NCBI RefSeq assembly: GCF_000507765.1
Contig: NZ_KI669403.1
Location: forward strand, 124,001 to 188,000
Direction: 5' to 3'
Length of the DNA: 64,000 bases
Source of the DNA: Streptococcus parasanguinis CC87K
GTDB lineage: Bacteria > Bacillota > Bacilli > Lactobacillales > Streptococcaceae
In this document: positions 1-64,000 of the stretch, one piece after another
How the letters are laid out: each line of letters opens with the position of its first letter
Numbering within the stretch: position 1 is the first letter of the stretch
Notes under the pieces: generated by a model
What the model was told of the DNA's origin: nothing
What the model saw: only the letters and a program-made list of their open reading frames with translations
Databases searched by the model: none
Program-made: the position numbers and the translations under genes

Positions 1-1700
1 ATCGAGATTCGTCGTTCTTCATGAAAGAAGGGACGATTCAATTGTTGCGACTCAGCGACACTGGCTAAACTTTGTAAAACATCAACCGTCGCAATCGCCT
101 GAGCTAACTGTTGCAGACGTTGGATATACTTGCCAACTTCTTCACGAATCCGCATAAAAATCGTATATTCCAGATTAGCAGACTTCTCACGCGCCTCTAG
201 CATATCTCCTTCGATACGTGCCAATTCCTCCGTACCAAAGCGTTCTGAATTTTTCAAGGTCGCCTTGCGGAAAAAGTGAGCAGGAACGTGACTCAATTGA
301 GAATTGGTGACATGGAAATAGTAGCCATCCTTCTTGTTGTAATCAATCTTTAGACCTGTAATGCCACTGGCTTCGCGCTCCTTGGCTTCAATCTCAGCAA
401 TCCAACCAGTACCATCTCGAAGAACGACACGGTACTGGTCCAATTGCTCGTCAAACCCAGTTCGGATGATATTTCCCTCCGTAATAACAGCAGACGCTTC
501 CGGAGCAATAGCTGAGGTAATCAAGCGGTGCAACTCAGGAAGTTCATCCAAGCGTGCAATCAAGACATCTAAGACCGGATCACCAATTCCCAGTAGAATC
601 GACTTGATCGTCGGCACATGCCCCAGAGTATCTCCTAGCTGCAAGAGATCCTTAGGATTGATCTTACCAAAGGAAACCCGACTCGCTAAGCGTTCAATGT
701 CATAGACCCCTTTGAGGCTGTCGGTCAAATCGCTCCGTTCAAAGAAATGATCCATAAAGACCTGAATGATGTCCTGGCGCTCTCGAATCCGTTTCAAATC
801 GACTAAGGGTTTCTGAATCCAGGACCGCAACAAACGACCGCCCATGGCCGTCTTGGTTTCATCCAAATACCAATACAAGCTACCATGTTTCTTCCCAGTC
901 CGTGCATTCTCTGTCAAATCCAGACTAGCCTTGGTCGCAAAGTCCATCTGCAAGAAATCGCAAATCTCATAATGATGGGCTTTTTTGAGGTGGCTCAATT
1001 CCCGCATTTGTGTCTGGTGGACATACTGGAGAAGTTTTCCAGCCGTTTTCTTTTCTAGCTCACTCAACTGATCCCCTAAGAGTTGAACATCGTCGAGCGC
1101 CGTCTCTACATGTGACAACAAGAGATTCATCTGGCTAACAAACACACGCTCTTCCTGTTCTGGCAGCTCGTAACCCAGGACCACCTCACGCGCACGTAAA
1201 TTGCGGATTTCTCCACAAACCATGCTAAAGTCATTGAGAGTCGTCACCTGAAACTCCCCTGTCACCAGATCCATATAGGCTAGCCCATACTCATTTCCTG
1301 AACGATCCAAAGCAACCAGGAAGTTGTTCTCACTATCTGGCTTGGTCGAATCCACCACTGTACCCGGTGTAATCACCTGTACGACTTCACGCTTAACGAC
1401 CCCCTTGGCTTCTTTGGGGTCTTCCATTTGTTCTGCAATCGCGACCTTATAGCCCTGTTCAATGAGAACATCAATATACTGCTGGGCCGAGTGGTAGGGA
1501 ACACCCGCCATAGGGATCGGATTCTCTGCATTTTTATTCCGTGAGGTTAAGGAAATCTCTAAAATTTGAGCCGCATTCACTGCATCTTCATAAAATAATT
1601 CGTAAAAATCTCCCATTCGAAACAGCAAAAAGGCATCCGGATAGTCTTTTTTGATATCTAGATACTGCTGCATTCCAGGGGATATTTTTTCTACTGTCAT
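1..1700 (-). CDS. mutS: DNA mismatch repair ATPase MutS (HexA), 3' end cut off
   Basis: MutS recognises mismatches and starts methyl-independent mismatch repair. My translation of the minus strand from the ATG at 1700 begins [20 protein letters not shown] and continues to the window edge, about 566 residues. The N-terminal mismatch-recognition motif GDFYELF with its Phe-X-Glu is present, followed by connector and lever-domain sequence. The Walker A ATPase domain lies beyond the window start. The gene is downstream of argR on the same strand, a usual streptococcal arrangement. The reading frame is open over the visible part, with no frameshift seen. Confidence 0.95.
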
Positions 1701-1831
1701 ACTTCTTTATTCCTTACTGTTGCGTCGTTTCCTGACACAAGCTCCATAGATGAAAACAGGAGTAGATAGCTCACTATCTTCCTCCTTTTAACATCTTAAT
1801 GGGGTATTTTCTTTCTTTTCAAGGGGCTTGA

Positions 1832-2272
1832 TTACTGCATCATCCCTAAAATTTCATTTTGAATTTCAATGGCTGCCTCTTGGTCTCGACAAACAATCAA
1901 GAGGGTATTGGCCCCTGCTACTGTTCCCAAAATACGCTCATCTGACATCTCATCTACACCATTGGCCAAGAGAGCTGCTTCTCCTAGCTCTGTCCGCAAA
2001 ACCAAAGTGAATTCTGCTCGTGAGACAGACTTGGCATGGCTGGACAACATAATATAAATCTCTGCCACCTCAGGCTCATTGGGCAAAATATAATACAACT
2101 GGTCTTTTCGTTTCACCTTGACTAGACCCAGATCGCGCAAATCTCGTGACAGAGTTGTTTGCGTTACAGCAATGCCTTTTGCTTCTAATCGATCCTGAAT
2201 CTCTTTTTGAGTCGACAATTTTTCATTTCGAATCATTTGTTGAATCAAAAGGTGACGTTCTGTCTTTTTCAT
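1832..2272 (-). CDS. argR: Arginine repressor ArgR/AhrC family
   Basis: A 146-residue protein of standard ArgR length. The N-terminal winged helix includes the DNA-contacting segment QTTLSRDLRDLGL (about residues 38-50). The C-terminal oligomerisation and arginine-binding domain carries ERILGTVAGANTLLIVCRD. ArgR proteins act as hexamers that sense arginine and control arginine biosynthesis and catabolism. The gene is divergent from argS and upstream of mutS. An ARG-box-like half (TGAATAAATATAC) lies at about 2287-2299 in the shared promoter region, so control of argR/argS is plausible but inferred. Confidence 0.94.
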   Translation of the reverse strand: MKKTERHLLIQQMIRNEKLSTQKEIQDRLEAKGIAVTQTTLSRDLRDLGLVKVKRKDQLYYILPNEPEVAEIYIMLSSHAKSVSRAEFTLVLRTELGEAALLANGVDEMSDERILGTVAGANTLLIVCRDQEAAIEIQNEILGMMQ

Positions 2273-2319
2273 TGGACCTCCACTTTTGAATAAATATACT
2301 TTAAATTATACCAAAAAAA

Positions 2320-2349
2320 TTGAAAATTCGCTCAGAATTGTGTTAAAAT
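2320..2349 (+). promoter_or_regulatory. Likely argS promoter
   Basis: TTGAAA at 2320-2325 and TAAAAT at 2344-2349 are separated by 18 bp. A ribosome binding site (AAGGAG) lies before the argS start at 2377. Read from sequence only. Confidence 0.5.
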
Positions 2350-2376
2350 AATAGTTAAAAGGACTAAGGAGCTAAT

Positions 2377-4065
2377 ATGAACAATAAAGAACTCATTGCT
2401 AGTGAATTGGCCAAAGTGATTGACTCTCTTGACCAAGATGCTATTTTAAATTTGCTTGAACAACCAAAAACATCTGATCTTGGTGACATTGCTTTTCCAG
2501 CCTTCTCACTTGCAAAAGTGGAACGCAAGGCTCCTCAAGCAATCGCTGCAGACATTGCTGAAAAAATCGACCAAAGTGCCTTCGAAAAAGTCGTTGCAAC
2601 TGGACCTTACGTGAACTTCTTCTTAGACAAATCTAAGATCTCTGATCAGGTAATCAAATCCGTCATCGAAGCAGGTGCAGACTACGGTCAACAAGACGAA
2701 GGTCATGGCCAAAACATTACCATCGACCTTTCAAGTCCAAATATTGCAAAACCATTCTCAGTTGGTCACTTGCGCTCAACCGTTATCGGGGATGCTCTTT
2801 CAAACATCTTCCGCAAAATGGGCTACAACACGATTAAAATCAACCACTTGGGGGACTGGGGTAAACAGTTCGGTCTCTTGATGGTAGCCTACAAAAAATG
2901 GGGTAGCAAGGAAGCTGTCGAAGCTAACCCAATCGATGAATTGCTAAAACTTTACGTTCGAATCAACGCTGAAATCGAAAACGATCCTGAGCTTGATGAA
3001 GAAGGACGTAAATGGTTCAAAAAATTGGAAGATGGGGATCCAGAAGCAACTGAATTGTGGCAATGGTTCCGTGACGAAAGCTTGGTGGAATTCAACCGTA
3101 TCTACAAACTCCTCGGTGTTGAGTTTGATAGCTTGAACGGAGAAGCTTTCTACAACGACAAGATGGACGAAGGGGTCCAAATCCTTGAGGACAAAGGCTT
3201 GTTGAAAGAGTCTAAGGGTGCTAGCATCGTTGAGTTGGATGATGTCAACCTTCCACCAGCTATGATTAAGAAATCAGACGGTGCCACTCTTTACATCACG
3301 CGTGATATCGCAACCGCTATCTACCGTGCACGGACTTACAACTTTGTGAAAAACATCTATGCTGTAGGTCAAGAACAATCCAACCACTTCCGTCAGTTGA
3401 AAGCTGTTCTGAAGAAAATGGGATTTGACTGGAGCGACGATATGGTTCACGTTGACTTTGGTTTGGTGACAAAAAACCGCCAAAAATTGTCAACTCGTAA
3501 AGGAAATATCATCCTTCTCGAACCAACTCTTCAAGAAGCCATCTCTCGTGCCAAAGCGCAGATCGAAGAAAAGAACCCTGAATTGGAAAACAAGGAAGAA
3601 GTGGCACATGCAGTCGGTGTTGGTGCGGTTAAATTCTACGACTTGAAGACAGACCGTCGCAACGGTTATGACTTCGACCTCGAAGCCATGGTATCCTTCG
3701 AAGGAGAAACTGGACCTTACGTTCAATACGCTTACGCTCGTATCCAATCGATCCTTCGCAAAGCCAACTTCACACCATCTACAGATGCGACATACAGCTT
3801 GAGCGATCCTGAAAGCTGGGAAATCATCAAGCTTCTCCAAGACTTCTCTCGTGTTGTCAAACGTGCCGCTGAAAACTATGATCCATCCTTGATCGCAAAA
3901 TATGCTATCAACTTGGCTCAAGCCTTCAACAAATACTATGCACACACTCGCATCTTGGATGAAAGCCCCGAACGCGAAAGCCGTCTTGCTCTTAGCTACT
4001 CAACAGCAGTAGTCTTAAAAGAAGCCCTTCGCTTACTTGGTGTCGATGCACCTGAGAAAATGTAA
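2377..4065 (+). CDS. argS: Arginyl-tRNA synthetase
   Basis: This 562-residue class I aminoacyl-tRNA synthetase charges tRNA-Arg. The N-terminal Add-1 domain is followed by the HIGH-type signature in [16 protein letters not shown] (about residues 119-134). The KMSKS region is degenerate, KLSTRKGN, as is normal for many ArgRS enzymes. A C-terminal DALR anticodon-binding domain (IQSILRKA to [10 protein letters not shown]) ends the protein. The start is supported by AAGGAG upstream. It is transcribed away from argR and followed by a strong hairpin terminator. Confidence 0.97.
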
Positions 4066-4102
4066 TTTCTTATCTATGATGGATAAGTAGAACATCTCTT
4101 AT

Positions 4103-4157
4103 GGGAGTGAGAGGAGAAACTAAATGCGATTTAATTTAGTTCTTTCTCACTCCTTTT
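4103..4157 (+). terminator. Rho-independent terminator after argS
   Basis: GGAGTGAGA and AGAAACTAA pair with TTAGTTCTTT and CTCACTCC, giving a long imperfect hairpin followed by TTTT. Confidence 0.8.
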
Positions 4158-4217
4158 CTCATGTCCAATGCCCTTCATTCTCTACATTTTCAGATCCTTT
4201 ATATACAGGAGAAATCT

Positions 4218-4463
4218 ATGAATCAAACCGTTTACATCTTAATCCTCATCAGTTTAGTGGTCCTCTTTTTATTTAACAAGTACGAAAGAGAAAAACTACA
4301 ACGGCTCTTACAAGAGCAACTCTTGAAAGATCAAGCTTTCAAAGATAGCATCAAGGAAAAAATCCAAGAGACCGACAATATCAACGATGTCATCCATGCA
4401 ATCAACAAGGACTATCGATTGGGGCTCCTACTTGCTAAAGAAATCACTGAAAAATTAAAATAA
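4218..4463 (+). CDS. Small single-pass membrane protein, unknown function
   Basis: I place the start at the ATG at 4218, which has CAGGAG just upstream; the in-frame ATG at 4161 has no such site and sits beside the argS terminator. The 81-residue product begins MNQTVYILILISLVVLFLF, one membrane helix at residues 4-20. A charged, probably helical cytoplasmic tail (EREKLQRLLQEQLLKDQAF) follows. I do not recognise the family. It sits between two terminators and so is probably a single-gene unit. Confidence 0.6.
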   Translation: MNQTVYILILISLVVLFLFNKYEREKLQRLLQEQLLKDQAFKDSIKEKIQETDNINDVIHAINKDYRLGLLLAKEITEKLK

Positions 4464-4468
4464 GCCAT

Positions 4469-4507
4469 AGAAGAGGAGTCATATAAAATGTGACTCCTCT
4501 TCTATTC
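4469..4507 (+). terminator. Terminator after the small membrane protein
   Basis: A perfect 13-bp stem: AGAAGAGGAGTCA at 4469-4481 with its complement at 4491-4503. The flanks are not T-rich on either side, so efficiency is uncertain. Confidence 0.65.
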
Positions 4508-4520
4508 AGTCGCAACAAAT

Positions 4521-4700
4521 AAGAGGCTGGGACAAAAGTCCTAGCCTCTCAATTATTTTTGGATTGTCGAGCAAGACGCAGTGGTTGAGTGGGCTCTACT
4601 ACGCTGATTTCATCAGCTTTTACAGCCCTACTCAACTGTGCGGAGGTGGGACGACGAAATCGAATTCTAACGAATTACCGATTTCTGTCCCACTCTCTTT
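4521..4700. repeat. Intergenic repeat of about 180 bp with self-complementary ends
   Basis: The segment starts AAGAGGCTGGGAC and ends GTCCCACTCTCTT, so its ends can pair. A short hairpin (GAGGCTGGGAC...GTCCTAGCCTC) opens it. The inside holds smaller inverted repeats such as GCTGAT-TTC-ATCAGC and GAGTGGGCT/AGCCCTACTC. From memory, near-identical blocks recur between genes in viridans streptococci, but I cannot test this here. A similar terminator-like end (AGAGGTTGG...CCAACCTCT) occurs at 15004-15035. It lies between convergent genes and may act as a bidirectional terminator or a structured RNA. Confidence 0.55.
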
Positions 4701-4703
4701 ATT

Positions 4704-5159
4704 TTAAAGATGATACAACTCTTCTACAATAGCGGCTACTTTTTTAATATCTCCCAACATCCCCCGCATTTCAAAATCGGCTAACATAGGGAAACCAAAG
4801 CGTTGGCTGTATTGCTTAGCGGTTAAACAATATTGATTGTTAAAATTCCGATTGCCTGACCCAACCACTCCTAAACACTTGCTAGCGTTGTCTCCATAAG
4901 CAATAAAATCCGCAACATCTGTCGTCAAAATTTCCACATCGCCATTGTCAACACCATTTCCACCCTCCAAATAGGTAGGCAAAAAAGTGATAAAAGGATT
5001 GGTCATTTCAAAGAAGGGCTGGCCCTCTTTGACCAGGTCTTTCACATGCACTTTCTCGATTTCAAGTCCGGAATGGGCTTCCAGCAAATAGTCACTTAAG
5101 CGGCGGACAAAACTCTCTGTATTCCCACTCAGACTAATATAAACAAAGGATACTTTCAT
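4704..5159 (-). CDS. nrdI: NrdI-like flavodoxin (class Ib ribonucleotide reductase activator)
   Basis: NrdI is an FMN protein that supplies oxidant for assembling the Mn-tyrosyl radical cofactor of NrdF. The 151-residue product shows the family features: an N-terminal strand with the phosphate loop SLSGNTESFVRRL, the PTYLEGGNGVDNGD segment in the middle, and GVVGSGNRNFNNQYCLTAKQYSQRFG, a loop typical of NrdI. No nrdE/nrdF/nrdH is adjacent, so this is a stand-alone copy. It is downstream of a membrane protein gene on the same strand, with a hairpin between them. Confidence 0.85.
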   Translation of the reverse strand: MKVSFVYISLSGNTESFVRRLSDYLLEAHSGLEIEKVHVKDLVKEGQPFFEMTNPFITFLPTYLEGGNGVDNGDVEILTTDVADFIAYGDNASKCLGVVGSGNRNFNNQYCLTAKQYSQRFGFPMLADFEMRGMLGDIKKVAAIVEELYHL

Positions 5160-5178
5160 CTTTTTTCTCCAATCAAGA

Positions 5179-5203
5179 AGCTCTCTTATCCTCTAAGAGA
5201 GCT
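5179..5203 (-). terminator. Hairpin between the membrane protein gene and nrdI
   Basis: AGCTCTCTTA at 5179-5188 pairs perfectly with TAAGAGAGCT at 5194-5203. The minus-strand tail (TCTTGATT) is only weakly T-rich, so it may attenuate rather than stop transcription into nrdI. Confidence 0.55.
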
Positions 5204-5220
5204 CCATTCAAACTTATCTA

Positions 5221-5736
5221 TTATGCCGTAGCTTGAGCTTTTCTCAAACGCAAGGTTTTATACAAAACAATTCCAAGGAAGAGAAGGGATAAAGCAGTCA
5301 AGAGTAACAAAGCAATGGATGAAGATGCCAAATATCGTTGGCGAAGGGTCGGGTTTGAAAAACTAGCTAATAGTGGACGCCCTACAAAATAATTATAGCA
5401 AGAGAAGGCTTGACTTAACAAAATCTGCCCCATATAAGTATAATGTGCTGTTAACAGATCCTGCTTCATAAAGAGAAAATAGAAAGTTGCCAGCAAAGCA
5501 ATCAGAATCAGGGAAACAAATAAAAAGGTTAGTGGAGACTGATTGAGTTGGGCTGATTTCTCATAATATGTCACATAGTCAGCCTTGTCTTGAGCCGTTG
5601 TTAAACCAAGTTGTTTAGCAAAATCATCTGTCAACTCAAAACTCTTTGAAGCTCCAAAGGTTGAAACAGCTGAAGTCAGGGTTCCAACCGTAGAGAAAAA
5701 TAACAGGATATAAAGATAGATAGGTTTCTTTTTCAT
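5221..5736 (-). CDS. Four-helix membrane protein, unknown function
   Basis: A 171-residue integral membrane protein. There are hydrophobic segments at about residues 6-24, 68-90, 100-115 and 140-162, and the C-terminal tail (KTLRLRKAQATA) is basic. The loop between helices 1 and 2 (residues 28-65, SFELTDDFAKQLGLTT...) probably faces outside. I do not recognise the family. It precedes nrdI on the same strand, with a hairpin in the spacer. The start is supported by AAAGGAG on the minus strand just upstream. Confidence 0.7.
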   Translation of the reverse strand: MKKKPIYLYILLFFSTVGTLTSAVSTFGASKSFELTDDFAKQLGLTTAQDKADYVTYYEKSAQLNQSPLTFLFVSLILIALLATFYFLFMKQDLLTAHYTYMGQILLSQAFSCYNYFVGRPLLASFSNPTLRQRYLASSSIALLLLTALSLLFLGIVLYKTLRLRKAQATA

Positions 5737-6087
5737 ACAAACTCCTTTTCATTTCTTACACCCTATTATATCGCGATACAGATAGAAAGGCAAGCACCTC
5801 AAAACCGTGGAAGCACTTGCCTGATCACTGATACGTTCAAATGAAATTCATTTGGAAAATAATGGGTGCAAAAGATGAAAAAGATATCACAACTGTATGA
5901 TTAGAGATCTAACGAAGTCCGATAAACTTTCATTCGAACAGAACTAGTATAGCGGATTTCCCTCTATTTTAGTCCTTTATTTGTATTCTGCTTGATTTCA
6001 ACACCATTTAGTCTTTGAAACCCATTTCTGTTCCTTATCCATAAACTATTCTGTCCTTTTTCGCAACTATTTGGTCATCACTCCATC
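5737..6087. other. Intergenic region without a recognisable gene
   Basis: About 350 bp between two minus-strand genes. I see no open frame with a ribosome binding site. It contains the imperfect hairpin GCAAGCACCTC...GGAAGCACTTGC (about 5791-5820) and AT-rich stretches. The promoter of the 5221-5736 gene should lie at its left edge. Confidence 0.5.
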
Positions 6088-6123
6088 AAAAAAGCCAGAA
6101 GGACTTGCCTTCTGACTTTTTTT
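6088..6123 (-). terminator. Terminator after the adhesin gene
   Basis: Stem GCCAGAAGG (6094-6102) and CCTTCTGAC (6108-6116), flanked by A-tract and T-tract, so it could work in both directions. It lies just past the adhesin stop codon on the minus strand. Confidence 0.75.
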
Positions 6124-6153
6124 ATTTAGATGAATGAACGAAAGAAATAAGAA

Positions 6154-8967
6154 TTAATCTTCTTTTTTCTTGCGAGCAAGACCCAATCCAAGCAATCCAG
6201 CCATCGCACCTGCAAGAACAGCTGCAGCTGAGCTTTCTGTACCTGTATTTGGAAGCGCAGGTGTTTGTGGTTGCGCAGGTTGTACAGGTTGTTCCGGAAC
6301 TTCAGGAGTTGGTTCGGTTGGAACCTCTGGAGTTGGTGGAACGATTGGTGTAGGTGGAACAATTGGTGTTGGTGGGTTGTATGGAGTTGGTGGAGTTGGA
6401 GGAACTGGTGTTGGTGGGGTTGGAATATCTGTTTCCGTTACCACTTTATTCTTATGCCATTTCACTTCAGCTTTTTCCGGTTTCACCGGATTTGGAACGA
6501 CTTCCGGAGTTGGTGGAGTTGGAGCCTTTGGTGGAGTTGGAGCTTTTGGTTCCTCCACATCGACCGTAATCACAGTGTAGTTAGGTGCTGTTGGCGGAGT
6601 TGGTGATTTAGGTTCTTCTGGTTTCGTTGGCTCTGCAGGTAGATTTTCCACTGTAATCGTTGGTGGTGTTGGTGCCTTAGGTTCTGTTGGTTTTGTTGGC
6701 TCTTTTGGCGCTTCACCTGGATTTTTTGGAATACCAACATTTGAGTTAATCGCAAACCAGTAAACCGTTGGCTGACCAGCAGCATTAGCTCCATTGGCCG
6801 TAAATACCAAGTGACCATCAGACATCTTCAAGCCTGCCCCACCATAATAGAGGTATGGAGAAGATGGATTGTCCCAACCTTCAAGAGTCGTTGAAGATTC
6901 ACCATTAAAGATTGATCCGTGTTCAATGTATTGGTTATCTTTAAATGATGTTACCTCTTTTGTAGCAGAATCATAAGTAACACTTGAATTTGGAATTGGA
7001 ATGTATTTATTATTCCCAACATTTACAGATTCTTGGTGCTCTACATTTTCAAATTTCTTCTTAGGAGTGAAGATGATCCGTCCTGAAGTTGGATCAATCG
7101 TATAAGAACCGATCACATCATCTTTACCATCTAATGTGAATTCATCTGTTCCGATATCATGACCATTCCCAGCTCCTGAAGCATTAACAGATGTTGCATC
7201 AATCACAGTTTCTTCACTAACTGCAAATTCGCTGCCATTCCATGTTGCGTTTTGAGCCACAATCTTAATCGGATTTTCAGCAGAGATAGTGACGTCCGCA
7301 GTACCAAAGTCAGCTGTTCCATTTTTAACTACAACAGCATTGTTTTCAATGCTCATTGATGAACCATCTGCATATGGGTTCCAAGTTCCACGAACGGTGT
7401 TGCCATTTTTATCTTTAGCTTCTACTGTAAGGGCACGAGGTTTATCCCCACTATCTACATAGGAAGCACCCGTCCAGTGGTTAAGGGAGTTCAAAGCGAC
7501 AATCGCATTGTGCTGTGTCAAATCAAACTTATTGCCATCACCATCATAGAATTCAACATCTACAGCAACTTTAACTGGTTTATTTTGGTCTGTTGAAGCA
7601 CCGACTGTCATAGTAACAGTTGGGTCCGCACTAATAGCTGCAATTCCTTTGCCATCATTTGATGGGAGACTTAGAATCTCATAACGGTAAATCACGCGCT
7701 TGATTGGATGCATATCCTTTTTATTTTCACGCATGCTGGACTGATTCAAATTGTCATAGGTTACAACAAATTTGTCACCTTCTTTAATTTGAATAAATTC
7801 AGTTTCATTATTGGCCCAAGGACTAGTTGCTACAATATCTGAAGCTTCCAATTTATTGGAATCATACTGATGCACATTGCTGGTATTCAAACGAGCTTGG
7901 GCATCACGAGTGAGATAAGTACTGATACCATCAATGGTATGAGTAGCTCCACCTTCACGTTGGAAGGTCAAATCTTGAACAGTTTCAACATCTTTTAGAT
8001 CTTGGAAACCATTATCATTCATGTATTTATCATAGGCTGCTTTAGCATCTTTGTACTGTGCCAAAGCTGTTTGATATTCAGCAAGTTTTGTTTGATAAGT
8101 AGCAAAATCTTTGCCGTATTGCTCTAGGTCTACATTGTATTTTGCAAGCTCAACTTCATACTTAGCTTTAGCAGCATCTTCTTCTGCTTTCTTAGCAACT
8201 AACTTACCATAAGCTTCTTTATCTTTATCGTATTGAGCTTTCTTAGCTTGGTATTCTTGTAAATCTTTGTCATATCGCGCTTTAGCTGTATTGTAAACAG
8301 CCATTTCTGCTTCATACTTAGCTTTAGCTTCAGCATTGGCCTTATCCGCTGCTGCTTTTTCTGCTAGTTTAGCATCGTAAGCTACTTTTTTCTGATTGTA
8401 TGCTGCTAAGGCTGCTTTATAAGCTGCTTGTTGGGAATTGTAGTCTTCTACTTGTTTCTTGTAAGCTGCTTCTGCTTCTGCATTTCTCTTTTCAATCAAT
8501 GTGATTTCTTGAGATTTTGCTTCATACTCAGCTTTGGCCTTTTTGTAGTTTTCAACGACTGTGTTGATTTCAGCTGTTTGAGCTTTGTTATCCGCTTCTG
8601 CTGCTGCGATAGATGGTTGGACTTTTTCAGCTTCTTCTGTAACGGTCACACCTTCTGTAGCTGCATCAGCTTTTGCTTTTTCAAGTTCCGGTGATTCTAC
8701 ATAAGTAGTCGTAACTATTTTATTTCCTTCTGTCACAGTTGTAGATGTCAACTTAGAACTTGTTGCAACAGCTGCATCGCTTGTTGCTGTTTCTGTACTG
8801 GTTGCTTCAGTAGAAGGGGCTGTAGCTTCATCCGCTTTCACTTCTGCACCGTAGGTATTGACGGTAGCCAATCCAGCGATGGCCAATGAAACAACACCAA
8901 CTGATAACTTACGAATTGAAAATTTTTCCTGCTTCGAAACATGTTCACGATAGCTTCTCATTTTCAA
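6154..8967 (-). CDS. LPXTG cell-wall adhesin with alanine-rich repeats and a GbpC/antigen I/II-type domain
   Basis: A 937-residue surface protein. The N-terminus has a YSIRK-type signal peptide (KFSIRKLSVGVVSLAIAGL, about residues 15-33). A Ser/Thr/Ala-rich stretch follows. Next come heptad-like alanine-rich repeats (about residues 125-325, AYxxxLAxYxxxxAxYDAKL pattern), as in the A region of streptococcal antigen I/II. Residues about 335-700 resemble the GbpC/Spa variable domain that binds glycans. A proline-rich tract (about 735-890, repeated PTPPTP) spans the wall. The sortase signal LPNTG is at 905-909, followed by a membrane helix and RKKKED. Full-length antigen I/II proteins have further C-terminal domains and about 1500 residues. 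This one lacks them and is closer in plan to GbpC-type proteins. The ligand cannot be read from sequence. Confidence 0.85.
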   Translation of the reverse strand: MKMRSYREHVSKQEKFSIRKLSVGVVSLAIAGLATVNTYGAEVKADEATAPSTEATSTETATSDAAVATSSKLTSTTVTEGNKIVTTTYVESPELEKAKADAATEGVTVTEEAEKVQPSIAAAEADNKAQTAEINTVVENYKKAKAEYEAKSQEITLIEKRNAEAEAAYKKQVEDYNSQQAAYKAALAAYNQKKVAYDAKLAEKAAADKANAEAKAKYEAEMAVYNTAKARYDKDLQEYQAKKAQYDKDKEAYGKLVAKKAEEDAAKAKYEVELAKYNVDLEQYGKDFATYQTKLAEYQTALAQYKDAKAAYDKYMNDNGFQDLKDVETVQDLTFQREGGATHTIDGISTYLTRDAQARLNTSNVHQYDSNKLEASDIVATSPWANNETEFIQIKEGDKFVVTYDNLNQSSMRENKKDMHPIKRVIYRYEILSLPSNDGKGIAAISADPTVTMTVGASTDQNKPVKVAVDVEFYDGDGNKFDLTQHNAIVALNSLNHWTGASYVDSGDKPRALTVEAKDKNGNTVRGTWNPYADGSSMSIENNAVVVKNGTADFGTADVTISAENPIKIVAQNATWNGSEFAVSEETVIDATSVNASGAGNGHDIGTDEFTLDGKDDVIGSYTIDPTSGRIIFTPKKKFENVEHQESVNVGNNKYIPIPNSSVTYDSATKEVTSFKDNQYIEHGSIFNGESSTTLEGWDNPSSPYLYYGGAGLKMSDGHLVFTANGANAAGQPTVYWFAINSNVGIPKNPGEAPKEPTKPTEPKAPTPPTITVENLPAEPTKPEEPKSPTPPTAPNYTVITVDVEEPKAPTPPKAPTPPTPEVVPNPVKPEKAEVKWHKNKVVTETDIPTPPTPVPPTPPTPYNPPTPIVPPTPIVPPTPEVPTEPTPEVPEQPVQPAQPQTPALPNTGTESSAAAVLAGAMAGLLGLGLARKKKED

Positions 8968-9402
8968 AACTCTCCTTTTTGTTTAAAAAAATCTCACTGT
9001 AGAGGCAAAAATATGCTACTTTCAGTTATCTCTATTGTATCACAATCAACCATTTTTAAATATTTGTCGATTTAATTTTTTATTTTACTTTAAATATATA
9101 ACAACTTGAAACGCCAAACTTTCCTTGCCTTCCCCATCTTTAGTTGAAAATATATGCAAACGCCTGTGAAAAAATCCTTTATTTTCAAGGGTTTTTAAGA
9201 CACTTTCTCTTTTTATAAATTTCACCGAAAGGCTTTTTAAAGGGAAGTATTTTTTTATACCAATAAATTAGATTTGAAGACTGAAATAAAAATTATGTAA
9301 TTTTTTCCCTTTAGGGGTTGCAAAATTCAAAAAAACAACACTTTTTGCAGAGTGTCCATTCCCTAAACTAGCTCCATTTCTTCTCCCAAATGAGAAGTAA
9401 TG
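8968..9402. promoter_or_regulatory. Adhesin upstream region
   Basis: An AT-rich intergenic stretch. On the minus strand TACAAT (9034-9039) is a plausible -10 box with a poor -35 about 17 bp upstream. GGAG lies just before the adhesin start. I see no gene in the rest (9060-9400), only poly-A/T tracts. Confidence 0.4.
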
Positions 9403-9433
9403 AAAAAGACCAAGGTCTTATGGACCTTGGTCT
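9403..9433 (-). terminator. Terminator after malP
   Basis: A perfect 11-bp stem (AGACCAAGGTC at 9407-9417 and its complement at 9423-9433), followed on the minus strand by TTTTT. It lies 13 bp past the malP stop codon. Confidence 0.85.
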
Positions 9434-9445
9434 AACAACTAATGA

Positions 9446-11704
9446 TTAGTTTAAGTGCCAGATATCTTCATTGTACTGAGCGATCGTACGGTCAGATGAG
9501 AAGAATCCTGCTTTAGCAATGTTTACGATAACTTGATCCAACCATGCATCACGGTCTTCGTAATCAGCCAACATGCGTTCTTTGGTTACAATGTAGTCTT
9601 CCAAGTCAAGAAGAGTCATGAACCAGTCTTTGTTGATCAATTCCTTGTGAAGACGAGTCAAGCGTTCCTTGTTACCAACTGCAAGAACGGCATCGCTGAT
9701 AATGAAGTCTACCAATGGTTTGATAGCTTCACGTTCATAGAAGTCCGCTGATTTGTATGCTGATTTCTCATATAGATCGATTACAGTTTCTGAATCTTCA
9801 CCGAAGATGTAGATGTTGTCACGTCCAACCAATTCAGCGATTTCCACGTTTGCTCCATCCATAGTACCAAGTGTCAATGCACCATTCAACATGAATTTCA
9901 TGTTACCAGTACCTGAAGCTTCTTTCGAAGCAAGAGAGATTTGCTCAGAAATATCGCTAGCTGGGATCAAGTAGCTTGCAGCAGTTACGTTGTAGTTTTC
10001 AACCATCACCACTTGCAAGTGTGGAGCTACTGCTGGATCGTTTGCAATCACTTCAGACAAGCAAAGGATCAAGTGGATGATATCTTGTGCAATGGTGTAG
10101 GCAGGAGCTGCTTTACCACCAAAGAGAACAGTGATTGGGCGAGCAGGGATATTTCCAGCTTTGATGTCCAAGTATTTGTGGATCACATACAAAGCGTTCA
10201 TTTGTTGACGTTTGTATTCGTGGAGACGTTTGATTTGGGTATCAAAGATAGAGTTAGGATTGATTTCCACACCTTGATGGTCTTTCAAGAAACGAGCCAA
10301 TTTCCGTTTGTTGTGAGACTTGATGTTTTCCAATTTTGCTTTGACTGCATCTTTATCTTCATAAGAAAGAAGGTCTTCCAATTTAGATGCGTCATGGTGC
10401 CAGTCACGTCCGAGGATATCATCCAAGTAGTGTGACAAGGTTGGGTTGGCATGCATGAGCCAACGACGGAATGTGATACCGTTTGTTTTGTTGTTGAATT
10501 TTTCAGGGTAAATGTCGTAGAAGGCTTTCAACTCAGAATTCTTCAAGATTTCTGTGTGAAGTGCTGCTACCCCGTTTACGCTAAATCCATAGTGGATATC
10601 CATGTGCGCCATGTGTACGCGATCATTCTCATCGATGATTTGAACAGCTGGATCTTTGTATTCAGCGCGAACACGGCGGTCCAATTCTTCAATGATTGGA
10701 ACCAAGTGAGGAACCACTTCTTGCAAGAATTCAAGTGGCCATTTTTCAAGGGCTTCTGCAAGGATTGTGTGGTTAGTGTAAGCCGTCATGCTACGAACGA
10801 TAGAGATGGCTTCATCCATTCCAATACCACGTTCTGTCAAAAGACGGATCAATTCAGGGATGACCATTGATGGGTGAGTATCGTTGATTTGGACAACAGC
10901 ATAGTCAGCAAGGTCATGCAAGTTGCTTCCTTTTTCGATGGCTTCGTCGATGATCAATTGTGCACCGTTTGATACCATGAAGTATTGTTGGAAGATACGG
11001 AGCAATTCCCCTTGACGGTTACTATCATCTGGGTACAAGAAGAGGGTCAAGTTGCGAGCGATATCTGTCTTGTCAAAGTTAATACCATCTTCAATAATAG
11101 ATGAATCAACTGAATCCAAGTCGAACAAACGCAAACGGTTCTTGGTATCAATCTTGTAACCAGGGACATCGATATCATAAAGGGTAGAAGTCAATGTGAA
11201 GTGTGCAAATGGCACTTGGTAGCTACGGCTTGAACGAACGAGCCAGCTTTGGTCAGTCAACCATGCGTTTGGAATCGTTTCTTGTTGGTTGTTTTTAAGG
11301 ACTTGTTGGAACAAACCAAAGTGGTAGTTCAAACCAACCCCATCCCCTGTCAAACCAAGGCTTGAGATAGAGTCGATAAAGCAGGCTGCCAAACGTCCCA
11401 AACCACCGTTACCAAGTGATGGTTCCAATTCCACTTCTTCGACTTCGATCAAGTCTTTACCAGCATCTGACAATTCTTTTTTAACATCGTCGTAAAGACC
11501 CAAGTTGATCAAGTTGTTAGACAAGAGTTTACCGATCAAGAACTCAGCTGAGATGTAGTAAACTTTTTTCTTACCAGTATTGATTTTCTTTTGAGCGCTT
11601 GCTTGCTTGGTGTAATTTAGCAAGGCAATGTACAATTCTTCATTTGAACATTCAGCAATTGTTTTTTGATGATGATCAATCACATATTTTTGTAATGATT
11701 CCAT
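9446..11704 (-). CDS. malP: Maltodextrin/glycogen phosphorylase
   Basis: A GT35 phosphorylase of 752 residues. It releases glucose-1-phosphate from maltodextrins using pyridoxal phosphate. The PLP-lysine region [20 protein letters not shown] is intact, and the N-terminal [16 protein letters not shown] motif is typical. The gene follows malQ by 44 bp on the same strand, so the two form one operon. MalQ lengthens chains that MalP then shortens. The promoter ahead of malQ carries a MalR/CcpA-like palindrome. The start at 11704 has GGAG upstream. Confidence 0.96.
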
Positions 11705-11748
11705 GTTGGGAGTCTCCTTTGTTTCAACAATTTTAATAGGGGGAAAGA

Positions 11749-13278
11749 TTATTTTTTTGCTTTCTTAACTTCTTTTTTCAAGTCTTTGTTTTCACGACGA
11801 TAGATCGTAGTGAAATCAAGCAATTCTTGCTCGACAGCTGGAGTCAATTGATCCGCTGTCATTCGCCATGACCAGTTACCACCGAGAGTAGATGGGAAGT
11901 TCATCCGAGCTGAGCCATCTAACTCAAGCAAGTCTTGCATCGTAGCAATCGCCATGAAGCTGACGGAAGCAAAGACGGTGCGAAGCATAGCATGCGGTAC
12001 AGATTCGTACTCTTTCCGGTTGGTATAACGAGCAAGATACTCACGAGTTGGATCGTCGATTTCATTGCGGTACCATCCAAGAACTGTGTTGTTATCATGT
12101 GTTCCAGTGTACATCACAGAGTTGTTTGGTGCCAAGTGAGGGCTATCGATACTTTCATCGTCAGGATTGAAGGCGAATTGAAGAATCTTCATTCCTGGGA
12201 AGCCAGTACGTTCGCGAAGCTCAATAACTTCATCCGTCATAAAGCCAAGGTCCTCAGCGATGATGTTCAAATCACCGAGCTCTTCCTTCACGGCTGCAAA
12301 GAGTTTGTAGCCAGGACCTTTAACCCATTTACCTGGTGCTGCTGTACCTGATCCAGCAGGGATTTCCCAGTAAGACTCAAAACCACGGAAGTGGTCGATC
12401 CGCACGATGTCGTAGATCTTGAAGCTTTCACGCAAGCGTTCAATCCACCATTGGTAGCCATCTTTGTCCATTGCTTCCCAGTCATAGATTGGGTTCCCCC
12501 AAAGTTGACCAGTTGCTGAGAATTCATCTGGCGGGCATCCTGCGATGCAAGTCGCTTTCCCGTTTTTATCTGTTTTGAAGAGATGAGGGTTCGCCCACAT
12601 GTCACTTGAATCTTCCGCTACATAGATTGGCATATCTCCGACGATTTCAATGTGATGGTCATTGGCATAAGCTTTCAAGGCCAACCATTGTTGGAAGAAG
12701 AAGAATTGAGTCACACGATGGTAAGTCAATTGATCCGCCAATTCTTCACGGTATTGAGCCAAAGCTTTTGGTTCACGTGCACGAATAGCTGCATCTGGCC
12801 ATTCTGTCCAGGCTTTTAAATCAAAGTGTTCTTTGATAGCCATGTATTCTGCAAATAGTTCCAACCAAGAAGCATTGGCTTCGCAAAAGGCTTGGAATTC
12901 TTTTTGATCACCTGATTTCAAGAAGTTCGCAACGGCTTTTTCAAGTAGCGGACGACGTTGTTCGAAAACCTTTGCATAATCCACTTGAGTAGGATCTTGA
13001 CCAAAGTCCACTCCTTTAAGGTCTGCTTCTGTCAACAAACCTTGCTCGATCAAAAGATCGAAATCAATAAAATGAGTGTTCCCAGCAAAAGCTGAGAAAG
13101 ATTGGTATGGAGAATCTCCATAACTAGTTGTACCAAGCGGCAAGATTTGCCAGTAACGTTGCTTGGTCCGAACGAGGAAATCAACAAAATCATATGCTGA
13201 TTGACCGAATGATCCGATCCCGTATTGTCCAGGAAGGGAAGAAATGTGCATCAAAACACCACTTTGACGTTTTTTCAT
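11749..13278 (-). CDS. malQ: 4-alpha-glucanotransferase (amylomaltase)
   Basis: A GH77 enzyme of 509 residues that transfers glucan chains between maltodextrins. The catalytic segments are visible: nucleophile region [18 protein letters not shown], acid/base region IIAEDLGFM, and stabilising [12 protein letters not shown]. It is the first gene of the malQP operon and divergent from malX. The start at 13278 ([20 protein letters not shown]) has AAGGTGG upstream. The lysine-rich C-terminus ([12 protein letters not shown]) looks like a local extension. Confidence 0.96.
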
Positions 13279-13419
13279 GGGTTACCACCTTTTTTTATTT
13301 CTTTGAAGCCTGCGATTCGGTGCACGGTATGGGTATCGTTGCAGAGTCGTATCCAGCTCTCAAGCGGCTCTACTCTTTGTTAAAAATCGAACAGGCGCAA
13401 CTCAGTTTACGCAATTTTT

Positions 13420-13472
13420 GCGAAAACGTTTGCGTACCATGTTATTATAAACTTTTTCCCTATTTTCTGCAA
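13420..13472 (-). promoter_or_regulatory. malQP promoter with MalR/CcpA-like operator
   Basis: On the minus strand TTGCAG (13472-13467) and TATAAT (13449-13444) are 17 bp apart. The palindrome GCGAAAACGTTTGCG at 13420-13434 lies just downstream of the -10 box, where a bound repressor would block initiation. Its centre matches LacI-family sites; MalR and CcpA are both candidates. Confidence 0.7.
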
Positions 13473-13621
13473 GGGATTTCTTAAAAACTTTTTTAACTTT
13501 TTTCAGAATGTCCTCACCCCCTTAGTGTATTCTTTCCTTTGGCTAATGTCAACAAATTTGATGCATTTTATAGAAGAAAGTTCGGAATTAAAATATTTTT
13601 AAAAAAATTGTTTAAAACTAC

Positions 13622-13676
13622 TTGCAAACGTTTTCGCCTTGTGATATACTTAAGACGTTTTAGGAAAACGTTTGTC
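13622..13676 (+). promoter_or_regulatory. malXCD promoter with two MalR/CcpA-like operators
   Basis: TTGCAA (13622-13627) and TATACT (13645-13650) are 17 bp apart. The operator-like palindrome GCAAACGTTTTCGC (13624-13637) overlaps the -35 and spacer. A second, GGAAAACGTTTGTC (13663-13676), lies downstream of the start site. This is a typical arrangement for repression when maltose is absent and for catabolite control. Confidence 0.72.
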
Positions 13677-13727
13677 TAAAACGGTTTCTAATTATTATCT
13701 TTTTTTATTCTTTAGGAGGAATAAATC

Positions 13728-14984
13728 ATGAAACGTACAATTTTACGTAGTGCTGCTGTACTTGGTACAGTTGGTTTTGCCGGCTTCTTACTTGCTGCTT
13801 GTAGCAATAACTCATCAGGTTCTTCTGAGGCAAGTAAAGAAATCAACGTCTATGTAGACAAAGGCTACAAATCTTATGTTGAAGAAGCTGCAAAAGCTTT
13901 TGAAAAAGAAAATGGCGTAAAAATTAACATCAAGACTGGTGATGCTCTTGGTGGATTGGATAACCTTTCTCTTGATAACCAATCTAAAAAAGCTCCAGAC
14001 GTAATGATGGCTCCATACGACCGTGTAGGTGGTCTTGGTAGCGATGGTCAATTGGCTGAAGTGACATTAAACAAAGATAGCCATACAGATAAAACAACTG
14101 AAGCTCTTGTAACAAACGGTGGTAAAGTTTACGGTGCACCTGCTGTCATCGAAACATTGGTTCTCTACTATAACAAAGATCTTGTAAGCGAAGCTCCAAA
14201 AACATTTGGTGATCTTGAAAATCTTGCAAAAGATAGCAAGTACGACTTCGCTAGCGAACCTGGTAAAACAACTGCCTTCTTAGCTGACTGGACAAACTTC
14301 TACTACACTTACGGTTTACTTTCAGGTAACGGCGGTTATGTGTTTGGTAAAGACGGTACAGATCCTAAAGATATTGGATTGAACAACCAAGGTTCTATCG
14401 ATGGTATCGAATATGCAAAAACTTGGTATGCTAAATGGCCAAAAGGTTTGCAAGATACAAAAGCTGCTGCTAACTTCATCCAAACACAATTCCAAGAAGG
14501 TAAAACAGCTGCTATCATCGATGGTCCTTGGAAAGCTGCTTCATTGAAAGAAGCTAAAGTAAACTACGGTGTCGCAACGATTCCAACTCTTCCAAACGGA
14601 AAACAATACTCTGCCTTTGGTGGTGGTAAAGCTTGGGTTATCCCTGCAGGTGCGAAAAACCTTGATGGCGCTCAAAAATTCATTGACTTCTTGACAAGTA
14701 CTGACCAACAAAAAGCTTTGTTTGACAAGACCAATGAAGTTCCTGCCAACACAGAAGCTCGTAAATATGCGGTTAGCAAAAACGATGAATTGACAACTGC
14801 CGTTGTTGATCAATTCAAGAATGCTCAACCAATGCCAAATATCTCAGAAATGAGTGCTGTTTGGGATCCAGCTGCTACTATGCTTTTCGATGCTGTAAGT
14901 GGTAAAAAATCTGCAAAAGCATCTGCTGACGATGCAGTGAAATTGATTAAAGAAACCATCGAACAAAAATTCGGTAGCAAATAA
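13728..14984 (+). CDS. malX: Maltodextrin ABC transporter substrate-binding lipoprotein
   Basis: A 418-residue extracytoplasmic solute-binding protein. The lipoprotein signal ends in LLAAC (Cys about residue 25), and the mature part has the MalE/family 1 fold (EKENGVKINIKTGD, APDVMMAPYDR, KAWVIPAGAKNLDGAQKFIDFL). It delivers maltodextrins to the MalC/MalD permease. A strong ribosome binding site (AGGAGG) precedes it. A partial terminator follows, so malX is probably made in excess over the permease genes, as is common for binding proteins. Confidence 0.95.
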   Translation: MKRTILRSAAVLGTVGFAGFLLAACSNNSSGSSEASKEINVYVDKGYKSYVEEAAKAFEKENGVKINIKTGDALGGLDNLSLDNQSKKAPDVMMAPYDRVGGLGSDGQLAEVTLNKDSHTDKTTEALVTNGGKVYGAPAVIETLVLYYNKDLVSEAPKTFGDLENLAKDSKYDFASEPGKTTAFLADWTNFYYTYGLLSGNGGYVFGKDGTDPKDIGLNNQGSIDGIEYAKTWYAKWPKGLQDTKAAANFIQTQFQEGKTAAIIDGPWKAASLKEAKVNYGVATIPTLPNGKQYSAFGGGKAWVIPAGAKNLDGAQKFIDFLTSTDQQKALFDKTNEVPANTEARKYAVSKNDELTTAVVDQFKNAQPMPNISEMSAVWDPAATMLFDAVSGKKSAKASADDAVKLIKETIEQKFGSK

Positions 14985-15003
14985 GACAGTTTTTAGGTGT
15001 GAG

Positions 15004-15045
15004 TAAGAGGTTGGAGACAAAGTCCCAACCTCTTATGTTCAATTT
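15004..15045 (+). terminator. Attenuating hairpin between malX and malC
   Basis: Stem TAAGAGGTTGG (15004-15014) with CCAACCTCTTA (15025-15035), then a mixed T-containing tail. It would lower expression downstream relative to malX. Its stem resembles the left end of the repeat at 4521. Confidence 0.6.
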
Positions 15046-15111
15046 TCAAGCACAACTTACTGTCTGACTTGTCTTCTTGCTCTCTAGCAAGGACATTATA
15101 AGGAGATTTGA

Positions 15112-16407
15112 ATGACTACAGAACAAAACCCTAAAAAGGCTATGTGGCTCTCTTTGATCCCGGGTCTTGGGCAAATTTATAACAAACAAAAAACCAAAGG
15201 CTATATTTTTCTTGCCGTAACCATTCTCTTTCTCGCCTATTTCCTAGGAATTGGAGCTGGAGAATTAGCGAAATTGGTTACACTTGGAACCGTCCGTGGA
15301 CAAGATAATTCTCTCTTTATCTTGATTCGTGGCGCCTTCCACTTGATCATCACTGTTGTTTACTTCCTATTTTATGCCTTAAATATTAAGGATGCTGGAA
15401 CAGTTGCTAAACGCATCAACAACGGGATTGCCGTTCCAAAAACCTTGAAAGAAATGGTTCAAGCCATCTATGAAAATGGCTTCCCATATTTATTGATTAT
15501 TCCTTCATACATTGCTATGACATTTGCGATTATCTTCCCAGTTTTAGTAACTTTGATGATCGCCTTTACCAACTACGACTTCAAACATACCGCTCCAACA
15601 ACCTTGCTTGATTGGATCGGGTTCCAAAACTTCACTAATATGTGGACCTTGAGTACCTTCCGCTCAGCCTTTACATCGGTTCTTGGCTGGACCTTGATTT
15701 GGGCCCTCGCAGCTTCTACTCTTCAAATCGTACTCGGTATCTTGACCGCTATTGTTGCAAACCAACCATTCGTAAAAGGAAAACGAATCTTTGGGGTTAT
15801 CTTCTTGCTTCCTTGGGCTGTTCCAGCCTTCATCACGATCCTTACATTCTCAAATATGTTTAACGATAGTGTCGGTGCTATCAATGCACAAGTTATCCCA
15901 TTGTTTGCGAAGATCTTCCCATTCTTAGATGGCGTTTTGATTCCTTGGAAAACAGATCCTACCTGGACAAAAATTGCTTTGATTATGATGCAAGGTTGGC
16001 TCGGCTTCCCTTACATCTACGTCTTGACTTTAGGGATTCTTCAATCGATTCCAAACGATCTTTACGAAGCTGCTTATATTGATGGTGCCAACGGTTGGCA
16101 AAAATTCCGCAGCATCACTTTCCCAATGATTATGGCTGTTGCAGCTCCAACTTTGATCAGTCAATATACCTTCAACTTTAATAACTTCTCCATCATTTAC
16201 TTGTTTAACGATGGGGGACCTGGTTCTGTCGGAGGAAACGCCGGATCTACAGATATCTTGATCTCATGGATCTACAAGTTGACAACCAATTCTTCTCCTC
16301 AATATTCAATGGCTGCAGCGGTAACCTTGATTATCTCTGTGATTGTGATCTCAATCTCTATGGTTGCCTTCAAGAAACTACATGCATTTGATATGGAGGA
16401 TGTATAA
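15112..16407 (+). CDS. malC: Maltodextrin ABC transporter permease MalC (MalF-type)
   Basis: A 431-residue inner-membrane permease. The N-terminal part starts with a small DUF5683-like segment ([24 protein letters not shown]) and two helices. The MalF-type permease domain follows, with the EAA loop [21 protein letters not shown] that docks the ATPase. The ATPase (MsmK-type) is not encoded here, so the transporter must use a shared ATPase encoded elsewhere, as in other streptococci. A GGAG site precedes the ATG. Confidence 0.93.
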
Positions 16408-16408
16408 A

Positions 16409-17251
16409 ATGAAAAATTCAGTTCAATTTAAACGCCGCCTCAATCATTTCTTGACTTACCTGTACATGGTGGTTCTTTCAATCGTTATCATTTATCCATT
16501 GTTGATTACGGTTCTATCAGCCTTCAAATCAGGGAATGTCAGTGCCTTTACACTTGATTTTAGTGGCAATCTTAGTTTTGATAACTTCTCAAAACTTTTC
16601 TCTGAAACCCATTATGGCACTTGGTATATGAACACCTTGGTTATCGCCATTATCACCATGATTGTACAAACAAGTATCGTTACCTTCGCAGGTTACGCAT
16701 ACAGCCGTTACAATTTCTTGGCGCGTAAACAAAGTTTGGTCTTCTTCTTGATTATTCAAATGGTCCCAACCATGGCAGCCCTCACAGCCTTCTTCGTTAT
16801 GGCTTTGATGCTGAATGCCTTGAACCAACCTTGGTTCTTGATCTTCCTTTATGTTGGTGGTGGTATTCCAATGAATGCCTGGTTGATGAAGGGATACTTT
16901 GATACTGTTCCAATTTCCCTCGATGAATCTGCGAAATTGGATGGAGCTGGACACTTCCGTCGCTTCTGGCAAATCGTCCTTCCTCTTGTTCGTCCAATGA
17001 TTGCCGTTCAAGCACTTTGGGCTTTCATGGGGCCTTTCGGAGACTATATCTTGTCTAAATTCTTGCTTCGTGACGAAGTGAACTATACGGTAGCCGTTGG
17101 TCTTCAAACCTTTATCAGTGACCAAAAAAATCAAAAAATCGCCTTCTTTGCAGCCGGTGCTATTTTGATCGCGGTTCCAATCTGTATCTTATTCTTCTTC
17201 CTACAAAAGAACTTTGTTTCAGGCTTGACAGCTGGTGGAGATAAAGGATAA
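16409..17251 (+). CDS. malD: Maltodextrin ABC transporter permease MalD (MalG-type)
   Basis: The start is the ATG at 16409 ([14 protein letters not shown]), with GGAGG upstream inside the end of malC; the upstream in-frame ATGs overlap malC coding and are rejected. The product has 280 residues with about six helices and the EAA loop [22 protein letters not shown]. It forms the heterodimeric channel with MalC. The malC stop and malD start are one base apart, so translation is coupled. Confidence 0.93.
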
Positions 17252-17337
17252 AATAGAATCTTATTTCAAGCACATTTTATTTTTAAGTTGAGGGTAGTAT
17301 GGTGGATGCTTTACTACCCTTCGTTAAGAATAAAATC

Positions 17338-17366
17338 AATGCAAAGAGATTTCTCTTTGCATTTCT
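17338..17366 (+). terminator. Hairpin between malD and malA
   Basis: AATGCAAAGAGA and TCTCTTTGCATT form a 12-bp stem. A weaker hairpin (GGGTAGT...ACTACCC) lies at 17291-17320. Either may reduce read-through into malA. Confidence 0.6.
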
Positions 17367-17395
17367 GATACTCTTATATTTAGAAAGGTCATCTT

Positions 17396-18208
17396 ATGCC
17401 CTATCCTTTTAATTATTTCGCAAGTATCTTCAATTTCCGCTCTTCTTTTGCAAACCGCAAAAAACTGAGCTGGTTCCAAATGATTTTTACTTCTTTCTTT
17501 CTAATCTCTATCACACTATTACCTGTGGCTCTGCAAAATGCTCAACTCAAAACCTATCCTTTGACAACCTTTGTCAGCGATGTGTTTGATCCTTTATCAA
17601 CAGACGTTATGAAAGATATCCAAGAACACGTCGTGATCAAAGACCAAGAGCTCACCTATACAGGGACTAACCCTGTACACAAGACTTCAAAAGGACAGGT
17701 TATCTTAGGCCAAGAGGCAAAGGCTAGTGAAGGCAAGGAGTTAACACTCCATTTTGATCGCAAACAATTGATTATCTCAAAAGAGAATAAAGAACTCGCT
17801 ACAGTCTCATACCAGGCTATTAATCAAGAGAGCCTTCGGGATAAGAAAAGCTTCACTCAAGCTATCTCTAGCGATTGGTTTCGCGACAATCGACTCCCTG
17901 TCAGTCTCTTTCTCGTGATTTTCTCTGGCTTCTTATCGACAGTCAATTATTTGATTCTCATCGTAGGGGCATCTTTCTTCCTCTACTTGACACGAAAATC
18001 TCGACTCTTTTCACTACAAACTTTCAAGGAATGTTTCAATTGTATTCTGAATTGCTTGGGACTCCCTATTTTACTGAGTGTCTTCATCAGTTTACTATTC
18101 CATCAAGTATTTACTACGACGATCATGATCCAAAATGTCTTATTTGTACTCTATCTTGCTATGGTATTTTATAAGACCCACTTCCGTGATCCAGACTATC
18201 ACCGCTAG
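17396..18208 (+). CDS. malA: MalA-like DUF1189 membrane protein
   Basis: A 270-residue integral membrane protein of the DUF1189/MalA type, with one N-terminal helix (about residues 33-50), an external domain (about 55-155) and three or four C-terminal helices. In relatives the gene lies between the mal permease genes and malR. Its biochemical role is not established. The stop codon is 11 bp before malR, so malA and malR are co-transcribed. Confidence 0.8.
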   Translation: MPYPFNYFASIFNFRSSFANRKKLSWFQMIFTSFFLISITLLPVALQNAQLKTYPLTTFVSDVFDPLSTDVMKDIQEHVVIKDQELTYTGTNPVHKTSKGQVILGQEAKASEGKELTLHFDRKQLIISKENKELATVSYQAINQESLRDKKSFTQAISSDWFRDNRLPVSLFLVIFSGFLSTVNYLILIVGASFFLYLTRKSRLFSLQTFKECFNCILNCLGLPILLSVFISLLFHQVFTTTIMIQNVLFVLYLAMVFYKTHFRDPDYHR

Positions 18209-18219
18209 GAGGTTTTCTC

Positions 18220-19203
18220 ATGCGTGTTACCATCAAAGATGTGGCGAAACTCGCTGGCGTCGCGCCTTCAACTGTCACGCGCGTCATCCAAAACAAATCC
18301 ACGATTAGTGATGAAACAAAAAAACGTGTCCGTGAGGCCATGGTCGAATTGGACTACCATCCCAATCTTAATGCTCGCAGCCTTGTCAGCCAATCTAGTC
18401 AAGTCATTGCTTTGGTCCTACCAATCGACAGTGACGTCTTCTACCAGAATCCTTTCTTCCCAACTGTTTTAAGAGGAATTACCCAGATCGCGTCAGACAA
18501 TGATTATGCCATCCAAATCTGTACGGGGCAAAATGAAGAACGGCGGCTCGACAACCTCAAACAACTCATCTACGGAAATCGTGTAGATGGTTTGATTTTC
18601 CTTTATTCCAACCCGAATGATCCCCTCGTTGAATTTGCGATCAAAGACAAGTTCCCCTTCCTCATTCTCGGAAAGGCAGCTTCACCTTTTGTATCGCTAG
18701 TGGATAATGATAATATCAAGGCTGCATTTGATGCGACGGATTATTTCATTCAACAAAACTACCGAAAAATTGCTTTTATCGGGGGAAACAAAGAACTGTT
18801 CGTATCTCAAGACCGCTACGAAGGTTATAAAGAAGCCCTCCAAAAAGCAGGGATTCCTCTCGATGAAAAACTGGTTCATTTCTCATTTGGTTTTATGTTG
18901 GAAGACAATTCTTATCAAATGATGGAGAGCCTTCCCCTAGCAGAGTTAGATGCCATCATGACAACCGATATTCTCGTTGCTGAAGGGGTGCGCCAATACC
19001 TATTAGAACACCAGCTGACAATCCCGATTATTTCCTTTGATTCGATTAAGCCACGACTCGATATTGAAGCCTATATTGACATCAATGCAGTGGAACTCGG
19101 ACGCGAATCTGTTCGAACGATTCTACAAATTATCAAGGATCACAAAGAAGGAAAAACCGTTTGCTACCGTCAATTGATTGACCATACCATTACGAAACTT
19201 TAG
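18220..19203 (+). CDS. malR: LacI-family maltose operon repressor MalR
   Basis: A 327-residue LacI/GalR regulator. The N-terminal DNA-binding domain reads VTIKDVAKLAGVAPSTVTRV with a hinge helix at NARSLV. The periplasmic-binding-like effector domain follows (IALVLPIDSDVFYQNPF, GNRVDGLIFLYS, FIGGNKELFVSQDRYEGY). It most likely binds the AACGTTT-centred palindromes between malQ and malX and releases them on maltose or maltodextrin. It is preceded by AGGAGG and followed nine bases later by the pullulanase gene. Confidence 0.93.
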   Translation: MRVTIKDVAKLAGVAPSTVTRVIQNKSTISDETKKRVREAMVELDYHPNLNARSLVSQSSQVIALVLPIDSDVFYQNPFFPTVLRGITQIASDNDYAIQICTGQNEERRLDNLKQLIYGNRVDGLIFLYSNPNDPLVEFAIKDKFPFLILGKAASPFVSLVDNDNIKAAFDATDYFIQQNYRKIAFIGGNKELFVSQDRYEGYKEALQKAGIPLDEKLVHFSFGFMLEDNSYQMMESLPLAELDAIMTTDILVAEGVRQYLLEHQLTIPIISFDSIKPRLDIEAYIDINAVELGRESVRTILQIIKDHKEGKTVCYRQLIDHTITKL

Positions 19204-19211
19204 GAGTCTTT

Positions 19212-21287
19212 ATGTCTACATTTACTGCTTATTTAGATGACCAAGACCTGATTCTTATCCAAAAAGGAGAGGAGCATATCCTTCCTTTTTATTTGGAAAC
19301 GAACCAAGGTCATCTTGCCTTAATCCCTGTCAAAACGTCAAGTGCAGCGACTGACACAGGAGACTATTTCTTAAGCCCTATTCCGCTTGAACTCGGAGAA
19401 GAGTACACCATCTACGATGCTGCTGGAAATTCTTCTATTCTCCACTATCGTCAAATTGTTCGCAAACCCATTTTTGATCAAACCTTCACCTATACTGGAG
19501 AGGATCTAGGAAGTTTCTACACACTACGTCAGACGCAATTTAAATTCTGGGCACCCATTTCGCAAGATGTGACCCTCCATATCGAAGATCAGGTCTATCC
19601 AATGAATCGTACAGAAAACGGTGTCTGGGAACTCGTGCTCAAAGGGGATTGGGAAGGAGCTGCCTACCACTATGAGTTTCGTGTCAATGGCCTAGAACGT
19701 CGGATTCATGATCCCTATGCTCTATCCTCTTTAGCGAACTCTGGAGATAGCTTGGTCATCGACCGGAAGAAGATCACACGTCCTATCAGGCGTGCTGCTC
19801 GTCAATTAGACCCGACAGAAGCAATCATCTACGAGATGAGCGTTCGGGATTTCTCTGTCCAAAAAGAGGCTGGCTTTAAACACCCGGGTAAGTTTAAAGG
19901 TTTAACAGAATCGCCCCAACTAAATGGCCAGATCCTTGGATTTGATTACCTTCAAAAACTGGGCATTACCCATGTACAGTTACTTCCAGTTTACGATTTC
20001 GGTAGTGTCGATGAAGAGGATCAATGGAAAGCCTACAACTGGGGCTATGATCCTGTTCAATACAATGTTCCAGAAGGCAGCTATGCGAGTGATCCTAACG
20101 ATCCTTATGCGCGAATCCTAGAGCTCCAAGACACCATTGACACCTATCACCGGGCCAATCTGAGTGTCATCATGGATGTAGTCTACAATCACGTCTACCA
20201 GGCAGATGAGTATGCTTTTGAACAGATCGTTCCTGGTTATTTCTACCGCTATAATGCAGAGGGAGAGCGGACCAATGGAACCTTCTGCGGAAATGACGTG
20301 GCAAGTGAGCGCTCCATGGTGAGACAGTATATCAAGCAATCTCTCAAACAATGGGTTTCCCTCTACGGCTTTGATGGTTTCCGCTTTGATTTGATGGGAA
20401 TCCTAGACATTCAAACCATGACAGAGATTGCAGAAGAACTCCGTGAAATCTATCCTAACATCTATCTCTATGGGGAAGGGTGGAAGATGGATACCGGCCT
20501 CTCTGAAGATCAGCTCGCTCACCAATATAATTCGAAACGATTACCAGCCTTTGGCTTTTTCAGTGATAACTTCCGGGATACGATCAAGAGAACACTTGTA
20601 GCCGGTCACCGTCGTGAGAGTCAACATTCTGCGAATGATTTTGCGAACATTCTAACGGCGAATGTCGGGAAGCTAGGGCCTGCTCATTTCACCCAACCGC
20701 AACAAGCCATTCAGTACGTCGAATGCCACGACAATGCAACTGTTTTTGATTATTTCCAACTTGAAAAAGAAGAAATTCGTCTAGAAGATCGAAAAGCTCT
20801 CTCGCGTCTTGCGCTTCATCTGGTATTATTATCCCAAGGAGTGCCGTTTATCCATGCTGGTCAAGAATTTTATCGCACAAAAGGGCTCGAAGACAACACC
20901 TATAACTTGCCAGATAGTCTCAACCAATTGGACTGGACATCCCTTTCAAAATGCCAAGAAGAAATTGCTTTTCTTGAAGAATTGATTGCTTATCGGAAAT
21001 CACAGCCACTCCTTCGTTTGAAAAAAGGGCAAGAGATTCGCGACTACTGTGACGTCAAATGGTTGTCTGATCATCATTTGATCTACACGATTGAGAAAGA
21101 TCGTGAAAAAATAACGATTCTTGTCAATATCGGTGATCAAGAACAGACCTATCAACATCCGAGCGATAGTCAGCTGTTATTTGCCTATCCTCATGCCAAC
21201 CTAAAAACCCCTATTCCTAAAGGAAAGGAACTTTCTATTCCTGCCCATAGTTGGCTCCTTCTCCATGAAACTGAATCAACAAAATAA
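19212..21287 (+). CDS. pulA: Type I pullulanase, cytoplasmic
   Basis: A 691-residue GH13_14 debranching enzyme that cleaves alpha-1,6 links. The type I signature YNWGYDP is present. The catalytic residues lie in DGFRFDLMG (nucleophile Asp), LYGEGWKM (acid Glu) and VECHDNATVFDYF (Asp). An N-terminal starch-binding-like region and CBM48 domain (about residues 95-185) precede the barrel. There is no signal peptide or anchor, so it acts on imported branched dextrins and feeds MalQ and MalP. It ends the malR operon at a strong terminator. Confidence 0.93.
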   Translation: MSTFTAYLDDQDLILIQKGEEHILPFYLETNQGHLALIPVKTSSAATDTGDYFLSPIPLELGEEYTIYDAAGNSSILHYRQIVRKPIFDQTFTYTGEDLGSFYTLRQTQFKFWAPISQDVTLHIEDQVYPMNRTENGVWELVLKGDWEGAAYHYEFRVNGLERRIHDPYALSSLANSGDSLVIDRKKITRPIRRAARQLDPTEAIIYEMSVRDFSVQKEAGFKHPGKFKGLTESPQLNGQILGFDYLQKLGITHVQLLPVYDFGSVDEEDQWKAYNWGYDPVQYNVPEGSYASDPNDPYARILELQDTIDTYHRANLSVIMDVVYNHVYQADEYAFEQIVPGYFYRYNAEGERTNGTFCGNDVASERSMVRQYIKQSLKQWVSLYGFDGFRFDLMGILDIQTMTEIAEELREIYPNIYLYGEGWKMDTGLSEDQLAHQYNSKRLPAFGFFSDNFRDTIKRTLVAGHRRESQHSANDFANILTANVGKLGPAHFTQPQQAIQYVECHDNATVFDYFQLEKEEIRLEDRKALSRLALHLVLLSQGVPFIHAGQEFYRTKGLEDNTYNLPDSLNQLDWTSLSKCQEEIAFLEELIAYRKSQPLLRLKKGQEIRDYCDVKWLSDHHLIYTIEKDREKITILVNIGDQEQTYQHPSDSQLLFAYPHANLKTPIPKGKELSIPAHSWLLLHETESTK

Positions 21288-21318
21288 AGGTCACCACAAT
21301 GTGGTGACCTTTATTTTT
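21282..21318 (+). terminator. Terminator shared by pulA and yitT
   Basis: A perfect 12-bp stem AAAGGTCACCAC/GTGGTGACCTTT with A- and T-rich flanks on both sides, between convergent genes, so probably bidirectional. Confidence 0.88.
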
Positions 21319-22264
21319 ATTCTTCTGTTTCCACAAAGCGTCCGATGATATGAACGTTTTCTGAAATGGTGATAAAAGCCTGAGGATCAGCTTTTTTCAT
21401 AATATATTTGAATTCATTAAACTCTGCACGCGTAATAACTGTCAGCAGAACCGCTTTTTCCTGATGGTTATAGGTTCCTTCTGCATTGTGGATAATGGTT
21501 GCTCCACGATGCAATTTTTTATGGATCTTTTCAATAATGGCATCTGGCTGGCTCGTTACGATCATTGCCTGCATCCGTTTTTGCTTGGTAAAGACAGCAT
21601 CCGTTACTCGACTCGATACGAAGATGGTAATCATAGAGTAAAGAGCATACTTCCAACCAAAGGTCAGACCAGCGATCAACATAATGGTCCCATTGACCAA
21701 AAAGGAGATACTGCCGACATTCTTTCCTGTCCGTTTTCGAATCGTCAAACTGACAATATCCGTTCCTCCACTGGAAATGTTGTTCCGAAGAGCAAAACCA
21801 ATCCCTGTTCCCATGACAACCCCACCAAATAGGGCATTCATGATCGGATCGTTGGTCAACGTAATCACTGGCACGAACTGAATAAAGAGGGAACTCATCG
21901 AAACCGTAATAAAGGTAAAGATGGTAAATTTATGGCCAATTTGATACCAAGCCACAATCATCAAAGGGATATTGATGGCATAAAAGGTCAAGGAAACGGG
22001 AATCGTAAAGCCAATAAAGCGTTGGCTCAGAACAGATAAAATCTGAGCTAGCCCTGTTGCACCGCTGGAGTATACATGTCCTGGTTGAAAGAAGAAGTTG
22101 ACGGCAATCGCTGATAGAAAACCATACAGCAAGGAAGCTGACACTTTTTCATCGTATTTCTCACGGGAGATGCTCTTCAGCACGCGCAATAATTTAATGT
22201 TATAAGCTAGTCGCCGCACATGATAGCGAAATAGCTTATGAAAGCGAATTTTTTTCATTTTCAA
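21317..22264 (-). CDS. YitT family membrane protein (DUF2179 C-terminus)
   Basis: A 315-residue protein with five or six predicted helices in the YitT (DUF161) region (about residues 45-220; VNFFFQPGHVYSSGATGLAQ and SSGGTDIVSLTIRKRTGKNVG are family-typical). A soluble DUF2179 domain follows (about 230-310, MQAMIVTSQPDAIIEKIHKKLHRGATII). Members are integral membrane proteins of unknown substrate. The N-terminal extension of about 40 basic residues is longer than usual. The gene lies downstream of aspS on the same strand. Confidence 0.85.
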   Translation of the reverse strand: MKMKKIRFHKLFRYHVRRLAYNIKLLRVLKSISREKYDEKVSASLLYGFLSAIAVNFFFQPGHVYSSGATGLAQILSVLSQRFIGFTIPVSLTFYAINIPLMIVAWYQIGHKFTIFTFITVSMSSLFIQFVPVITLTNDPIMNALFGGVVMGTGIGFALRNNISSGGTDIVSLTIRKRTGKNVGSISFLVNGTIMLIAGLTFGWKYALYSMITIFVSSRVTDAVFTKQKRMQAMIVTSQPDAIIEKIHKKLHRGATIIHNAEGTYNHQEKAVLLTVITRAEFNEFKYIMKKADPQAFITISENVHIIGRFVETEE

Positions 22265-22333
22265 TCCATCGATTAGAAGAAAAGGAAGATCTTAGAGCAA
22301 CTGATTCCTAGACTTTCCCTTTTCTCTCTTGTC

Positions 22334-24088
22334 CTATTCTTGCTCTGCTACTTCTACTTGAAGATTTAACTCATCCAATTGCTTTTCAGAAACGACAGAA
22401 GGAGCTTGTGTCATTGGATCTGTCGCCTTGTTATTCTTCGGAAAGGCAATGACTTCCCGAATATTATCTTCACCTGCAAGAAGCATCACGAAGCGGTCCA
22501 AACCAATCGCCAATCCTCCATGTGGTGGGAAACCATAATCCATTGCTTCCAACAAGAAACCAAATTGTTCATTGGCAGCTTCTTTTGTAAATCCAAGTGC
22601 CTTAAACATCCGTTCTTGTAAATCTTTATGATTAATCCGTAGGCTTCCTCCACCTAATTCATAGCCATTTAAGACGATATCATAGGCAATTGCTCGAACT
22701 TTTGAAAGATCTCCTTCCAATTCATGCTCTGTTTCAGCTTGTGGAAGTGTAAATGGATGGTGAGCAGACATATAACGGCCTTCTTCTTCAGACCATTCAA
22801 ACATTGGCCAATCCACTACCCAAAGGAAGTTGTATTGATTGTTGTCAATCAAGTCAAGCTCTTTCGCAAGACGAACACGCAAAGCACCAAGCGTTGCATT
22901 GGCTACTTCAAGAGTATCTGCTACAAAGAGAACTAGATCTTTGTCTTCTAACTGTAAAGCAGCTGTCAAGTCACTTGTCAAGTCTGTCAAGAACTTCGCA
23001 ACAGGACCGTTCAAAGTACCCTCAGCATATTTCACCCAAGCAAGACCTTTTGCACCGTATTGCTTCGCAACTTCTGTCAATTTATCGATGTCTTTACGAG
23101 AGTAATGATCCGCTGCACCTTTGACAACAATCGCCTTAACTGCTGGAGCTTCTGAGAAGACTTTGAAGTCTACACCCTTGACAAGCTCTGTCAAGTCTTG
23201 GAGCAACATTTCAAAACGTGTATCTGGTTTATCTGAACCATACAAGGCCATAGCGTCATCATAATTCATCCGTGGGAATGGGAGTGTTACTTCAATTCCC
23301 TTGGTTTCTTTCATGACACGTGCAATCAAGCCTTCTGTGATATCCTGGATTTCTTGATCACTCAAGAAAGAAGTTTCCAAGTCGACTTGTGTAAACTCAG
23401 GTTGACGGTCTCCCCGTAAATCCTCATCACGGAAACACTTCACGATTTGATAATAGCGGTCAAATCCAGCATTCATCAACAATTGTTTTGTAATCTGAGG
23501 ACTTTGTGGAAGGGCATAGAAATGCCCCTTATTGACACGGGAAGGAACCAAATAGTCACGCGCTCCTTCTGGAGTTGACTTAGAAAGAAACGGTGTTTCC
23601 ACATCAATAAATTCTAATTCATCCAAGTAATTGCGGATTGAATGGGTTACTTTTGCACGAAGTTTGAGGTTTTCCAACATCTCAGGACGACGAAGGTCTA
23701 AGTAGCGGTAACGAAGACGAGTATCATCATTGGCTTCAATACCGTCCTTGATTTCAAATGGTGTTGTTTTTGCGGTATTGAGAACCGTAATAGTTTCTAC
23801 CTTGAGTTCTACTGCTCCTGTAGGCAAGTTTGGATTAGCTTGTTCACGAGCTTCCACAAGACCTGTCACTTCTACAACATATTCACTACGGATGCTTTCG
23901 GCTGTAGCCATCACTTCTGTACTAACTGTTTCTGGATTGATCACCAATTGCATGATCCCTTCGCGGTCGCGTAGATCGATAAAGATCAAACCACCCAAGT
24001 CACGACGACGGCTAACCCATCCTTTCAAGGTAATACGAGTTCCAATGTGTTCTTCACGAACACGTCCAGCATACATTGAACGTTTCAT
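22334..24088 (-). CDS. aspS: Aspartyl-tRNA synthetase
   Basis: A 584-residue class IIb synthetase of bacterial type. It has an N-terminal OB-fold anticodon-binding domain ([24 protein letters not shown]), class II motif 2 ([20 protein letters not shown]), the GAD insertion domain (about 290-400) and motif 3 ([16 protein letters not shown]). The C-terminal acidic tail is short. It charges tRNA-Asp. hisS often precedes aspS in relatives but is not here. Confidence 0.97.
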
Positions 24089-24185
24089 TTCTAATTAATC
24101 TCCAAACTAATATTCTTCCTTCTATTTTACCATAAAGACCAGCAGAAAGTGGCCTTTAGCTCAACTTTTTCAGTCACCAACTTCT

Positions 24186-24410
24186 TTAATTATCGTGGCT
24201 CTCTTCTTTCTTTTTGGGATCATCGTAGAGAGTGGGTGCTAGCACCTTCATTAAAGTCGCCGTCCCAAATCGCAAGACAGCTGCTGCTAGTCCAAAAATA
24301 GGGGATAGGTAGCGGAAAAAGAAATCTCCCCTAAGCACATAGGTCATGCCACCCACAATAAAAAAGATCACAATTCCCTGAACGATTGCGTAAAACCAAA
24401 TTTTTTTCAC
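24186..24410 (-). CDS. Small two-helix membrane protein, unknown function
   Basis: I place the start at the GTG at 24410, six bases after AAGGAG on the minus strand. The upstream in-frame ATG at 24470 lies inside the DnaA-box cluster and lacks a ribosome binding site. The 74-residue product starts (V)KKIWFYAIVQGIVIFFIVGG, has a second hydrophobic segment at about residues 32-50, and ends in a charged tail (YDDPKKKEESHDN). I do not recognise a function. It sits between aspS and the dlt operon. Confidence 0.65.
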   Translation of the reverse strand: MKKIWFYAIVQGIVIFFIVGGMTYVLRGDFFFRYLSPIFGLAAAVLRFGTATLMKVLAPTLYDDPKKKEESHDN

Positions 24411-24439
24411 ACTATTCTCCTTTTCACAAACCAGCTGAC

Positions 24440-24577
24440 TTATCCACTGTTTTTTATCACTTATCCACAAAAATGTGGATAACTTTCACTTTTTGCCCCC
24501 TCAAAAGAGGAAGCGTCAGAAGCATCAGGACTTGCTTTCATCCATTTACAAGCAAGTTTCCCACAGCCTGTGGATAA
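24440..24577. promoter_or_regulatory. Cluster of DnaA boxes
   Basis: Perfect DnaA boxes are TTATCCACA at 24461-24469 and, inverted, TGTGGATAA at 24474-24482 and 24569-24577. A near-match TTATCCACT lies at 24440-24448. Two of them form a tight inverted pair 4 bp apart. They lie between dltD and the small gene at 24186-24410, upstream of that gene's start. No AT-rich unwinding region or dnaA/dnaN gene is nearby, so this is not oriC. It is more likely a titration or regulatory cluster. Confidence 0.75.
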
Positions 24578-24661
24578 CTCTCTTGCTTATTTGTGACTTT
24601 CTCGTCACTTTCCTCACAAATCAAGGAGCCAGGATTTGATCCTGCCCCCTTTGATCAAGCA

Positions 24662-25930
24662 TTATTTAAATTCGTCTGGTGTCCCTTTATATTGGGCCCA
24701 GTCTTTGCTGAAGAAGCGATCATTTAGATGGTAAGTTGGTGCTTTTTCAGCCTTTGTGACAAAGGGATTGACCGCTTTATCAAAGGCTAGCCAACCATTC
24801 CATCCCATATGAATCGTATCTTCCATAAAGTAGGGCTGATCACCATCTTTAGAAAAGTCTGCAATATTGGTGAATCCTTGACTTTCCAATTGGTAACGAA
24901 TCTTTTGAACAGCCTGTTCATACTTTTCTTGGCTCAAGCCTGTGTATTTCATCCATTTGGCATTTACTGGAGGAATGACAAAGATAACATTGGCCCGAGA
25001 TTTAGCAAACTGGTCTAGAACCAACTGCAAGTCATTGTACTCAGGAGATTGAACATAGGATTCGTTTTTTTGGAAACCTTTTAGTTTCTTCAACTTCATT
25101 TTTAAACGAGTATTGTAAAAATGATTGCTGATTCCAAGGTCGTTGTTATTGGTTTTGATTTTTGCTTCAGCCGTTGCAATTTCTTCCAATTTCTCATATG
25201 AGAATTGATCTGGTAAATCTTGTAGACGTTTTTTGACCTTCTTATCGTAATTCCCGTTTGTACGCGTTGCAAGATTACTAAACAAAGCATCTTCGCGTTG
25301 GACAAGGTGGGAAACAAACTGGTTCAAAGACTGATCAAATCTGGAAATTTTCTTTCCTTGAGAAATTTTCGTTACAACACTTTGAAAGGCGACATTTGGA
25401 TACTGTTGTAACAGACGCTTTGCAGCATACTGGGATGCAGCATCCTGTTGGTGATTGGCAATAAAGCTATTCAACTGATCGCTATTAAAGAATTGTTGAA
25501 AGGCAGAGGAATCATAGCCCTTCTTGGTGAACCATTGCGGAGAAACTACATAAACAGCTGTATTGTCCTTGAGTTCTGGCAAAATCTGTTGCATCCCAAA
25601 ATACTGGTTCAAAGAAGCCGCACCACGTTCTCCTAAAAAGTAGGGTCTGTAATTGCGGTCATATTTTTCAGCTAAAACCGCTGGATGCACCACATCAAAA
25701 CGTAACCATTCACTTGAGCCAAAATAAGGGACAAAGCGATGCTGTGGATCAGAAAGTGCTTCTTGTTTCTTTGTACGACTCTTGAATCCTTCTGCATTCA
25801 GGCTTACCGCAGCTTTTTTCTCTTCGGTATAGTTGTGCTTATGATTGATTGGATAAAAGAATAATAAAGCTGCTACCATGAGGAGCGCGCAAAATACGGG
25901 CCCTAAAATCAGCCACAAACGCTTAAGCAT
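24662..25930 (-). CDS. dltD: D-alanyl-lipoteichoic acid biosynthesis protein DltD
   Basis: A 422-residue SGNH-like protein with one N-terminal membrane anchor (about residues 5-27) and an extracellular catalytic domain. The block with [12 protein letters not shown] holds the conserved Ser; [17 protein letters not shown] carries the His near the C-terminus. DltD completes transfer of D-alanine to teichoic acids outside the membrane. The start codon overlaps the dltC end by 8 bp. Confidence 0.94.
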
Positions 25931-26162
25931 TCTGAAGCTCCGTTACACCTTCTACGATCTTGTTGGCAGTGTTCCAATCATCGCGTCCAAATTCTGATAC
26001 AGGAACACGGATGCCAAAGCGATTTTCCAATTCCACAATCAATTCGACTGTTCCCATACTATCAAGAACACCCGCATCAAAGAGATCCTCATCCATCATG
26101 TCTGAGACATCTTCCATAAACAATTCGTCAATAATTTCAATTACTTGTGATTTTACATCCAT
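25923..26162 (-). CDS. dltC: D-alanine carrier protein DltC
   Basis: A 79-residue acyl-carrier-like protein. The phosphopantetheine attachment site is [18 protein letters not shown] (Ser about residue 36). DltA loads it with D-alanine and DltB uses it. It lies between dltB (14 bp upstream) and dltD (8-bp overlap). Confidence 0.96.
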
Positions 26163-26176
26163 TTTTTATTCTCCTT

Positions 26177-27430
26177 TTATTTCACTTTTGGGAACCATTG
26201 CTGATCCAAGAATCCTGAGAAGATCAGGAAGGACAGCATCACTGTATTAAAGGTGATAAAGATCCCCAAAGCCTTGGTCCAACGATTGTCCGGTATCGGA
26301 TCCAATCCTTTTGCTTTTCTTTCTTTATTAATAGATTTTTTCTTTCGAATCCAGGCATCATTGATAACCATTCCAAGCCCATGGAAGAGCCCATAAGCGA
26401 TATAGTACCAGGTCACTCCATGCCAGAAGCCCATGACCAACATATTAATAATGTAGGCAACATTTGAGGTCGTGATCCGGCTCTTGAACACTTTATTGCG
26501 CATCAATACCATCACGAGACGCATAAAGACAAAATCACGGAACCAGAAAGATAAACTCATATGCCAACGATTCCAGAATTCCTTTAAGTCACGTGATTTA
26601 AAGGGACGATCAAAGTTAATTGGACTTTTAATCCCCATCAGATTGGAAGCTGCTAAAGCAAACATCGAATAGCCCGCGAAGTCAAAGAAGAGGTCAAAGC
26701 CATAAACATACATGACTCCCAGCGTTCCGATATTGAAGAATCCACCTTGAGACAAGGCATAGGTCTGCACATGACCTAACAATAAGTGGCCAAAAATATG
26801 AGCTAGGATAAATTTATAAAGGAAGCCATACATGATATACTTAACAGCTTGCTCCAACATATCCAATAATTCTTCACGCTCAGGAATGGCTTTATAATCC
26901 TCATTAAAACGCTTGAAACGATCAATTGGCCCACTTGAGAAGGTCGGCATAAAGAGCATAAAGCGTAAGAATTCCCAAAGTGTGAATTCTTTCAAGACAC
27001 CATCTCGCATTTCGATGATCATTCCGACAGCTCGGAAGGTTAAATACGAAATCCCTAAAAATCCAAACAAGGATTGGTGCCCATTCTTGATCGCTGGCTC
27101 TACCTTAACAAAGATCAGGGGCAAGACAGACAAGAAGGAATGAAGATAGAAAATCCACTTGTTGTCCGCTTTCTGACGATAGATTTTGTAGGAATACACA
27201 ATCAAGATTTGCCAGACTACGTAAAAGAGCAGGGCATAAATTTGCTTGAGATTCGAACCTGTCAGCATCAAAATGATAAAGATCAGACTCACAAGTCCTT
27301 CATATACCGGAAATCTCTTTTTGAAAAAGAGGCCCACAAAGATCGGCAAAAAAGCTAGAATGAGGTAGATAAAATAGATCGGTGTTCCATAGTGTTCTAA
27401 ATGAGGGAGCTGTTTCAAAAACTCGATCAT
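26177..27430 (-). CDS. dltB: MBOAT acyltransferase DltB
   Basis: A 417-residue multipass membrane O-acyltransferase with the MBOAT core: [18 protein letters not shown] and the histidine segment [19 protein letters not shown]. It moves the D-alanyl group across or at the membrane. The ATG overlaps the dltA stop by 4 bp, so translation is coupled. Confidence 0.95.
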
Positions 27431-28977
27431 CGGTTGTTAACCTCGCTAATCAACCCTTTGATGTCGATTTTCCCGTTTGGTGTTAATGGCAGGCTGTCAC
27501 GGTAAAGGAATTTTGAAGGCATCATATAAGACATCATGATGTTTTCTAAATCTTCCTTAATGGCTTTCGTGATATCAATTTCGCGCTCAAATTGTTCTTT
27601 GACGCCCTCTTTTAAGATGACATAGGCCAAGAGATTTTGGACCTTGTGATCTTTATTATAACGCGGTACTGCGACTGCTGAGTCAATATACTTCGATTTA
27701 TTCAAGTTTTGAGAGACATCCTCTAGCTCGATACGATAACCGTTAAACTTGATTTGGAAGTCCATCCGTCCACCATAGAGAAGGAGACCTTCATCCGTCA
27801 TGGTTCCGACATCTCCCGTATGGTAGGCTGGAAGACCTTCAAATTCGAAGAAGGCTTCTGCTGTTTTCTCTGGATTATTCATATAACCTTTTGAAACAGC
27901 TGGGCCAGATACGATGATCTCCCCTTGCTCACCATTTGGCAATTTGTTTCCTGCCTCATCAATGATGAAGGTTGGAGAATCTTCTTTGGTGTAACCAATT
28001 GGCAGACGTTTCAAAGTCGCTAACATCTCATCTGTTACAGCTACAGCCGAAAGAGCTACAGTTGCTTCCGTTGGGCCGTAGGCATTGATGATGCGTGCAT
28101 TTGGGAAACGCTCACGCAATTTCTGAGCAGTTTTAACGGTCAACTCTTCCCCATCAAAGTAGAAATGGGTGATCCCTGGCATCTTTTCAGCATTGAAATC
28201 CTCAGACAACATGGCCATATCTGCAAAAGATGGTGTTGAAGTCCAGATCGCAATCGGAAGAGAAAAGATGGTCGCAAAGAGTTGTTTGAAGTCTTGAGTG
28301 ATGGCTGATGGAAGAGCAAAAAGCGTTCCTCCAAGAGCCAAGGTCGGTGCCCAGTACATGACAGACAAGTCAAAGGAATAGGGCGGTTGCGCCAACATTT
28401 GAGGACGCTCTGGCGTTGCAAATTCCTTGTCCGTAATCATCCAGTTGGTAAAACTGAGCAAGTTATCGTGCGAAATTTGCACCCCTTTTGGTTTCCCGGT
28501 TGTCCCTGAGGTAAAGATGATGTAGTAGTTATCATCCCCTTTGACCGGATGTTTCAAGTCATAGGCATGCTGAGCCGCATATGCTTCACGCACTTGCTCC
28601 AAGGACATGATTGGAGCAGCTGGGTTTTCCAATGGAAATTCATTGATGGCAATAATCAAGCTTGGCTCTGCTACTTCAACAATGGCAGACACGCGCTCCA
28701 AGGCAGAGTGGCTATCAATTGGGATATAGGCATGACCAGATTTTGTCAAGGCCACAAAGGTTGCCAACATTTCATATTCTTGTCCACCAAAGACCACAAC
28801 AGGTGACTTTTCAGGAAGTCCCATTTGGTCAATGTGGGCAGCCAAGCTATCTGAATCAGCCTTCAATTGGCCATAGGTATGCTCCTCACCAAGGACATTG
28901 TAGACAGGATAGTCTGGTTGTAGTTGCGCATAACGTTCAATTGTCTCGATCATATCAGTAATTGGTTGGTTTGACAC
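27427..28977 (-). CDS. dltA: D-alanine--D-alanyl carrier protein ligase DltA
   Basis: A 516-residue ANL-superfamily adenylating enzyme. The P-loop-like A3 motif is [20 protein letters not shown]. The aromatic A5 motif [12 protein letters not shown] and A7 motif YHTGDVG are intact, with the A8 hinge [19 protein letters not shown] and the C-terminal Lys in [12 protein letters not shown]. It activates D-alanine and loads DltC. It lies 18 bp after dltX. Confidence 0.96.
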
Positions 28978-28995
28978 GGCTAGGAGTCTCCTTTT

Positions 28996-29124
28996 CTAAA
29001 ATTCGTTGTAGATAAAGCCACCCTGACCTTGACCAAGGTAACTAAAGAAATAAAGTAGGGCTAGGAAAATGGCAAAATACAAGACCGTCTGCCCGATAAA
29101 TTTATAAAGTGTTTTATGTTTCAT
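28996..29124 (-). CDS. dltX: DltX, small membrane protein of the dlt operon
   Basis: A 42-residue frame I translated by hand: start MKHKTLYKFIGQTVLY, one membrane helix (about 14-31), and the conserved C-terminal tail GQGGFIYNEF. Such teichoic acid D-Ala incorporation-associated proteins are the usual first gene of dlt operons. Later work on the family gives the C-terminal motif a role as an acyl intermediate. It lies 18 bp before dltA. Confidence 0.88.
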   Translation of the reverse strand: MKHKTLYKFIGQTVLYFAIFLALLYFFSYLGQGQGGFIYNEF

Positions 29125-29293
29125 AAGTTTCACTCTTCATTTTGATTGTTACTCACTATTTTACCATTTTTTATACCAAGTAAGCAATTTTAAACATAGT
29201 GAGAATGTGGTAGAAAACGTTATCATTTCAGATCATTCAAGCCGTTTAACGAAAGCATTTTTCTTTAATCAGTTTTCTGGTTGAAATCCTATT
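29125..29293 (-). promoter_or_regulatory. dlt operon upstream region
   Basis: On the minus strand TTGCTT and TAAAAT are about 18 bp apart near 29158-29192, a possible promoter. A TTTAAA...TTACTT pair here only weakly resembles a CiaR repeat. No gene is seen. Confidence 0.35.
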
Positions 29294-30553
29294 CTATTTC
29301 ACACTACCCTGATGAATCAATTCCAGACACTTGTCCAGATCCACATCTCTCTCGAAATGGCTAGGTGTCCAAGGAATCTCTATATCGGGTAGAACACCCT
29401 GATCCGTCATTCCTTTACCTTGATCTACGCATAGACAACGAGAAGTAGGAAACATCAATTGATAATCGCCATAATCAACGGTACAACAATTGGAATAGTC
29501 TAAAATTCCGAGAGTCGGTCTACCTACCACCGTTACCTTCTTAAACTGCTTCATCATCTGAACAAAGTTGTCGCCAGAAGAACCGCAATAGATATCTGAT
29601 AAGATAAAGATCTGTTCAGGATAGTGGCCACCTCTAACCTCTGGGAAGAATTTCTCGCTTTCTTGCTGATACGGTACATAGCCTTGTCCCCGATGGCGGA
29701 GCAAATCCTCTTTCATATCTTCAAGCAGCTTAACTGTTTCAGGACTAATTTCTTCCTGTTGCATCCAGTCCTCAAAGTCTTTCAAGCGCAGGTCAACATT
29801 GCGTTCCGTGTAGAGAATTTCCATACCATCATCGTCCCAGTCAAGCGAATCATAGCCCTGATCCTTCTCTAAGGCTAGATGTAATAGAGGGAAATATAAA
29901 GAATCTGTCCCTCCGCCGTTCTGTCGGACATCAATGATAAGAAACTTGACCTCCGTCATCATAGGTAAACACTCTTGATATACCCGACTAATGGCTCCTT
30001 CATCCATAAAGTTATCCAGACGAAGATAAAGAATCTCATCGTCTAATCTTTTCCAAAAAATCTGATCTTGGATCGGTTCTCGACTAGGGACTACTTCAAT
30101 GGTCTTTTCTATCCCTTCTCGAAGCAGGGTGACACTCGTTGACTGAGAGACCAAATCTGCCCATTCTCGGTAGTGTCTTTCAGGGGTCTTGCTGATAAAA
30201 TAGTCTTTATGAAGAGAAGCTATCTGCTCCAAGTCACTTCCATCCAAACCTAAGATCTGATCTCCTACTTGAAGACCCGTATCTTCATTAGCTTCCTCAA
30301 CATACAATTTCTGTCCATTTATTCTCAAAAGAAACCCTTTTTGATTGGCCTTTTTATCACGAAAGGAAACATGCCCGATCACCCCAAAACTAGCTAGGTA
30401 AGTCTTAACTTGATAGAGAAAGGCATCATCTGTCATATCATCTGTAATGTTTTCTCGAAAAGGCTCTGGATCGCATCCTTTTCGATCCTTGATGGTAGAT
30501 GAATCATGGGTCATAATAGAGACGACATCTTCAAAAATAGCAGTCTTTTTCAT
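29294..30553 (-). CDS. S41-family peptidase, apparently cytoplasmic
   Basis: A 419-residue protein of the S41 (C-terminal-processing/tricorn-like) family. A helical N-terminal part (about 1-65) is followed by a PDZ-like region (about 75-160, LQVGDQILGLDGSDL) and the peptidase core. LIIDVRQNGGGTDS is the core start, and the nucleophile Ser is in SDIYCGSSGDNFVQMM (about residue 334). No signal peptide or membrane helix is visible, which is unusual for S41 proteases, so it may act inside the cell or be non-classically exported. Its neighbours give no clue to the substrate. Confidence 0.75.
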   Translation of the reverse strand: MKKTAIFEDVVSIMTHDSSTIKDRKGCDPEPFRENITDDMTDDAFLYQVKTYLASFGVIGHVSFRDKKANQKGFLLRINGQKLYVEEANEDTGLQVGDQILGLDGSDLEQIASLHKDYFISKTPERHYREWADLVSQSTSVTLLREGIEKTIEVVPSREPIQDQIFWKRLDDEILYLRLDNFMDEGAISRVYQECLPMMTEVKFLIIDVRQNGGGTDSLYFPLLHLALEKDQGYDSLDWDDDGMEILYTERNVDLRLKDFEDWMQQEEISPETVKLLEDMKEDLLRHRGQGYVPYQQESEKFFPEVRGGHYPEQIFILSDIYCGSSGDNFVQMMKQFKKVTVVGRPTLGILDYSNCCTVDYGDYQLMFPTSRCLCVDQGKGMTDQGVLPDIEIPWTPSHFERDVDLDKCLELIHQGSVK

Positions 30554-30615
30554 AAAGGATTCCTTCCATTTTTTAGAAACAGTATACCACTTTTTCTTAA
30601 AAAGTTCTTAAAACC

Positions 30616-30642
30616 CTAAAAAACTATCCTAAAGTAGGATAG
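30616..30642 (-). terminator. Terminator after the DUF4956 gene
   Basis: Stem CTATCCTA/TAGGATAG (30624-30642), followed on the minus strand by TTTTTTAGGG. Confidence 0.8.
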
Positions 30643-30645
30643 CCG

Positions 30646-31329
30646 TTATAGATTCTTTCTTTTCTTCGCTTTCTTTGTCAGAGCGACATCACAATTTTCA
30701 ATCTCGCTAATCAATAGATTGGCAAGAGCAAAATCATCGATGTTCGATTTCATATTTACCTCGTAGTTCAAGGTCAGTTGTTCTCCAGCTTGGGCCGTTG
30801 TGACAGAAATAAAGTCAATTTCTGAACAACTTTGGTCCAACAACTGGCTGATTTGTTCTGCAACAGAATCCTGTTTTGTGACGGTAATGGTCAAATGACG
30901 GCGCCGTTGATGGTCTGCCTTACTCTGTTTGTTCTCTAATACCAGCCACACCCCTAGTAAAGAAAGGGTTGATAAAATGGCCAATAAAAGATAGCCCGAA
31001 CCTGCAGCCAATCCTATAATCATGGCTAAGAAAATGGCAATCAACTCTCTAGAACCACTCGTAGCCGAACGAAAACGGATCAAACTAAAGGTCCCTGCCA
31101 CTGCAATCGAGGTTCCCAAACTTCCATTGACCAAAAAGATCACTAAGGTCATCATACAAGGAAGCAAGGTCAAACTAATGACAAACTCTCGAGTGTAAAG
31201 TGTTCGGTATTTATAGGTCCAAGATAGGGCCAGCCCTAGAAAGAAGCTGACCAAAAGGGCCAGCAGTAAGCGCAAAGGATCCACCGTTGCTGTGGCATTA
31301 TTAAAAATAGAATCAAATAGATTAGACAT
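30646..31329 (-). CDS. DUF4956 membrane protein
   Basis: The start is the ATG at 31329 (MSNLFDSIFNNATATVDPLR) with AGGTG upstream; a GTG at 31338 is also possible. The 227-residue product has four helices in the first 135 residues, including the conserved block FSLIRFRSATSGSRELIAIFLAM. A soluble C-terminal domain (about 140-220) follows. DUF4956 proteins commonly travel with VTC-type polyphosphate polymerase domain proteins, as here. The start overlaps the end of that gene by 8 bp. Confidence 0.85.
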   Translation of the reverse strand: MSNLFDSIFNNATATVDPLRLLLALLVSFFLGLALSWTYKYRTLYTREFVISLTLLPCMMTLVIFLVNGSLGTSIAVAGTFSLIRFRSATSGSRELIAIFLAMIIGLAAGSGYLLLAILSTLSLLGVWLVLENKQSKADHQRRRHLTITVTKQDSVAEQISQLLDQSCSEIDFISVTTAQAGEQLTLNYEVNMKSNIDDFALANLLISEIENCDVALTKKAKKRKNL

Positions 31330-32101
31330 AGGCAGCACCTACCGTTTCTTGAACTGGTCTTGGGGCATAATCCAAGCCTTGTGATTTATGATAAGCACAG
31401 CTATATTTTGAAAATTTCTGTTTCACCAAACCATACTTCTCTAAAATATCCTTTAGCCATTGAGGTTCTTGGCCAGGAGCCTTAATTTCCATGATCACGA
31501 AGTCATCCTCTAGTAGAGGTTCTCCTTTCTTCCCACCAAAAAGGCTAACAGCCTGGTCTCGAAAGACTAAGTTTTGATCGATTGTCACGCGAATCTTCTG
31601 ATAAGGATAACCCTGAATGGATTTCTTTTCTTTGAGAGACAAACGATCATAATAAATGAACATCCGTGGTTCCAATCGATGACCATAACGTTTGCGCAAT
31701 CTCTGAATCTCTTGCACTAAGTCTGGATCTTGTATCTGATGATCTACTGTCCCATCTGTCATCAAGTTGATAATGGCTTGCGAAGTAGCGACTAGGCGGA
31801 ATTTATGGCCAATTCCTTCTTCATCTTTTGACTTCACCTCTAGAAACACTGGGCTGTCTGCTTGAGGTTTTTCTATATAAGTCCGCATCCGAATTTTTTC
31901 ACGGCGGTGTTGTTTTGCAAGAGCATCTTGAATGACATCAAAATTTTCCGTATCAAAATAAATGTTTGAAATGGTTGAGGTTGGGTAATCATCTTCTACG
32001 ACGTATTCTTTTAAGTCTTTGATCAAGTCCTTCACGTCATCTTTTGCGACGATATATTTTGTTTCGATTCGTTTGAAACTTGTCTCAATTGTTTTTTTCA
32101 T
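31322..32101 (-). CDS. VTC-domain (polyphosphate polymerase-like) protein
   Basis: A 259-residue protein with the VTC fold seen in yeast polyphosphate polymerase. Conserved basic and acidic residues line a tunnel: RIETKYIV, EKIRMRTYIE, FLEVKSKDEEGIGHKFRL, RYGHRLEPRMFIYYDR, VTIDQNLVFRD, and LLEDDFVIMEIKAPG. In yeast Vtc4 such residues bind polyphosphate and metal. Whether this bacterial form makes polyphosphate is unproven. It is co-transcribed with the DUF4956 gene and divergent from a beta-helix lipoprotein gene. Confidence 0.85.
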   Translation of the reverse strand: MKKTIETSFKRIETKYIVAKDDVKDLIKDLKEYVVEDDYPTSTISNIYFDTENFDVIQDALAKQHRREKIRMRTYIEKPQADSPVFLEVKSKDEEGIGHKFRLVATSQAIINLMTDGTVDHQIQDPDLVQEIQRLRKRYGHRLEPRMFIYYDRLSLKEKKSIQGYPYQKIRVTIDQNLVFRDQAVSLFGGKKGEPLLEDDFVIMEIKAPGQEPQWLKDILEKYGLVKQKFSKYSCAYHKSQGLDYAPRPVQETVGAAYV

Positions 32102-32315
32102 GTTTCTTCTCCTTTAAGAGGGATCTATTGTTTCTAACCTTCAGTAAGTATGAATACGACTTACGTGCTTTCTAGTTTAATGGGACTTTCTTAACTGGTC
32201 ATTAAGCCAAACTTAAAGAAAACTAAAGTTAAGGTTCCTTTCAGAAAAACTTTAGGAAACTTTCAGCTAGCAACTTTAGACTAGGAGCATATCAATTGAA
32301 CGAGAGGAAAAGCTC

Positions 32316-33563
32316 ATGAAATCAAACAAATGGAAATTTTTATTAACGGGGGCCGCAACCCTCACCTTACTGACAGCTTGCACCCAGGCGTCATCACAAT
32401 CAGCTACAAAAAGCAATACTGCACAAACTACCGCTACTTCTACTTCAAAAAATAAAACAAACAATTCCAACTATTTTACAGATAAGGACAAGGACAGCTC
32501 TTACGATGAAAGCAAAGCCTCTACTGTAAAACTGTCTGGATCTTCTGCAAGTGTATCAGGTGACGGCGTAGCTGTATCTGGATCCACCGTGACCATCTCA
32601 AAGGCTGGAACCTATGTCATCTCTGGTGAATCCGATGGGGTTCAAATCAAGGTCGAAGCAGGTGACTCAGATGATGTTCACATCGTCTTGAAAGGCGTTA
32701 CCATGACCAACACCAACTCACCAATCTCTGCTACAAAAGCAGGACATGTCTACCTCACTTTAGCAGATGGCACGACCAATACCTTATCTGATTCAAGTTC
32801 AAACAATGATGAAGATGCCGATGCAGTGATCTTCTCTAAAGGCGACCTCACCATCAATGGTTCAGGTACGCTCAACATTGATGCCAAGAAGAACAACGGT
32901 ATCAAAGCCAATGACACCCTCCACATCACAGGTGGAACCTATAAAATCACGGCTGTAGGAGATGCCTTCAACGTCAATGACGAACTCAATATCACTGGCA
33001 CGACCATGAGCATCGATGCAGATGAAGATGCCGTCAAGGTGGATAATGATGAAGATACTTCTGTTGGAACCATGTATCTGTCTGACAATACCATGACCAT
33101 TTCAGCTGGGGACGATGGAATCCATGCTTCTGGTGATCTGATCATCGATAGCGGAACCTATGAGGTAACCGAATCTGTCGAAGGTCTCGAAGGAAAATCG
33201 ATCACCATCAACGGTGGTGATATAACCATCTATGCAACCGATGATGGTGTTAATGCAGCCAATGCTAATGCCAACCAAGATGAAATTTTCTTCACTATGA
33301 ATGGTGGAACCCTCAACGTTGAAGTTGGCCAAGGCGATACCGATCCAATTGATTCGAATGGAAATATCACTGTTACCGGAGGAACCATTAAATTAACGGG
33401 TCAATCTGGATTCGACTTTGATGGTACTGCTACCTACACTGGTGGAGACATCTATATCAACGGTGAAAAACAAACGGAAATTGTCAACTCCATGCCTGGA
33501 GGCGGTGGGGCCCCAGGCGGTGGCGGACCTCAAGGCGGTGGACCTGGAGGCGGGCATCCATAA
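32316..33563 (+). CDS. Cthe_2159-like beta-helix carbohydrate-binding lipoprotein
   Basis: A 415-residue lipoprotein. The lipobox is LLTAC (Cys about residue 22), then a Ser/Thr/Asn/Lys-rich linker to about residue 65. A right-handed beta-helix follows, with repeating GG.ITI/GTLNI turns (about 70-385; SGSGTLNIDAKKNNGIKAND, AGDDGIHASGDLIID). The C-terminus is Gly/Pro-rich (GGGGPQGGGPGGGHP). The helix resembles the carbohydrate-binding Cthe_2159 family, whose founding member binds acidic plant polysaccharide. The divergent VTC/DUF4956 genes suggest a shared surface or polyphosphate-linked process; that link is an inference. GAGAGGA precedes the ATG. Confidence 0.82.
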   Translation: MKSNKWKFLLTGAATLTLLTACTQASSQSATKSNTAQTTATSTSKNKTNNSNYFTDKDKDSSYDESKASTVKLSGSSASVSGDGVAVSGSTVTISKAGTYVISGESDGVQIKVEAGDSDDVHIVLKGVTMTNTNSPISATKAGHVYLTLADGTTNTLSDSSSNNDEDADAVIFSKGDLTINGSGTLNIDAKKNNGIKANDTLHITGGTYKITAVGDAFNVNDELNITGTTMSIDADEDAVKVDNDEDTSVGTMYLSDNTMTISAGDDGIHASGDLIIDSGTYEVTESVEGLEGKSITINGGDITIYATDDGVNAANANANQDEIFFTMNGGTLNVEVGQGDTDPIDSNGNITVTGGTIKLTGQSGFDFDGTATYTGGDIYINGEKQTEIVNSMPGGGGAPGGGGPQGGGPGGGHP

Positions 33564-33572
33564 TAACAAACA

Positions 33573-33603
33573 AAGGCAGGATTTCTTCCTGACCTTTTTT
33601 TGT
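33573..33603 (+). terminator. Terminator after the beta-helix lipoprotein
   Basis: Imperfect stem AAGGCAGGA/TTCCTGACCTT followed by a long T-tract. Confidence 0.75.
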
Positions 33604-33655
33604 TGCCTTTTTTATGATAGAATAGAAATTCAATCAGCTTATCGAAAGGAACATG

Positions 33656-34318
33656 ATGAAAAAACAAACACTCCCTCTTTTCTTCACACTCTTGCTGTCT
33701 CTTCTTTTTCTATCAGCCTGTGTGCCGGACCTTAAGATCAATTTTAAACAAGAGCCTACTACTACCAGCTCAAAAAAGAAAACCACTAAAAAAAGTAGCT
33801 CGAGTCGTTCAACTAGCTCAACTAGCACAGGTAATTCCTCTAGCTCTCCCTCAACTACTACGGAAACTACTTCTGACATCATCACAACCGAAGGGCTCCC
33901 TAGAAATGCCCAAGAAGCACCCAAGGATAAAATTTATGCAACAGGGAACTTAAAAGTAGCCTACTCTAAAAATGACGACAATATTTTTGTACAAACGCCG
34001 GATTATGAAGGGTATACCACTGCTCTTGTCCAAAAAATCCTTGGAAATCCAGAGAAACAAATAACAGACCCTGCTTATATTAGCGAATCTTTTCAAAATA
34101 TTGAACTAGAAAATATTAAAAATCTCTACCGTAAGGGGAAAATTACAGAAGAACAAGCTCATGCCTTTTTATTGGGGGCAGTTGATCTGAAACAAGCTTC
34201 TAAATTTGGAGTAGCCTACACCATTTACACCTATAAAAACAACACCATCCAATTGGTCTTTGAAAACGACCAACTCCTCTATATTACGCCAAATCCTGAT
34301 GTTGTCTTCTTTAAATAA
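33656..34318 (+). CDS. DUF4947-like lipoprotein
   Basis: I prefer the second of two adjacent ATGs (33656), five bases after AAAGGA. The 220-residue product has a lipobox LLFLSAC (Cys about residue 22). A Ser/Thr/Lys-rich linker (to about residue 80) precedes a compact C-terminal domain (APKDKIYATGNLKVAYSKN ... ITPNPDVVFFK) resembling DUF4947 of streptococci. The function is unknown. It is bracketed by terminators, so it is a single-gene unit. Confidence 0.7.
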   Translation: MKKQTLPLFFTLLLSLLFLSACVPDLKINFKQEPTTTSSKKKTTKKSSSSRSTSSTSTGNSSSSPSTTTETTSDIITTEGLPRNAQEAPKDKIYATGNLKVAYSKNDDNIFVQTPDYEGYTTALVQKILGNPEKQITDPAYISESFQNIELENIKNLYRKGKITEEQAHAFLLGAVDLKQASKFGVAYTIYTYKNNTIQLVFENDQLLYITPNPDVVFFK

Positions 34319-34323
34319 TGAAT

Positions 34324-34351
34324 ATTCTCGCTTAAACAAGCGAGAATTTTT
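34324..34351 (+). terminator. Terminator after the DUF4947-like gene
   Basis: Perfect 10-bp stem ATTCTCGCTT/AAGCGAGAAT followed by TTTTT. Confidence 0.85.
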
Positions 34352-34366
34352 GTTTCACATGAAACA
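34351..34366. promoter_or_regulatory. parS-like site, one mismatch from consensus
   Basis: TGTTTCACATGAAACA differs from the ParB/Spo0J-binding consensus TGTTTCACGTGAAACA only at the centre (A for G). It sits between two convergent terminators, in non-coding DNA. ParB binding would mark an origin-proximal region. Confidence 0.5.
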
Positions 34367-34398
34367 AAAAACTCTCAACTCCAAATGAGTTGAGAGTT
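34364..34398 (-). terminator. Terminator after the pip gene
   Basis: Perfect 11-bp stem AACTCTCAACT/AGTTGAGAGTT, with TTTTTT following on the minus strand. Confidence 0.83.
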
Positions 34399-34406
34399 CT
34401 TGACGA

Positions 34407-37202
34407 TTAGTCCTCTTCATATTTTTTTGGATTGTAAAACCACATCCCTAGTCCCGCAAATAGAGCAATGGTCACCAAAAGAAAGACCACTTGATTTCCA
34501 ATTTCTCCTGTCATCGAAATCGTTTGACGAAGACCAGAGACGGTATAGCTCATTGGCAAGAATGGATGAATGGCTTGGAAAAATCCATTTGTCAAAGCAA
34601 GAGGATAAGTTCCTGCACTAGAAGCTAATTGCAAGAGCAAGAGGATCAACGAGAGGAAAGCACCGACCTTTCTTTGCCATGTTGTTAAAGCGGTCACGAT
34701 AGACATGAAGGCCACACTACCGATCACACAAAGGAAGAGGGTAGCCATCTCATGATTGGCAGATAAACCAATCAAGTGAACAGCACCATAGACCAAGATT
34801 CCTGCAACCACCGCAATGGTTCCATTGACCTCAAAGCGAGATTTAAACCATGCCCAACGACTTTCAGGATGACGACCGGATGGCAATTTTGCAAAGATCA
34901 TATTGGTTGACAAGGCACAAACAAAGAGTGCTACAGAGATCATATAAGGAGCCATTCCGACCCCATTTACAGGGACATTATCTTGATCTGTTTTAGAAGT
35001 CGTAACAGGATTGGCTAAGGTTTTAGCGTTTTCTTTTTCAGTTGTAGCCACATTCAATTGTCCCTTAGCATCGTTTAATCCTTGACTCAAGTTTTGGCTT
35101 CCTGCTGCTAATTCACCTAAACCATTTGTCAATGTTTGGCCACCTGCTGCTAATTTGCTGGAGCCATCTGAGATTTGATTTGCACCGTCGGCTAGTTTAT
35201 CAGCACCAGTCACCAATTGACCTGATTTTTCTGTCAACTGATTGACACCAGTGACAAGTTTATTGACACCACCTGCCAACTCTGGAGTCTTGCTGTTCAA
35301 TTGCCCTACACCTTCAGCTAATTTTCCAGCACCGGCAACCAATTCACCCGACTTACCTGTTAATTGGGTCGCTCCTGAAGCCAGTTGATTCATACCTGAT
35401 GTCAAGGCAGGCATCTTCCCATTTAACTCACCTAGACCAGAAGCTAATTGATTGCTTCCTGCAAGTAATTCTGATGATTTACTATCTAGTTGACCAACAC
35501 CTGCTGCTAACTGACTAGCCCCATTTGTTAAAGTACTGCTATTCGTCTTAAGTTGGGTTGCTCCATTAGCGATTTTATCAACACCAGCTGTATAAGCGTC
35601 GATCCCTTGACCGATGGTTTGACTAGCTGGCAACAATTGTCCACTAACTGCGGATTGGATCTTAGACAAGCCACTTGACAAGTCTGTCAAGGTAGAAGAA
35701 GCTGTCGGTAAAACTTGATTGGCTGCCGTTTGCAGTTGTGTCAAGCTATTTCCTGTATTCAAACTACCTTGGATCGTTTGAATCGTAGTCAAGATTCCTT
35801 GAGCCGCCGTTTCACTCGAGCTTGGGCTCGATGAGATCGCCGCATTGATTTCCGCTTGTTGGTCAGCTGTCATTGCTTGATAGGCTGCTGTTCCTTGCAC
35901 ACTTGCAAGGGCATTTGCACGATCCGCTTGGGCTGAAGCAAGGATTGATTGAGCTGAATTCGCAATACTCGTCAATCCAGACGAAAGTTGACTGGTATCC
36001 ACTGTAGCATTTTGAATCGCTGCATTTAATTGGTTTAAACCAGCTGCCAATTGATCAATCTGAGCAGATTGACTTGTAGAAGCTTGTAGCTGGCTTGATA
36101 ATGTTTGAATACCTGATTCTAATTGTGAAACCCCATTTCGAAGGGTAGCAGATTGACTACTTAATTGACCCGCTCCTTCTGATAAAGTAGCGACTCCATT
36201 TGTATAGGTTGCTAAACCATTTGAAAAGTTAGATAGGCCTGAATTCAATTGACGCACGCCATTGGTATAATTCCCAAGACCATCATTGAGGGTCCCCATA
36301 CCACTGGTTAATTGACCAACTCCTGAAGCTAACTGAGGGGTTTGACTCGCCATTTGATTGAGACCATTTCCTAATCGATCCACTCCGGTAGCGTAAGCCA
36401 TCAAGCCTGTATTAAAAGTACCAAACCCATTATTTAATTGATTGACGCCAGATACCAAGTTTGGAAGTTGACCAGCCATTTGATTGAGACCATTTCCTAA
36501 TTGACCAACACCATCTGTATAGGCTGCTAGACCCGTACGAAGAGTAGTCGCACCATCTGAAAATGCTAAGCTTGAACGAGCCAATGTATTCAAATTAGTA
36601 GACAGTGTTTGACCACCATCTTCCAATTTACTTGCACCATCTGCTAATTTAGCACTTCCATCTGCCGCTGTCCCCATACCAGATTTAAGCGATCCCATTT
36701 TGGAAAATAAAGCTGTTGTATACGTATTGGTCACTTTTTCGGCCACTGACTGCTTCATCTTTGTCATCGCAGTGTCGCTCATTTTCCCTGCGATAAAACT
36801 ATGACCACTGGATGTTTGGTAATCAATGGTCATCTGTTCCGGATGATTGGTTAAGATGGAGCTAGCTTTCTTTGAAAGATCCTCAGGCAGGGTTACAATC
36901 ATATAATAATCGCCATTTTTAAGACCATCTTTCGCAGCTTTCTCATCTACAAAATGAAAATCAAGTGAGTCATTGTCCTTCAAATTGGACACCATGTCTT
37001 TTCCTATTTCCATCTTTTGTCCATTATATGTAGCAGATTGATCCTTATTGACAACCGCTACAGGAAGATCCGAAACTTGGCCATATGGATCCCACATGGA
37101 AGATAGAAAAATAATATTATAAAGAGCTGGAATCAAAGCAACTCCAATCATGACAATGATAAATGTTGGCTTTTTAAGAATAGCCTTCCATTCTTTCATC
37201 AT
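34407..37202 (-). CDS. YhgE/Pip-family membrane protein (phage infection protein homologue)
   Basis: The start is the ATG at 37202 (MMKEWKAILKKPTFIIV) with AAGGAG nine bases upstream. The longer in-frame extension to 37415 runs through the promoter region and overlaps tetR. The 931-residue protein has one N-terminal helix (about 12-32), a long external region and five or six C-terminal helices (ABC-2-like). The external part carries dozens of repeats of the form GxxQLxxGxxxLxxG (for example GVNQLNNGFGTFNTGL), likely a long helical stalk. Lactococcal Pip is the receptor that lets c2-type phages eject DNA. The cellular role is unknown. A divergent TetR-type gene probably controls it. Confidence 0.9.
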   Translation of the reverse strand: MMKEWKAILKKPTFIIVMIGVALIPALYNIIFLSSMWDPYGQVSDLPVAVVNKDQSATYNGQKMEIGKDMVSNLKDNDSLDFHFVDEKAAKDGLKNGDYYMIVTLPEDLSKKASSILTNHPEQMTIDYQTSSGHSFIAGKMSDTAMTKMKQSVAEKVTNTYTTALFSKMGSLKSGMGTAADGSAKLADGASKLEDGGQTLSTNLNTLARSSLAFSDGATTLRTGLAAYTDGVGQLGNGLNQMAGQLPNLVSGVNQLNNGFGTFNTGLMAYATGVDRLGNGLNQMASQTPQLASGVGQLTSGMGTLNDGLGNYTNGVRQLNSGLSNFSNGLATYTNGVATLSEGAGQLSSQSATLRNGVSQLESGIQTLSSQLQASTSQSAQIDQLAAGLNQLNAAIQNATVDTSQLSSGLTSIANSAQSILASAQADRANALASVQGTAAYQAMTADQQAEINAAISSSPSSSETAAQGILTTIQTIQGSLNTGNSLTQLQTAANQVLPTASSTLTDLSSGLSKIQSAVSGQLLPASQTIGQGIDAYTAGVDKIANGATQLKTNSSTLTNGASQLAAGVGQLDSKSSELLAGSNQLASGLGELNGKMPALTSGMNQLASGATQLTGKSGELVAGAGKLAEGVGQLNSKTPELAGGVNKLVTGVNQLTEKSGQLVTGADKLADGANQISDGSSKLAAGGQTLTNGLGELAAGSQNLSQGLNDAKGQLNVATTEKENAKTLANPVTTSKTDQDNVPVNGVGMAPYMISVALFVCALSTNMIFAKLPSGRHPESRWAWFKSRFEVNGTIAVVAGILVYGAVHLIGLSANHEMATLFLCVIGSVAFMSIVTALTTWQRKVGAFLSLILLLLQLASSAGTYPLALTNGFFQAIHPFLPMSYTVSGLRQTISMTGEIGNQVVFLLVTIALFAGLGMWFYNPKKYEED

Positions 37203-37219
37203 ATTTTTTGTCTCCTTTT

Positions 37220-37313
37220 TATACACATTGTCTAAATTTCTGATATAATAGATTATACAGTTTCTAGAAATTTTCACAAGTAGGAAATCTTTATTTTTAG
37301 ACACTGTGTATAA
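37220..37313. promoter_or_regulatory. Divergent pip/tetR control region with paired operator-like sites
   Basis: TATACACATTGTCTA (37220-37234) and TAGACACTGTGTATA (37298-37312) are inverted copies of one pseudo-palindrome with one mismatch, one next to each gene. The perfect palindrome TTTCTAGAAA lies at 37261-37270. The tetR-side site overlaps a TATAAT-like box (37309-37314). This suggests the TetR-type protein represses both genes. Confidence 0.6.
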
Positions 37314-37336
37314 TTTTGTGCAAAAAGGATTAACAG

Positions 37337-37870
37337 ATGACTGAGAGCAATAAACGATTAAAAACAAAACGAAATATCGAGGAGGCGATGGTTCGACTAC
37401 TAGAAAAGGAATCATTCGACCAAATCACAACGGTTGAGTTAGCACAAGAATCCGGCATTAGTCGCTCTAGCTTTTATACCCACTATCGAGACAAGTACGA
37501 TATGATCGAGCGCTACCAACAAGCACTCTTTCACAAGCTTGAATATATCTTTGACAAACACCAAGACGACAAGCGCCAAGCGATTACAGAAGTGTTCGAA
37601 TTCCTAACCAAGGAGCCACTCTTTGCAGTTCTTCTGACAGAGAATGGAACCAAAGAGATCCAAACCTTCTTACGACATAAATTACAGATTCTTCTGGTTG
37701 ATAGTTTGCAAGAGCGCTATAGTCATAAATCATTAACAGATATTGAAAGAGTCTACAGTTCTGTCTATCTGACCAATGCCTTCTTCGGAGTCTGTCAGAT
37801 GTGGGTTTCGCGCGGAAAAAAAGAAAGTCCTCAACAAATGGCTGAATTTTTAATGAAAATGTTACGGTAA
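37337..37870 (+). CDS. TetR/AcrR-family regulator
   Basis: A 177-residue regulator. The N-terminal helix-turn-helix is KRNIEEAMVRLLEKESFDQI followed by TVELAQESGISRSSFYTHYRDKYDMI (about residues 11-58). The C-terminal ligand domain is short and resembles the streptococcal TetR_C_7/DhaS-like type. It is divergent from the Pip gene, which it probably controls through the paired operator-like sites. It is the last chromosomal gene before the integrated element. Confidence 0.88.
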   Translation: MTESNKRLKTKRNIEEAMVRLLEKESFDQITTVELAQESGISRSSFYTHYRDKYDMIERYQQALFHKLEYIFDKHQDDKRQAITEVFEFLTKEPLFAVLLTENGTKEIQTFLRHKLQILLVDSLQERYSHKSLTDIERVYSSVYLTNAFFGVCQMWVSRGKKESPQQMAEFLMKMLR

Positions 37871-37876
37871 CAGTCT

Positions 37877-37907
37877 CTCCTGATCGATCTAGATCAGGAG
37901 TTTTTTT
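37877..37907 (+). terminator. Terminator after tetR
   Basis: Perfect 9-bp stem CTCCTGATC/GATCAGGAG followed by seven T. Confidence 0.87.
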
Positions 37908-37975
37908 ATTAGCAGGTTTAGGTTTTAAGAAAACAAAAAGGGGAGCAAAGCCAGAAATCAACCCTTTAAGACAAA

Positions 37976-38003
37976 ACAAAAAGCCCACTGTAGTAGGCTT
38001 TCT
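37976..38003 (-). terminator. Minus-strand terminator left of the integrated element
   Basis: Stem AAGCCCAC/GTAGGCTT with a T-rich tail on the minus strand (GGGCTTTTTGTTTTG). It would stop transcription leaving the left end of the element. Confidence 0.65.
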
Positions 38004-38130
38004 GCAAAGTATATCTTAAAATTAAAGCATTTTGTTATCAGCACTTAAACATGTATAGTAATAATAAGGCAACCTAACTACCAAAAACATTGTATTTCAA
38101 CAATCACTAACAAAGTGAGACATGCTGGGG

Positions 38131-38152
38131 TAACTTAAAGGGTAGTAAAAAG
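38131..38152 (+). repeat. Left attachment repeat (attL candidate)
   Basis: TAACTT followed by AAAGGGTAGTAAAAAG. It matches the right copy at 47596-47617 except for one base (T versus A at the sixth position). Confidence 0.8.
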
Positions 38153-38235
38153 GGAACTAAATCTAATGAGTTCAACAGGCAAGAATTAAGCTCCAAAACT
38201 TTGGGGCTTTTTTAAAATCTTTGACTTTTTTTGAC

Positions 38236-38341
38236 CTATACCCCCACCCCCCTTAAAAATTAACCCTTATATTTAGAAAATCGACCCCTCCCACCGGTTC
38301 CCTAGCGCTTGATTTTTTCGATTTTTTTCGACAGGGGGGTC
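38236..38341. other. Candidate packaging (cos-like) site of the element
   Basis: A non-coding block with opposed runs of C and G: ACCCCCACCCCCCTT (38240-38254) and ACAGGGGGGT (38331-38340), with CGACCCCTCCCACCGGTTCC and repeated CGATTTTTT between. Similar C/G-run and poly-T patterns lie beside cos sites of many Firmicute phages, and satellites often copy the helper's site. This is a pattern judgement; no cleavage evidence exists. Confidence 0.35.
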
Positions 38342-38892
38342 TTATTTGGAGATCTTCAAATTTGTGTACGTTCCCAAAAATAGGTAATTCTACTTTTTTA
38401 TTTTTACATATTATTTATATAATTTTAATTACAAACTCATTGTTTTATGTTTCGTTATCATTCGCTATGAATTCCTTTTACTTATCTATTTTTGTGTAAT
38501 CAATCTGATTTAAATAATCATTCACCATGCAATAAGAACATACTGTTCATTAAATACCAATTGTTATTCATATTATAAAAGAAAACTAACTAATTATATT
38601 CTTCTGTTTCAATCTCACACAAGATCTAGACTTTAAATAAGATCCTAACTTTTCTTCTTCTAACTCATATAAGTTATTCACTTATTTAGTTACTAATTGT
38701 ATTTCTTCCTATCTTCTTTATCACATCTGACTTAGACATATCTTACATTCTGTCTAATTCGTTTATTCACCAAACCCCAAGCGTATCAAGGAACTACAAG
38801 ATTTTAAAAAATGAATTGGCGTTTCCCTCATTATGTCTAATTGGAAGAATTGAAAGATAAAAAGATAGGCCGAAGCCTATCCTCTACCTATT
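38342..38892. other. AT-rich non-coding left arm of the element
   Basis: About 550 bp, T-rich on the plus strand and without a credible open frame on either strand. No clear terminator follows the protease gene here. It may be the trailer of the minus-strand operon or a decayed region. Confidence 0.5.
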
Positions 38893-39927
38893 TTATCTTC
38901 TCAACTCATCGACTTTACTTTGATAATCATTGAGACCTTGAGCCACTAATACAGTTTTTCCATTCTCCAGTATTACATCTCCAGCCTGGTATCCTTCGTT
39001 TAGGTATGGCTCCGAATAACTACCCTTTATCTCTTTTTGAATTTGTTCAAATCTTTTCTCCCGAATAGTTTTTAATGCTTCATGTCTTGCTTCGAGAGTT
39101 AACAACATGACTATTTTTTCAGCGTCTTTTGCTACGTTTAACATCTGTTGAGTAGTGAGTTTCTTATTTGGTGTCAACCCGATTGTCATTAGCTTCTGAC
39201 CGTATGACAGATTGTTTTTCTTTTCCTTTACTCCAAGTGTCATTAGTTTCTGTCCGTAAGACTGATCTTTGTTATTCTCAATGCTTTTCAGTTCTTCGAT
39301 ATTCGCATCGATTTTATCTAGATTCTTTTTGATTACATTTTCCATAAACAAGTGTCGCCCTTGTTCTGGGACATGTTCGAGAATACTAGCAACCATTTCA
39401 CGGGAAATTTTTTTCATGAACATTTGTTTATCTACAAACCCATACTCTAACGCACGATCACAAGAAAACCATGTTTCTTCTTCCATTAAACTTCTAATAG
39501 TTTCCATTGGTAAACCTGTCTTGTTTTGATATGCCAAAGCGATACTATTGTTTACTACTTCTAGAGCTTCAATTTGTTTTTTATGCTCTTTAGTATTACC
39601 ATACGTCCAAGCCATTGCGTTATGTATCATAAACAAACCTGTCGGGCTCATTTCTACAGTATCCCCAGCCATTGCAATCACACTGGCAATACTAGCACAA
39701 ACTCCCACTATTTTTACTGTTACTTGTCCTTTATATTCTTTTAATCGACTGTATATTTCACTTCCTGTAAATACATCACCACCGCCAGAATTTATAATCA
39801 CTTCTACGGGTTGAGAAGAAGACGGTAATTCAATATCTTGTAAGGCCGTGTATTCCTTCCCCTCTTTTTTATATGCTTCAATACTATTATTTGGGATAAT
39901 TGCCCCTTTAATCTCAATCTTATTCAT
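38893..39927 (-). CDS. ClpP-like phage prohead (head maturation) protease with extended C-terminus
   Basis: A 344-residue protein. Residues 1-170 form a ClpP-type serine protease like phage prohead proteases. NSGGGDVFTGSEIYSRL is at about 46-62, the nucleophile Ser79 is in GVCASIASVIAMAGD, and His102 is in MIHNAM. Glu151 in EEETWFS replaces the third triad residue, as in other phage members. Residues 195-300 are charged and helical and include an 18-residue tandem repeat (SYGQKLMTL at 223, SYGQKLMTI at 241). Residues 303-335 (YQAGDVILENGKTVLVAQGLN) resemble a small carbohydrate-binding-type beta module; that similarity is weak. In phages such proteases sit beside the capsid gene and trim scaffold and capsid. 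Here no capsid gene exists. The start overlaps the upstream gene by 8 bp, so the two are coupled. Confidence 0.85.
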   Translation of the reverse strand: MNKIEIKGAIIPNNSIEAYKKEGKEYTALQDIELPSSSQPVEVIINSGGGDVFTGSEIYSRLKEYKGQVTVKIVGVCASIASVIAMAGDTVEMSPTGLFMIHNAMAWTYGNTKEHKKQIEALEVVNNSIALAYQNKTGLPMETIRSLMEEETWFSCDRALEYGFVDKQMFMKKISREMVASILEHVPEQGRHLFMENVIKKNLDKIDANIEELKSIENNKDQSYGQKLMTLGVKEKKNNLSYGQKLMTIGLTPNKKLTTQQMLNVAKDAEKIVMLLTLEARHEALKTIREKRFEQIQKEIKGSYSEPYLNEGYQAGDVILENGKTVLVAQGLNDYQSKVDELRR

Positions 39928-40792
39928 TTGTAAAAGCTCCTAACATTTTTTTAAAAAATCCTTCTTGTTTCCCTTGTGCTTTCAGTTCTTTCAAAGCCTG
40001 TTGCATTTTCATGTCTTCAATATATTCAAGTTCTTCCGCTTCTTTTCTTTTTTCATGGACACTTGCAAGCCATTCAACTTTTGAACTAAAACCATTTTCT
40101 TTCCAATAGTTTTCCACTTTAAAGTTTGTTAAATGTCTATTAAGTGTTGGTAAACCAAGTTCTTCAAACTCCGCTTCCGCATGACGTGTAAATGAAACTT
40201 CTTCACCAATTCTAATGAAATAATTAAAATCACGATCTTTTAAAGGTGGGTAAGGTGTATATAATTCATCTACAAAATAATTTGTAAATTCAATTTCTGT
40301 ACACTCTGGATGGTTCGTATATAGATCGATCTTTGAAGGAAGAACTTTATTGTCGCCAAATTCCCCAAGTGCTTCACTAGCTTCTTTAACTATTTTTAAA
40401 ATTGGAGAAAATACTTTTTCTTGTTTACTAGCAAGTTTTGTATTTACTTTTACTAACTCATTTAGATTTAAAGTAATTTCTTTTTTTAATTCAGTTGCTT
40501 TTTGATCCTTCTTTTTGCTAGTAAGATAACGATCAGAAAGAAGTTTATCCATTTCCTCAATTGACTTTGTTCGAAGTTCCCAATATTTTTTAATTGAGCT
40601 ACAAATTTCTTCAACAAATTTAATAATTTCTTTACCCCCTGATAATGTACTGGCAATTTCTGGAATTAGTCCTAGCGATAGGTAATGATAATTATCGTTA
40701 TTCTCTACACCAAAATAGGTAGATTTTTTATTAAATAAATTATAGTTTTGAACTAATTCAAAATAAATCTTTTTTGCGTCTTTAATTTCCAT
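39920..40792 (-). CDS. Unknown 290-aa satellite protein coupled to the ClpP-like protease
   Basis: I do not recognise this protein. It has an N-terminal region (about 1-75), a long charged, probably coiled-coil segment (about 75-135, SIEEMDKLLSDRYLTSKKKD to ELVKVNTKLASKQEK), and a mixed domain rich in aromatic residues (about 160-250, FTNYFVDELYTPYPPLKDRD). A Lys/Glu-rich helix ends in GFFKKMLGAFTNE. There is no signal peptide or membrane segment. Its end overlaps the protease start by 8 bp, so the products are probably made together and may interact, for example as scaffold-like substrate, adaptor or capsid-redirecting factor. That role is inferred from position only. A terminator lies just upstream, so it may have its own promoter or depend on read-through. 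Confidence 0.65.
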   Translation of the reverse strand: MEIKDAKKIYFELVQNYNLFNKKSTYFGVENNDNYHYLSLGLIPEIASTLSGGKEIIKFVEEICSSIKKYWELRTKSIEEMDKLLSDRYLTSKKKDQKATELKKEITLNLNELVKVNTKLASKQEKVFSPILKIVKEASEALGEFGDNKVLPSKIDLYTNHPECTEIEFTNYFVDELYTPYPPLKDRDFNYFIRIGEEVSFTRHAEAEFEELGLPTLNRHLTNFKVENYWKENGFSSKVEWLASVHEKRKEAEELEYIEDMKMQQALKELKAQGKQEGFFKKMLGAFTNE

Positions 40793-40820
40793 TGTTTTCC
40801 TCTTTTCTTTAAATTCCTAC

Positions 40821-40874
40821 AAAAAAGAGACATGACAAAAACGAATTTTAAAAACGTCTTATGTCATGCCTCTT
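40821..40874 (-). terminator. Terminator inside the satellite operon
   Basis: Arms 40825-40837 (AAGAGACATGACA) and 40862-40874 form a 13-bp stem with one mismatch and a 24-base loop, followed on the minus strand by TTTTTT. It separates the replication genes from the protease module and would make late expression depend on read-through or a separate promoter. Confidence 0.65.
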
Positions 40875-40890
40875 GTCTTCAAGTTAGCAA

Positions 40891-41037
40891 TTATATTTTT
40901 GTCTGTTCTTTCGTCTCTACAAGTGTAACTACACCATTAGAGATCTTTAAATTTATCTCCCCAAATTCAGGGATCTTCACGTTTTTTATTATACCACGGT
41001 TCATAAAATATATCCAACCGTCATTTAGTTTATCCAT
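40891..41037 (-). CDS. 48-aa protein, DUF2292/YezD-like
   Basis: Translated by hand: start MDKLNDGWIYFMNRGIIKNV, end FGEINLKISNGVVTLVETKE plus QTKI. The C-terminal half (polar strand, I-NGVV-VE, KI) resembles the short DUF2292/YezD pattern. The function is unknown. Its ATG overlaps the stop codon of the upstream 99-aa gene by one base (TAATG), a sign of translational coupling and of being a real gene. Confidence 0.6.
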   Translation of the reverse strand: MDKLNDGWIYFMNRGIIKNVKIPEFGEINLKISNGVVTLVETKEQTKI

Positions 41038-41336
41038 TATAACCCCTCCCATTCTTTATCGAAATCTAAATTTAGCCCTGTACGATATTCATCATAAAAG
41101 TTACAGATTTGATTTAGAATACTGCTTAAATCATTTACAGATACATATTTTAACAACAATCTAGTTAGACTACTGTCCTTTTCTACACATAGGAAGTCCA
41201 CCTTTGCATTTACCCTAAAATGAGTACCCAGTAAATATCCTATAAGTGCCTCCGAAGCTATATGAGCTGTTTCTTCTGTTTTAAAATCATATGTAAAATT
41301 AAATTCCTTTACATCGTATTTTAGTTTTATTTTCAT
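41037..41336 (-). CDS. 99-aa satellite protein, unknown function
   Basis: A small soluble protein: KIKLKYDVKEFNFTYDFKTE forms a likely beta hairpin, followed by helices (TAHIASEALIGYLLGTH, LSSILNQICNFYDEYRTG). AGGAGG lies just upstream on the minus strand. It follows the candidate replication origin and precedes the coupled 48-aa gene. I do not recognise the family. Confidence 0.6.
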   Translation of the reverse strand: MKIKLKYDVKEFNFTYDFKTEETAHIASEALIGYLLGTHFRVNAKVDFLCVEKDSSLTRLLLKYVSVNDLSSILNQICNFYDEYRTGLNLDFDKEWEGL

Positions 41337-41364
41337 TTTGCACCTCCTTTTTTTAATATTCGTA

Positions 41365-41718
41365 GTAGGATTTTTTTAAACTGGTAGGAAAGTGTTGGAA
41401 AATTTTCCTACCAAATTAAGCCCGTCAAATCAACGTTTTTCGCAAAAAGTAGGAAAGTAGGATTTTTTTTTAGACAACTTAACAACTTATAACATATATA
41501 GCTATAACTTATTTAATAATAATAAGTTTATTAATAAATGTTGTATTTTCCTACCATTATTATCTTTCCCTTACTCTCCCAATGGGTTTCAATGGTAGGA
41601 TTTTTATTTTTAGTTTCCTACCGCAATCCCATTTATTAGGTAGAAACTTACTCTCCCAACGGGTTAAGTGGTAGGATTTTTTGGGGCCTTTTTCCTACTT
41701 TTTTTCCGAAATTCCTAC
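41365..41718. other. Candidate replication origin with GTAGGA iterons
   Basis: Eleven copies of GTAGGA in either orientation lie within 354 bp. Plus-strand copies start at 41365, 41384, 41449, 41457, 41595 and 41671; complements (TCCTAC) start at 41406, 41549, 41616, 41693 and 41713. They flank an AT-rich stretch (about 41463-41548). A 19-bp direct repeat (CTTACTCTCCCAAYGGGTT at 41570 and 41647) adds to it. The position just 3' of the helicase gene and the layout match origins of PICIs, where the Rep protein binds short iterons beside an AT-rich melt region. Confidence 0.75.
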
Positions 41719-41730
41719 CATGGTAATTTA

Positions 41731-43170
41731 TTATTTGAAAAAACCAGATGTTACAACCCTTCCGAATTTTACACTATTTTTATATCCCCAATCTTTTTTA
41801 TTTTGCATTGCTAGCCTAATCTTTGCCTTTTGTTTTGGTGTAGGGCTATCGTTCAGATAGACTTCTTGAAAAAATAGATTAACAGTTAAGCGATCACGTT
41901 CAACTAATTTCCCGTATTTTTCATCTAGTTTTTCTTCCTCACCATTTCCATTAAGCCAAATTCCATTAGTTAAAATTTCATGGATAAAATACTTTCTAAT
42001 TTTATCATTAGGAGGGCTAAAATACATTTTTTCGGGATATGGGGTATTAAGATATCTTTCAAGATCCTCTAATTCTTCATCTATAGCTTTATATTTGGCC
42101 CGTGTAGCGTTTACTAGAGATTCTTGCTCATCTGATAGGGTTAAGTCTTTATTATCTCTCCAAGCCTTAACCATTCCCCCCCAGAACCTCCTACGATCAT
42201 TTTCAGTCCAGTTCCTACCTCTGTAGGAACTATCTTTATATACTTCTGCAACTAGAAAACGGCGTTCTCCAGTTAAATCATTTAGGAAGTCGGGCTGGTT
42301 TGTTGCCCGTACAATAACAAAGTTTTTCAGTAATCGCCTATCAGTACTACCATAAGGCGGTCGATATTCGATTTTTCTATCAGTTATGAACCTTTTTAAT
42401 TCTTGGAAACTGGTTTTTTTAGTTGCTACCATTTCATCATCAAAAACGCACCAATTTCGCACCATTCGGGCTTTATCGTCTTTATCCGTGAAAGTTTCAA
42501 CGGTTGTGAAGTATTGATCTGTAAACAAGCCTTCAAAAAATTGTGTTTTTCCTACCCCTTGTTTACCAGTCAAATCTAATACAAAATCAAACTTTACACT
42601 AGGATCAAACACTTTCGCAACTGCTCCACGGAAAAATAGATCAAATATTATCCGATTGTATTGACAATCTTCTACGTTAAGATATTGATGTAAAATGTTA
42701 AATGTTTCTGGTGGATCACCACAAGAATTATATTCCCTTTCACATTCCAGCAAGAAATTTTTCAAAGGGTTGTAACCTTGTGTGCGGGCTACAACTTCCA
42801 AAGTATCAGAAATATCGCTTTTTTTAAAATCCACTTTATATTTTTTGGCAATATATAGACGAATTTCTTTTAAAACACTATCATCTGCTACCCCAGTAAG
42901 CCCGTTATCACTATTAAGCTTTAATGAACCAACAATATCGATTTCATGTGTGAATTCATTGTATCTTAGATTTTCTTTTAGTCTACTATCGCCACTTATA
43001 ATCTTACTCAAATTATCTAAACTAGAAGCCCAGCCTTTACCTTTGGCCTTTTCAACCAAACCAAGACTATTATTTTCGGTTTCTGTTTCTCTTCTTTCCG
43101 TAAGGTTTGGAAAGTTCGGGGAAGCCCGTTCTTCTTGTATCGTCTTTTCTAATGCTTTTTTAACACTCAT
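41731..43170 (-). CDS. VapE-type replication helicase/initiator
   Basis: A 479-residue protein with the virulence-associated E (VapE) P-loop domain. Walker A is LTGKQGVGKTQFF (about residues 205-217), Walker B is NWCVFDDEM, and the sensor region is IVRATNQPDFLNDLTGERRF. The N-terminal about 150 residues are charged, without a primase motif I can name. The C-terminal part (about 395-479) may recognise origin DNA. Such proteins initiate satellite replication after induction. The iteron-rich candidate origin lies directly downstream. The start overlaps the previous gene by 4 bp. Confidence 0.85.
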   Translation of the reverse strand: MSVKKALEKTIQEERASPNFPNLTERRETETENNSLGLVEKAKGKGWASSLDNLSKIISGDSRLKENLRYNEFTHEIDIVGSLKLNSDNGLTGVADDSVLKEIRLYIAKKYKVDFKKSDISDTLEVVARTQGYNPLKNFLLECEREYNSCGDPPETFNILHQYLNVEDCQYNRIIFDLFFRGAVAKVFDPSVKFDFVLDLTGKQGVGKTQFFEGLFTDQYFTTVETFTDKDDKARMVRNWCVFDDEMVATKKTSFQELKRFITDRKIEYRPPYGSTDRRLLKNFVIVRATNQPDFLNDLTGERRFLVAEVYKDSSYRGRNWTENDRRRFWGGMVKAWRDNKDLTLSDEQESLVNATRAKYKAIDEELEDLERYLNTPYPEKMYFSPPNDKIRKYFIHEILTNGIWLNGNGEEEKLDEKYGKLVERDRLTVNLFFQEVYLNDSPTPKQKAKIRLAMQNKKDWGYKNSVKFGRVVTSGFFK

Positions 43171-43682
43171 GTAGTTACCTCATAGCGGTTTATCAATTCA
43201 ACAAAATCACGGGCAAGAGATTTCTTTTTAACGATATTTGAAAAGATCTGTATGATTATTTCTAAATTATATCCAGCCCCGATCATCATTTTTAAAAAGG
43301 TAGATACTTCTGTTCGATCATTTAAGCCATACGCAACAAATTCCAGTAATGGCCCATTAAATTCTAAACCATAGCCATTTTTATAACCTCTAAATTTATA
43401 GACTTCATATAATTGTAAAAACTCTAGTAAGTCCCCTTGTAATTTACTAATAGGGAAATTACGTACTAACTTCCAGCCCCTATTTTCTAGGTTTTTAGAG
43501 TTGGTTACTACTTGGATAAGCATTTTAGGGCTTACTTGTTCAGTCAGATTTTCCCCCATCGGTTCATAGTAAACAAAAGCGTACCACTCATTCTTTTTAT
43601 AAACCCTAGTAGGGGTATCCTTCAAAAAGTCAAATTCTTGTATCTTTTGTTCTTGTAGAAATAAAATCACTTGTCTATACAT
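43167..43682 (-). CDS. 171-aa protein upstream of the helicase, unknown
   Basis: A soluble protein with a beta-rich first half (RVYKKNEWYAFVYYEPMG) and a helical second half (FLKMMIGAGYNLEIIIQIFSNIVKKK). By position it may be a replication partner (primase-like or DNA-binding subunit), as satellites often place a primase before VapE, but I see no primase motif. It is coupled to the helicase by a 4-bp overlap and overlaps the upstream 51-aa gene by 16 bp. Confidence 0.6.
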   Translation of the reverse strand: MYRQVILFLQEQKIQEFDFLKDTPTRVYKKNEWYAFVYYEPMGENLTEQVSPKMLIQVVTNSKNLENRGWKLVRNFPISKLQGDLLEFLQLYEVYKFRGYKNGYGLEFNGPLLEFVAYGLNDRTEVSTFLKMMIGAGYNLEIIIQIFSNIVKKKSLARDFVELINRYEVTT

Positions 43683-43822
43683 CTTTTCACCTCCTCAAAA
43701 TGTTCTATGATCTTCTTTTCAGCTTCTTCATTTGTACCTAATGGCAGTAATAAAAGATTAAAAGGAGCATTATATACTGCTTTGTTAAAATCTTTAGACG
43801 GTTCATAATATCTTACTTCCAT
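43667..43822 (-). CDS. 51-aa protein, unknown
   Basis: Translated by hand: start MEVRYYEPSKDFNKAVYNAP, then FNLLLLPLGTNEEAEKKIIE. The first ATG follows the upstream HTH gene by 6 bp and the end overlaps the next gene by 16 bp, so it fits the packed operon. No family recognised. Confidence 0.5.
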   Translation of the reverse strand: MEVRYYEPSKDFNKAVYNAPFNLLLLPLGTNEEAEKKIIEHFEEVKRCIDK

Positions 43823-43828
43823 TTCTAT

Positions 43829-44095
43829 TTACCTCACTGATAAGAACAAATAAATGTCACTTGGGCGATAATAAACTTTTCTAGCTCTCTCCATAGGAGT
43901 TTGAAAACGTTGTAAACCCATCATTTCCCAATTTCTTAGTGTTTCTCCTGAGACTCCTAGGGCCTCTTTTAATTCTTCTCTAGTAATAAGATCTAGTTTC
44001 CCTTTTCGTTCCATTTCTAAATTCACAAGGGTTTCTAAAGTCTCTTTTTGAGTTTGAAGCCATTCCAATTGAATTTCCTTTGAAAGTAATTCCAT
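43829..44095 (-). CDS. Helix-turn-helix protein, excisionase/MerR-like
   Basis: An 88-residue protein. A helical N-terminus (QLEWLQTQKETLETLVNLEM) precedes a winged HTH with LITREELKEALGVSGETLRNWE and YRPSDIYLFLSVR, the pattern of MerR/Xis-type DNA-binding domains. In satellites such proteins serve as excisionase or as activator of the operon. Position between the switch and the replication genes fits either. Confidence 0.72.
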   Translation of the reverse strand: MELLSKEIQLEWLQTQKETLETLVNLEMERKGKLDLITREELKEALGVSGETLRNWEMMGLQRFQTPMERARKVYYRPSDIYLFLSVR

Positions 44096-44108
44096 ATCCT
44101 TACCCCTT

Positions 44109-44300
44109 TCAATTAAAACGCTTGCCAGCTAGCCAAACATAAGCCCCATAATCTGGATTTAATCCTTTTGAAACTTCTACCTTTTCTTTTTCTTCAACTG
44201 GTTTGATTGGACTGGGTCTATTCCATATTTTCCATACAATTTTAAATAGAATTACAAGTAAAATAATGGTTTTGTCAGTTGGTAAATTCCATTCATTCAT
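44109..44300 (-). CDS. 63-aa membrane-anchored protein, unknown
   Basis: One hydrophobic segment (TIILLVILFKIVWKIW, about residues 11-26) near the N-terminus, then a Lys/Glu/Pro-rich linker and the tail GAYVWLAGKRFN. The function is unknown. A tiny membrane protein in the early operon of a satellite could interfere with superinfection, but nothing in the sequence proves this. Confidence 0.5.
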   Translation of the reverse strand: MNEWNLPTDKTIILLVILFKIVWKIWNRPSPIKPVEEKEKVEVSKGLNPDYGAYVWLAGKRFN

Positions 44301-44321
44301 TTTATTTCCCTCATTCTCTTT

Positions 44322-44387
44322 TTAACTTCTACACGCCTCTAAATCAGCTTTTTCCTGATCTTTAGGCGGTTTATAGCGGTTTTTCAT
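44322..44387 (-). CDS. Possible 21-aa peptide
   Basis: ATG at 44387; product MKNRYKPPKDQEKADLEACR plus Ser. It fills the gap between two small genes on the same strand. Very short and unrecognised; the codons are plausible but proof is lacking. Confidence 0.25.
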   Translation of the reverse strand: MKNRYKPPKDQEKADLEACRS

Positions 44388-44401
44388 GGATAGATATCCA
44401 T

Positions 44402-44602
44402 TTATATCATCTTTCTATAATTATTGGCCTGTTCAGTATGTTCTAAAATAAGTTGGTTTATAGCTTGAATTACAGTATTTAATAAAGCTGATGAATTTTT
44501 ACCGTCTTCCATACTAGCCATTTCTAAGACTAGTTGAATTTCACTCAACTGTGAACAAATCCTTTCATACTCAACTAAAACATCATTTGTTTTTACTGTC
44601 AT
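44402..44602 (-). CDS. 66-aa helical protein, unknown
   Basis: A small acidic, helical protein (VLVEYERICSQLSEIQLVLE, LLNTVIQAINQLILEHTEQA). Minus-strand AAAGGAACAAG precedes the start. No family recognised. It is the first gene after a roughly 215-bp non-coding leader in the satellite operon. Confidence 0.5.
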   Translation of the reverse strand: MTVKTNDVLVEYERICSQLSEIQLVLEMASMEDGKNSSALLNTVIQAINQLILEHTEQANNYRKMI

Positions 44603-44776
44603 ATTGTTTTCTTGTTCCTTTCAATTGCCATTTCCTATACTGAGTTAGCAACACTCCAAACGCTAGGCTATTGCCCCAAGTTGGCGAACGCTTGTAGTGG
44701 TGTTTCGTGGGAAATCACCCACATTTTTTCTAAACAAAGCCTTTAAATTGTCCTGTCAGCATGGCTTTTCTTATAC
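44603..44776 (-). other. Non-coding leader with potential RNA structure
   Basis: No open frame longer than about ten codons. It holds GTGGG-AAATCA-CCCAC followed by ATTTTTTC on the plus strand (about 44709-44731), the palindrome CCAAGTTGG, and partly complementary stretches around AACACTCCAAACGCT (44649-44663) and AAGCGTT on the other strand. This could be a structured RNA or attenuator in the operon leader. Confidence 0.35.
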
Positions 44777-44809
44777 AGTTTTCTTTTTTCACCTATCCGC
44801 TTGCCTGTT
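44777..44809 (+). repeat. Copy 1 of a 33-bp direct repeat
   Basis: Begins AGTTTTC and contains CACCTATCCGCTTGCCTGTT. It is repeated at 46315-46347 with one mismatch, in the same orientation. The pair brackets the cro/cI immunity module. Confidence 0.8.
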
Positions 44810-44819
44810 TAATAAGTGA

Positions 44820-44978
44820 TTATTTATTTAATTTTTGTTCATGTTCTATCTGATCTCCAAGTCTTTTATAAAAGATATCAAAATCAGATCTTGTAATTTC
44901 TCCATGGTATAGTTGTGAAACCAATGTCACTGCCCTACTTAATAAGCGGGGATAATGGGAAAACTTCTTTCCTTTCAT
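44820..44978 (-). CDS. 52-aa protein downstream of cro, unknown
   Basis: Translated by hand: start MKGKKFSHYPRLLSRAVTLV, then SQLYHGEITRSDFDIFYKRL, ending GDQIEHEQKLNK. A basic N-terminus and likely two helices. It is the first gene after the cro-like regulator in the minus-strand operon. No family recognised. Confidence 0.5.
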   Translation of the reverse strand: MKGKKFSHYPRLLSRAVTLVSQLYHGEITRSDFDIFYKRLGDQIEHEQKLNK

Positions 44979-45060
44979 CTTGTGTACCTCTCTAATTTCT
45001 GATATACTAGGTACATAAAAAGTATTTAGAAAGTATTCTTTCTAGGTACCTGTTTCTTTT

Positions 45061-45107
45061 AAGTCATATACTCAATTTTTGGCGAAGGCGAGTATTTGAC
45101 TTTTTTT
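45061..45107 (+). terminator. Plus-strand terminator with no plus-strand gene before it
   Basis: Arms AAGTCATATACTC (45061-45073) and GAGTATTTGACTT (45090-45102), 13 bp with one mismatch, then TTTTTTT. The T-tract points to transcription on the plus strand, while the surrounding genes are on the minus strand. Confidence 0.6.
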
Positions 45108-45149
45108 GTTGTCTTTTTTTGAAAATCATGTATACATTATGTATCCTTC

Positions 45150-45347
45150 CTAATCTTTCACATCTAGAAATTCATCAATAGTTACCCCTAGAAAACTTGA
45201 AACTTTCTTCAAAGTATCCAATGTTGGACTTTTTGCCCGTTCATAGTATAATGCCGTTAGTGTACTTTTTGAAATTCCTGTAGCTTCTGCAACGTCAGAA
45301 GTCTTTTTCCGTTGCTTTGCTAATAACAGGCGCATATTATTCTTCAT
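45150..45347 (-). CDS. Cro-like XRE-family regulator
   Basis: A 65-residue stand-alone HTH_3 protein: MRLLLAKQRKKTSDVAEATG, ISKSTLTALYYERAKSPTLD, FLGVTIDEFLDVKD. It is divergent from the cI-like gene and starts the leftward operon, under a consensus promoter overlapped by operator-like repeats. By analogy it is the lytic-side regulator of the switch. Confidence 0.82.
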   Translation of the reverse strand: MKNNMRLLLAKQRKKTSDVAEATGISKSTLTALYYERAKSPTLDTLKKVSSFLGVTIDEFLDVKD

Positions 45348-45403
45348 GTTATACCTCCTTTACATATCAACTCCAATAAAATGAAAGGTGCTCATCTTGA
45401 AAA

Positions 45404-45526
45404 GTTGTAATTTTTGTTCAACATCTGCTGACACGATTATTATATTGTACTTTTTGTTCAATGTCAATAGTTTTTTTAAAAAAAGTTGTAATTTTTTTTC
45501 ACTGTAAAACTAAAACGTGATATAAT
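45404..45526. promoter_or_regulatory. Lambda-like switch: divergent promoters and three operator-like repeats
   Basis: Leftward promoter: TTGACA (45467-45462) and TATAAT (45444-45439) on the minus strand with a 17-bp spacer, a perfect consensus. Rightward promoter: TTCACT (45498-45503) and TATAAT (45521-45526), 17-bp spacer. Three related 19-bp sites of the form GTTGTAATTTTTGTTCAAC lie at 45404-45422, 45444-45462 and 45485-45503. The second fills the spacer of the leftward promoter; the third overlaps the rightward -35 box. Confidence 0.78.
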
Positions 45527-45550
45527 AATCTTGAAAGGTGTTACTTATAA

Positions 45551-45988
45551 ATGAATAGACTTAAAGAACTTAGGCTTAATAAAGAAGAAAATGGAAAAGT
45601 TGGAGTTACTCAACAAGAGGTAGCTGACAAAATAGGTGTAACAAAACGAACATATATATACTGGGAAAAGAACGAGAGACAGATCAAGTCAGAGAAAGCT
45701 CAACTTTTAGCAGATTATTTTAAAGTTGATGTGGGCTATTTGCTAGGTTATACTGATGAACCCCATAAATCTATGTACGACTTGGCTCAGCAAAATCCAG
45801 AGGATTTCCCTAGTGATGAAGACGATCTCCAAGACATTACCCCCCAAGGACTTGTGGACGCTTCTTCAGAAAATAATAAAAGATATTTTTATATAGAAAA
45901 CATAACTAATTTTGTAAAAGATAAAAAAACTACAAATAGTAAGTTAAAGTTGCTATCTGATATAGTAGATAATTTCAAAAAGTCGTAA
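45551..45988 (+). CDS. CI/Stl-like repressor of the satellite, without a self-cleavage domain
   Basis: A 145-residue XRE-type repressor. The N-terminal HTH is QQEVADKIGVTKRTYIYWEK (about residues 22-41). The C-terminal part (about 75-145) is acidic and then basic, with no LexA/S24 peptidase signature. RecA-driven cleavage is therefore unlikely, and derepression by a helper-phage protein, as for SaPI Stl, is the natural hypothesis. It is transcribed with the integrase. Its stop codon lies inside the first palindrome of the array that follows. Confidence 0.8.
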   Translation: MNRLKELRLNKEENGKVGVTQQEVADKIGVTKRTYIYWEKNERQIKSEKAQLLADYFKVDVGYLLGYTDEPHKSMYDLAQQNPEDFPSDEDDLQDITPQGLVDASSENNKRYFYIENITNFVKDKKTTNSKLKLLSDIVDNFKKS

Positions 45989-46310
45989 CGTTTCGACTTT
46001 TTGAAAAGCAACTTACCCTATTTTAAAATTACCCAACGTTGGGTAATATTAAATGCTACTTTAATAATCACGACTACATTATTAACCTAAAAGCGACAAC
46101 GTTGTCGTTTATCAAATTTCGTAACGTTTCGAAATGTTGCAACGTTGCAACATAACCTAAGATCGTTCAACGTTGAACGATTTCAAATTACTCAACGTTG
46201 AGTAATTTGAAATTATGGGACGTCACATAATTTAGAAGGCCCAAGAAATGGCAAATACGACCACATGGTCGCATTTAATAAACTTGAAAAGTGACAACGT
46301 TGTCACATTT
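45973..46310. repeat. Array of ten different palindromes, mostly with an AACGTT core
   Basis: Ten units of 20 bp, each a 6-bp core plus matched 7-nt arms. Starts: 45980, 46028, 46091, 46116, 46134, 46162, 46187, 46212, 46255, 46289. Left arms in order: AAGTCGT, ATTACCC, AAGCGAC, ATTTCGT, ATGTTGC, ATCGTTC, ATTACTC, ATTATGG, ATACGAC, AAGTGAC. Cores are AACGTT in eight, GACGTC in the eighth unit and CACATG in the ninth. Every unit starts with A and ends with T. Four are perfect over 20 bp; the seventh is perfect over 34 bp (46180-46213) and the first nearly so (45973-46006). Units 6, 7 and 8 are spaced exactly 25 bp apart. Arms differ between units but match within each, so pairing or dyad symmetry, not arm sequence, is conserved. 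Confidence 0.9.
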
Positions 46311-46314
46311 ATTT

Positions 46315-46347
46315 AGTTTTCTTTTCTCACCTATCCGCTTGCCTGTT
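46315..46347 (+). repeat. Copy 2 of the 33-bp direct repeat
   Basis: One mismatch from 44777-44809. It forms most of the integrase leader, ending 18 bp before the integrase start. Confidence 0.8.
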
Positions 46348-46365
46348 GATGGAAAGGAAAGAAAA

Positions 46366-47529
46366 ATGAATATCAAAACCGTAGTAAAAAAGAATGGCCA
46401 AACTGTCTACCGTGCTAGTGTTTATTTAGGTGTAGATCAGATGACGGGGAAAAAGTCCCGTACCACTGTTACGGCTAATACTAAAACGGCAGTCAAAATC
46501 AAGGCTAGGGAAGCTATTAATACTTTTGCCAACAATGGATATTGTGCTAAAAATAAACCAACGATCACTACTTATAGAGAGTTAGTTGCTCTATGGTGGG
46601 AGAGTTATAAGAACACAATCAAACCAAACTCCCAACAATCTATGGAGGGTATTGTAAGGCTTCATATTTTGCCCGTTTTTGGCGATTATAAACTAAATAG
46701 CTTAACTACCCCTATTATTCAGCAACAAGTAAATAAATGGGCAGATAGAGCGAATAGAGGGGAGAAGGGGGCATACGCAAATTATAGTTTTCTAAACAAT
46801 ATTAACCGCCGTATACTTCAATATGGAGTTACTATGCAAGTGATCCAGCACAATCCAGCCCGTGATGTTATTATTCCGCGTAAGCAACAAGCAAAAGAAC
46901 AAAAGATTAGATTTTTTAGCAATCAAGAATTAAAGAAATTTCTAGCCTATCTTGATAGTTTGGATCTAAATTTATATGAAAATCTTTTTGATTACGTTCT
47001 TTATAAAACTTTGCTGGCCAGTGGTTGCCGTATTGGGGAAGTTCTAGCCCTTGAATGGTCTGATATAGACCTTAAAACAGGTACGATCAGTATATCTAAG
47101 ACTTTAAACAGATATCAAGAAACAAATACCCCTAAATCAAAAGCAGGCCTAAGAGATATTGAAATAGATCCAGCGACTATCTCACTTTTAAAGCAGTATA
47201 AAAAGCGCCAACAAGTAGAATGTTGGAAGCTGGGAAGGTCTGAAAATATTGTGTTCACACCTTTTACTACTAAATACGCTTACGCTTGCTTATTGAGAAA
47301 AAGACTACAGGGGCATTTTAAGAGTGCTGGGGTACCCGATATAAGTTTTCATGGTTTTCGTCATACCCATGCTACTATTATGCTTTACGCTGGAATAGAG
47401 GCTAAAGATCTGCAATATAGACTAGGCCACTCTAATATAACAATGACATTAAATACATACGTCCACGCTACAAAAGAAGGCGCAAAAAAAGCCGTCTCAA
47501 TATTTGAAACGGCAATCAGCAATTTATAA
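46366..47529 (+). CDS. int: Tyrosine recombinase (satellite integrase)
   Basis: The start is the ATG at 46366 (MNIKTVVKKNGQTVYRASVY) behind GGAAAGG; a GTG at 46291 lies inside the palindrome array and is rejected. The 387-residue product has an N-terminal arm-binding domain, a SAM-like core-binding domain (about 60-165) and the catalytic domain. Arg222 is in ASGCRIGEV, His329 and Arg332 in FHGFRHTH, His355 in LGHSN, and the nucleophile Tyr365 in LNTYVH. It recombines the att repeats at 38131 and 47596. It lies about 65 bp from the right att site. Confidence 0.93.
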   Translation: MNIKTVVKKNGQTVYRASVYLGVDQMTGKKSRTTVTANTKTAVKIKAREAINTFANNGYCAKNKPTITTYRELVALWWESYKNTIKPNSQQSMEGIVRLHILPVFGDYKLNSLTTPIIQQQVNKWADRANRGEKGAYANYSFLNNINRRILQYGVTMQVIQHNPARDVIIPRKQQAKEQKIRFFSNQELKKFLAYLDSLDLNLYENLFDYVLYKTLLASGCRIGEVLALEWSDIDLKTGTISISKTLNRYQETNTPKSKAGLRDIEIDPATISLLKQYKKRQQVECWKLGRSENIVFTPFTTKYAYACLLRKRLQGHFKSAGVPDISFHGFRHTHATIMLYAGIEAKDLQYRLGHSNITMTLNTYVHATKEGAKKAVSIFETAISNL

Positions 47530-47544
47530 ATACAGTAAAATACA

Positions 47545-47575
47545 GGGTGAACCTGAAAAGGTACACCCTCTTACT
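47545..47575 (+). terminator. Hairpin after the integrase
   Basis: GGGTGAACC and GGTACACCC pair across TGAAAA with one mismatch, followed by CTCTTACT; the T-tract is weak. Confidence 0.55.
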
Positions 47576-47595
47576 ATACAAAAATTAGTCATAGG

Positions 47596-47617
47596 TAACT
47601 AAAAGGGTAGTAAAAAG
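47596..47617 (+). repeat. Right attachment repeat (attR candidate)
   Basis: TAACTA followed by AAAGGGTAGTAAAAAG. It overlaps the T-tract (minus strand) of the rpsD terminator, so the element sits directly behind rpsD without damaging it. Confidence 0.8.
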
Positions 47618-47655
47618 AAACAAAGCACTCTAGGGAAAATACCTAAAGTGCTTTG
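47611..47655 (-). terminator. rpsD terminator
   Basis: Stem CAAAGCACT (47621-47629) with AGTGCTTTG (47647-47655), extended by TAGG/CCTA, then TTTCTTTTT on the minus strand inside the att repeat. Confidence 0.85.
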
Positions 47656-47692
47656 TTTGAAGGCTTTCCAGCCTATCATAGTTAAAAAGATA

Positions 47693-48304
47693 TTACAACA
47701 TTTTGTTGTAGAATTCAACGACAAGTGCTTCGTTGATTTCTGGGTTGATTTCATCGCGTTCTGGAAGGCGAGTCAATGAACCTTCAAGTTTGTCAGCATC
47801 GAATGATACGAATGCTGGACGTCCAACTGTAGCTTCAACAGCTTCAAGGATAGCTGGAACCTTAGCTGATTTTTCGCGAACTGAGATCACTTGACCTGGA
47901 GTTACGCGGTATGAAGGGATATCAACGCGTTTTCCGTCAACAAGGATGTGACCGTGGTTAACGAATTGACGAGCTTGACGACGAGTAGTCGCAAGTCCAA
48001 GACGGTAAACAACGTTATCCAAACGACGTTCCAAAAGAAGCATGAAGTTGAAACCGACAGTTCCTTCTTTAACTTTAGTAGCTTGTACGAACAAGTTACG
48101 GAATTGTTTTTCACCAAGTCCGTAAGAGAAACGAAGTTTTTGTTTTTCAGCTAATTGCAAACCGTATTCTGACAATTTTGAACGGTTGTTTGGTCCGTGT
48201 TGACCTGGTACGTAGTTACGACGTGCCAATTCTTTACCTGTACCTGTAAGTGACAAGCCAAGACGGCGAGATTGTTTCCAAGATGGTCCTGTATAACGTG
48301 ACAT
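47693..48304 (-). CDS. rpsD: 30S ribosomal protein S4
   Basis: A 203-residue S4 protein. [20 protein letters not shown] is the N-terminus without the zinc cysteines, as in streptococci. The S4 RNA-binding fold is [20 protein letters not shown] with [14 protein letters not shown]. It nucleates 30S assembly. AGGAGG lies before the start. The satellite is integrated 76 bp past its stop codon. Confidence 0.98.
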
Positions 48305-48509
48305 GTGAAATGTCCTCCTATAAAAATAATTTTTGTAGGAAATAACGTTTTAGACAAACCTGATTCGTTCAGAACGCCTTCGCCCAAACAGCAAAGGTTA
48401 CTTTTCTAGCTGGCTTCCTGTTGACGAGCTTCATTTTGTCCTGCTGTCATTTCGCACAAATTCTATTCTATCACGGAATAGAAACTTTGTAAAGTCCTTC
48501 AAAACAATT
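48305..48509 (-). promoter_or_regulatory. rpsD leader
   Basis: Non-coding. On the minus strand it holds paired segments (GGGCGAAGGCGTTCTGAACG) and AGGAGG. S4 mRNAs in Firmicutes often carry an autoregulatory leader; I cannot assign the known motif with certainty. A likely promoter lies near 48470-48490. Confidence 0.35.
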
Positions 48510-49241
48510 TCAATGAAATTCAGACAATAATTCTATGATTCGTTTTTTATATTGCAATTGTTGCCAGTCTCTATCCGTTGCTGGATCCCATTTTAAAGGA
48601 AGATCTGCAATAATTTCACCGGGATTATGATTTAAGATATAGATCCGGTCACTCAATGTCAAAGCTTCTTCGATACTATGAGTGATCACTAGAGTGGTGA
48701 GACCAAGACGTTCCTTACTGTCTAGATACCAGTGATAAAGATCCTGCCTTGTCAATTCATCTAAGGCACTAAAAGCTTCATCTAATAGGAAGACAGAATG
48801 ACCCAGAAGATAGGTTCTCAATAGCGCCACCCGTTGCCGCATCCCCCCACTCAGGGCATTGGGATAAAGGTTGGCAATACTTCCCAATTTAAATTCATCT
48901 AACAATTTTAGAGCTGTAGATGCCGCCTCTTCCTTAGGAATCTTTTTTAATTGAAGGGGAAGAATAATATTTCCCAATACTGTCTTATGTTCCAACAAAA
49001 GATCCTTTTGTAGCATATAGCTGACTTTCCCAAAGGAGATCGGAGCATTATCTACTTCTATGGTACCCTTTTGTAAGGGAAGGATCCCAGCAATTAAATT
49101 AAACAAGGTTGATTTCCCTACCCCACTCGGACCTAGAATAGAGACGATCTCTCCTTTTTGCACTTCTAGTGATACATTGTTTAAAACTGCTTTATCTCCA
49201 AAAGAGAAACTTACATCTTTTACGGTTAAAATATCAGTCAC
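48510..49241 (-). CDS. Thiamine-precursor ABC transporter ATP-binding protein (ThiZ-like)
   Basis: A 243-residue ABC ATPase. Walker A is LGPSGVGKSTLFNL, the signature is ALSGGMRQRVALLRTYL, Walker B is SVFLLDEAFSALDEL, and the switch His is in VITHSIEEAL. It is the last gene of a TPP-riboswitch operon and overlaps the binding-protein gene by 8 bp. The nitrate/taurine-type sequence class and the riboswitch indicate import of a thiamine pyrimidine precursor. Confidence 0.88.
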   Translation of the reverse strand: MTDILTVKDVSFSFGDKAVLNNVSLEVQKGEIVSILGPSGVGKSTLFNLIAGILPLQKGTIEVDNAPISFGKVSYMLQKDLLLEHKTVLGNIILPLQLKKIPKEEAASTALKLLDEFKLGSIANLYPNALSGGMRQRVALLRTYLLGHSVFLLDEAFSALDELTRQDLYHWYLDSKERLGLTTLVITHSIEEALTLSDRIYILNHNPGEIIADLPLKWDPATDRDWQQLQYKKRIIELLSEFH

Positions 49242-50229
49242 CTACCAATTCGTTTGTGAAACCTTTGTCTTCTAAGTCATTTGAAACCAATCCTTGCTCT
49301 TTTGCCCAAGCATAAAAAGCATTCCAACGCTTGGAGTCAAACTGCCCCCATTTATCCTTGTCTGAAGCATATTGACTGGAAAGATATTTTTGGGAAGCAA
49401 GTACAAAATCACGCTGGTTAGCTAAGGCAGGGGCCTGTTTGATCAAGATATCCGCAGCTTCTTCTGGATGCTCTATAGCATATTGGTAGCCTTTTTTCAC
49501 CGCCTGAATGAATTTTTTTGCTTCCTCTTTATGAGACTTTAAATAGTCATTGTTAACAATAATAACAGGCGAATAGTAGTCAAATGCAGGAACAAAATCT
49601 TTCATATAGAAGAAATTTGTCTTCATTCCCTTTTGCTCAGCCAAAATTCCATCCCAACCATGATAAATCCAAGCAGCATCAAAGACCTTATTTTCAATCG
49701 GAGTAATAGAATTTGAATCACTATTTGGAACCAATTTTACTTGATTAAAATCAGCCCCCTCTTTTTTCATCATCGATTTGATCATTTCCAACTCAATTGG
49801 ATCATTCCAGGTACCATACTTCTTACCAACCAAATCTTTTGGACTTGTGATCGCTGCATCTTTTCTTGAAATAATTCCTGACGTATTGTGTTCGACGATA
49901 GCTGCAACAGCGGTAATACCCGCACCTTTATCCAATTTCTTGGCCATAGAATCTTGGAAATAAATACCAAATGGAGCTTTCCCATTGATAATCAAATCAG
50001 AACTACTGTCTTCCGGAGGAAGTTTTATATCTACATCCAGTCCTGCTTCTTTAAAGTACCCTTTTTCCTTTGCTACATAGAGACCCGTATGATTGGTATT
50101 CGGGGTCCAATCTAGAATAAAATCAATCTTTTTCAAACCACTTGACGATTGCTTGACAGAATTTTGACAAGCACTCAAGAAAACAAATCCCAATATTATT
50201 GAGAAAAATAAACCTATTGACTTTTTCAT
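49234..50229 (-). CDS. Thiamine-precursor ABC transporter substrate-binding lipoprotein (ThiY/THI5-like)
   Basis: A 331-residue NMT1/THI5-type binding protein. The lipobox is VFLSAC (Cys about residue 21), and the mature start is KIDFILDWTPNTNHTGLYVA, a hallmark of pyrimidine-precursor binding proteins. A further typical block is DAAWIYHGWDGILAEQKG. It probably binds HMP or formylaminopyrimidine. The TPP riboswitch upstream of the operon supports this. Confidence 0.88.
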   Translation of the reverse strand: MKKSIGLFFSIILGFVFLSACQNSVKQSSSGLKKIDFILDWTPNTNHTGLYVAKEKGYFKEAGLDVDIKLPPEDSSSDLIINGKAPFGIYFQDSMAKKLDKGAGITAVAAIVEHNTSGIISRKDAAITSPKDLVGKKYGTWNDPIELEMIKSMMKKEGADFNQVKLVPNSDSNSITPIENKVFDAAWIYHGWDGILAEQKGMKTNFFYMKDFVPAFDYYSPVIIVNNDYLKSHKEEAKKFIQAVKKGYQYAIEHPEEAADILIKQAPALANQRDFVLASQKYLSSQYASDKDKWGQFDSKRWNAFYAWAKEQGLVSNDLEDKGFTNELVGD

Positions 50230-50286
50230 TAGCTATACCTCTTTTACATTTTTGTCAATTTAATTTTTACACCATTTACAAGTTTG

Positions 50287-51045
50287 TCAATCCTTTTTCC
50301 ATTTTAGAATGTTTTTTTCTAATTGGTCAACGAGAAACATACCGAGTAAACTAATAGCAGAAATCAATACAATGATCGCAAACATCGTATCATACTGAAA
50401 TAACTTCTTCGATTGGATCATATAGACCCCCAATCCATCAAAACCTCCTAACCATTCTGAAACTACCGTACTGATAAAAGCATAGGAAACGCTCACACGT
50501 AAACCTGCAAAAAAATAAGGAAGCGCTGCAGGAATTTTATAATGAGCTAAGGTCTGAAAGCTGTTGGCTTGCATAATCTGAAACAATCTCAGAATATCTT
50601 GATCGCAATGCCGAAAACCATCTAACAGACTGACTACGATGGGAAATACCACCGTAATAATGATCAAAACCAGTTTTGGAAGCATACCATAACCAAACCA
50701 AAGAACCAGGATAGGGGCCAAGGCAATCGTCGGAATGGTTTGAATAACAACCATAAAAGGATAGACCAGATCATTCACCCATTGAAAACTATCCATGAGA
50801 ATCGCAAATCCAGCAGCAAGAAGAATCCCTATAACAAGTCCGATCAAGGCCACTTGAAGGGTAGATAAACTGTGATGTATCAGGAGAGCTCGATCTCGTA
50901 CAAAAGCATTCCCAATTTCAAGTGGCGTTGGTAATACAAATTTGGGGAGGATATTTAAAAATCCTGCTAACTGCCATAAGACAAGAAGACTGCTAAAACC
51001 TGCAAATCCTATCAATTGTTTTGAATATCTTTTTACAAGAGACAT
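50287..51045 (-). CDS. Thiamine-precursor ABC transporter permease (ThiX-like)
   Basis: A 252-residue permease of the SsuC/TauC/ThiX class with six helices. Its EAA loop is around the cytoplasmic segment LRLFQIMQANSFQTLAHYKIPAALP. It is the first gene of the operon, directly after the TPP riboswitch and its terminator. Confidence 0.88.
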   Translation of the reverse strand: MSLVKRYSKQLIGFAGFSSLLVLWQLAGFLNILPKFVLPTPLEIGNAFVRDRALLIHHSLSTLQVALIGLVIGILLAAGFAILMDSFQWVNDLVYPFMVVIQTIPTIALAPILVLWFGYGMLPKLVLIIITVVFPIVVSLLDGFRHCDQDILRLFQIMQANSFQTLAHYKIPAALPYFFAGLRVSVSYAFISTVVSEWLGGFDGLGVYMIQSKKLFQYDTMFAIIVLISAISLLGMFLVDQLEKNILKWKKD

Positions 51046-51065
51046 CGTAACCTCCTTTCACACAA

Positions 51066-51093
51066 ATAAAAAACGCCTCCAAAATAGGAGACG
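51066..51093 (-). terminator. Riboswitch-controlled terminator
   Basis: CGTCTCCTATTTTGGAGGCG on the minus strand forms a stem followed by TTTTTTATTT, between the TPP aptamer and the first transporter gene. TPP binding should favour it. Confidence 0.85.
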
Positions 51094-51119
51094 GATTGCA
51101 CAAGGTCACTCATAACGAA

Positions 51120-51212
51120 AAATACATTTCATTTGTTTCCTACGCTGGCATTACCCAGATCAGGTGCGGTCGAAGCTTACACTTCCTCTCAGACTGTACA
51201 CAGACTCCCATA
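51120..51212 (-). ncRNA. TPP (THI-box) riboswitch
   Basis: On the minus strand the conserved parts appear in order: GGGAGTCTG, CTGAGAGGAAG, then ACCTGATCTGGGTAATGCCA and GCGTAGGAA. These are the pyrimidine- and pyrophosphate-sensor arms of the TPP aptamer. A TATAAT box (51225-51220) lies just upstream. With the terminator that follows it should shut off the transporter when TPP is plentiful. Confidence 0.95.
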
Positions 51213-51255
51213 TGTATTTATTATAATAACTGATTTAGACGATAAAAGCAAGGAA

Positions 51256-51528
51256 TTAATCCAAATAACGAATTAAATTCTTCTCTGTCAAAATATCTGA
51301 ATAGGTGTAAGACTCCACGTAGGTATTAGCTGGTTCACCTGGTAAACTATTGTCGTTCGTATACTCGATAATAAATAAAGAAGGATAGACCTCAATCAAG
51401 CGTCCAAATTTATTTTTTTGACGTTTCCGTCCATTTTCAAGTGTCATTTCAACCACTTGTCCTTCATGAGCCTTGATCTCTTCCTTAATTTTTTTCATTT
51501 TTGCAACATCTGTAAATGCATCACTCAT
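51256..51528 (-). CDS. veg: Veg-family protein
   Basis: A 90-residue Veg/DUF1021 protein, a small Sm-like beta-barrel (EGQVVEMTLENGRKRQKNKF, GRLIEVYPSLFIIEY). In Bacillus Veg stimulates biofilm gene expression; in streptococci the role is open. It follows dnaB with one base between them. Confidence 0.88.
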   Translation of the reverse strand: MSDAFTDVAKMKKIKEEIKAHEGQVVEMTLENGRKRQKNKFGRLIEVYPSLFIIEYTNDNSLPGEPANTYVESYTYSDILTEKNLIRYLD

Positions 51529-51529
51529 C

Positions 51530-52888
51530 TTATTGATCCTCTCTCTTTGAAATACTTGAGAATTTATTGTATTCCTTTTGGAATATTAATTCGACTGTCC
51601 CACGCGCACCTGAACGGTTTTTCTCAATAATCACTTCAACCGTATTATTGGGCATTCCATCTTCTTCCTCTTCACCAGCTCGATCATAATAATCATCACG
51701 GTACAAGAAAGCAACAATATCCGCATCCTGCTCAATCGATCCAGATTCACGAATATCAGAAAGAACAGGACGTTTGTCTTGGCGCTGTTCCACACCACGT
51801 GATAGCTGACTCAAAGCAATAACGGGAACTTTTAGTTCCTTCGCCAAAATCTTTAACTGACGAGAAATTTCTGAAACTTCCTGTTGACGGTTTTCTCTTC
51901 CAGTTCCTGTAATCAGCTGCAGGTAGTCAATCAGAATAAGACCGAGATTGCCTGTTTCCTGCGCTAATTTTCTTGCTCTCGAACGAATCTCAGTGATCCG
52001 AATTCCTGGGGTATCATCGATGTAAATACTCGCATTGGCCAAATTTCCTTGAGCAATGGCATATTTCCGCCACTCTTCATCCGTCAATTGACCTGTACGA
52101 ATCGAATGGGATTCAATCAAGCCTTCAGCTGCTAACATCCGGTCAACCAAACTTTCAGCACCCATTTCTAATGAGAAAATAGCCACTGTCTTATCCAACT
52201 TTGTCCCGATATTTTGAGCAATATTTAGAGCAAAGGCTGTTTTCCCTACTGCAGGACGAGCCGCTAAAATAATCAATTCTTCCTCATGTAGCCCTGTCGT
52301 CATATGGTCCAAATCGCGATAGCCTGTCGCAATACCCGTAACATCAGAGGTTTGAAGCGAGCGGGCTTCCAAGCTACCAAAATTTATATTCAAGATGTCT
52401 CGAATATTTTTAAATCCACTACGATTTGCGTTTTCACTAACATCAATCAGAGCTTTTTCAGCACCCGCAATGATTTCATCTGAAGGACTTGCACCATCAT
52501 AAGCTTGATTAATACTTTCCGTTAATCGAGAGATCAATCGACGTAAAACAGCTTTTTCGGCAACAATTTTCGCGTAATACTCTGCGTTAGCTGAAGTTGG
52601 TACCGAATTAATGACTTCTACCAAATAGGAGAGACCGCCAATATTTTGGAGATCCCCCTGACTATCTAAAATATTTCGAACAGTCGTCGCATCAATCGCA
52701 TCCCCGCGGTCAGCTAGATCGATCATGGCTTTAAAAATCAAACGGTGCGAGTACTTAAAGAAATCGCCAGGCTCGATATATTCACGAACAAAGACCAATT
52801 TCCCCTCATCAATAAAAATGGCTCCCAACACTGATTGTTCAGCTTGGATATCTTGAGGTTGTGTTCGTAATTCCTCTATCTCAGCCAT
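51530..52888 (-). CDS. dnaB: Replicative DNA helicase
   Basis: A 452-residue DnaB (called DnaC in Bacillus). The N-terminal primase-interacting domain (about 1-150) precedes the RecA-like core. Walker A is ARPAVGKTAFALN, Walker B is LILIDYLQLITG, and the arginine-rich SDIRESGSIEQDADIVAFLY is near the end. It unwinds the fork in front of the polymerase. It is downstream of rplI in the common rplI-dnaB order. Confidence 0.96.
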   Translation of the reverse strand: MAEIEELRTQPQDIQAEQSVLGAIFIDEGKLVFVREYIEPGDFFKYSHRLIFKAMIDLADRGDAIDATTVRNILDSQGDLQNIGGLSYLVEVINSVPTSANAEYYAKIVAEKAVLRRLISRLTESINQAYDGASPSDEIIAGAEKALIDVSENANRSGFKNIRDILNINFGSLEARSLQTSDVTGIATGYRDLDHMTTGLHEEELIILAARPAVGKTAFALNIAQNIGTKLDKTVAIFSLEMGAESLVDRMLAAEGLIESHSIRTGQLTDEEWRKYAIAQGNLANASIYIDDTPGIRITEIRSRARKLAQETGNLGLILIDYLQLITGTGRENRQQEVSEISRQLKILAKELKVPVIALSQLSRGVEQRQDKRPVLSDIRESGSIEQDADIVAFLYRDDYYDRAGEEEEDGMPNNTVEVIIEKNRSGARGTVELIFQKEYNKFSSISKREDQ

Positions 52889-52913
52889 AAAAAAACCTTT
52901 CTATCGATCGTGT

Positions 52914-53366
52914 TTACCCTTCGTTTACACGAATATTAATCACACCTGTAACATCTTGATAAATTTTTACAGGGACGTCAATCAAACCTGTTGAACGAAT
53001 TGGAGTGGAAACTTGGATATGACGTTTATCAATCTTAATGCCAAATTGTTTCTCAAGTTCTTCTGCAATCTTTTTATTGGTAATAGAGCCGAAAGTACGG
53101 CCATCTGGCCCAATTTTTTCAGTGAATTGAACAACAGTTGCTTCTTCTTCTAATTTTGCTTTAATCTTTTGCGCTTCCGCTAACAATTCAGCATGCGCTT
53201 TTTCTTCTGACTTTTGCTTTCCACGAAGTTCACCGATTGCTTGGGCATTGGCTTCTTTCGCAAGATTTTTCTTGATCAAAAAGTTTTGTGCATAACCAGT
53301 AGGTACTTCTTTAATTTCGCCTTTTTTACCTTTACCTTTTACATCCGCTAAGAAAATAACTTTCAT
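52914..53366 (-). CDS. rplI: 50S ribosomal protein L9
   Basis: A 150-residue L9: [20 protein letters not shown] and [19 protein letters not shown] form the N-terminal rRNA-binding domain. A long helix ([20 protein letters not shown]) joins it to the C-terminal domain. It overlaps the gdpP stop by 4 bp. Confidence 0.97.
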
Positions 53367-55339
53367 TCTACATTCTCCTTTTCAATAGTTACTTCGTTTT
53401 CAATAGTCTCAATCAGTTGTTGACGAATACTCATCAAATCTTGACCCTCAATTTGAGAGGCTGCCGAGTTGAAATGACCTCCTCCGCCAAGCTGTTCCAT
53501 GATACGCTGTACATTGACTTTGCTTCGACTTCGTGCAGAAATCGAGACAGTCCCACTTTGATTACAAGCAATGACAAAGGTTGCTTCCACCTCAGACATG
53601 GCCAGCATACTATCAGCTGCTTTACTAATAGTTACTGAATCATAGGCTTTAGTCGTATTGGCACAAGCTACGATGATATGCGGCAAAATCTTTTCACCAG
53701 TCAAGATCAGTTCGTTCACTTCGCGGTACTCATCAAACTGAATCGCAGAGATCTCCTGGATGGTTACACTATCACTACCTCTTGAACGAAGGTAACTCGC
53801 CACATCAAAGGTCCGACTCGTAACACGTGCGGAGAAGTTCTTAGTATCCAGCATAATCCCAGCCATCAAGACACTAGCTTGAATCTTCGTTAACCGATTT
53901 TTCTTCGACTTCTGGAACTGAATAAGTTCACTAACCAATTCGCTCGCACTACTTGCTCCACTTTCAATATAGGTGATCAGAACATTTTCAGGGAAATCAT
54001 CATCCCGACGGTGATGGTCAATGACAATAATCTGTTGAAATTCCTGATAAAACTCTTTTGAAAGAGTCAAGGCCGTCTTAGAATGGTCAACCATAATTAA
54101 CAAAGAGCGATCCGTCACCATTTGCATGGCTTCCTCTAGGGGAAGGATTTTCGTCACCTGCTCTTCTTCTAGTTTCGCAATCGCTCTTGAAATATCACTA
54201 GCCATTGCATGCGGGTCATAGACCACATAAGAGGAGGCCAAAATATTGCTAGAGAAAAACTGCATTCCCACAGACGCTCCTAAAGCATCCATATCCAAGT
54301 TTCTATGTCCAACAATGAAGACTTGATCAACGGATTTAATTTTATCCGAAATAGCTGTCATCATAGCGCGTGTGCGAGTCCGAGTCCGCTTCACAGCTGA
54401 AGCTGTTCCACCACCAAAGAAAATAGGGTTTTTCTGTTCATCATTTTCTTTGACTACTGCTTGATCCCCACCACGAACTTCCGCAAGGTTCAGGTTCAAG
54501 AGAGCTACTTTACCTATTTCATCATGCTCTCCATCACCATACGAGAATCCCATACTTAGGGTAATTGGAAGTTCACGATTTTTTGCCTCTTCTCGGAATT
54601 GATCGATGACTGAAAACTTCGATTCCATCAATTGTTCCAAGACCGTGTAATCTGTAAACAAATAGAAACGGTCCATTCCCACACGTCTGTAAAACATATG
54701 GTAGCGAGCTGTAAACTCTTCTACAAAGTTGGCAATAAAACTATTGATATTGCTAATATCAGAGTCTGAAATGACATCTTCCAGATCATCATAATTATCA
54801 ACAGAGATAATACCGATAACAGGACGAGTTGTCACCAAGCCAACTGTTGCCTCATACTCACTAGATACATCAAAAAAGTAAACAACACTAGCTGTCTGAT
54901 CAAAGTAAACAGAATATTTCTTATCGGCTACCGTGACATAATGACCTTTATCCTCAAACAAAGTATTGAGTAATTTTTTCAATGATTCAACATCAAAGTC
55001 CCCATCATCTGTTGAAAAAATCAATTCAGCATAAGGGTTGAACCACTCTACTTCATTTGATTCTTCATTAATCTTGATAACTCCAACAGGCATTTTATCA
55101 AGGAGGGATGCTAATCCGCTTTCTGCCTGATGGTTAACATATTGTATTTGTTCTAATTCATCTAACTCTGAAATTTGTAACTGGTATTCAAATAAAGCAA
55201 TCAATCCAGCTAAGACTAAAAAAATTGCAATGAGAGTTACATAGCCTTTGCCAAAGATTCTTAAAAAAATTGCTAAAATTGCAAATGAAATAAAACCAAT
55301 TAACACATAATGGATGAACGATAAACGAAATTTTTTCAT
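53363..55339 (-). CDS. gdpP: Cyclic-di-AMP phosphodiesterase GdpP
   Basis: The start is the ATG at 55339 ([20 protein letters not shown]) with AGAGG six bases upstream; longer frames extend through non-coding DNA. The 658-residue protein has two helices (about 8-52), a degenerate PAS domain (about 85-160) and a degenerate GGDEF domain (about 170-300). A DHH/DHHA1 phosphodiesterase follows, with [35 protein letters not shown] and [11 protein letters not shown]. It degrades c-di-AMP and so affects cell wall and potassium balance. Confidence 0.96.
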
Positions 55340-55448
55340 CATAAACCTCTTCTCGGAATTATACCATAAATAGAGGTAAAAAGCGAGGTTTCTCTCTATA
55401 TTACAGAGAAAATTGACCAGCAAAAAGCTCTTCCTCCACTTCACTACT

Positions 55449-55478
55449 TTGTAAACAAGGTTTACAACTGTGTAAACA
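55449..55478. promoter_or_regulatory. Overlapping TTTACA/TGTAAA palindromes upstream of gdpP
   Basis: TTGTAAAC-AAG-GTTTACAA (55449-55467) overlaps GTTTACA-ACTG-TGTAAAC (55460-55477), giving three GTTTAC half-sites. A related TTTACAGGCCTGTAAA lies at 59772-59787 upstream of mnmA. These may be operators of an unidentified regulator. Confidence 0.4.
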
Positions 55479-55500
55479 GCAACAACAGATTTCAATCCAT

Positions 55501-55530
55501 AAAATTGAGGCTGAAACATCATCTCAGCCC
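55501..55530 (-). terminator. Terminator after mnmG
   Basis: GGCTGA/TCAGCC stem around a 9-base loop with TCAATTTT following on the minus strand. Confidence 0.6.
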
Positions 55531-55537
55531 CATTTGA

Positions 55538-57448
55538 TTAGTGGTTTGCTTTGTTTTTGGAGATACTACGAGATTTACCTTCCAAGTAAACCATTAAAAT
55601 AGAGATATCCGCTGGATTGACACCTGAGATACGACTTGCTTGACCAATCGTTTCTGGATTAATTAATTTAAATTTTTGACGCGCTTCGGTTGCAATAGAG
55701 TCAATATCATCCCAGTCAATATTCGCAGGAATTCGTTTTTCTTCCATACGCTTCATTTTTTCGACTTGGTCCATTGCTTTTGAGATATAGCCTTCGTATT
55801 TAATTTCAGTTTCAATCAATTCAATGATTTTATCATCCAGTTCTTCAGCTGCAGGACCGATAAATTCTACCACATCTTGGTAAGAGACTTCTGGTCTTCG
55901 CAAGAATTCTTTAGCAGTGACAGCATCTGTCAATGGTTTAAAGCCCATTGCAGCAACCTTCTCATTGGTTTCCTTTACAGGCTTTAACTTAATGCTATCC
56001 AAACGCTTCATCTCGTTTTCAAACTGATACTTCTTGGTTTCGAAACGTTGCCAACGTTCATCATCTACCAATCCAATTGCTCGTCCCATTTCTGTCAAGC
56101 GCATATCGGCATTATCATGACGCAAAATCAGACGGTATTCTGCACGGCTTGTTAACAAACGATACGGTTCGATCGTTCCCTTTGTTACCAAGTCATCGAT
56201 CATGACCCCAATATAACCATCACTGCGTTTCAAAATGAGTTCTGGTTTTCCTTGGATTTTTAGAGCCGCATTGATCCCTGCAATAATCCCTTGACCAGCA
56301 GCCTCCTCATAGCCAGACGTTCCATTGGTTTGGCCAGCTGTAAAGAGACCTGAAATTTTCTTAGTTTCCAAAGTTGAGCGCAATTGATGAGGCAAAACCA
56401 TATCATACTCAATTGCATAACCCGTTCGCATCATTTCTGCCTTCTCAAGTCCCTTAATAGAATGGACGAGATCCCGTTGAACATCCTCTGGTAAACTCGT
56501 TGACAGCCCTTGAACATAGACTTCTTCTGTATTTCGTCCCTCAGGTTCTAAAAATAGTTGATGACGCTCTTTGTCAGCAAAACGGACAATTTTATCCTCA
56601 ATGGACGGACAATAGCGAGGACCTACTCCCTTTACAACCCCTGTAAACATAGGTGCCCGGTGTAAATTATTTTGGATAATCTCATGGCTATGCCCATTCG
56701 TATAAGTTAACCAACAAGGAACCTGATCCTTTACATAATCTTCATCACGCGATGTATAAGAAAAATGATTTGGAGCTTTATCTCCGGGTTGAATTTCCGT
56801 TTCGTCATAATTAATTGACGACGCCTTTACACGAGGTGGCGTCCCTGTTTTGAAACGTCCAATTTCTAATCCTAGCTGTTTGAGATTATCGGCCAAATTG
56901 ATAGAAGCTAGACTATGATTAGGTCCTGATGAATACTTGAGATCTCCAATGATAATTTCTCCGCGTAAAGCTGTCCCAGTAGTGACAATAACAGCCTTTG
57001 CTCCATATTCTTGGTGAGTTGCAGTCCTTACACCAACAACCTTACCATTCTCCACCAAAATCTCATCAATCATAGTTTGGCGAAGAGTTAAATTTTCTTG
57101 ATTTTCAACCGTTTTCCGCATTTCTTTTGAGTAAAGTTCTTTGTCTGCTTGAGCCCGAAGTGCACGAACCGCAGGACCTTTACCAGTATTGAGCATTTTC
57201 ATTTGGATGTAGGTCTTGTCGATATTTTTCGCCATTTCTCCACCGAGGGCATCGACTTCACGCACGACAATCCCCTTAGCAGAACCACCGATAGAGGGAT
57301 TACAAGGCATAAAAGCCAGCATTTCAATGTTAATAGTCGCAAGTAAGACCTTACAACCCATACGGCTAGCAGCTAGAGAGGCTTCTACTCCCGCATGCCC
57401 CGCACCGATTACAATGATATCGTATTCTTCAATAAAATTATAAGTCAT
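55538..57448 (-). CDS. mnmG: tRNA uridine-34 carboxymethylaminomethylation enzyme MnmG (GidA)
   Basis: A 636-residue FAD protein that with MnmE modifies the wobble uridine. The FAD-binding dinucleotide loop is [40 protein letters not shown] and [14 protein letters not shown] are family signatures, and the C-terminal helical domain binds MnmE/tRNA. It is in a cluster with mnmA, which thiolates the same base. Confidence 0.97.
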
Positions 57449-57456
57449 TTTTTCTC

Positions 57457-57912
57457 CTATTTTTCAAGATGGATGTGTCGTAATTTTCCGTCCCATTCTG
57501 GTAGGGCCGATTTTAAAAAGGCTGGTTTCAGGTCAACAGTATGTAAATCATCTAAAGCAATCCAACGGCAAGGTAATTGCTTGGTATCTTCCTGCATGAC
57601 CAAAGGTGCATCTTCTAGCAAGTCCACCAAATAATGAAATTCAATGTTATGGTAGTGGATTCCAGCTTGTTCAAAGTGATTTTCAACCACGAAAGCTAAC
57701 GGACCTGCTGTAGATGTGACACCAAGTTCCTCTTTGACTTCCCGAACTACAGCATCCTCTGTAGTTTCATTGACTTGAATAGCACCTCCGATTGTATAAC
57801 AGCCGTCCTCATCTTCTATGACGAACAAGCGATTATCTTTTACAATCAAAGCAGTCGCCCTCACACCAAAAACAGTAGAACCTATTTTCGTTCGAAAATC
57901 CTGTTGCCTCAT
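57457..57912 (-). CDS. NUDIX hydrolase
   Basis: The start is the ATG at 57912 ([20 protein letters not shown]) behind GAAAGGAAG; the longer frame to 57984 lacks a site. The 151-residue protein has an intact Nudix box, [20 protein letters not shown] followed by ELG. The substrate is unknown; a nucleotide-sugar or oxidised nucleotide is possible. It lies between mnmA and mnmG as in related streptococci. Confidence 0.88.
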
Positions 57913-58058
57913 TTTACTTCCTTTCGAAATCACACAAAAATAGTCAAAACTCTGAGAAGTGCAGGACAAAAAAGCCTGCAACATCCATGAGCTTTGACCA
58001 TCATTTCTATTGCTTTTATTATTGTAGCAAATTGAGAAAATTTGTCAATTTAAATATA

Positions 58059-58481
58059 CTAACACTGACGGATTGCTTCAAAAACTCCTTTGTCAATCTC
58101 AACTGGATCAGAGAATGCATCTAGAACAATCCCTCTCACTGGAAACTTTCCTATCCTTTCTGCAGTAAATAAACAGTCCGTAAAAGGTATTTGCAGCCAA
58201 GAAAAACGATCGTAATAATCTTTAGGAATATCCTGTTCCGTCAAGAAACAAGGATAAAAGTAGTCGTCTCCCTTTCGTAGAATATCCGGTTTTAGACGAA
58301 CACCTTCTTGTTCATCACTCCCATCCATTAAAGAAGCATTAAAGGGAACCCAAACTTTAGATTGCTTCAATTCCTTGAACAAAGCTTCAATTGACTCCGT
58401 CGTTTTTTCCCTCAAATATTGTTTCTTATAATCAGAGATAGTCTTTGTATTCTCTATTTTTTTCTTAAAGAACTGAAACAC
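58059..58481 (-). CDS. SseB-like protein
   Basis: A 140-residue protein resembling the SseB N-terminal family: ESIEALFKELKQSKVWVPFN, then YFYPCFLTEQDIPKDYYDRF, ending in PVRGIVLDAFSDPVEIDKGV. No catalytic motif or signal peptide. The function is unknown. It lies just downstream of mnmA on the same strand. Confidence 0.6.
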   Translation of the reverse strand: MFQFFKKKIENTKTISDYKKQYLREKTTESIEALFKELKQSKVWVPFNASLMDGSDEQEGVRLKPDILRKGDDYFYPCFLTEQDIPKDYYDRFSWLQIPFTDCLFTAERIGKFPVRGIVLDAFSDPVEIDKGVFEAIRQC

Positions 58482-58502
58482 TTTCGTTCCTCCTAGAAAA
58501 TT

Positions 58503-59648
<1,146 letters not shown>

Positions 59649-59650
59649 TC

Positions 59651-59691
59651 ACGATTGAAGGTCGTGGTTTGCTTCAACGATTGAAGGTCGT
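59651..59691. repeat. Two 15-bp direct repeats in the mnmA leader
   Basis: ACGATTGAAGGTCGT occurs at 59651-59665 and 59677-59691, 26 bp apart. The inverted pair CTTCAA-CGA-TTGAAG (59672-59686) spans the junction. They lie 27-67 bp upstream of the mnmA start. Confidence 0.6.
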
Positions 59692-59790
59692 TTTGAGCAG
59701 TTACCATTTTAACACGCTTTATATTAGAAAACAAGCATCTTACTATTCTTTTGTTGATCAGGATCGATGGGTTTACAGGCCTGTAAATAT

Positions 59791-59818
59791 AAAAAGAGTC
59801 CTATTCAAGAACTCTTTT
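59791..59818 (-). terminator. Terminator after the LysM/Apf-like gene
   Basis: AAGAGT/ACTCTT stem with internal loop and a TTTTTATATTT tail on the minus strand. Confidence 0.6.
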
Positions 59819-59827
59819 CATACGAAT

Positions 59828-60370
59828 TTAATACCAGCCATTTGCCAACCAGAAATTTTTAGCTGCTGACCATGATCCATAACGGCTGACAACATATTGA
59901 TTGGCCACTTTTTCTTGGTTTGCAGGTGATAAATCACCATTCAAATAAGTGATAGTCAATTGGTAACGGCCATAATATTGGCCATTTTGTGCTGTATAAC
60001 TACCACTTGACTCTTTTTGGGCAATCCATTCCTTAGCAGCTGCATCTTCCGCACTCAAGCCATCTGAAGCAGAGACAGTAGTTGTTGCTTGTGTAGTATC
60101 CGTTTTACTAGCAGGAGCTTGCTCCGTAGTTTTCTGCGTTGTATTTGCATCTTCAATCTCAAGAACTTGACCAACTGAGATGAGATTCACGTTACTAATC
60201 TTATTTTTCTTAGCAATTGCATCAACCGTTGTGTTCTTCTCTTTAGCAATAGCTGATAAAGTATCACCTGATTTTACAGTATAAGAATCTGCATTCGCTA
60301 CAATTGGAAGGAAAAGTCCTGCAAGTAAACTAAGTCCAATCATTCGTTTCATCATTTGTTTTTTATTCAT
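59828..60370 (-). CDS. Secreted LysM protein, aggregation-promoting-factor-like
   Basis: A 180-residue secreted protein. The signal peptide is at about 1-27 (LSLLAGLFLPIVANA), and one LysM peptidoglycan-binding domain ([20 protein letters not shown]) is at about 29-72. A Thr/Ala/Ser-rich linker leads to a C-terminal Apf-like domain (AAKEWIAQKESSGSYTAQNG, then QYYGRYQL) with the lysozyme-type Glu in KESSG. It probably cuts or binds cell wall. AAAGGAG precedes the start. Confidence 0.85.
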   Translation of the reverse strand: MNKKQMMKRMIGLSLLAGLFLPIVANADSYTVKSGDTLSAIAKEKNTTVDAIAKKNKISNVNLISVGQVLEIEDANTTQKTTEQAPASKTDTTQATTTVSASDGLSAEDAAAKEWIAQKESSGSYTAQNGQYYGRYQLTITYLNGDLSPANQEKVANQYVVSRYGSWSAAKNFWLANGWY

Positions 60371-60598
60371 TATTATGTACTCCTTTATTGGTATACCTCT
60401 ATACTACACAAGAAATATTTCATATTTATTGAAATAATGTGTCAAATATTTCAGTCAGATGTTAGAAATACTAAAAATCAAGGATAATATAAATGCTTTA
60501 AGTTCCCTTTAAGATTTCTCAGATATTTCGGGAAAAATAGAAGAAATCATCAGCCATATCTGATATAATGAAGTAAAGTGATCACAAAGGAGCAGAGC

Positions 60599-61270
60599 AT
60601 GAACTCTTTAAAATTCCAATCAGTTTTTGATATTATTGGACCTGTGATGATCGGCCCATCCAGTAGTCACACTGCAGGTGCTGTTCGAATTGGTAAAATT
60701 GTTTCTTCTATCTTTGGAGAGGAACCAAAAGAAGTTGAGTTCCAATTATTTAATTCCTTCGCCAAAACCTATCGTGGTCATGGAACAGATTTAGCCTTAG
60801 TAGCGGGCATCTTAGGAATGGACACGGATGATCCTAGAATCCCAGATAGTCTAAAAATTGCACATGAACGAGGCATTCGGATTGTTTGGTCTATTCAAAA
60901 AGAAAGCAATGCTCCTCACCCAAACACAACGACTATTACTGTTAAAAATGATCATAAAACGATTTCTGTCACTGGAATCTCAATTGGTGGTGGGAACATA
61001 CAGGTTACTGAGTTAAATGGCTTTGCTATCTCGCTAAATATGAATACTCCAACCATTATCATTGTTCACCAGGACGTCCCTGGAATGATCGCTCATGTGA
61101 CAGAAGCTCTTTCTCGCTATGATATTAACATTGCACAAATGAATGTGACGCGGGAAAAAGCTGGAGAAAAAGCGATTATGATTATAGAAGTTGACTCAAG
61201 GAGTTGTGAAGCAGCGATCGACGATATCCGTAAAATTCCTCATCTTCATAATGTCAACTTTTTCAAATAA
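60599..61270 (+). CDS. sdaAB: L-serine dehydratase, iron-sulphur-dependent, beta subunit
   Basis: The start is the ATG at 60599 (MNSLKFQSVFDIIGPVMIGP) behind AAGGAG; a GTG at 60578 lacks a site. The 223-residue subunit has the conserved GPSSSHTAGAVRIGKI block. A C-terminal ACT-type domain (IIIVHQDVPGMIAHVTEALS) probably binds serine as regulator. With SdaAA it converts L-serine to pyruvate and ammonia. TATAAT at 60564-60569 is a likely -10 box. Confidence 0.95.
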   Translation: MNSLKFQSVFDIIGPVMIGPSSSHTAGAVRIGKIVSSIFGEEPKEVEFQLFNSFAKTYRGHGTDLALVAGILGMDTDDPRIPDSLKIAHERGIRIVWSIQKESNAPHPNTTTITVKNDHKTISVTGISIGGGNIQVTELNGFAISLNMNTPTIIIVHQDVPGMIAHVTEALSRYDINIAQMNVTREKAGEKAIMIIEVDSRSCEAAIDDIRKIPHLHNVNFFK

Positions 61271-61279
61271 GGAGTTCAT

Positions 61280-62152
61280 ATGTTTTATTCAATTGTAGAC
61301 CTCGTAGAACAAGCAAGCACGCAATACCAAGGAAACGTCGCAGAGTTAATGATTGCGACTGAATTTGAACTAACTGGTCGTGAACGAGAAGAAGTCCTAC
61401 GATTAATGACCCGTAATTTAGAAGTGATGATTGATTCTGTAAGGTTAGGGTTAAATGAAAACCACTCTCGTAGTGGGTTAACCGGTGGGGATGCCGCAAA
61501 ATTAGATCGCTATATCAAATCAGGAAAAACGTTATCTGACTTGACCGTCCTAACCGCAGCGAAGAATGCTATTGCTGTCAACGAACACAATGCTAAGATG
61601 GGACTGGTCTGCGCAACACCCACTGCAGGATCTGCTGGCTGCCTTCCCGCAGTTCTCACTGCAGCAACTCAAAAATTAGGGTTAAACCGTCAGCAACAAC
61701 TAGATTTTCTACTGACAGCTGGAGCTTTTGGTTTAGTCATCGCCAATAATGCTTCTATTTCAGGTGCAGAAGGTGGTTGTCAAGCAGAAGTTGGTTCTGC
61801 TTCAGCTATGAGTGCGGCTGCATTGACACTTGCTGCTGGAGGAACTCCTTATCAAGCGAGTCAAGCAGTCTGTTTTGTCATCAAAAACATGCTTGGGCTC
61901 ATTTGTGATCCAGTAGCAGGACTCGTGGAAGTTCCATGTGTCAAACGAAACGCAATGGGAGCCAGCTATGCCTTCATTGCTGCTGACATGGCCTTAGCAG
62001 GTATTGAATCAAAAATACCTGTTGATGAAGTGATTGACGCCATGTACCAAGTTGGTTCTAGTCTTCCGACTGCCTTTAGAGAAACAGCTGAAGGAGGATT
62101 GGCAGCAACACCAACCGGACGTAGATTACAAAAAGAGATATTTGGAGAATAA
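61280..62152 (+). CDS. sdaAA: L-serine dehydratase, iron-sulphur-dependent, alpha subunit
   Basis: A 290-residue catalytic subunit. The [4Fe-4S] ligands are likely the Cys in SAEGGCQAEVGSASAMSAAA-type block (GGCQAEVGS) and in GLICDPVAGLVEVPCVKRNA. It lies 9 bp after sdaAB in an operon with a HAD phosphatase gene. Confidence 0.95.
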   Translation: MFYSIVDLVEQASTQYQGNVAELMIATEFELTGREREEVLRLMTRNLEVMIDSVRLGLNENHSRSGLTGGDAAKLDRYIKSGKTLSDLTVLTAAKNAIAVNEHNAKMGLVCATPTAGSAGCLPAVLTAATQKLGLNRQQQLDFLLTAGAFGLVIANNASISGAEGGCQAEVGSASAMSAAALTLAAGGTPYQASQAVCFVIKNMLGLICDPVAGLVEVPCVKRNAMGASYAFIAADMALAGIESKIPVDEVIDAMYQVGSSLPTAFRETAEGGLAATPTGRRLQKEIFGE

Positions 62153-62153
62153 C

Positions 62154-62783
62154 ATGCAAGCCTTATTTTTTGATTTAGATGGAACATTAGTTGACAGTTC
62201 CAAGGGAATTACAGAGAGCTTTCAACATACATTCGATACTTTGAAGGTTCCTCAACCCGATCTCAAAACCATCCGTAGTTTTATGGGACCACCTTTGATC
62301 TCTAGTTTTGAAGCTACCCTTCCTGAAACTTTGGTAGATCAAGCAGTGACGATCTATCGCCAGTATTATCATGAAAAAGGTCAATACAAATCAACTCTGT
62401 TTCCTCAGATAGTAGAAGCTTTGAAAGCATTACAAGACGAAAACATTCCTCTTTATGTAACTACTTCAAAACATGAACCGGTTGCTTTACAGATGTGTCA
62501 AGATTTAGGTATCGCTAAATACTTTAAAGGAATTTATGGATCAAATTCAGATCGTATCCACAAAGCCGATGTCATTCGATACGCCTTGTCAATCAATGAC
62601 CTTCCAAAAGAGGAGACAGTGATTATTGGAGACACAAAATTTGACCTCATTGGAGGTCAAACAGTTGGCATAAAAACCATGGCAGTCACTTGGGGATTTG
62701 GAGATCTTGAAGAGCTACTTTTTTACTCACCAGATTTTATTTGTCACTCTCCACTTGACATTCTTGAGACATTAAAAAAATAG
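62154..62783 (+). CDS. HAD-superfamily phosphatase (phosphoglycolate phosphatase-like)
   Basis: The start is the ATG at 62154 (MQALFFDLDGTLVDSSKGIT) behind GGAG. The 209-residue protein has HAD motif I DLDGTLVDS, motif II YVTTSK, and motif III/IV VIIGDTKFDLIGG. The cap domain (about 18-80) is of the small helical type. The substrate is unknown; Gph- or PpaX-like activity is possible. One base separates it from the sdaAA stop. Confidence 0.88.
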   Translation: MQALFFDLDGTLVDSSKGITESFQHTFDTLKVPQPDLKTIRSFMGPPLISSFEATLPETLVDQAVTIYRQYYHEKGQYKSTLFPQIVEALKALQDENIPLYVTTSKHEPVALQMCQDLGIAKYFKGIYGSNSDRIHKADVIRYALSINDLPKEETVIIGDTKFDLIGGQTVGIKTMAVTWGFGDLEELLFYSPDFICHSPLDILETLKK

Positions 62784-62808
62784 GTTTACAAATTGTAAAC
62801 CTATTTTT
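62779..62808. terminator. Bidirectional terminator between the HAD and LysM genes
   Basis: AGGTTTACAA-A-TTGTAAACCT (62782-62802) with A-tract before and T-tract after, between convergent genes. Confidence 0.85.
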
Positions 62809-63449
62809 TAATAACCCCAAGCTGATAAACCTTGTGAACTATATGCATTGTATGCAGCCTGGATTTGATCATCAACTGTTGCAGTTGAACCCCAACCTGG
62901 CATTGTTTGGAACAAACCACTGGCACCAGAAGCATTTGCTGCATTTACTTGACCATTTGATTCACGGGCAATAATTGCTTCCCAAGTAGAAGCAGGTACA
63001 CCAGTCATTTCAGCCATACGAGCAGCTGCATAAGATCCTTGTTCTCCAGCAGTATTCCCATTTGATAGAACAATTCCACCATTTGTTGATTGTGCAGAAG
63101 TCACTGCAGCATTTGCTGCATAAGTTGTTTGTTTTTGAGCAGTTTGTGCTGCTGCAGGTGCACTTTCAGCAGGTTTTGCTTGCTCTTGTGGAGCAACTTT
63201 ATCAATCATAGATTTTGAACGCTCACCTAACTCAATAATTTGTCCTGCATAGATCAAATCTTCATTAGTCAGATTGTTAGATGCAATAATATTTTCTACT
63301 GAAGTGTTATTTTCTAGTGCAATTTTTGATAGAGTATCTCCAGACTTCACTTCGTAAGTTTCAGCATTCACTGTAGCAATACCAGAAATGAAAAGTGATG
63401 CTGCTGAAAGTAGGGAAGTGACTGTCCATTGGAACTTTTTACTGTTCAT
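62808..63449 (-). CDS. Secreted LysM protein with lysozyme-like/SLT C-terminus
   Basis: The start is the ATG at 63449 ([20 protein letters not shown]) behind AAAGGAG. The 213-residue protein has a signal peptide (about 1-29), one LysM domain ([20 protein letters not shown], about 31-74), an Ala/Gln-rich linker, and a C-terminal transglycosylase-like domain. That domain includes [20 protein letters not shown] (catalytic Glu in ARESNG) and [20 protein letters not shown]. It probably acts on the cell wall. The upstream minus-strand region has several TGTAA repeats like WalR/VicR targets, spaced imperfectly. Confidence 0.85.
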
Positions 63450-63552
63450 GAATTCTATTCTCCTTTCGAACATAATTCTATCATACACACAAAATGTTAC
63501 AGTTTATTGTAGAATATATTACAAATGTTACAAGAATATGTGAATTTAATGT

Positions 63553-63580
63553 AAAAAGCGCTTTGTATAGCGCTTTTTCC
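63553..63580. terminator. Bidirectional terminator after ecfT
   Basis: Perfect stem AAAAAGCGCT/AGCGCTTTTT (63553-63562 and 63569-63578), about 30 bp past the ecfT stop. Confidence 0.85.
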
Positions 63581-63606
63581 TTATTTTTGAACCAATTCAA
63601 CTAGCT

Positions 63607-64000
63607 CTATCCATTTTTTAGATAAAAAACTATCAACATGAGGCACAGAATAACGAGCAATGCCAGGGTATCTTTTACTCCCCACTGCAGAGTCCGATAG
63701 CGTGTTCGTCCCTCACCGCCTTTGTACCCTCTCGCTTCCATCGCAATTGCTAATGCATCTGCGCGTTTAAAACTTGAGGCAAACAAAGGAATGAGGATTG
63801 GAATAAAGGAACGGATCCTTTTTAATAGATTTCCTTCACCAAAATCAACACCACGCGCCCTTTGCGCATTCATGATTCGATTCGTATCATCTACTAAGGT
63901 TGGAACAAAGCGCAAACTCATAGATAGCATTAAGCCAATCTCATGGGCCGGAACCTTAATAATTTTTAGTGGTGTAAGGATCTTTTCAACAGCATCTGCT
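63607..64000 (-). CDS. ecfT: Energy-coupling factor transporter transmembrane protein EcfT, 5' end cut off
   Basis: The C-terminal about 130 residues of EcfT. On the minus strand the frame runs from the window edge (ADAVEKILTPLKIIKVPAHE) through RFVPTLVDDTNRIMNAQRAR. The two coupling motifs typical of EcfT are AQRARG and AMEARGYKG, and a last helix ends the protein. EcfT links vitamin-binding S-components to the EcfA/EcfA' ATPases, whose genes should lie to the right of the window. Confidence 0.93.
   Translation of the reverse strand, partial: ADAVEKILTPLKIIKVPAHEIGLMLSMSLRFVPTLVDDTNRIMNAQRARGVDFGEGNLLKRIRSFIPILIPLFASSFKRADALAIAMEARGYKGGEGRTRYRTLQWGVKDTLALLVILCLMLIVFYLKNG

Follow-up and report, generated by a model that had tools for sequence, protein, structure and literature searches.

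A satellite phage in Streptococcus parasanguinis CC87K carries, between its repressor and integrase genes, a run of short palindromes that share a core and differ in their arms. Which protein reads these sites, and what does the satellite gain from so many of them? We addressed these questions in a window of 64,000 nucleotides (the whole stretch analysed; all positions are those of the window). The units and flanking genes are listed here, with the units as 24-mers, compared with alleles of DUF3102, a phage gene described below:

45551..45988, + strand: CI-like HTH repressor of the satellite
45978..46001: unit 1, AAAAGTCGTAACGTTTCGACTTTT; arm GTCGA/GTCGT; holds the repressor stop codon; arms of phage DUF3102 alleles PNVETLRHLG (L066, L131, L231, L232), T:T mismatch included
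46026..46049: unit 2, AAATTACCCAACGTTGGGTAATAT; arm TACCC; 23/24 to DUF3102 allele PNYPTLGNLG (L029/L079)
46089..46112: unit 3, AAAAGCGACAACGTTGTCGTTTAT; arms GCGAC/ACGAC; each half-arm is known from DUF3102 alleles (L191, L194, L203)
46114..46137: unit 4, AAATTTCGTAACGTTTCGAAATGT; arm TTCGA/TTCGT; 23/24 to DUF3102 alleles PNFETLRNLG (L030, L227)
46132..46155: unit 5, AAATGTTGCAACGTTGCAACATAA; arm GTTGC; same arm in DUF3102 alleles PNVATLQHLG (Javan370 = L126, L124)
46160..46183: unit 6, AGATCGTTCAACGTTGAACGATTT; arm CGTTC; 23/24 to DUF3102 alleles NRSTLNDLG (L023-L025, L186, L199)
46185..46208: unit 7, AAATTACTCAACGTTGAGTAATTT; arm TACTC; 24/24 to DUF3102 allele PNYSTLSNLG (L022, L198)
46210..46233: unit 8, AAATTATGGGACGTCACATAATTT; arm TATGG, core GACGTC; no matching phage allele found
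46253..46276: unit 9, AAATACGACCACATGGTCGCATTT; core CACATG; right half, GTCGCATTT, is that of the CACGTG-core DUF3102 allele PNTDTWSHLG (L342)
46287..46310: unit 10, AAAAGTGACAACGTTGTCACATTT; arm GTGAC; shared with the DUF3102 alleles of L111 and Javan372 (L128), the latter a prophage of the same host as the related satellite Javan373
46369..47529, + strand: tyrosine integrase of the satellite

Counted as 20-bp dyads with at least 9 of 10 complementary pairs, nine units are present at 45961-46330, whereas 1000 dinucleotide shuffles of the region gave 0.047 on average and never more than 1; elsewhere in the window only three dyads of this quality occur. The tenth unit reaches 8/10, and the ten-dyad array described in the original prediction is real. 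Its finer design was also seen as described: the core is AACGTT in eight units and GACGTC (46212-46231, symmetry 9/10) or CACATG (46255-46274) in the other two; every 20-mer has A as its first and T as its last letter; a perfect 34-bp palindrome (46180-46213) is centred on unit 7; and the stop codon of the repressor lies within the first unit. The exact 25-bp pitch ascribed to several units was found for three pairs of centres (46100-46125, 46171-46196 and 46196-46221), with the remaining centre-to-centre spacings between 18 and 63 bp. Matched arms had been claimed for every unit, which holds to within one pair for nine; the CACATG unit has two mismatched pairs, the central pair among them.

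The element is the Streptococcus satellite phage Javan376/382, with a 100% match over the array region and the protease gene, and has the features of the Javan satellites (8-15 kb, integrase, repressor, VapE primase, incomplete structural set). Beyond int, at the satellite edge, the sRNA SpF01 (Rfam; 47612-47691) adjoins rpsD. The relatives Javan312 and Javan373 (88-90%) also bear the array. That symmetry itself is maintained had been proposed from the matched arms, and it is borne out by compensatory arm changes in these related arrays: in Javan373, unit 2 has an A-T pair changed to T-A and unit 7 a T-A pair changed to C-G, for which Javan312 has the half-way form in a three-way comparison. 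Unit 8 is a fully symmetric dyad in both relatives. At the position of unit 2, Javan312 has another unit altogether, a copy of unit 8, and this duplicate suggests that arrays may change through recombination between units. The duplicate of the unit 8 region is on the repressor side of the Javan312 array (L016:7183 versus L016:7380). Dyad-cluster scans of satellites with related integrases (L043-L053, 65-87% identical) revealed no array; the integrase therefore does not need it.

Similar sites occur well beyond this element. BLAST searches of Streptococcus genomes returned single unit copies beside other neighbours, and a covariance model of the 24-bp unit matched in 24 of 285 Streptococcus genomes. 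About half of the matches fall at a constant position within a single gene some 300 codons long; the rest are non-coding and mostly in satellites. The gene corresponds to Pfam DUF3102 (PF11300; PHROG 1733), the commonest home of the dyad design. In streptococcal phages it is part of the early operon, where a small cro-like gene immediately precedes it and an antirepressor gene follows. When IMG/VR and a single genome of each species were scanned with a pattern, the in-gene arrangement turned up also in Oscillospiraceae, and in phages with far more distant DUF3102 proteins. Arrays were found before an excisionase/primase operon, between replication and packaging genes and between head genes. 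The placement between a satellite repressor and integrase thus holds for the window, but the design is confined neither to satellites nor to integrase-proximal DNA. With a strict pattern of three cores (CAACGTTG three times), arrays within the genus were seen only in the window's own genome, and the matches in IMG/VR were mostly due to chance, L007 excepted. Searched against plasmids, the sequence matched only those of Vagococcus, weakly and not in the array. The window's own genome has no DUF3102 match.

Several occurrences are recorded here as separate observations. Seven such dyads, some with a CACGTG core, lie between phage capsid and connector genes (L193:2869-3167). Two non-streptococcal genomes of the same phylum (G466 and G491; L261-L290) have 16 and 10 DUF3102 matches with several dyad cores. 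One deltaproteobacterial genome (JACQWT) has the site AAATTCGACAACGTTGTCGAATTT on three contigs, apparently outside DUF3102 genes (L239:2067, L248:7712, L255:1032).

In the phage genes, the 24-bp dyad AAAT-N5-AACGTT-N5-ATTT lies in frame and encodes P-N-x-x-T-L-x-x-L-G. The best dyad of each gene was compared with synonymous re-codings of the same protein segment, in 18 genes found by protein similarity (set A) and 14 found with the Pfam model alone (set B). The best symmetry, out of 12, averaged 10.7 in set A and 10.1 in set B, versus 7.2 expected, and p was at most 0.01 in 26 of the 32 genes; among the set B genes that fell short, three are truncated copies or have diverged. The dyad is kept where the core has become AGCGCT, TACGTA, ATCGAT, TCCGGA or CACGTG, where the Leu is replaced by Phe, Tyr or Trp, and even in another reading frame (L118 and L121, ELDNVVQFG). 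Retention through changes of core, residue and frame points to selection on the DNA, paid for in amino acids, and the in-gene results together show DNA-level selection of the dyad. The variety of cores also speaks against a methylation target centred on ACGT, one of the roles first considered. Three complete phage genomes have exactly one site each, in the DUF3102 gene. In L145 a second, identical site lies directly upstream of the DUF3102 start codon; this rare arrangement suggests autoregulation, with sites that may be able to act as operators. Our literature search returned no relevant paper on DUF3102 and no published description of the dyad within its gene.

The N-terminal domain of DUF3102 was modelled with AlphaFold2 (pLDDT 85) as an all-helical structure, in which helices 47-54 and 59-71 have the spacing of a helix-turn-helix. 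The top Foldseek matches in the PDB are Spo0J, ParB-parS and Noc-NBS (1vz0, 4umk, 6t1f, 6y93), with SopB and KorB lower. They have probabilities of 0.93-1.0 and TM values of about 0.5-0.6; because their E-values are 0.09-0.4, the relation to ParB is one of fold rather than of strong statistics. One DUF3102 member has a sequence match to HTH_ParB (E 1.4e-4). The domain thus models as a ParB/Noc/Spo0J-like DNA-binding domain, followed by a long region that is probably coiled coil, and this does not agree with the LacI-type operators mentioned in the original prediction. The ParB CTPase motif GE[RK]R is absent from 53 DUF3102 proteins, and no ParA gene is present among the annotated DUF3102 neighbours in Javan370, 310, 372, 20617, 5093 and MissF.

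Protein and site vary together. In 53 non-identical streptococcal-type DUF3102 genes, which represent 27 arm pairs, the similarity of the arms is correlated with the identity of residues 55-64 (r=0.60; 0 of 1000 permutations) and with that of the segment encoded by the dyad itself (0.62), and hardly with residues 5-39 (0.09) or 90-110 (0.11). Co-variation of neighbouring codons can partly reflect linkage, but residues 90-110 are physically nearer to the dyad, and the flat downstream segment speaks against linkage alone. In a pair of proteins that are 89% identical (L079 and L085), the differences are concentrated in residues 42-83. Judged from these correlations and the model, the DUF3102 protein most likely reads the palindrome of its own gene, presumably by direct binding.

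The array units resemble the in-gene sites allele by allele. The reference set comprised 32 distinct dyads with 34 half-arms, from DUF3102 genes that retain the upstream domain. A phage half-arm was found in nine of the ten window units; random units with the base composition of the arrays would give 1.26, and 0 of 20000 draws did as well. Part of the allele set behind this count had been found with patterns or the model derived from array units, and many alleles also by protein searches. In other satellite and phage arrays, with the lineage of the window excluded, the count was 17 of 33 units versus 4.2 expected. Units 1 and 4 share their T:T mismatch with the genes, in which the codons GAA ACG TTA (E-T-L) force it, as would be expected if the units came from genes. 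Satellites and prophages of the same host give half-site matches at best (Javan372/Javan373, and less well Javan310/Javan312; two host strains).

Other elements contain DUF3102 sequence around their sites: a stop-interrupted fragment surrounds a TTCCC site in L093, short coding remnants are left around the site in L097 and L081, and in L082 a tandem fusion joins two alleles, PNVETLRHLGTTALHLI and then NRSTLNDF. In the pneumococcal satellite Javan750 a truncated DUF3102, annotated as RelE, lies between the repressor and int (L129:9887-10357). From their sequences, such fragments look like intermediate stages of site capture. Truncated DUF3102 genes, with the DNA-binding part and the dyad, are also present between repressor and integrase in other pneumococcal satellites. 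A truncated satellite protein could act as a dominant negative as well.

We propose that the array is probably a multi-allele panel of candidate binding sites for the DUF3102 proteins of helper or rival phages, most likely acting as a decoy. Each phage DUF3102 gene would bear its cognate palindrome just downstream of the recognition-helix codons, so that specificity and site could travel as one exchangeable cassette. Satellites may have captured pieces of many alleles and trimmed them to bare sites, which we infer to be the origin of this particular array. The DUF3102 made by an induced helper or rival phage would bind whichever of the units match it, and replication of the satellite would provide more sites and sequester more protein. 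Titration of a protein with only one site in its phage genome would then weaken the phage or tip the balance towards the satellite, and a panel of arm types would extend this to many phages. Among the possible effects, the decoy is the most likely, with docking to the satellite's benefit a close second. Operator-like sites or decoys for dimeric regulators, and a phage-interference target, were among the options first listed, and the evidence favours these. More tentatively, and with odds a little below even, satellites may maintain captured sites as a heritable collection with one site for each phage allele, comparable to a spacer library but based on protein binding, in an arms race with a target family that evolves gene, specificity and site as one cassette. 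The proposal would give a concrete function and a target site to DUF3102, an uncharacterised family of phage proteins that extends across phyla, and would make its DNA specificity readable from sequence, as the site is within the gene. Recognition of many helpers or rivals through a panel of sites suggests how satellites might cope with diverse helpers.

The same protein-site match is required if the array were instead a sensor, at which DUF3102 from an induced helper alters transcription of the repressor-integrase region and switches the satellite on for any allele present. The array does span the interval from the repressor stop codon to about 60 bp before int, and the site upstream of the DUF3102 start in L145 suggests operator ability; but the arrays of other satellites and phages lie at excisionase/primase, packaging or head genes, and satellites with related integrases manage without one, which makes a sensor unlikely. 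Because the places of the arrays differ between elements, an effect in trans is likelier than control of one promoter, and varied places are what a trans-acting sponge would allow. Docking is a further use of the same binding, in which the satellite would share the service that DUF3102 renders to phage DNA (segregation, replication or protection). It draws on the ParB/Noc-like fold and on SGI1, whose functional helper-plasmid parS sites destabilise the helper and stabilise SGI1 (PMC10954446), yet the annotated DUF3102 neighbourhoods have no ParA and the modelled domain, all-helical, goes with the absence of the CTPase motif; as an account of its own we regard docking as quite unlikely. Could the units be functionless relics of recombined-in DUF3102 fragments? 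The gene fragments around sites in other elements would fit, and correction of quasi-palindromes by template switching can keep palindromes matched. Such correction would, however, erase the T:T mismatches that persist in array and genes, the window retains bare sites with the coding flanks gone, and the in-gene symmetry is selected and tracks the helix-turn-helix residues. We consider relics improbable.

The remaining readings do without DUF3102. A chain of RNA hairpins or bidirectional terminators has in its favour that every dyad can fold and that 45400-46500 contains five terminator-like sites versus 0.5 expected. The dyads are loop-less, however, G:T mismatches show no excess over A:C (6 and 6), and the site also occurs within open genes, where a terminator would do harm; the hairpins suggested in the original prediction are thus highly improbable, and a structured RNA family was rejected, the only Rfam match being SpF01, outside the array. 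Least probable of all is that the satellite's own repressor or integrase uses the units as operators or recombination sites: the position between the two genes invites this view, but the identical type of site lies inside phage DUF3102 genes, close integrase relatives have no array, and the arms vary between units, unlike the sites of one protein. A recombination site was set aside on these grounds.

Among known systems, SGI1 is the nearest precedent for the array, as a dependent mobile element with palindromic sites for a ParB-like protein of its helper, an IncC plasmid (PMC10954446); our literature search on palindromes inside phage genes or satellite decoys gave nothing else on point. SGI1 differs in having two sites of one specificity and a helper with a full ParABS system, whereas the array here has about ten sites with many specificities, and DUF3102, whose binding and effect are predicted here, has neither a ParA neighbour nor a CTPase motif. 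Spo0J-parS and Noc-NBS of Bacillus subtilis share the closest modelled fold and a palindromic site, and one parS of B. subtilis lies inside spo0J itself. The parS and NBS sites are 16 bp long, fixed in sequence and present many times per chromosome, whereas the DUF3102 site is about 24 bp long, usually occurs once per phage and has arms that vary with the allele. The O gene of phage lambda contains the ori iterons, and is likewise a phage gene for a DNA-binding protein that holds its own binding site; the iterons, however, form a replication origin of several sites, whereas phages with DUF3102 have one dyad, and their replication initiators are separate proteins. In phage-encoded resistance (PER), phage origins cloned in lactic acid bacteria titrate a phage protein and inhibit the phage. 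Extra copies of a site on another replicon would act alike here, but PER was built in the laboratory and has one specificity. REP/BIME elements and integron attC sites are also arrays of non-identical imperfect palindromes; they differ in that the sites of the present array correspond to alleles of one protein gene, and no connection with a REP transposase or an integron integrase was noticed. REP/BIME or IS200-type repeats were rejected as an identity of the site, which occurs once per phage in the three complete genomes, at a fixed position in one gene.

The satellite in the window also encodes a ClpP-like head maturation protease (38893-39927), with 43% identity over 209 residues to the homologue in the DUF3102 phage Javan370. 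Its sequence suggests a role in capsid interference or in forming a small capsid of the satellite's own.
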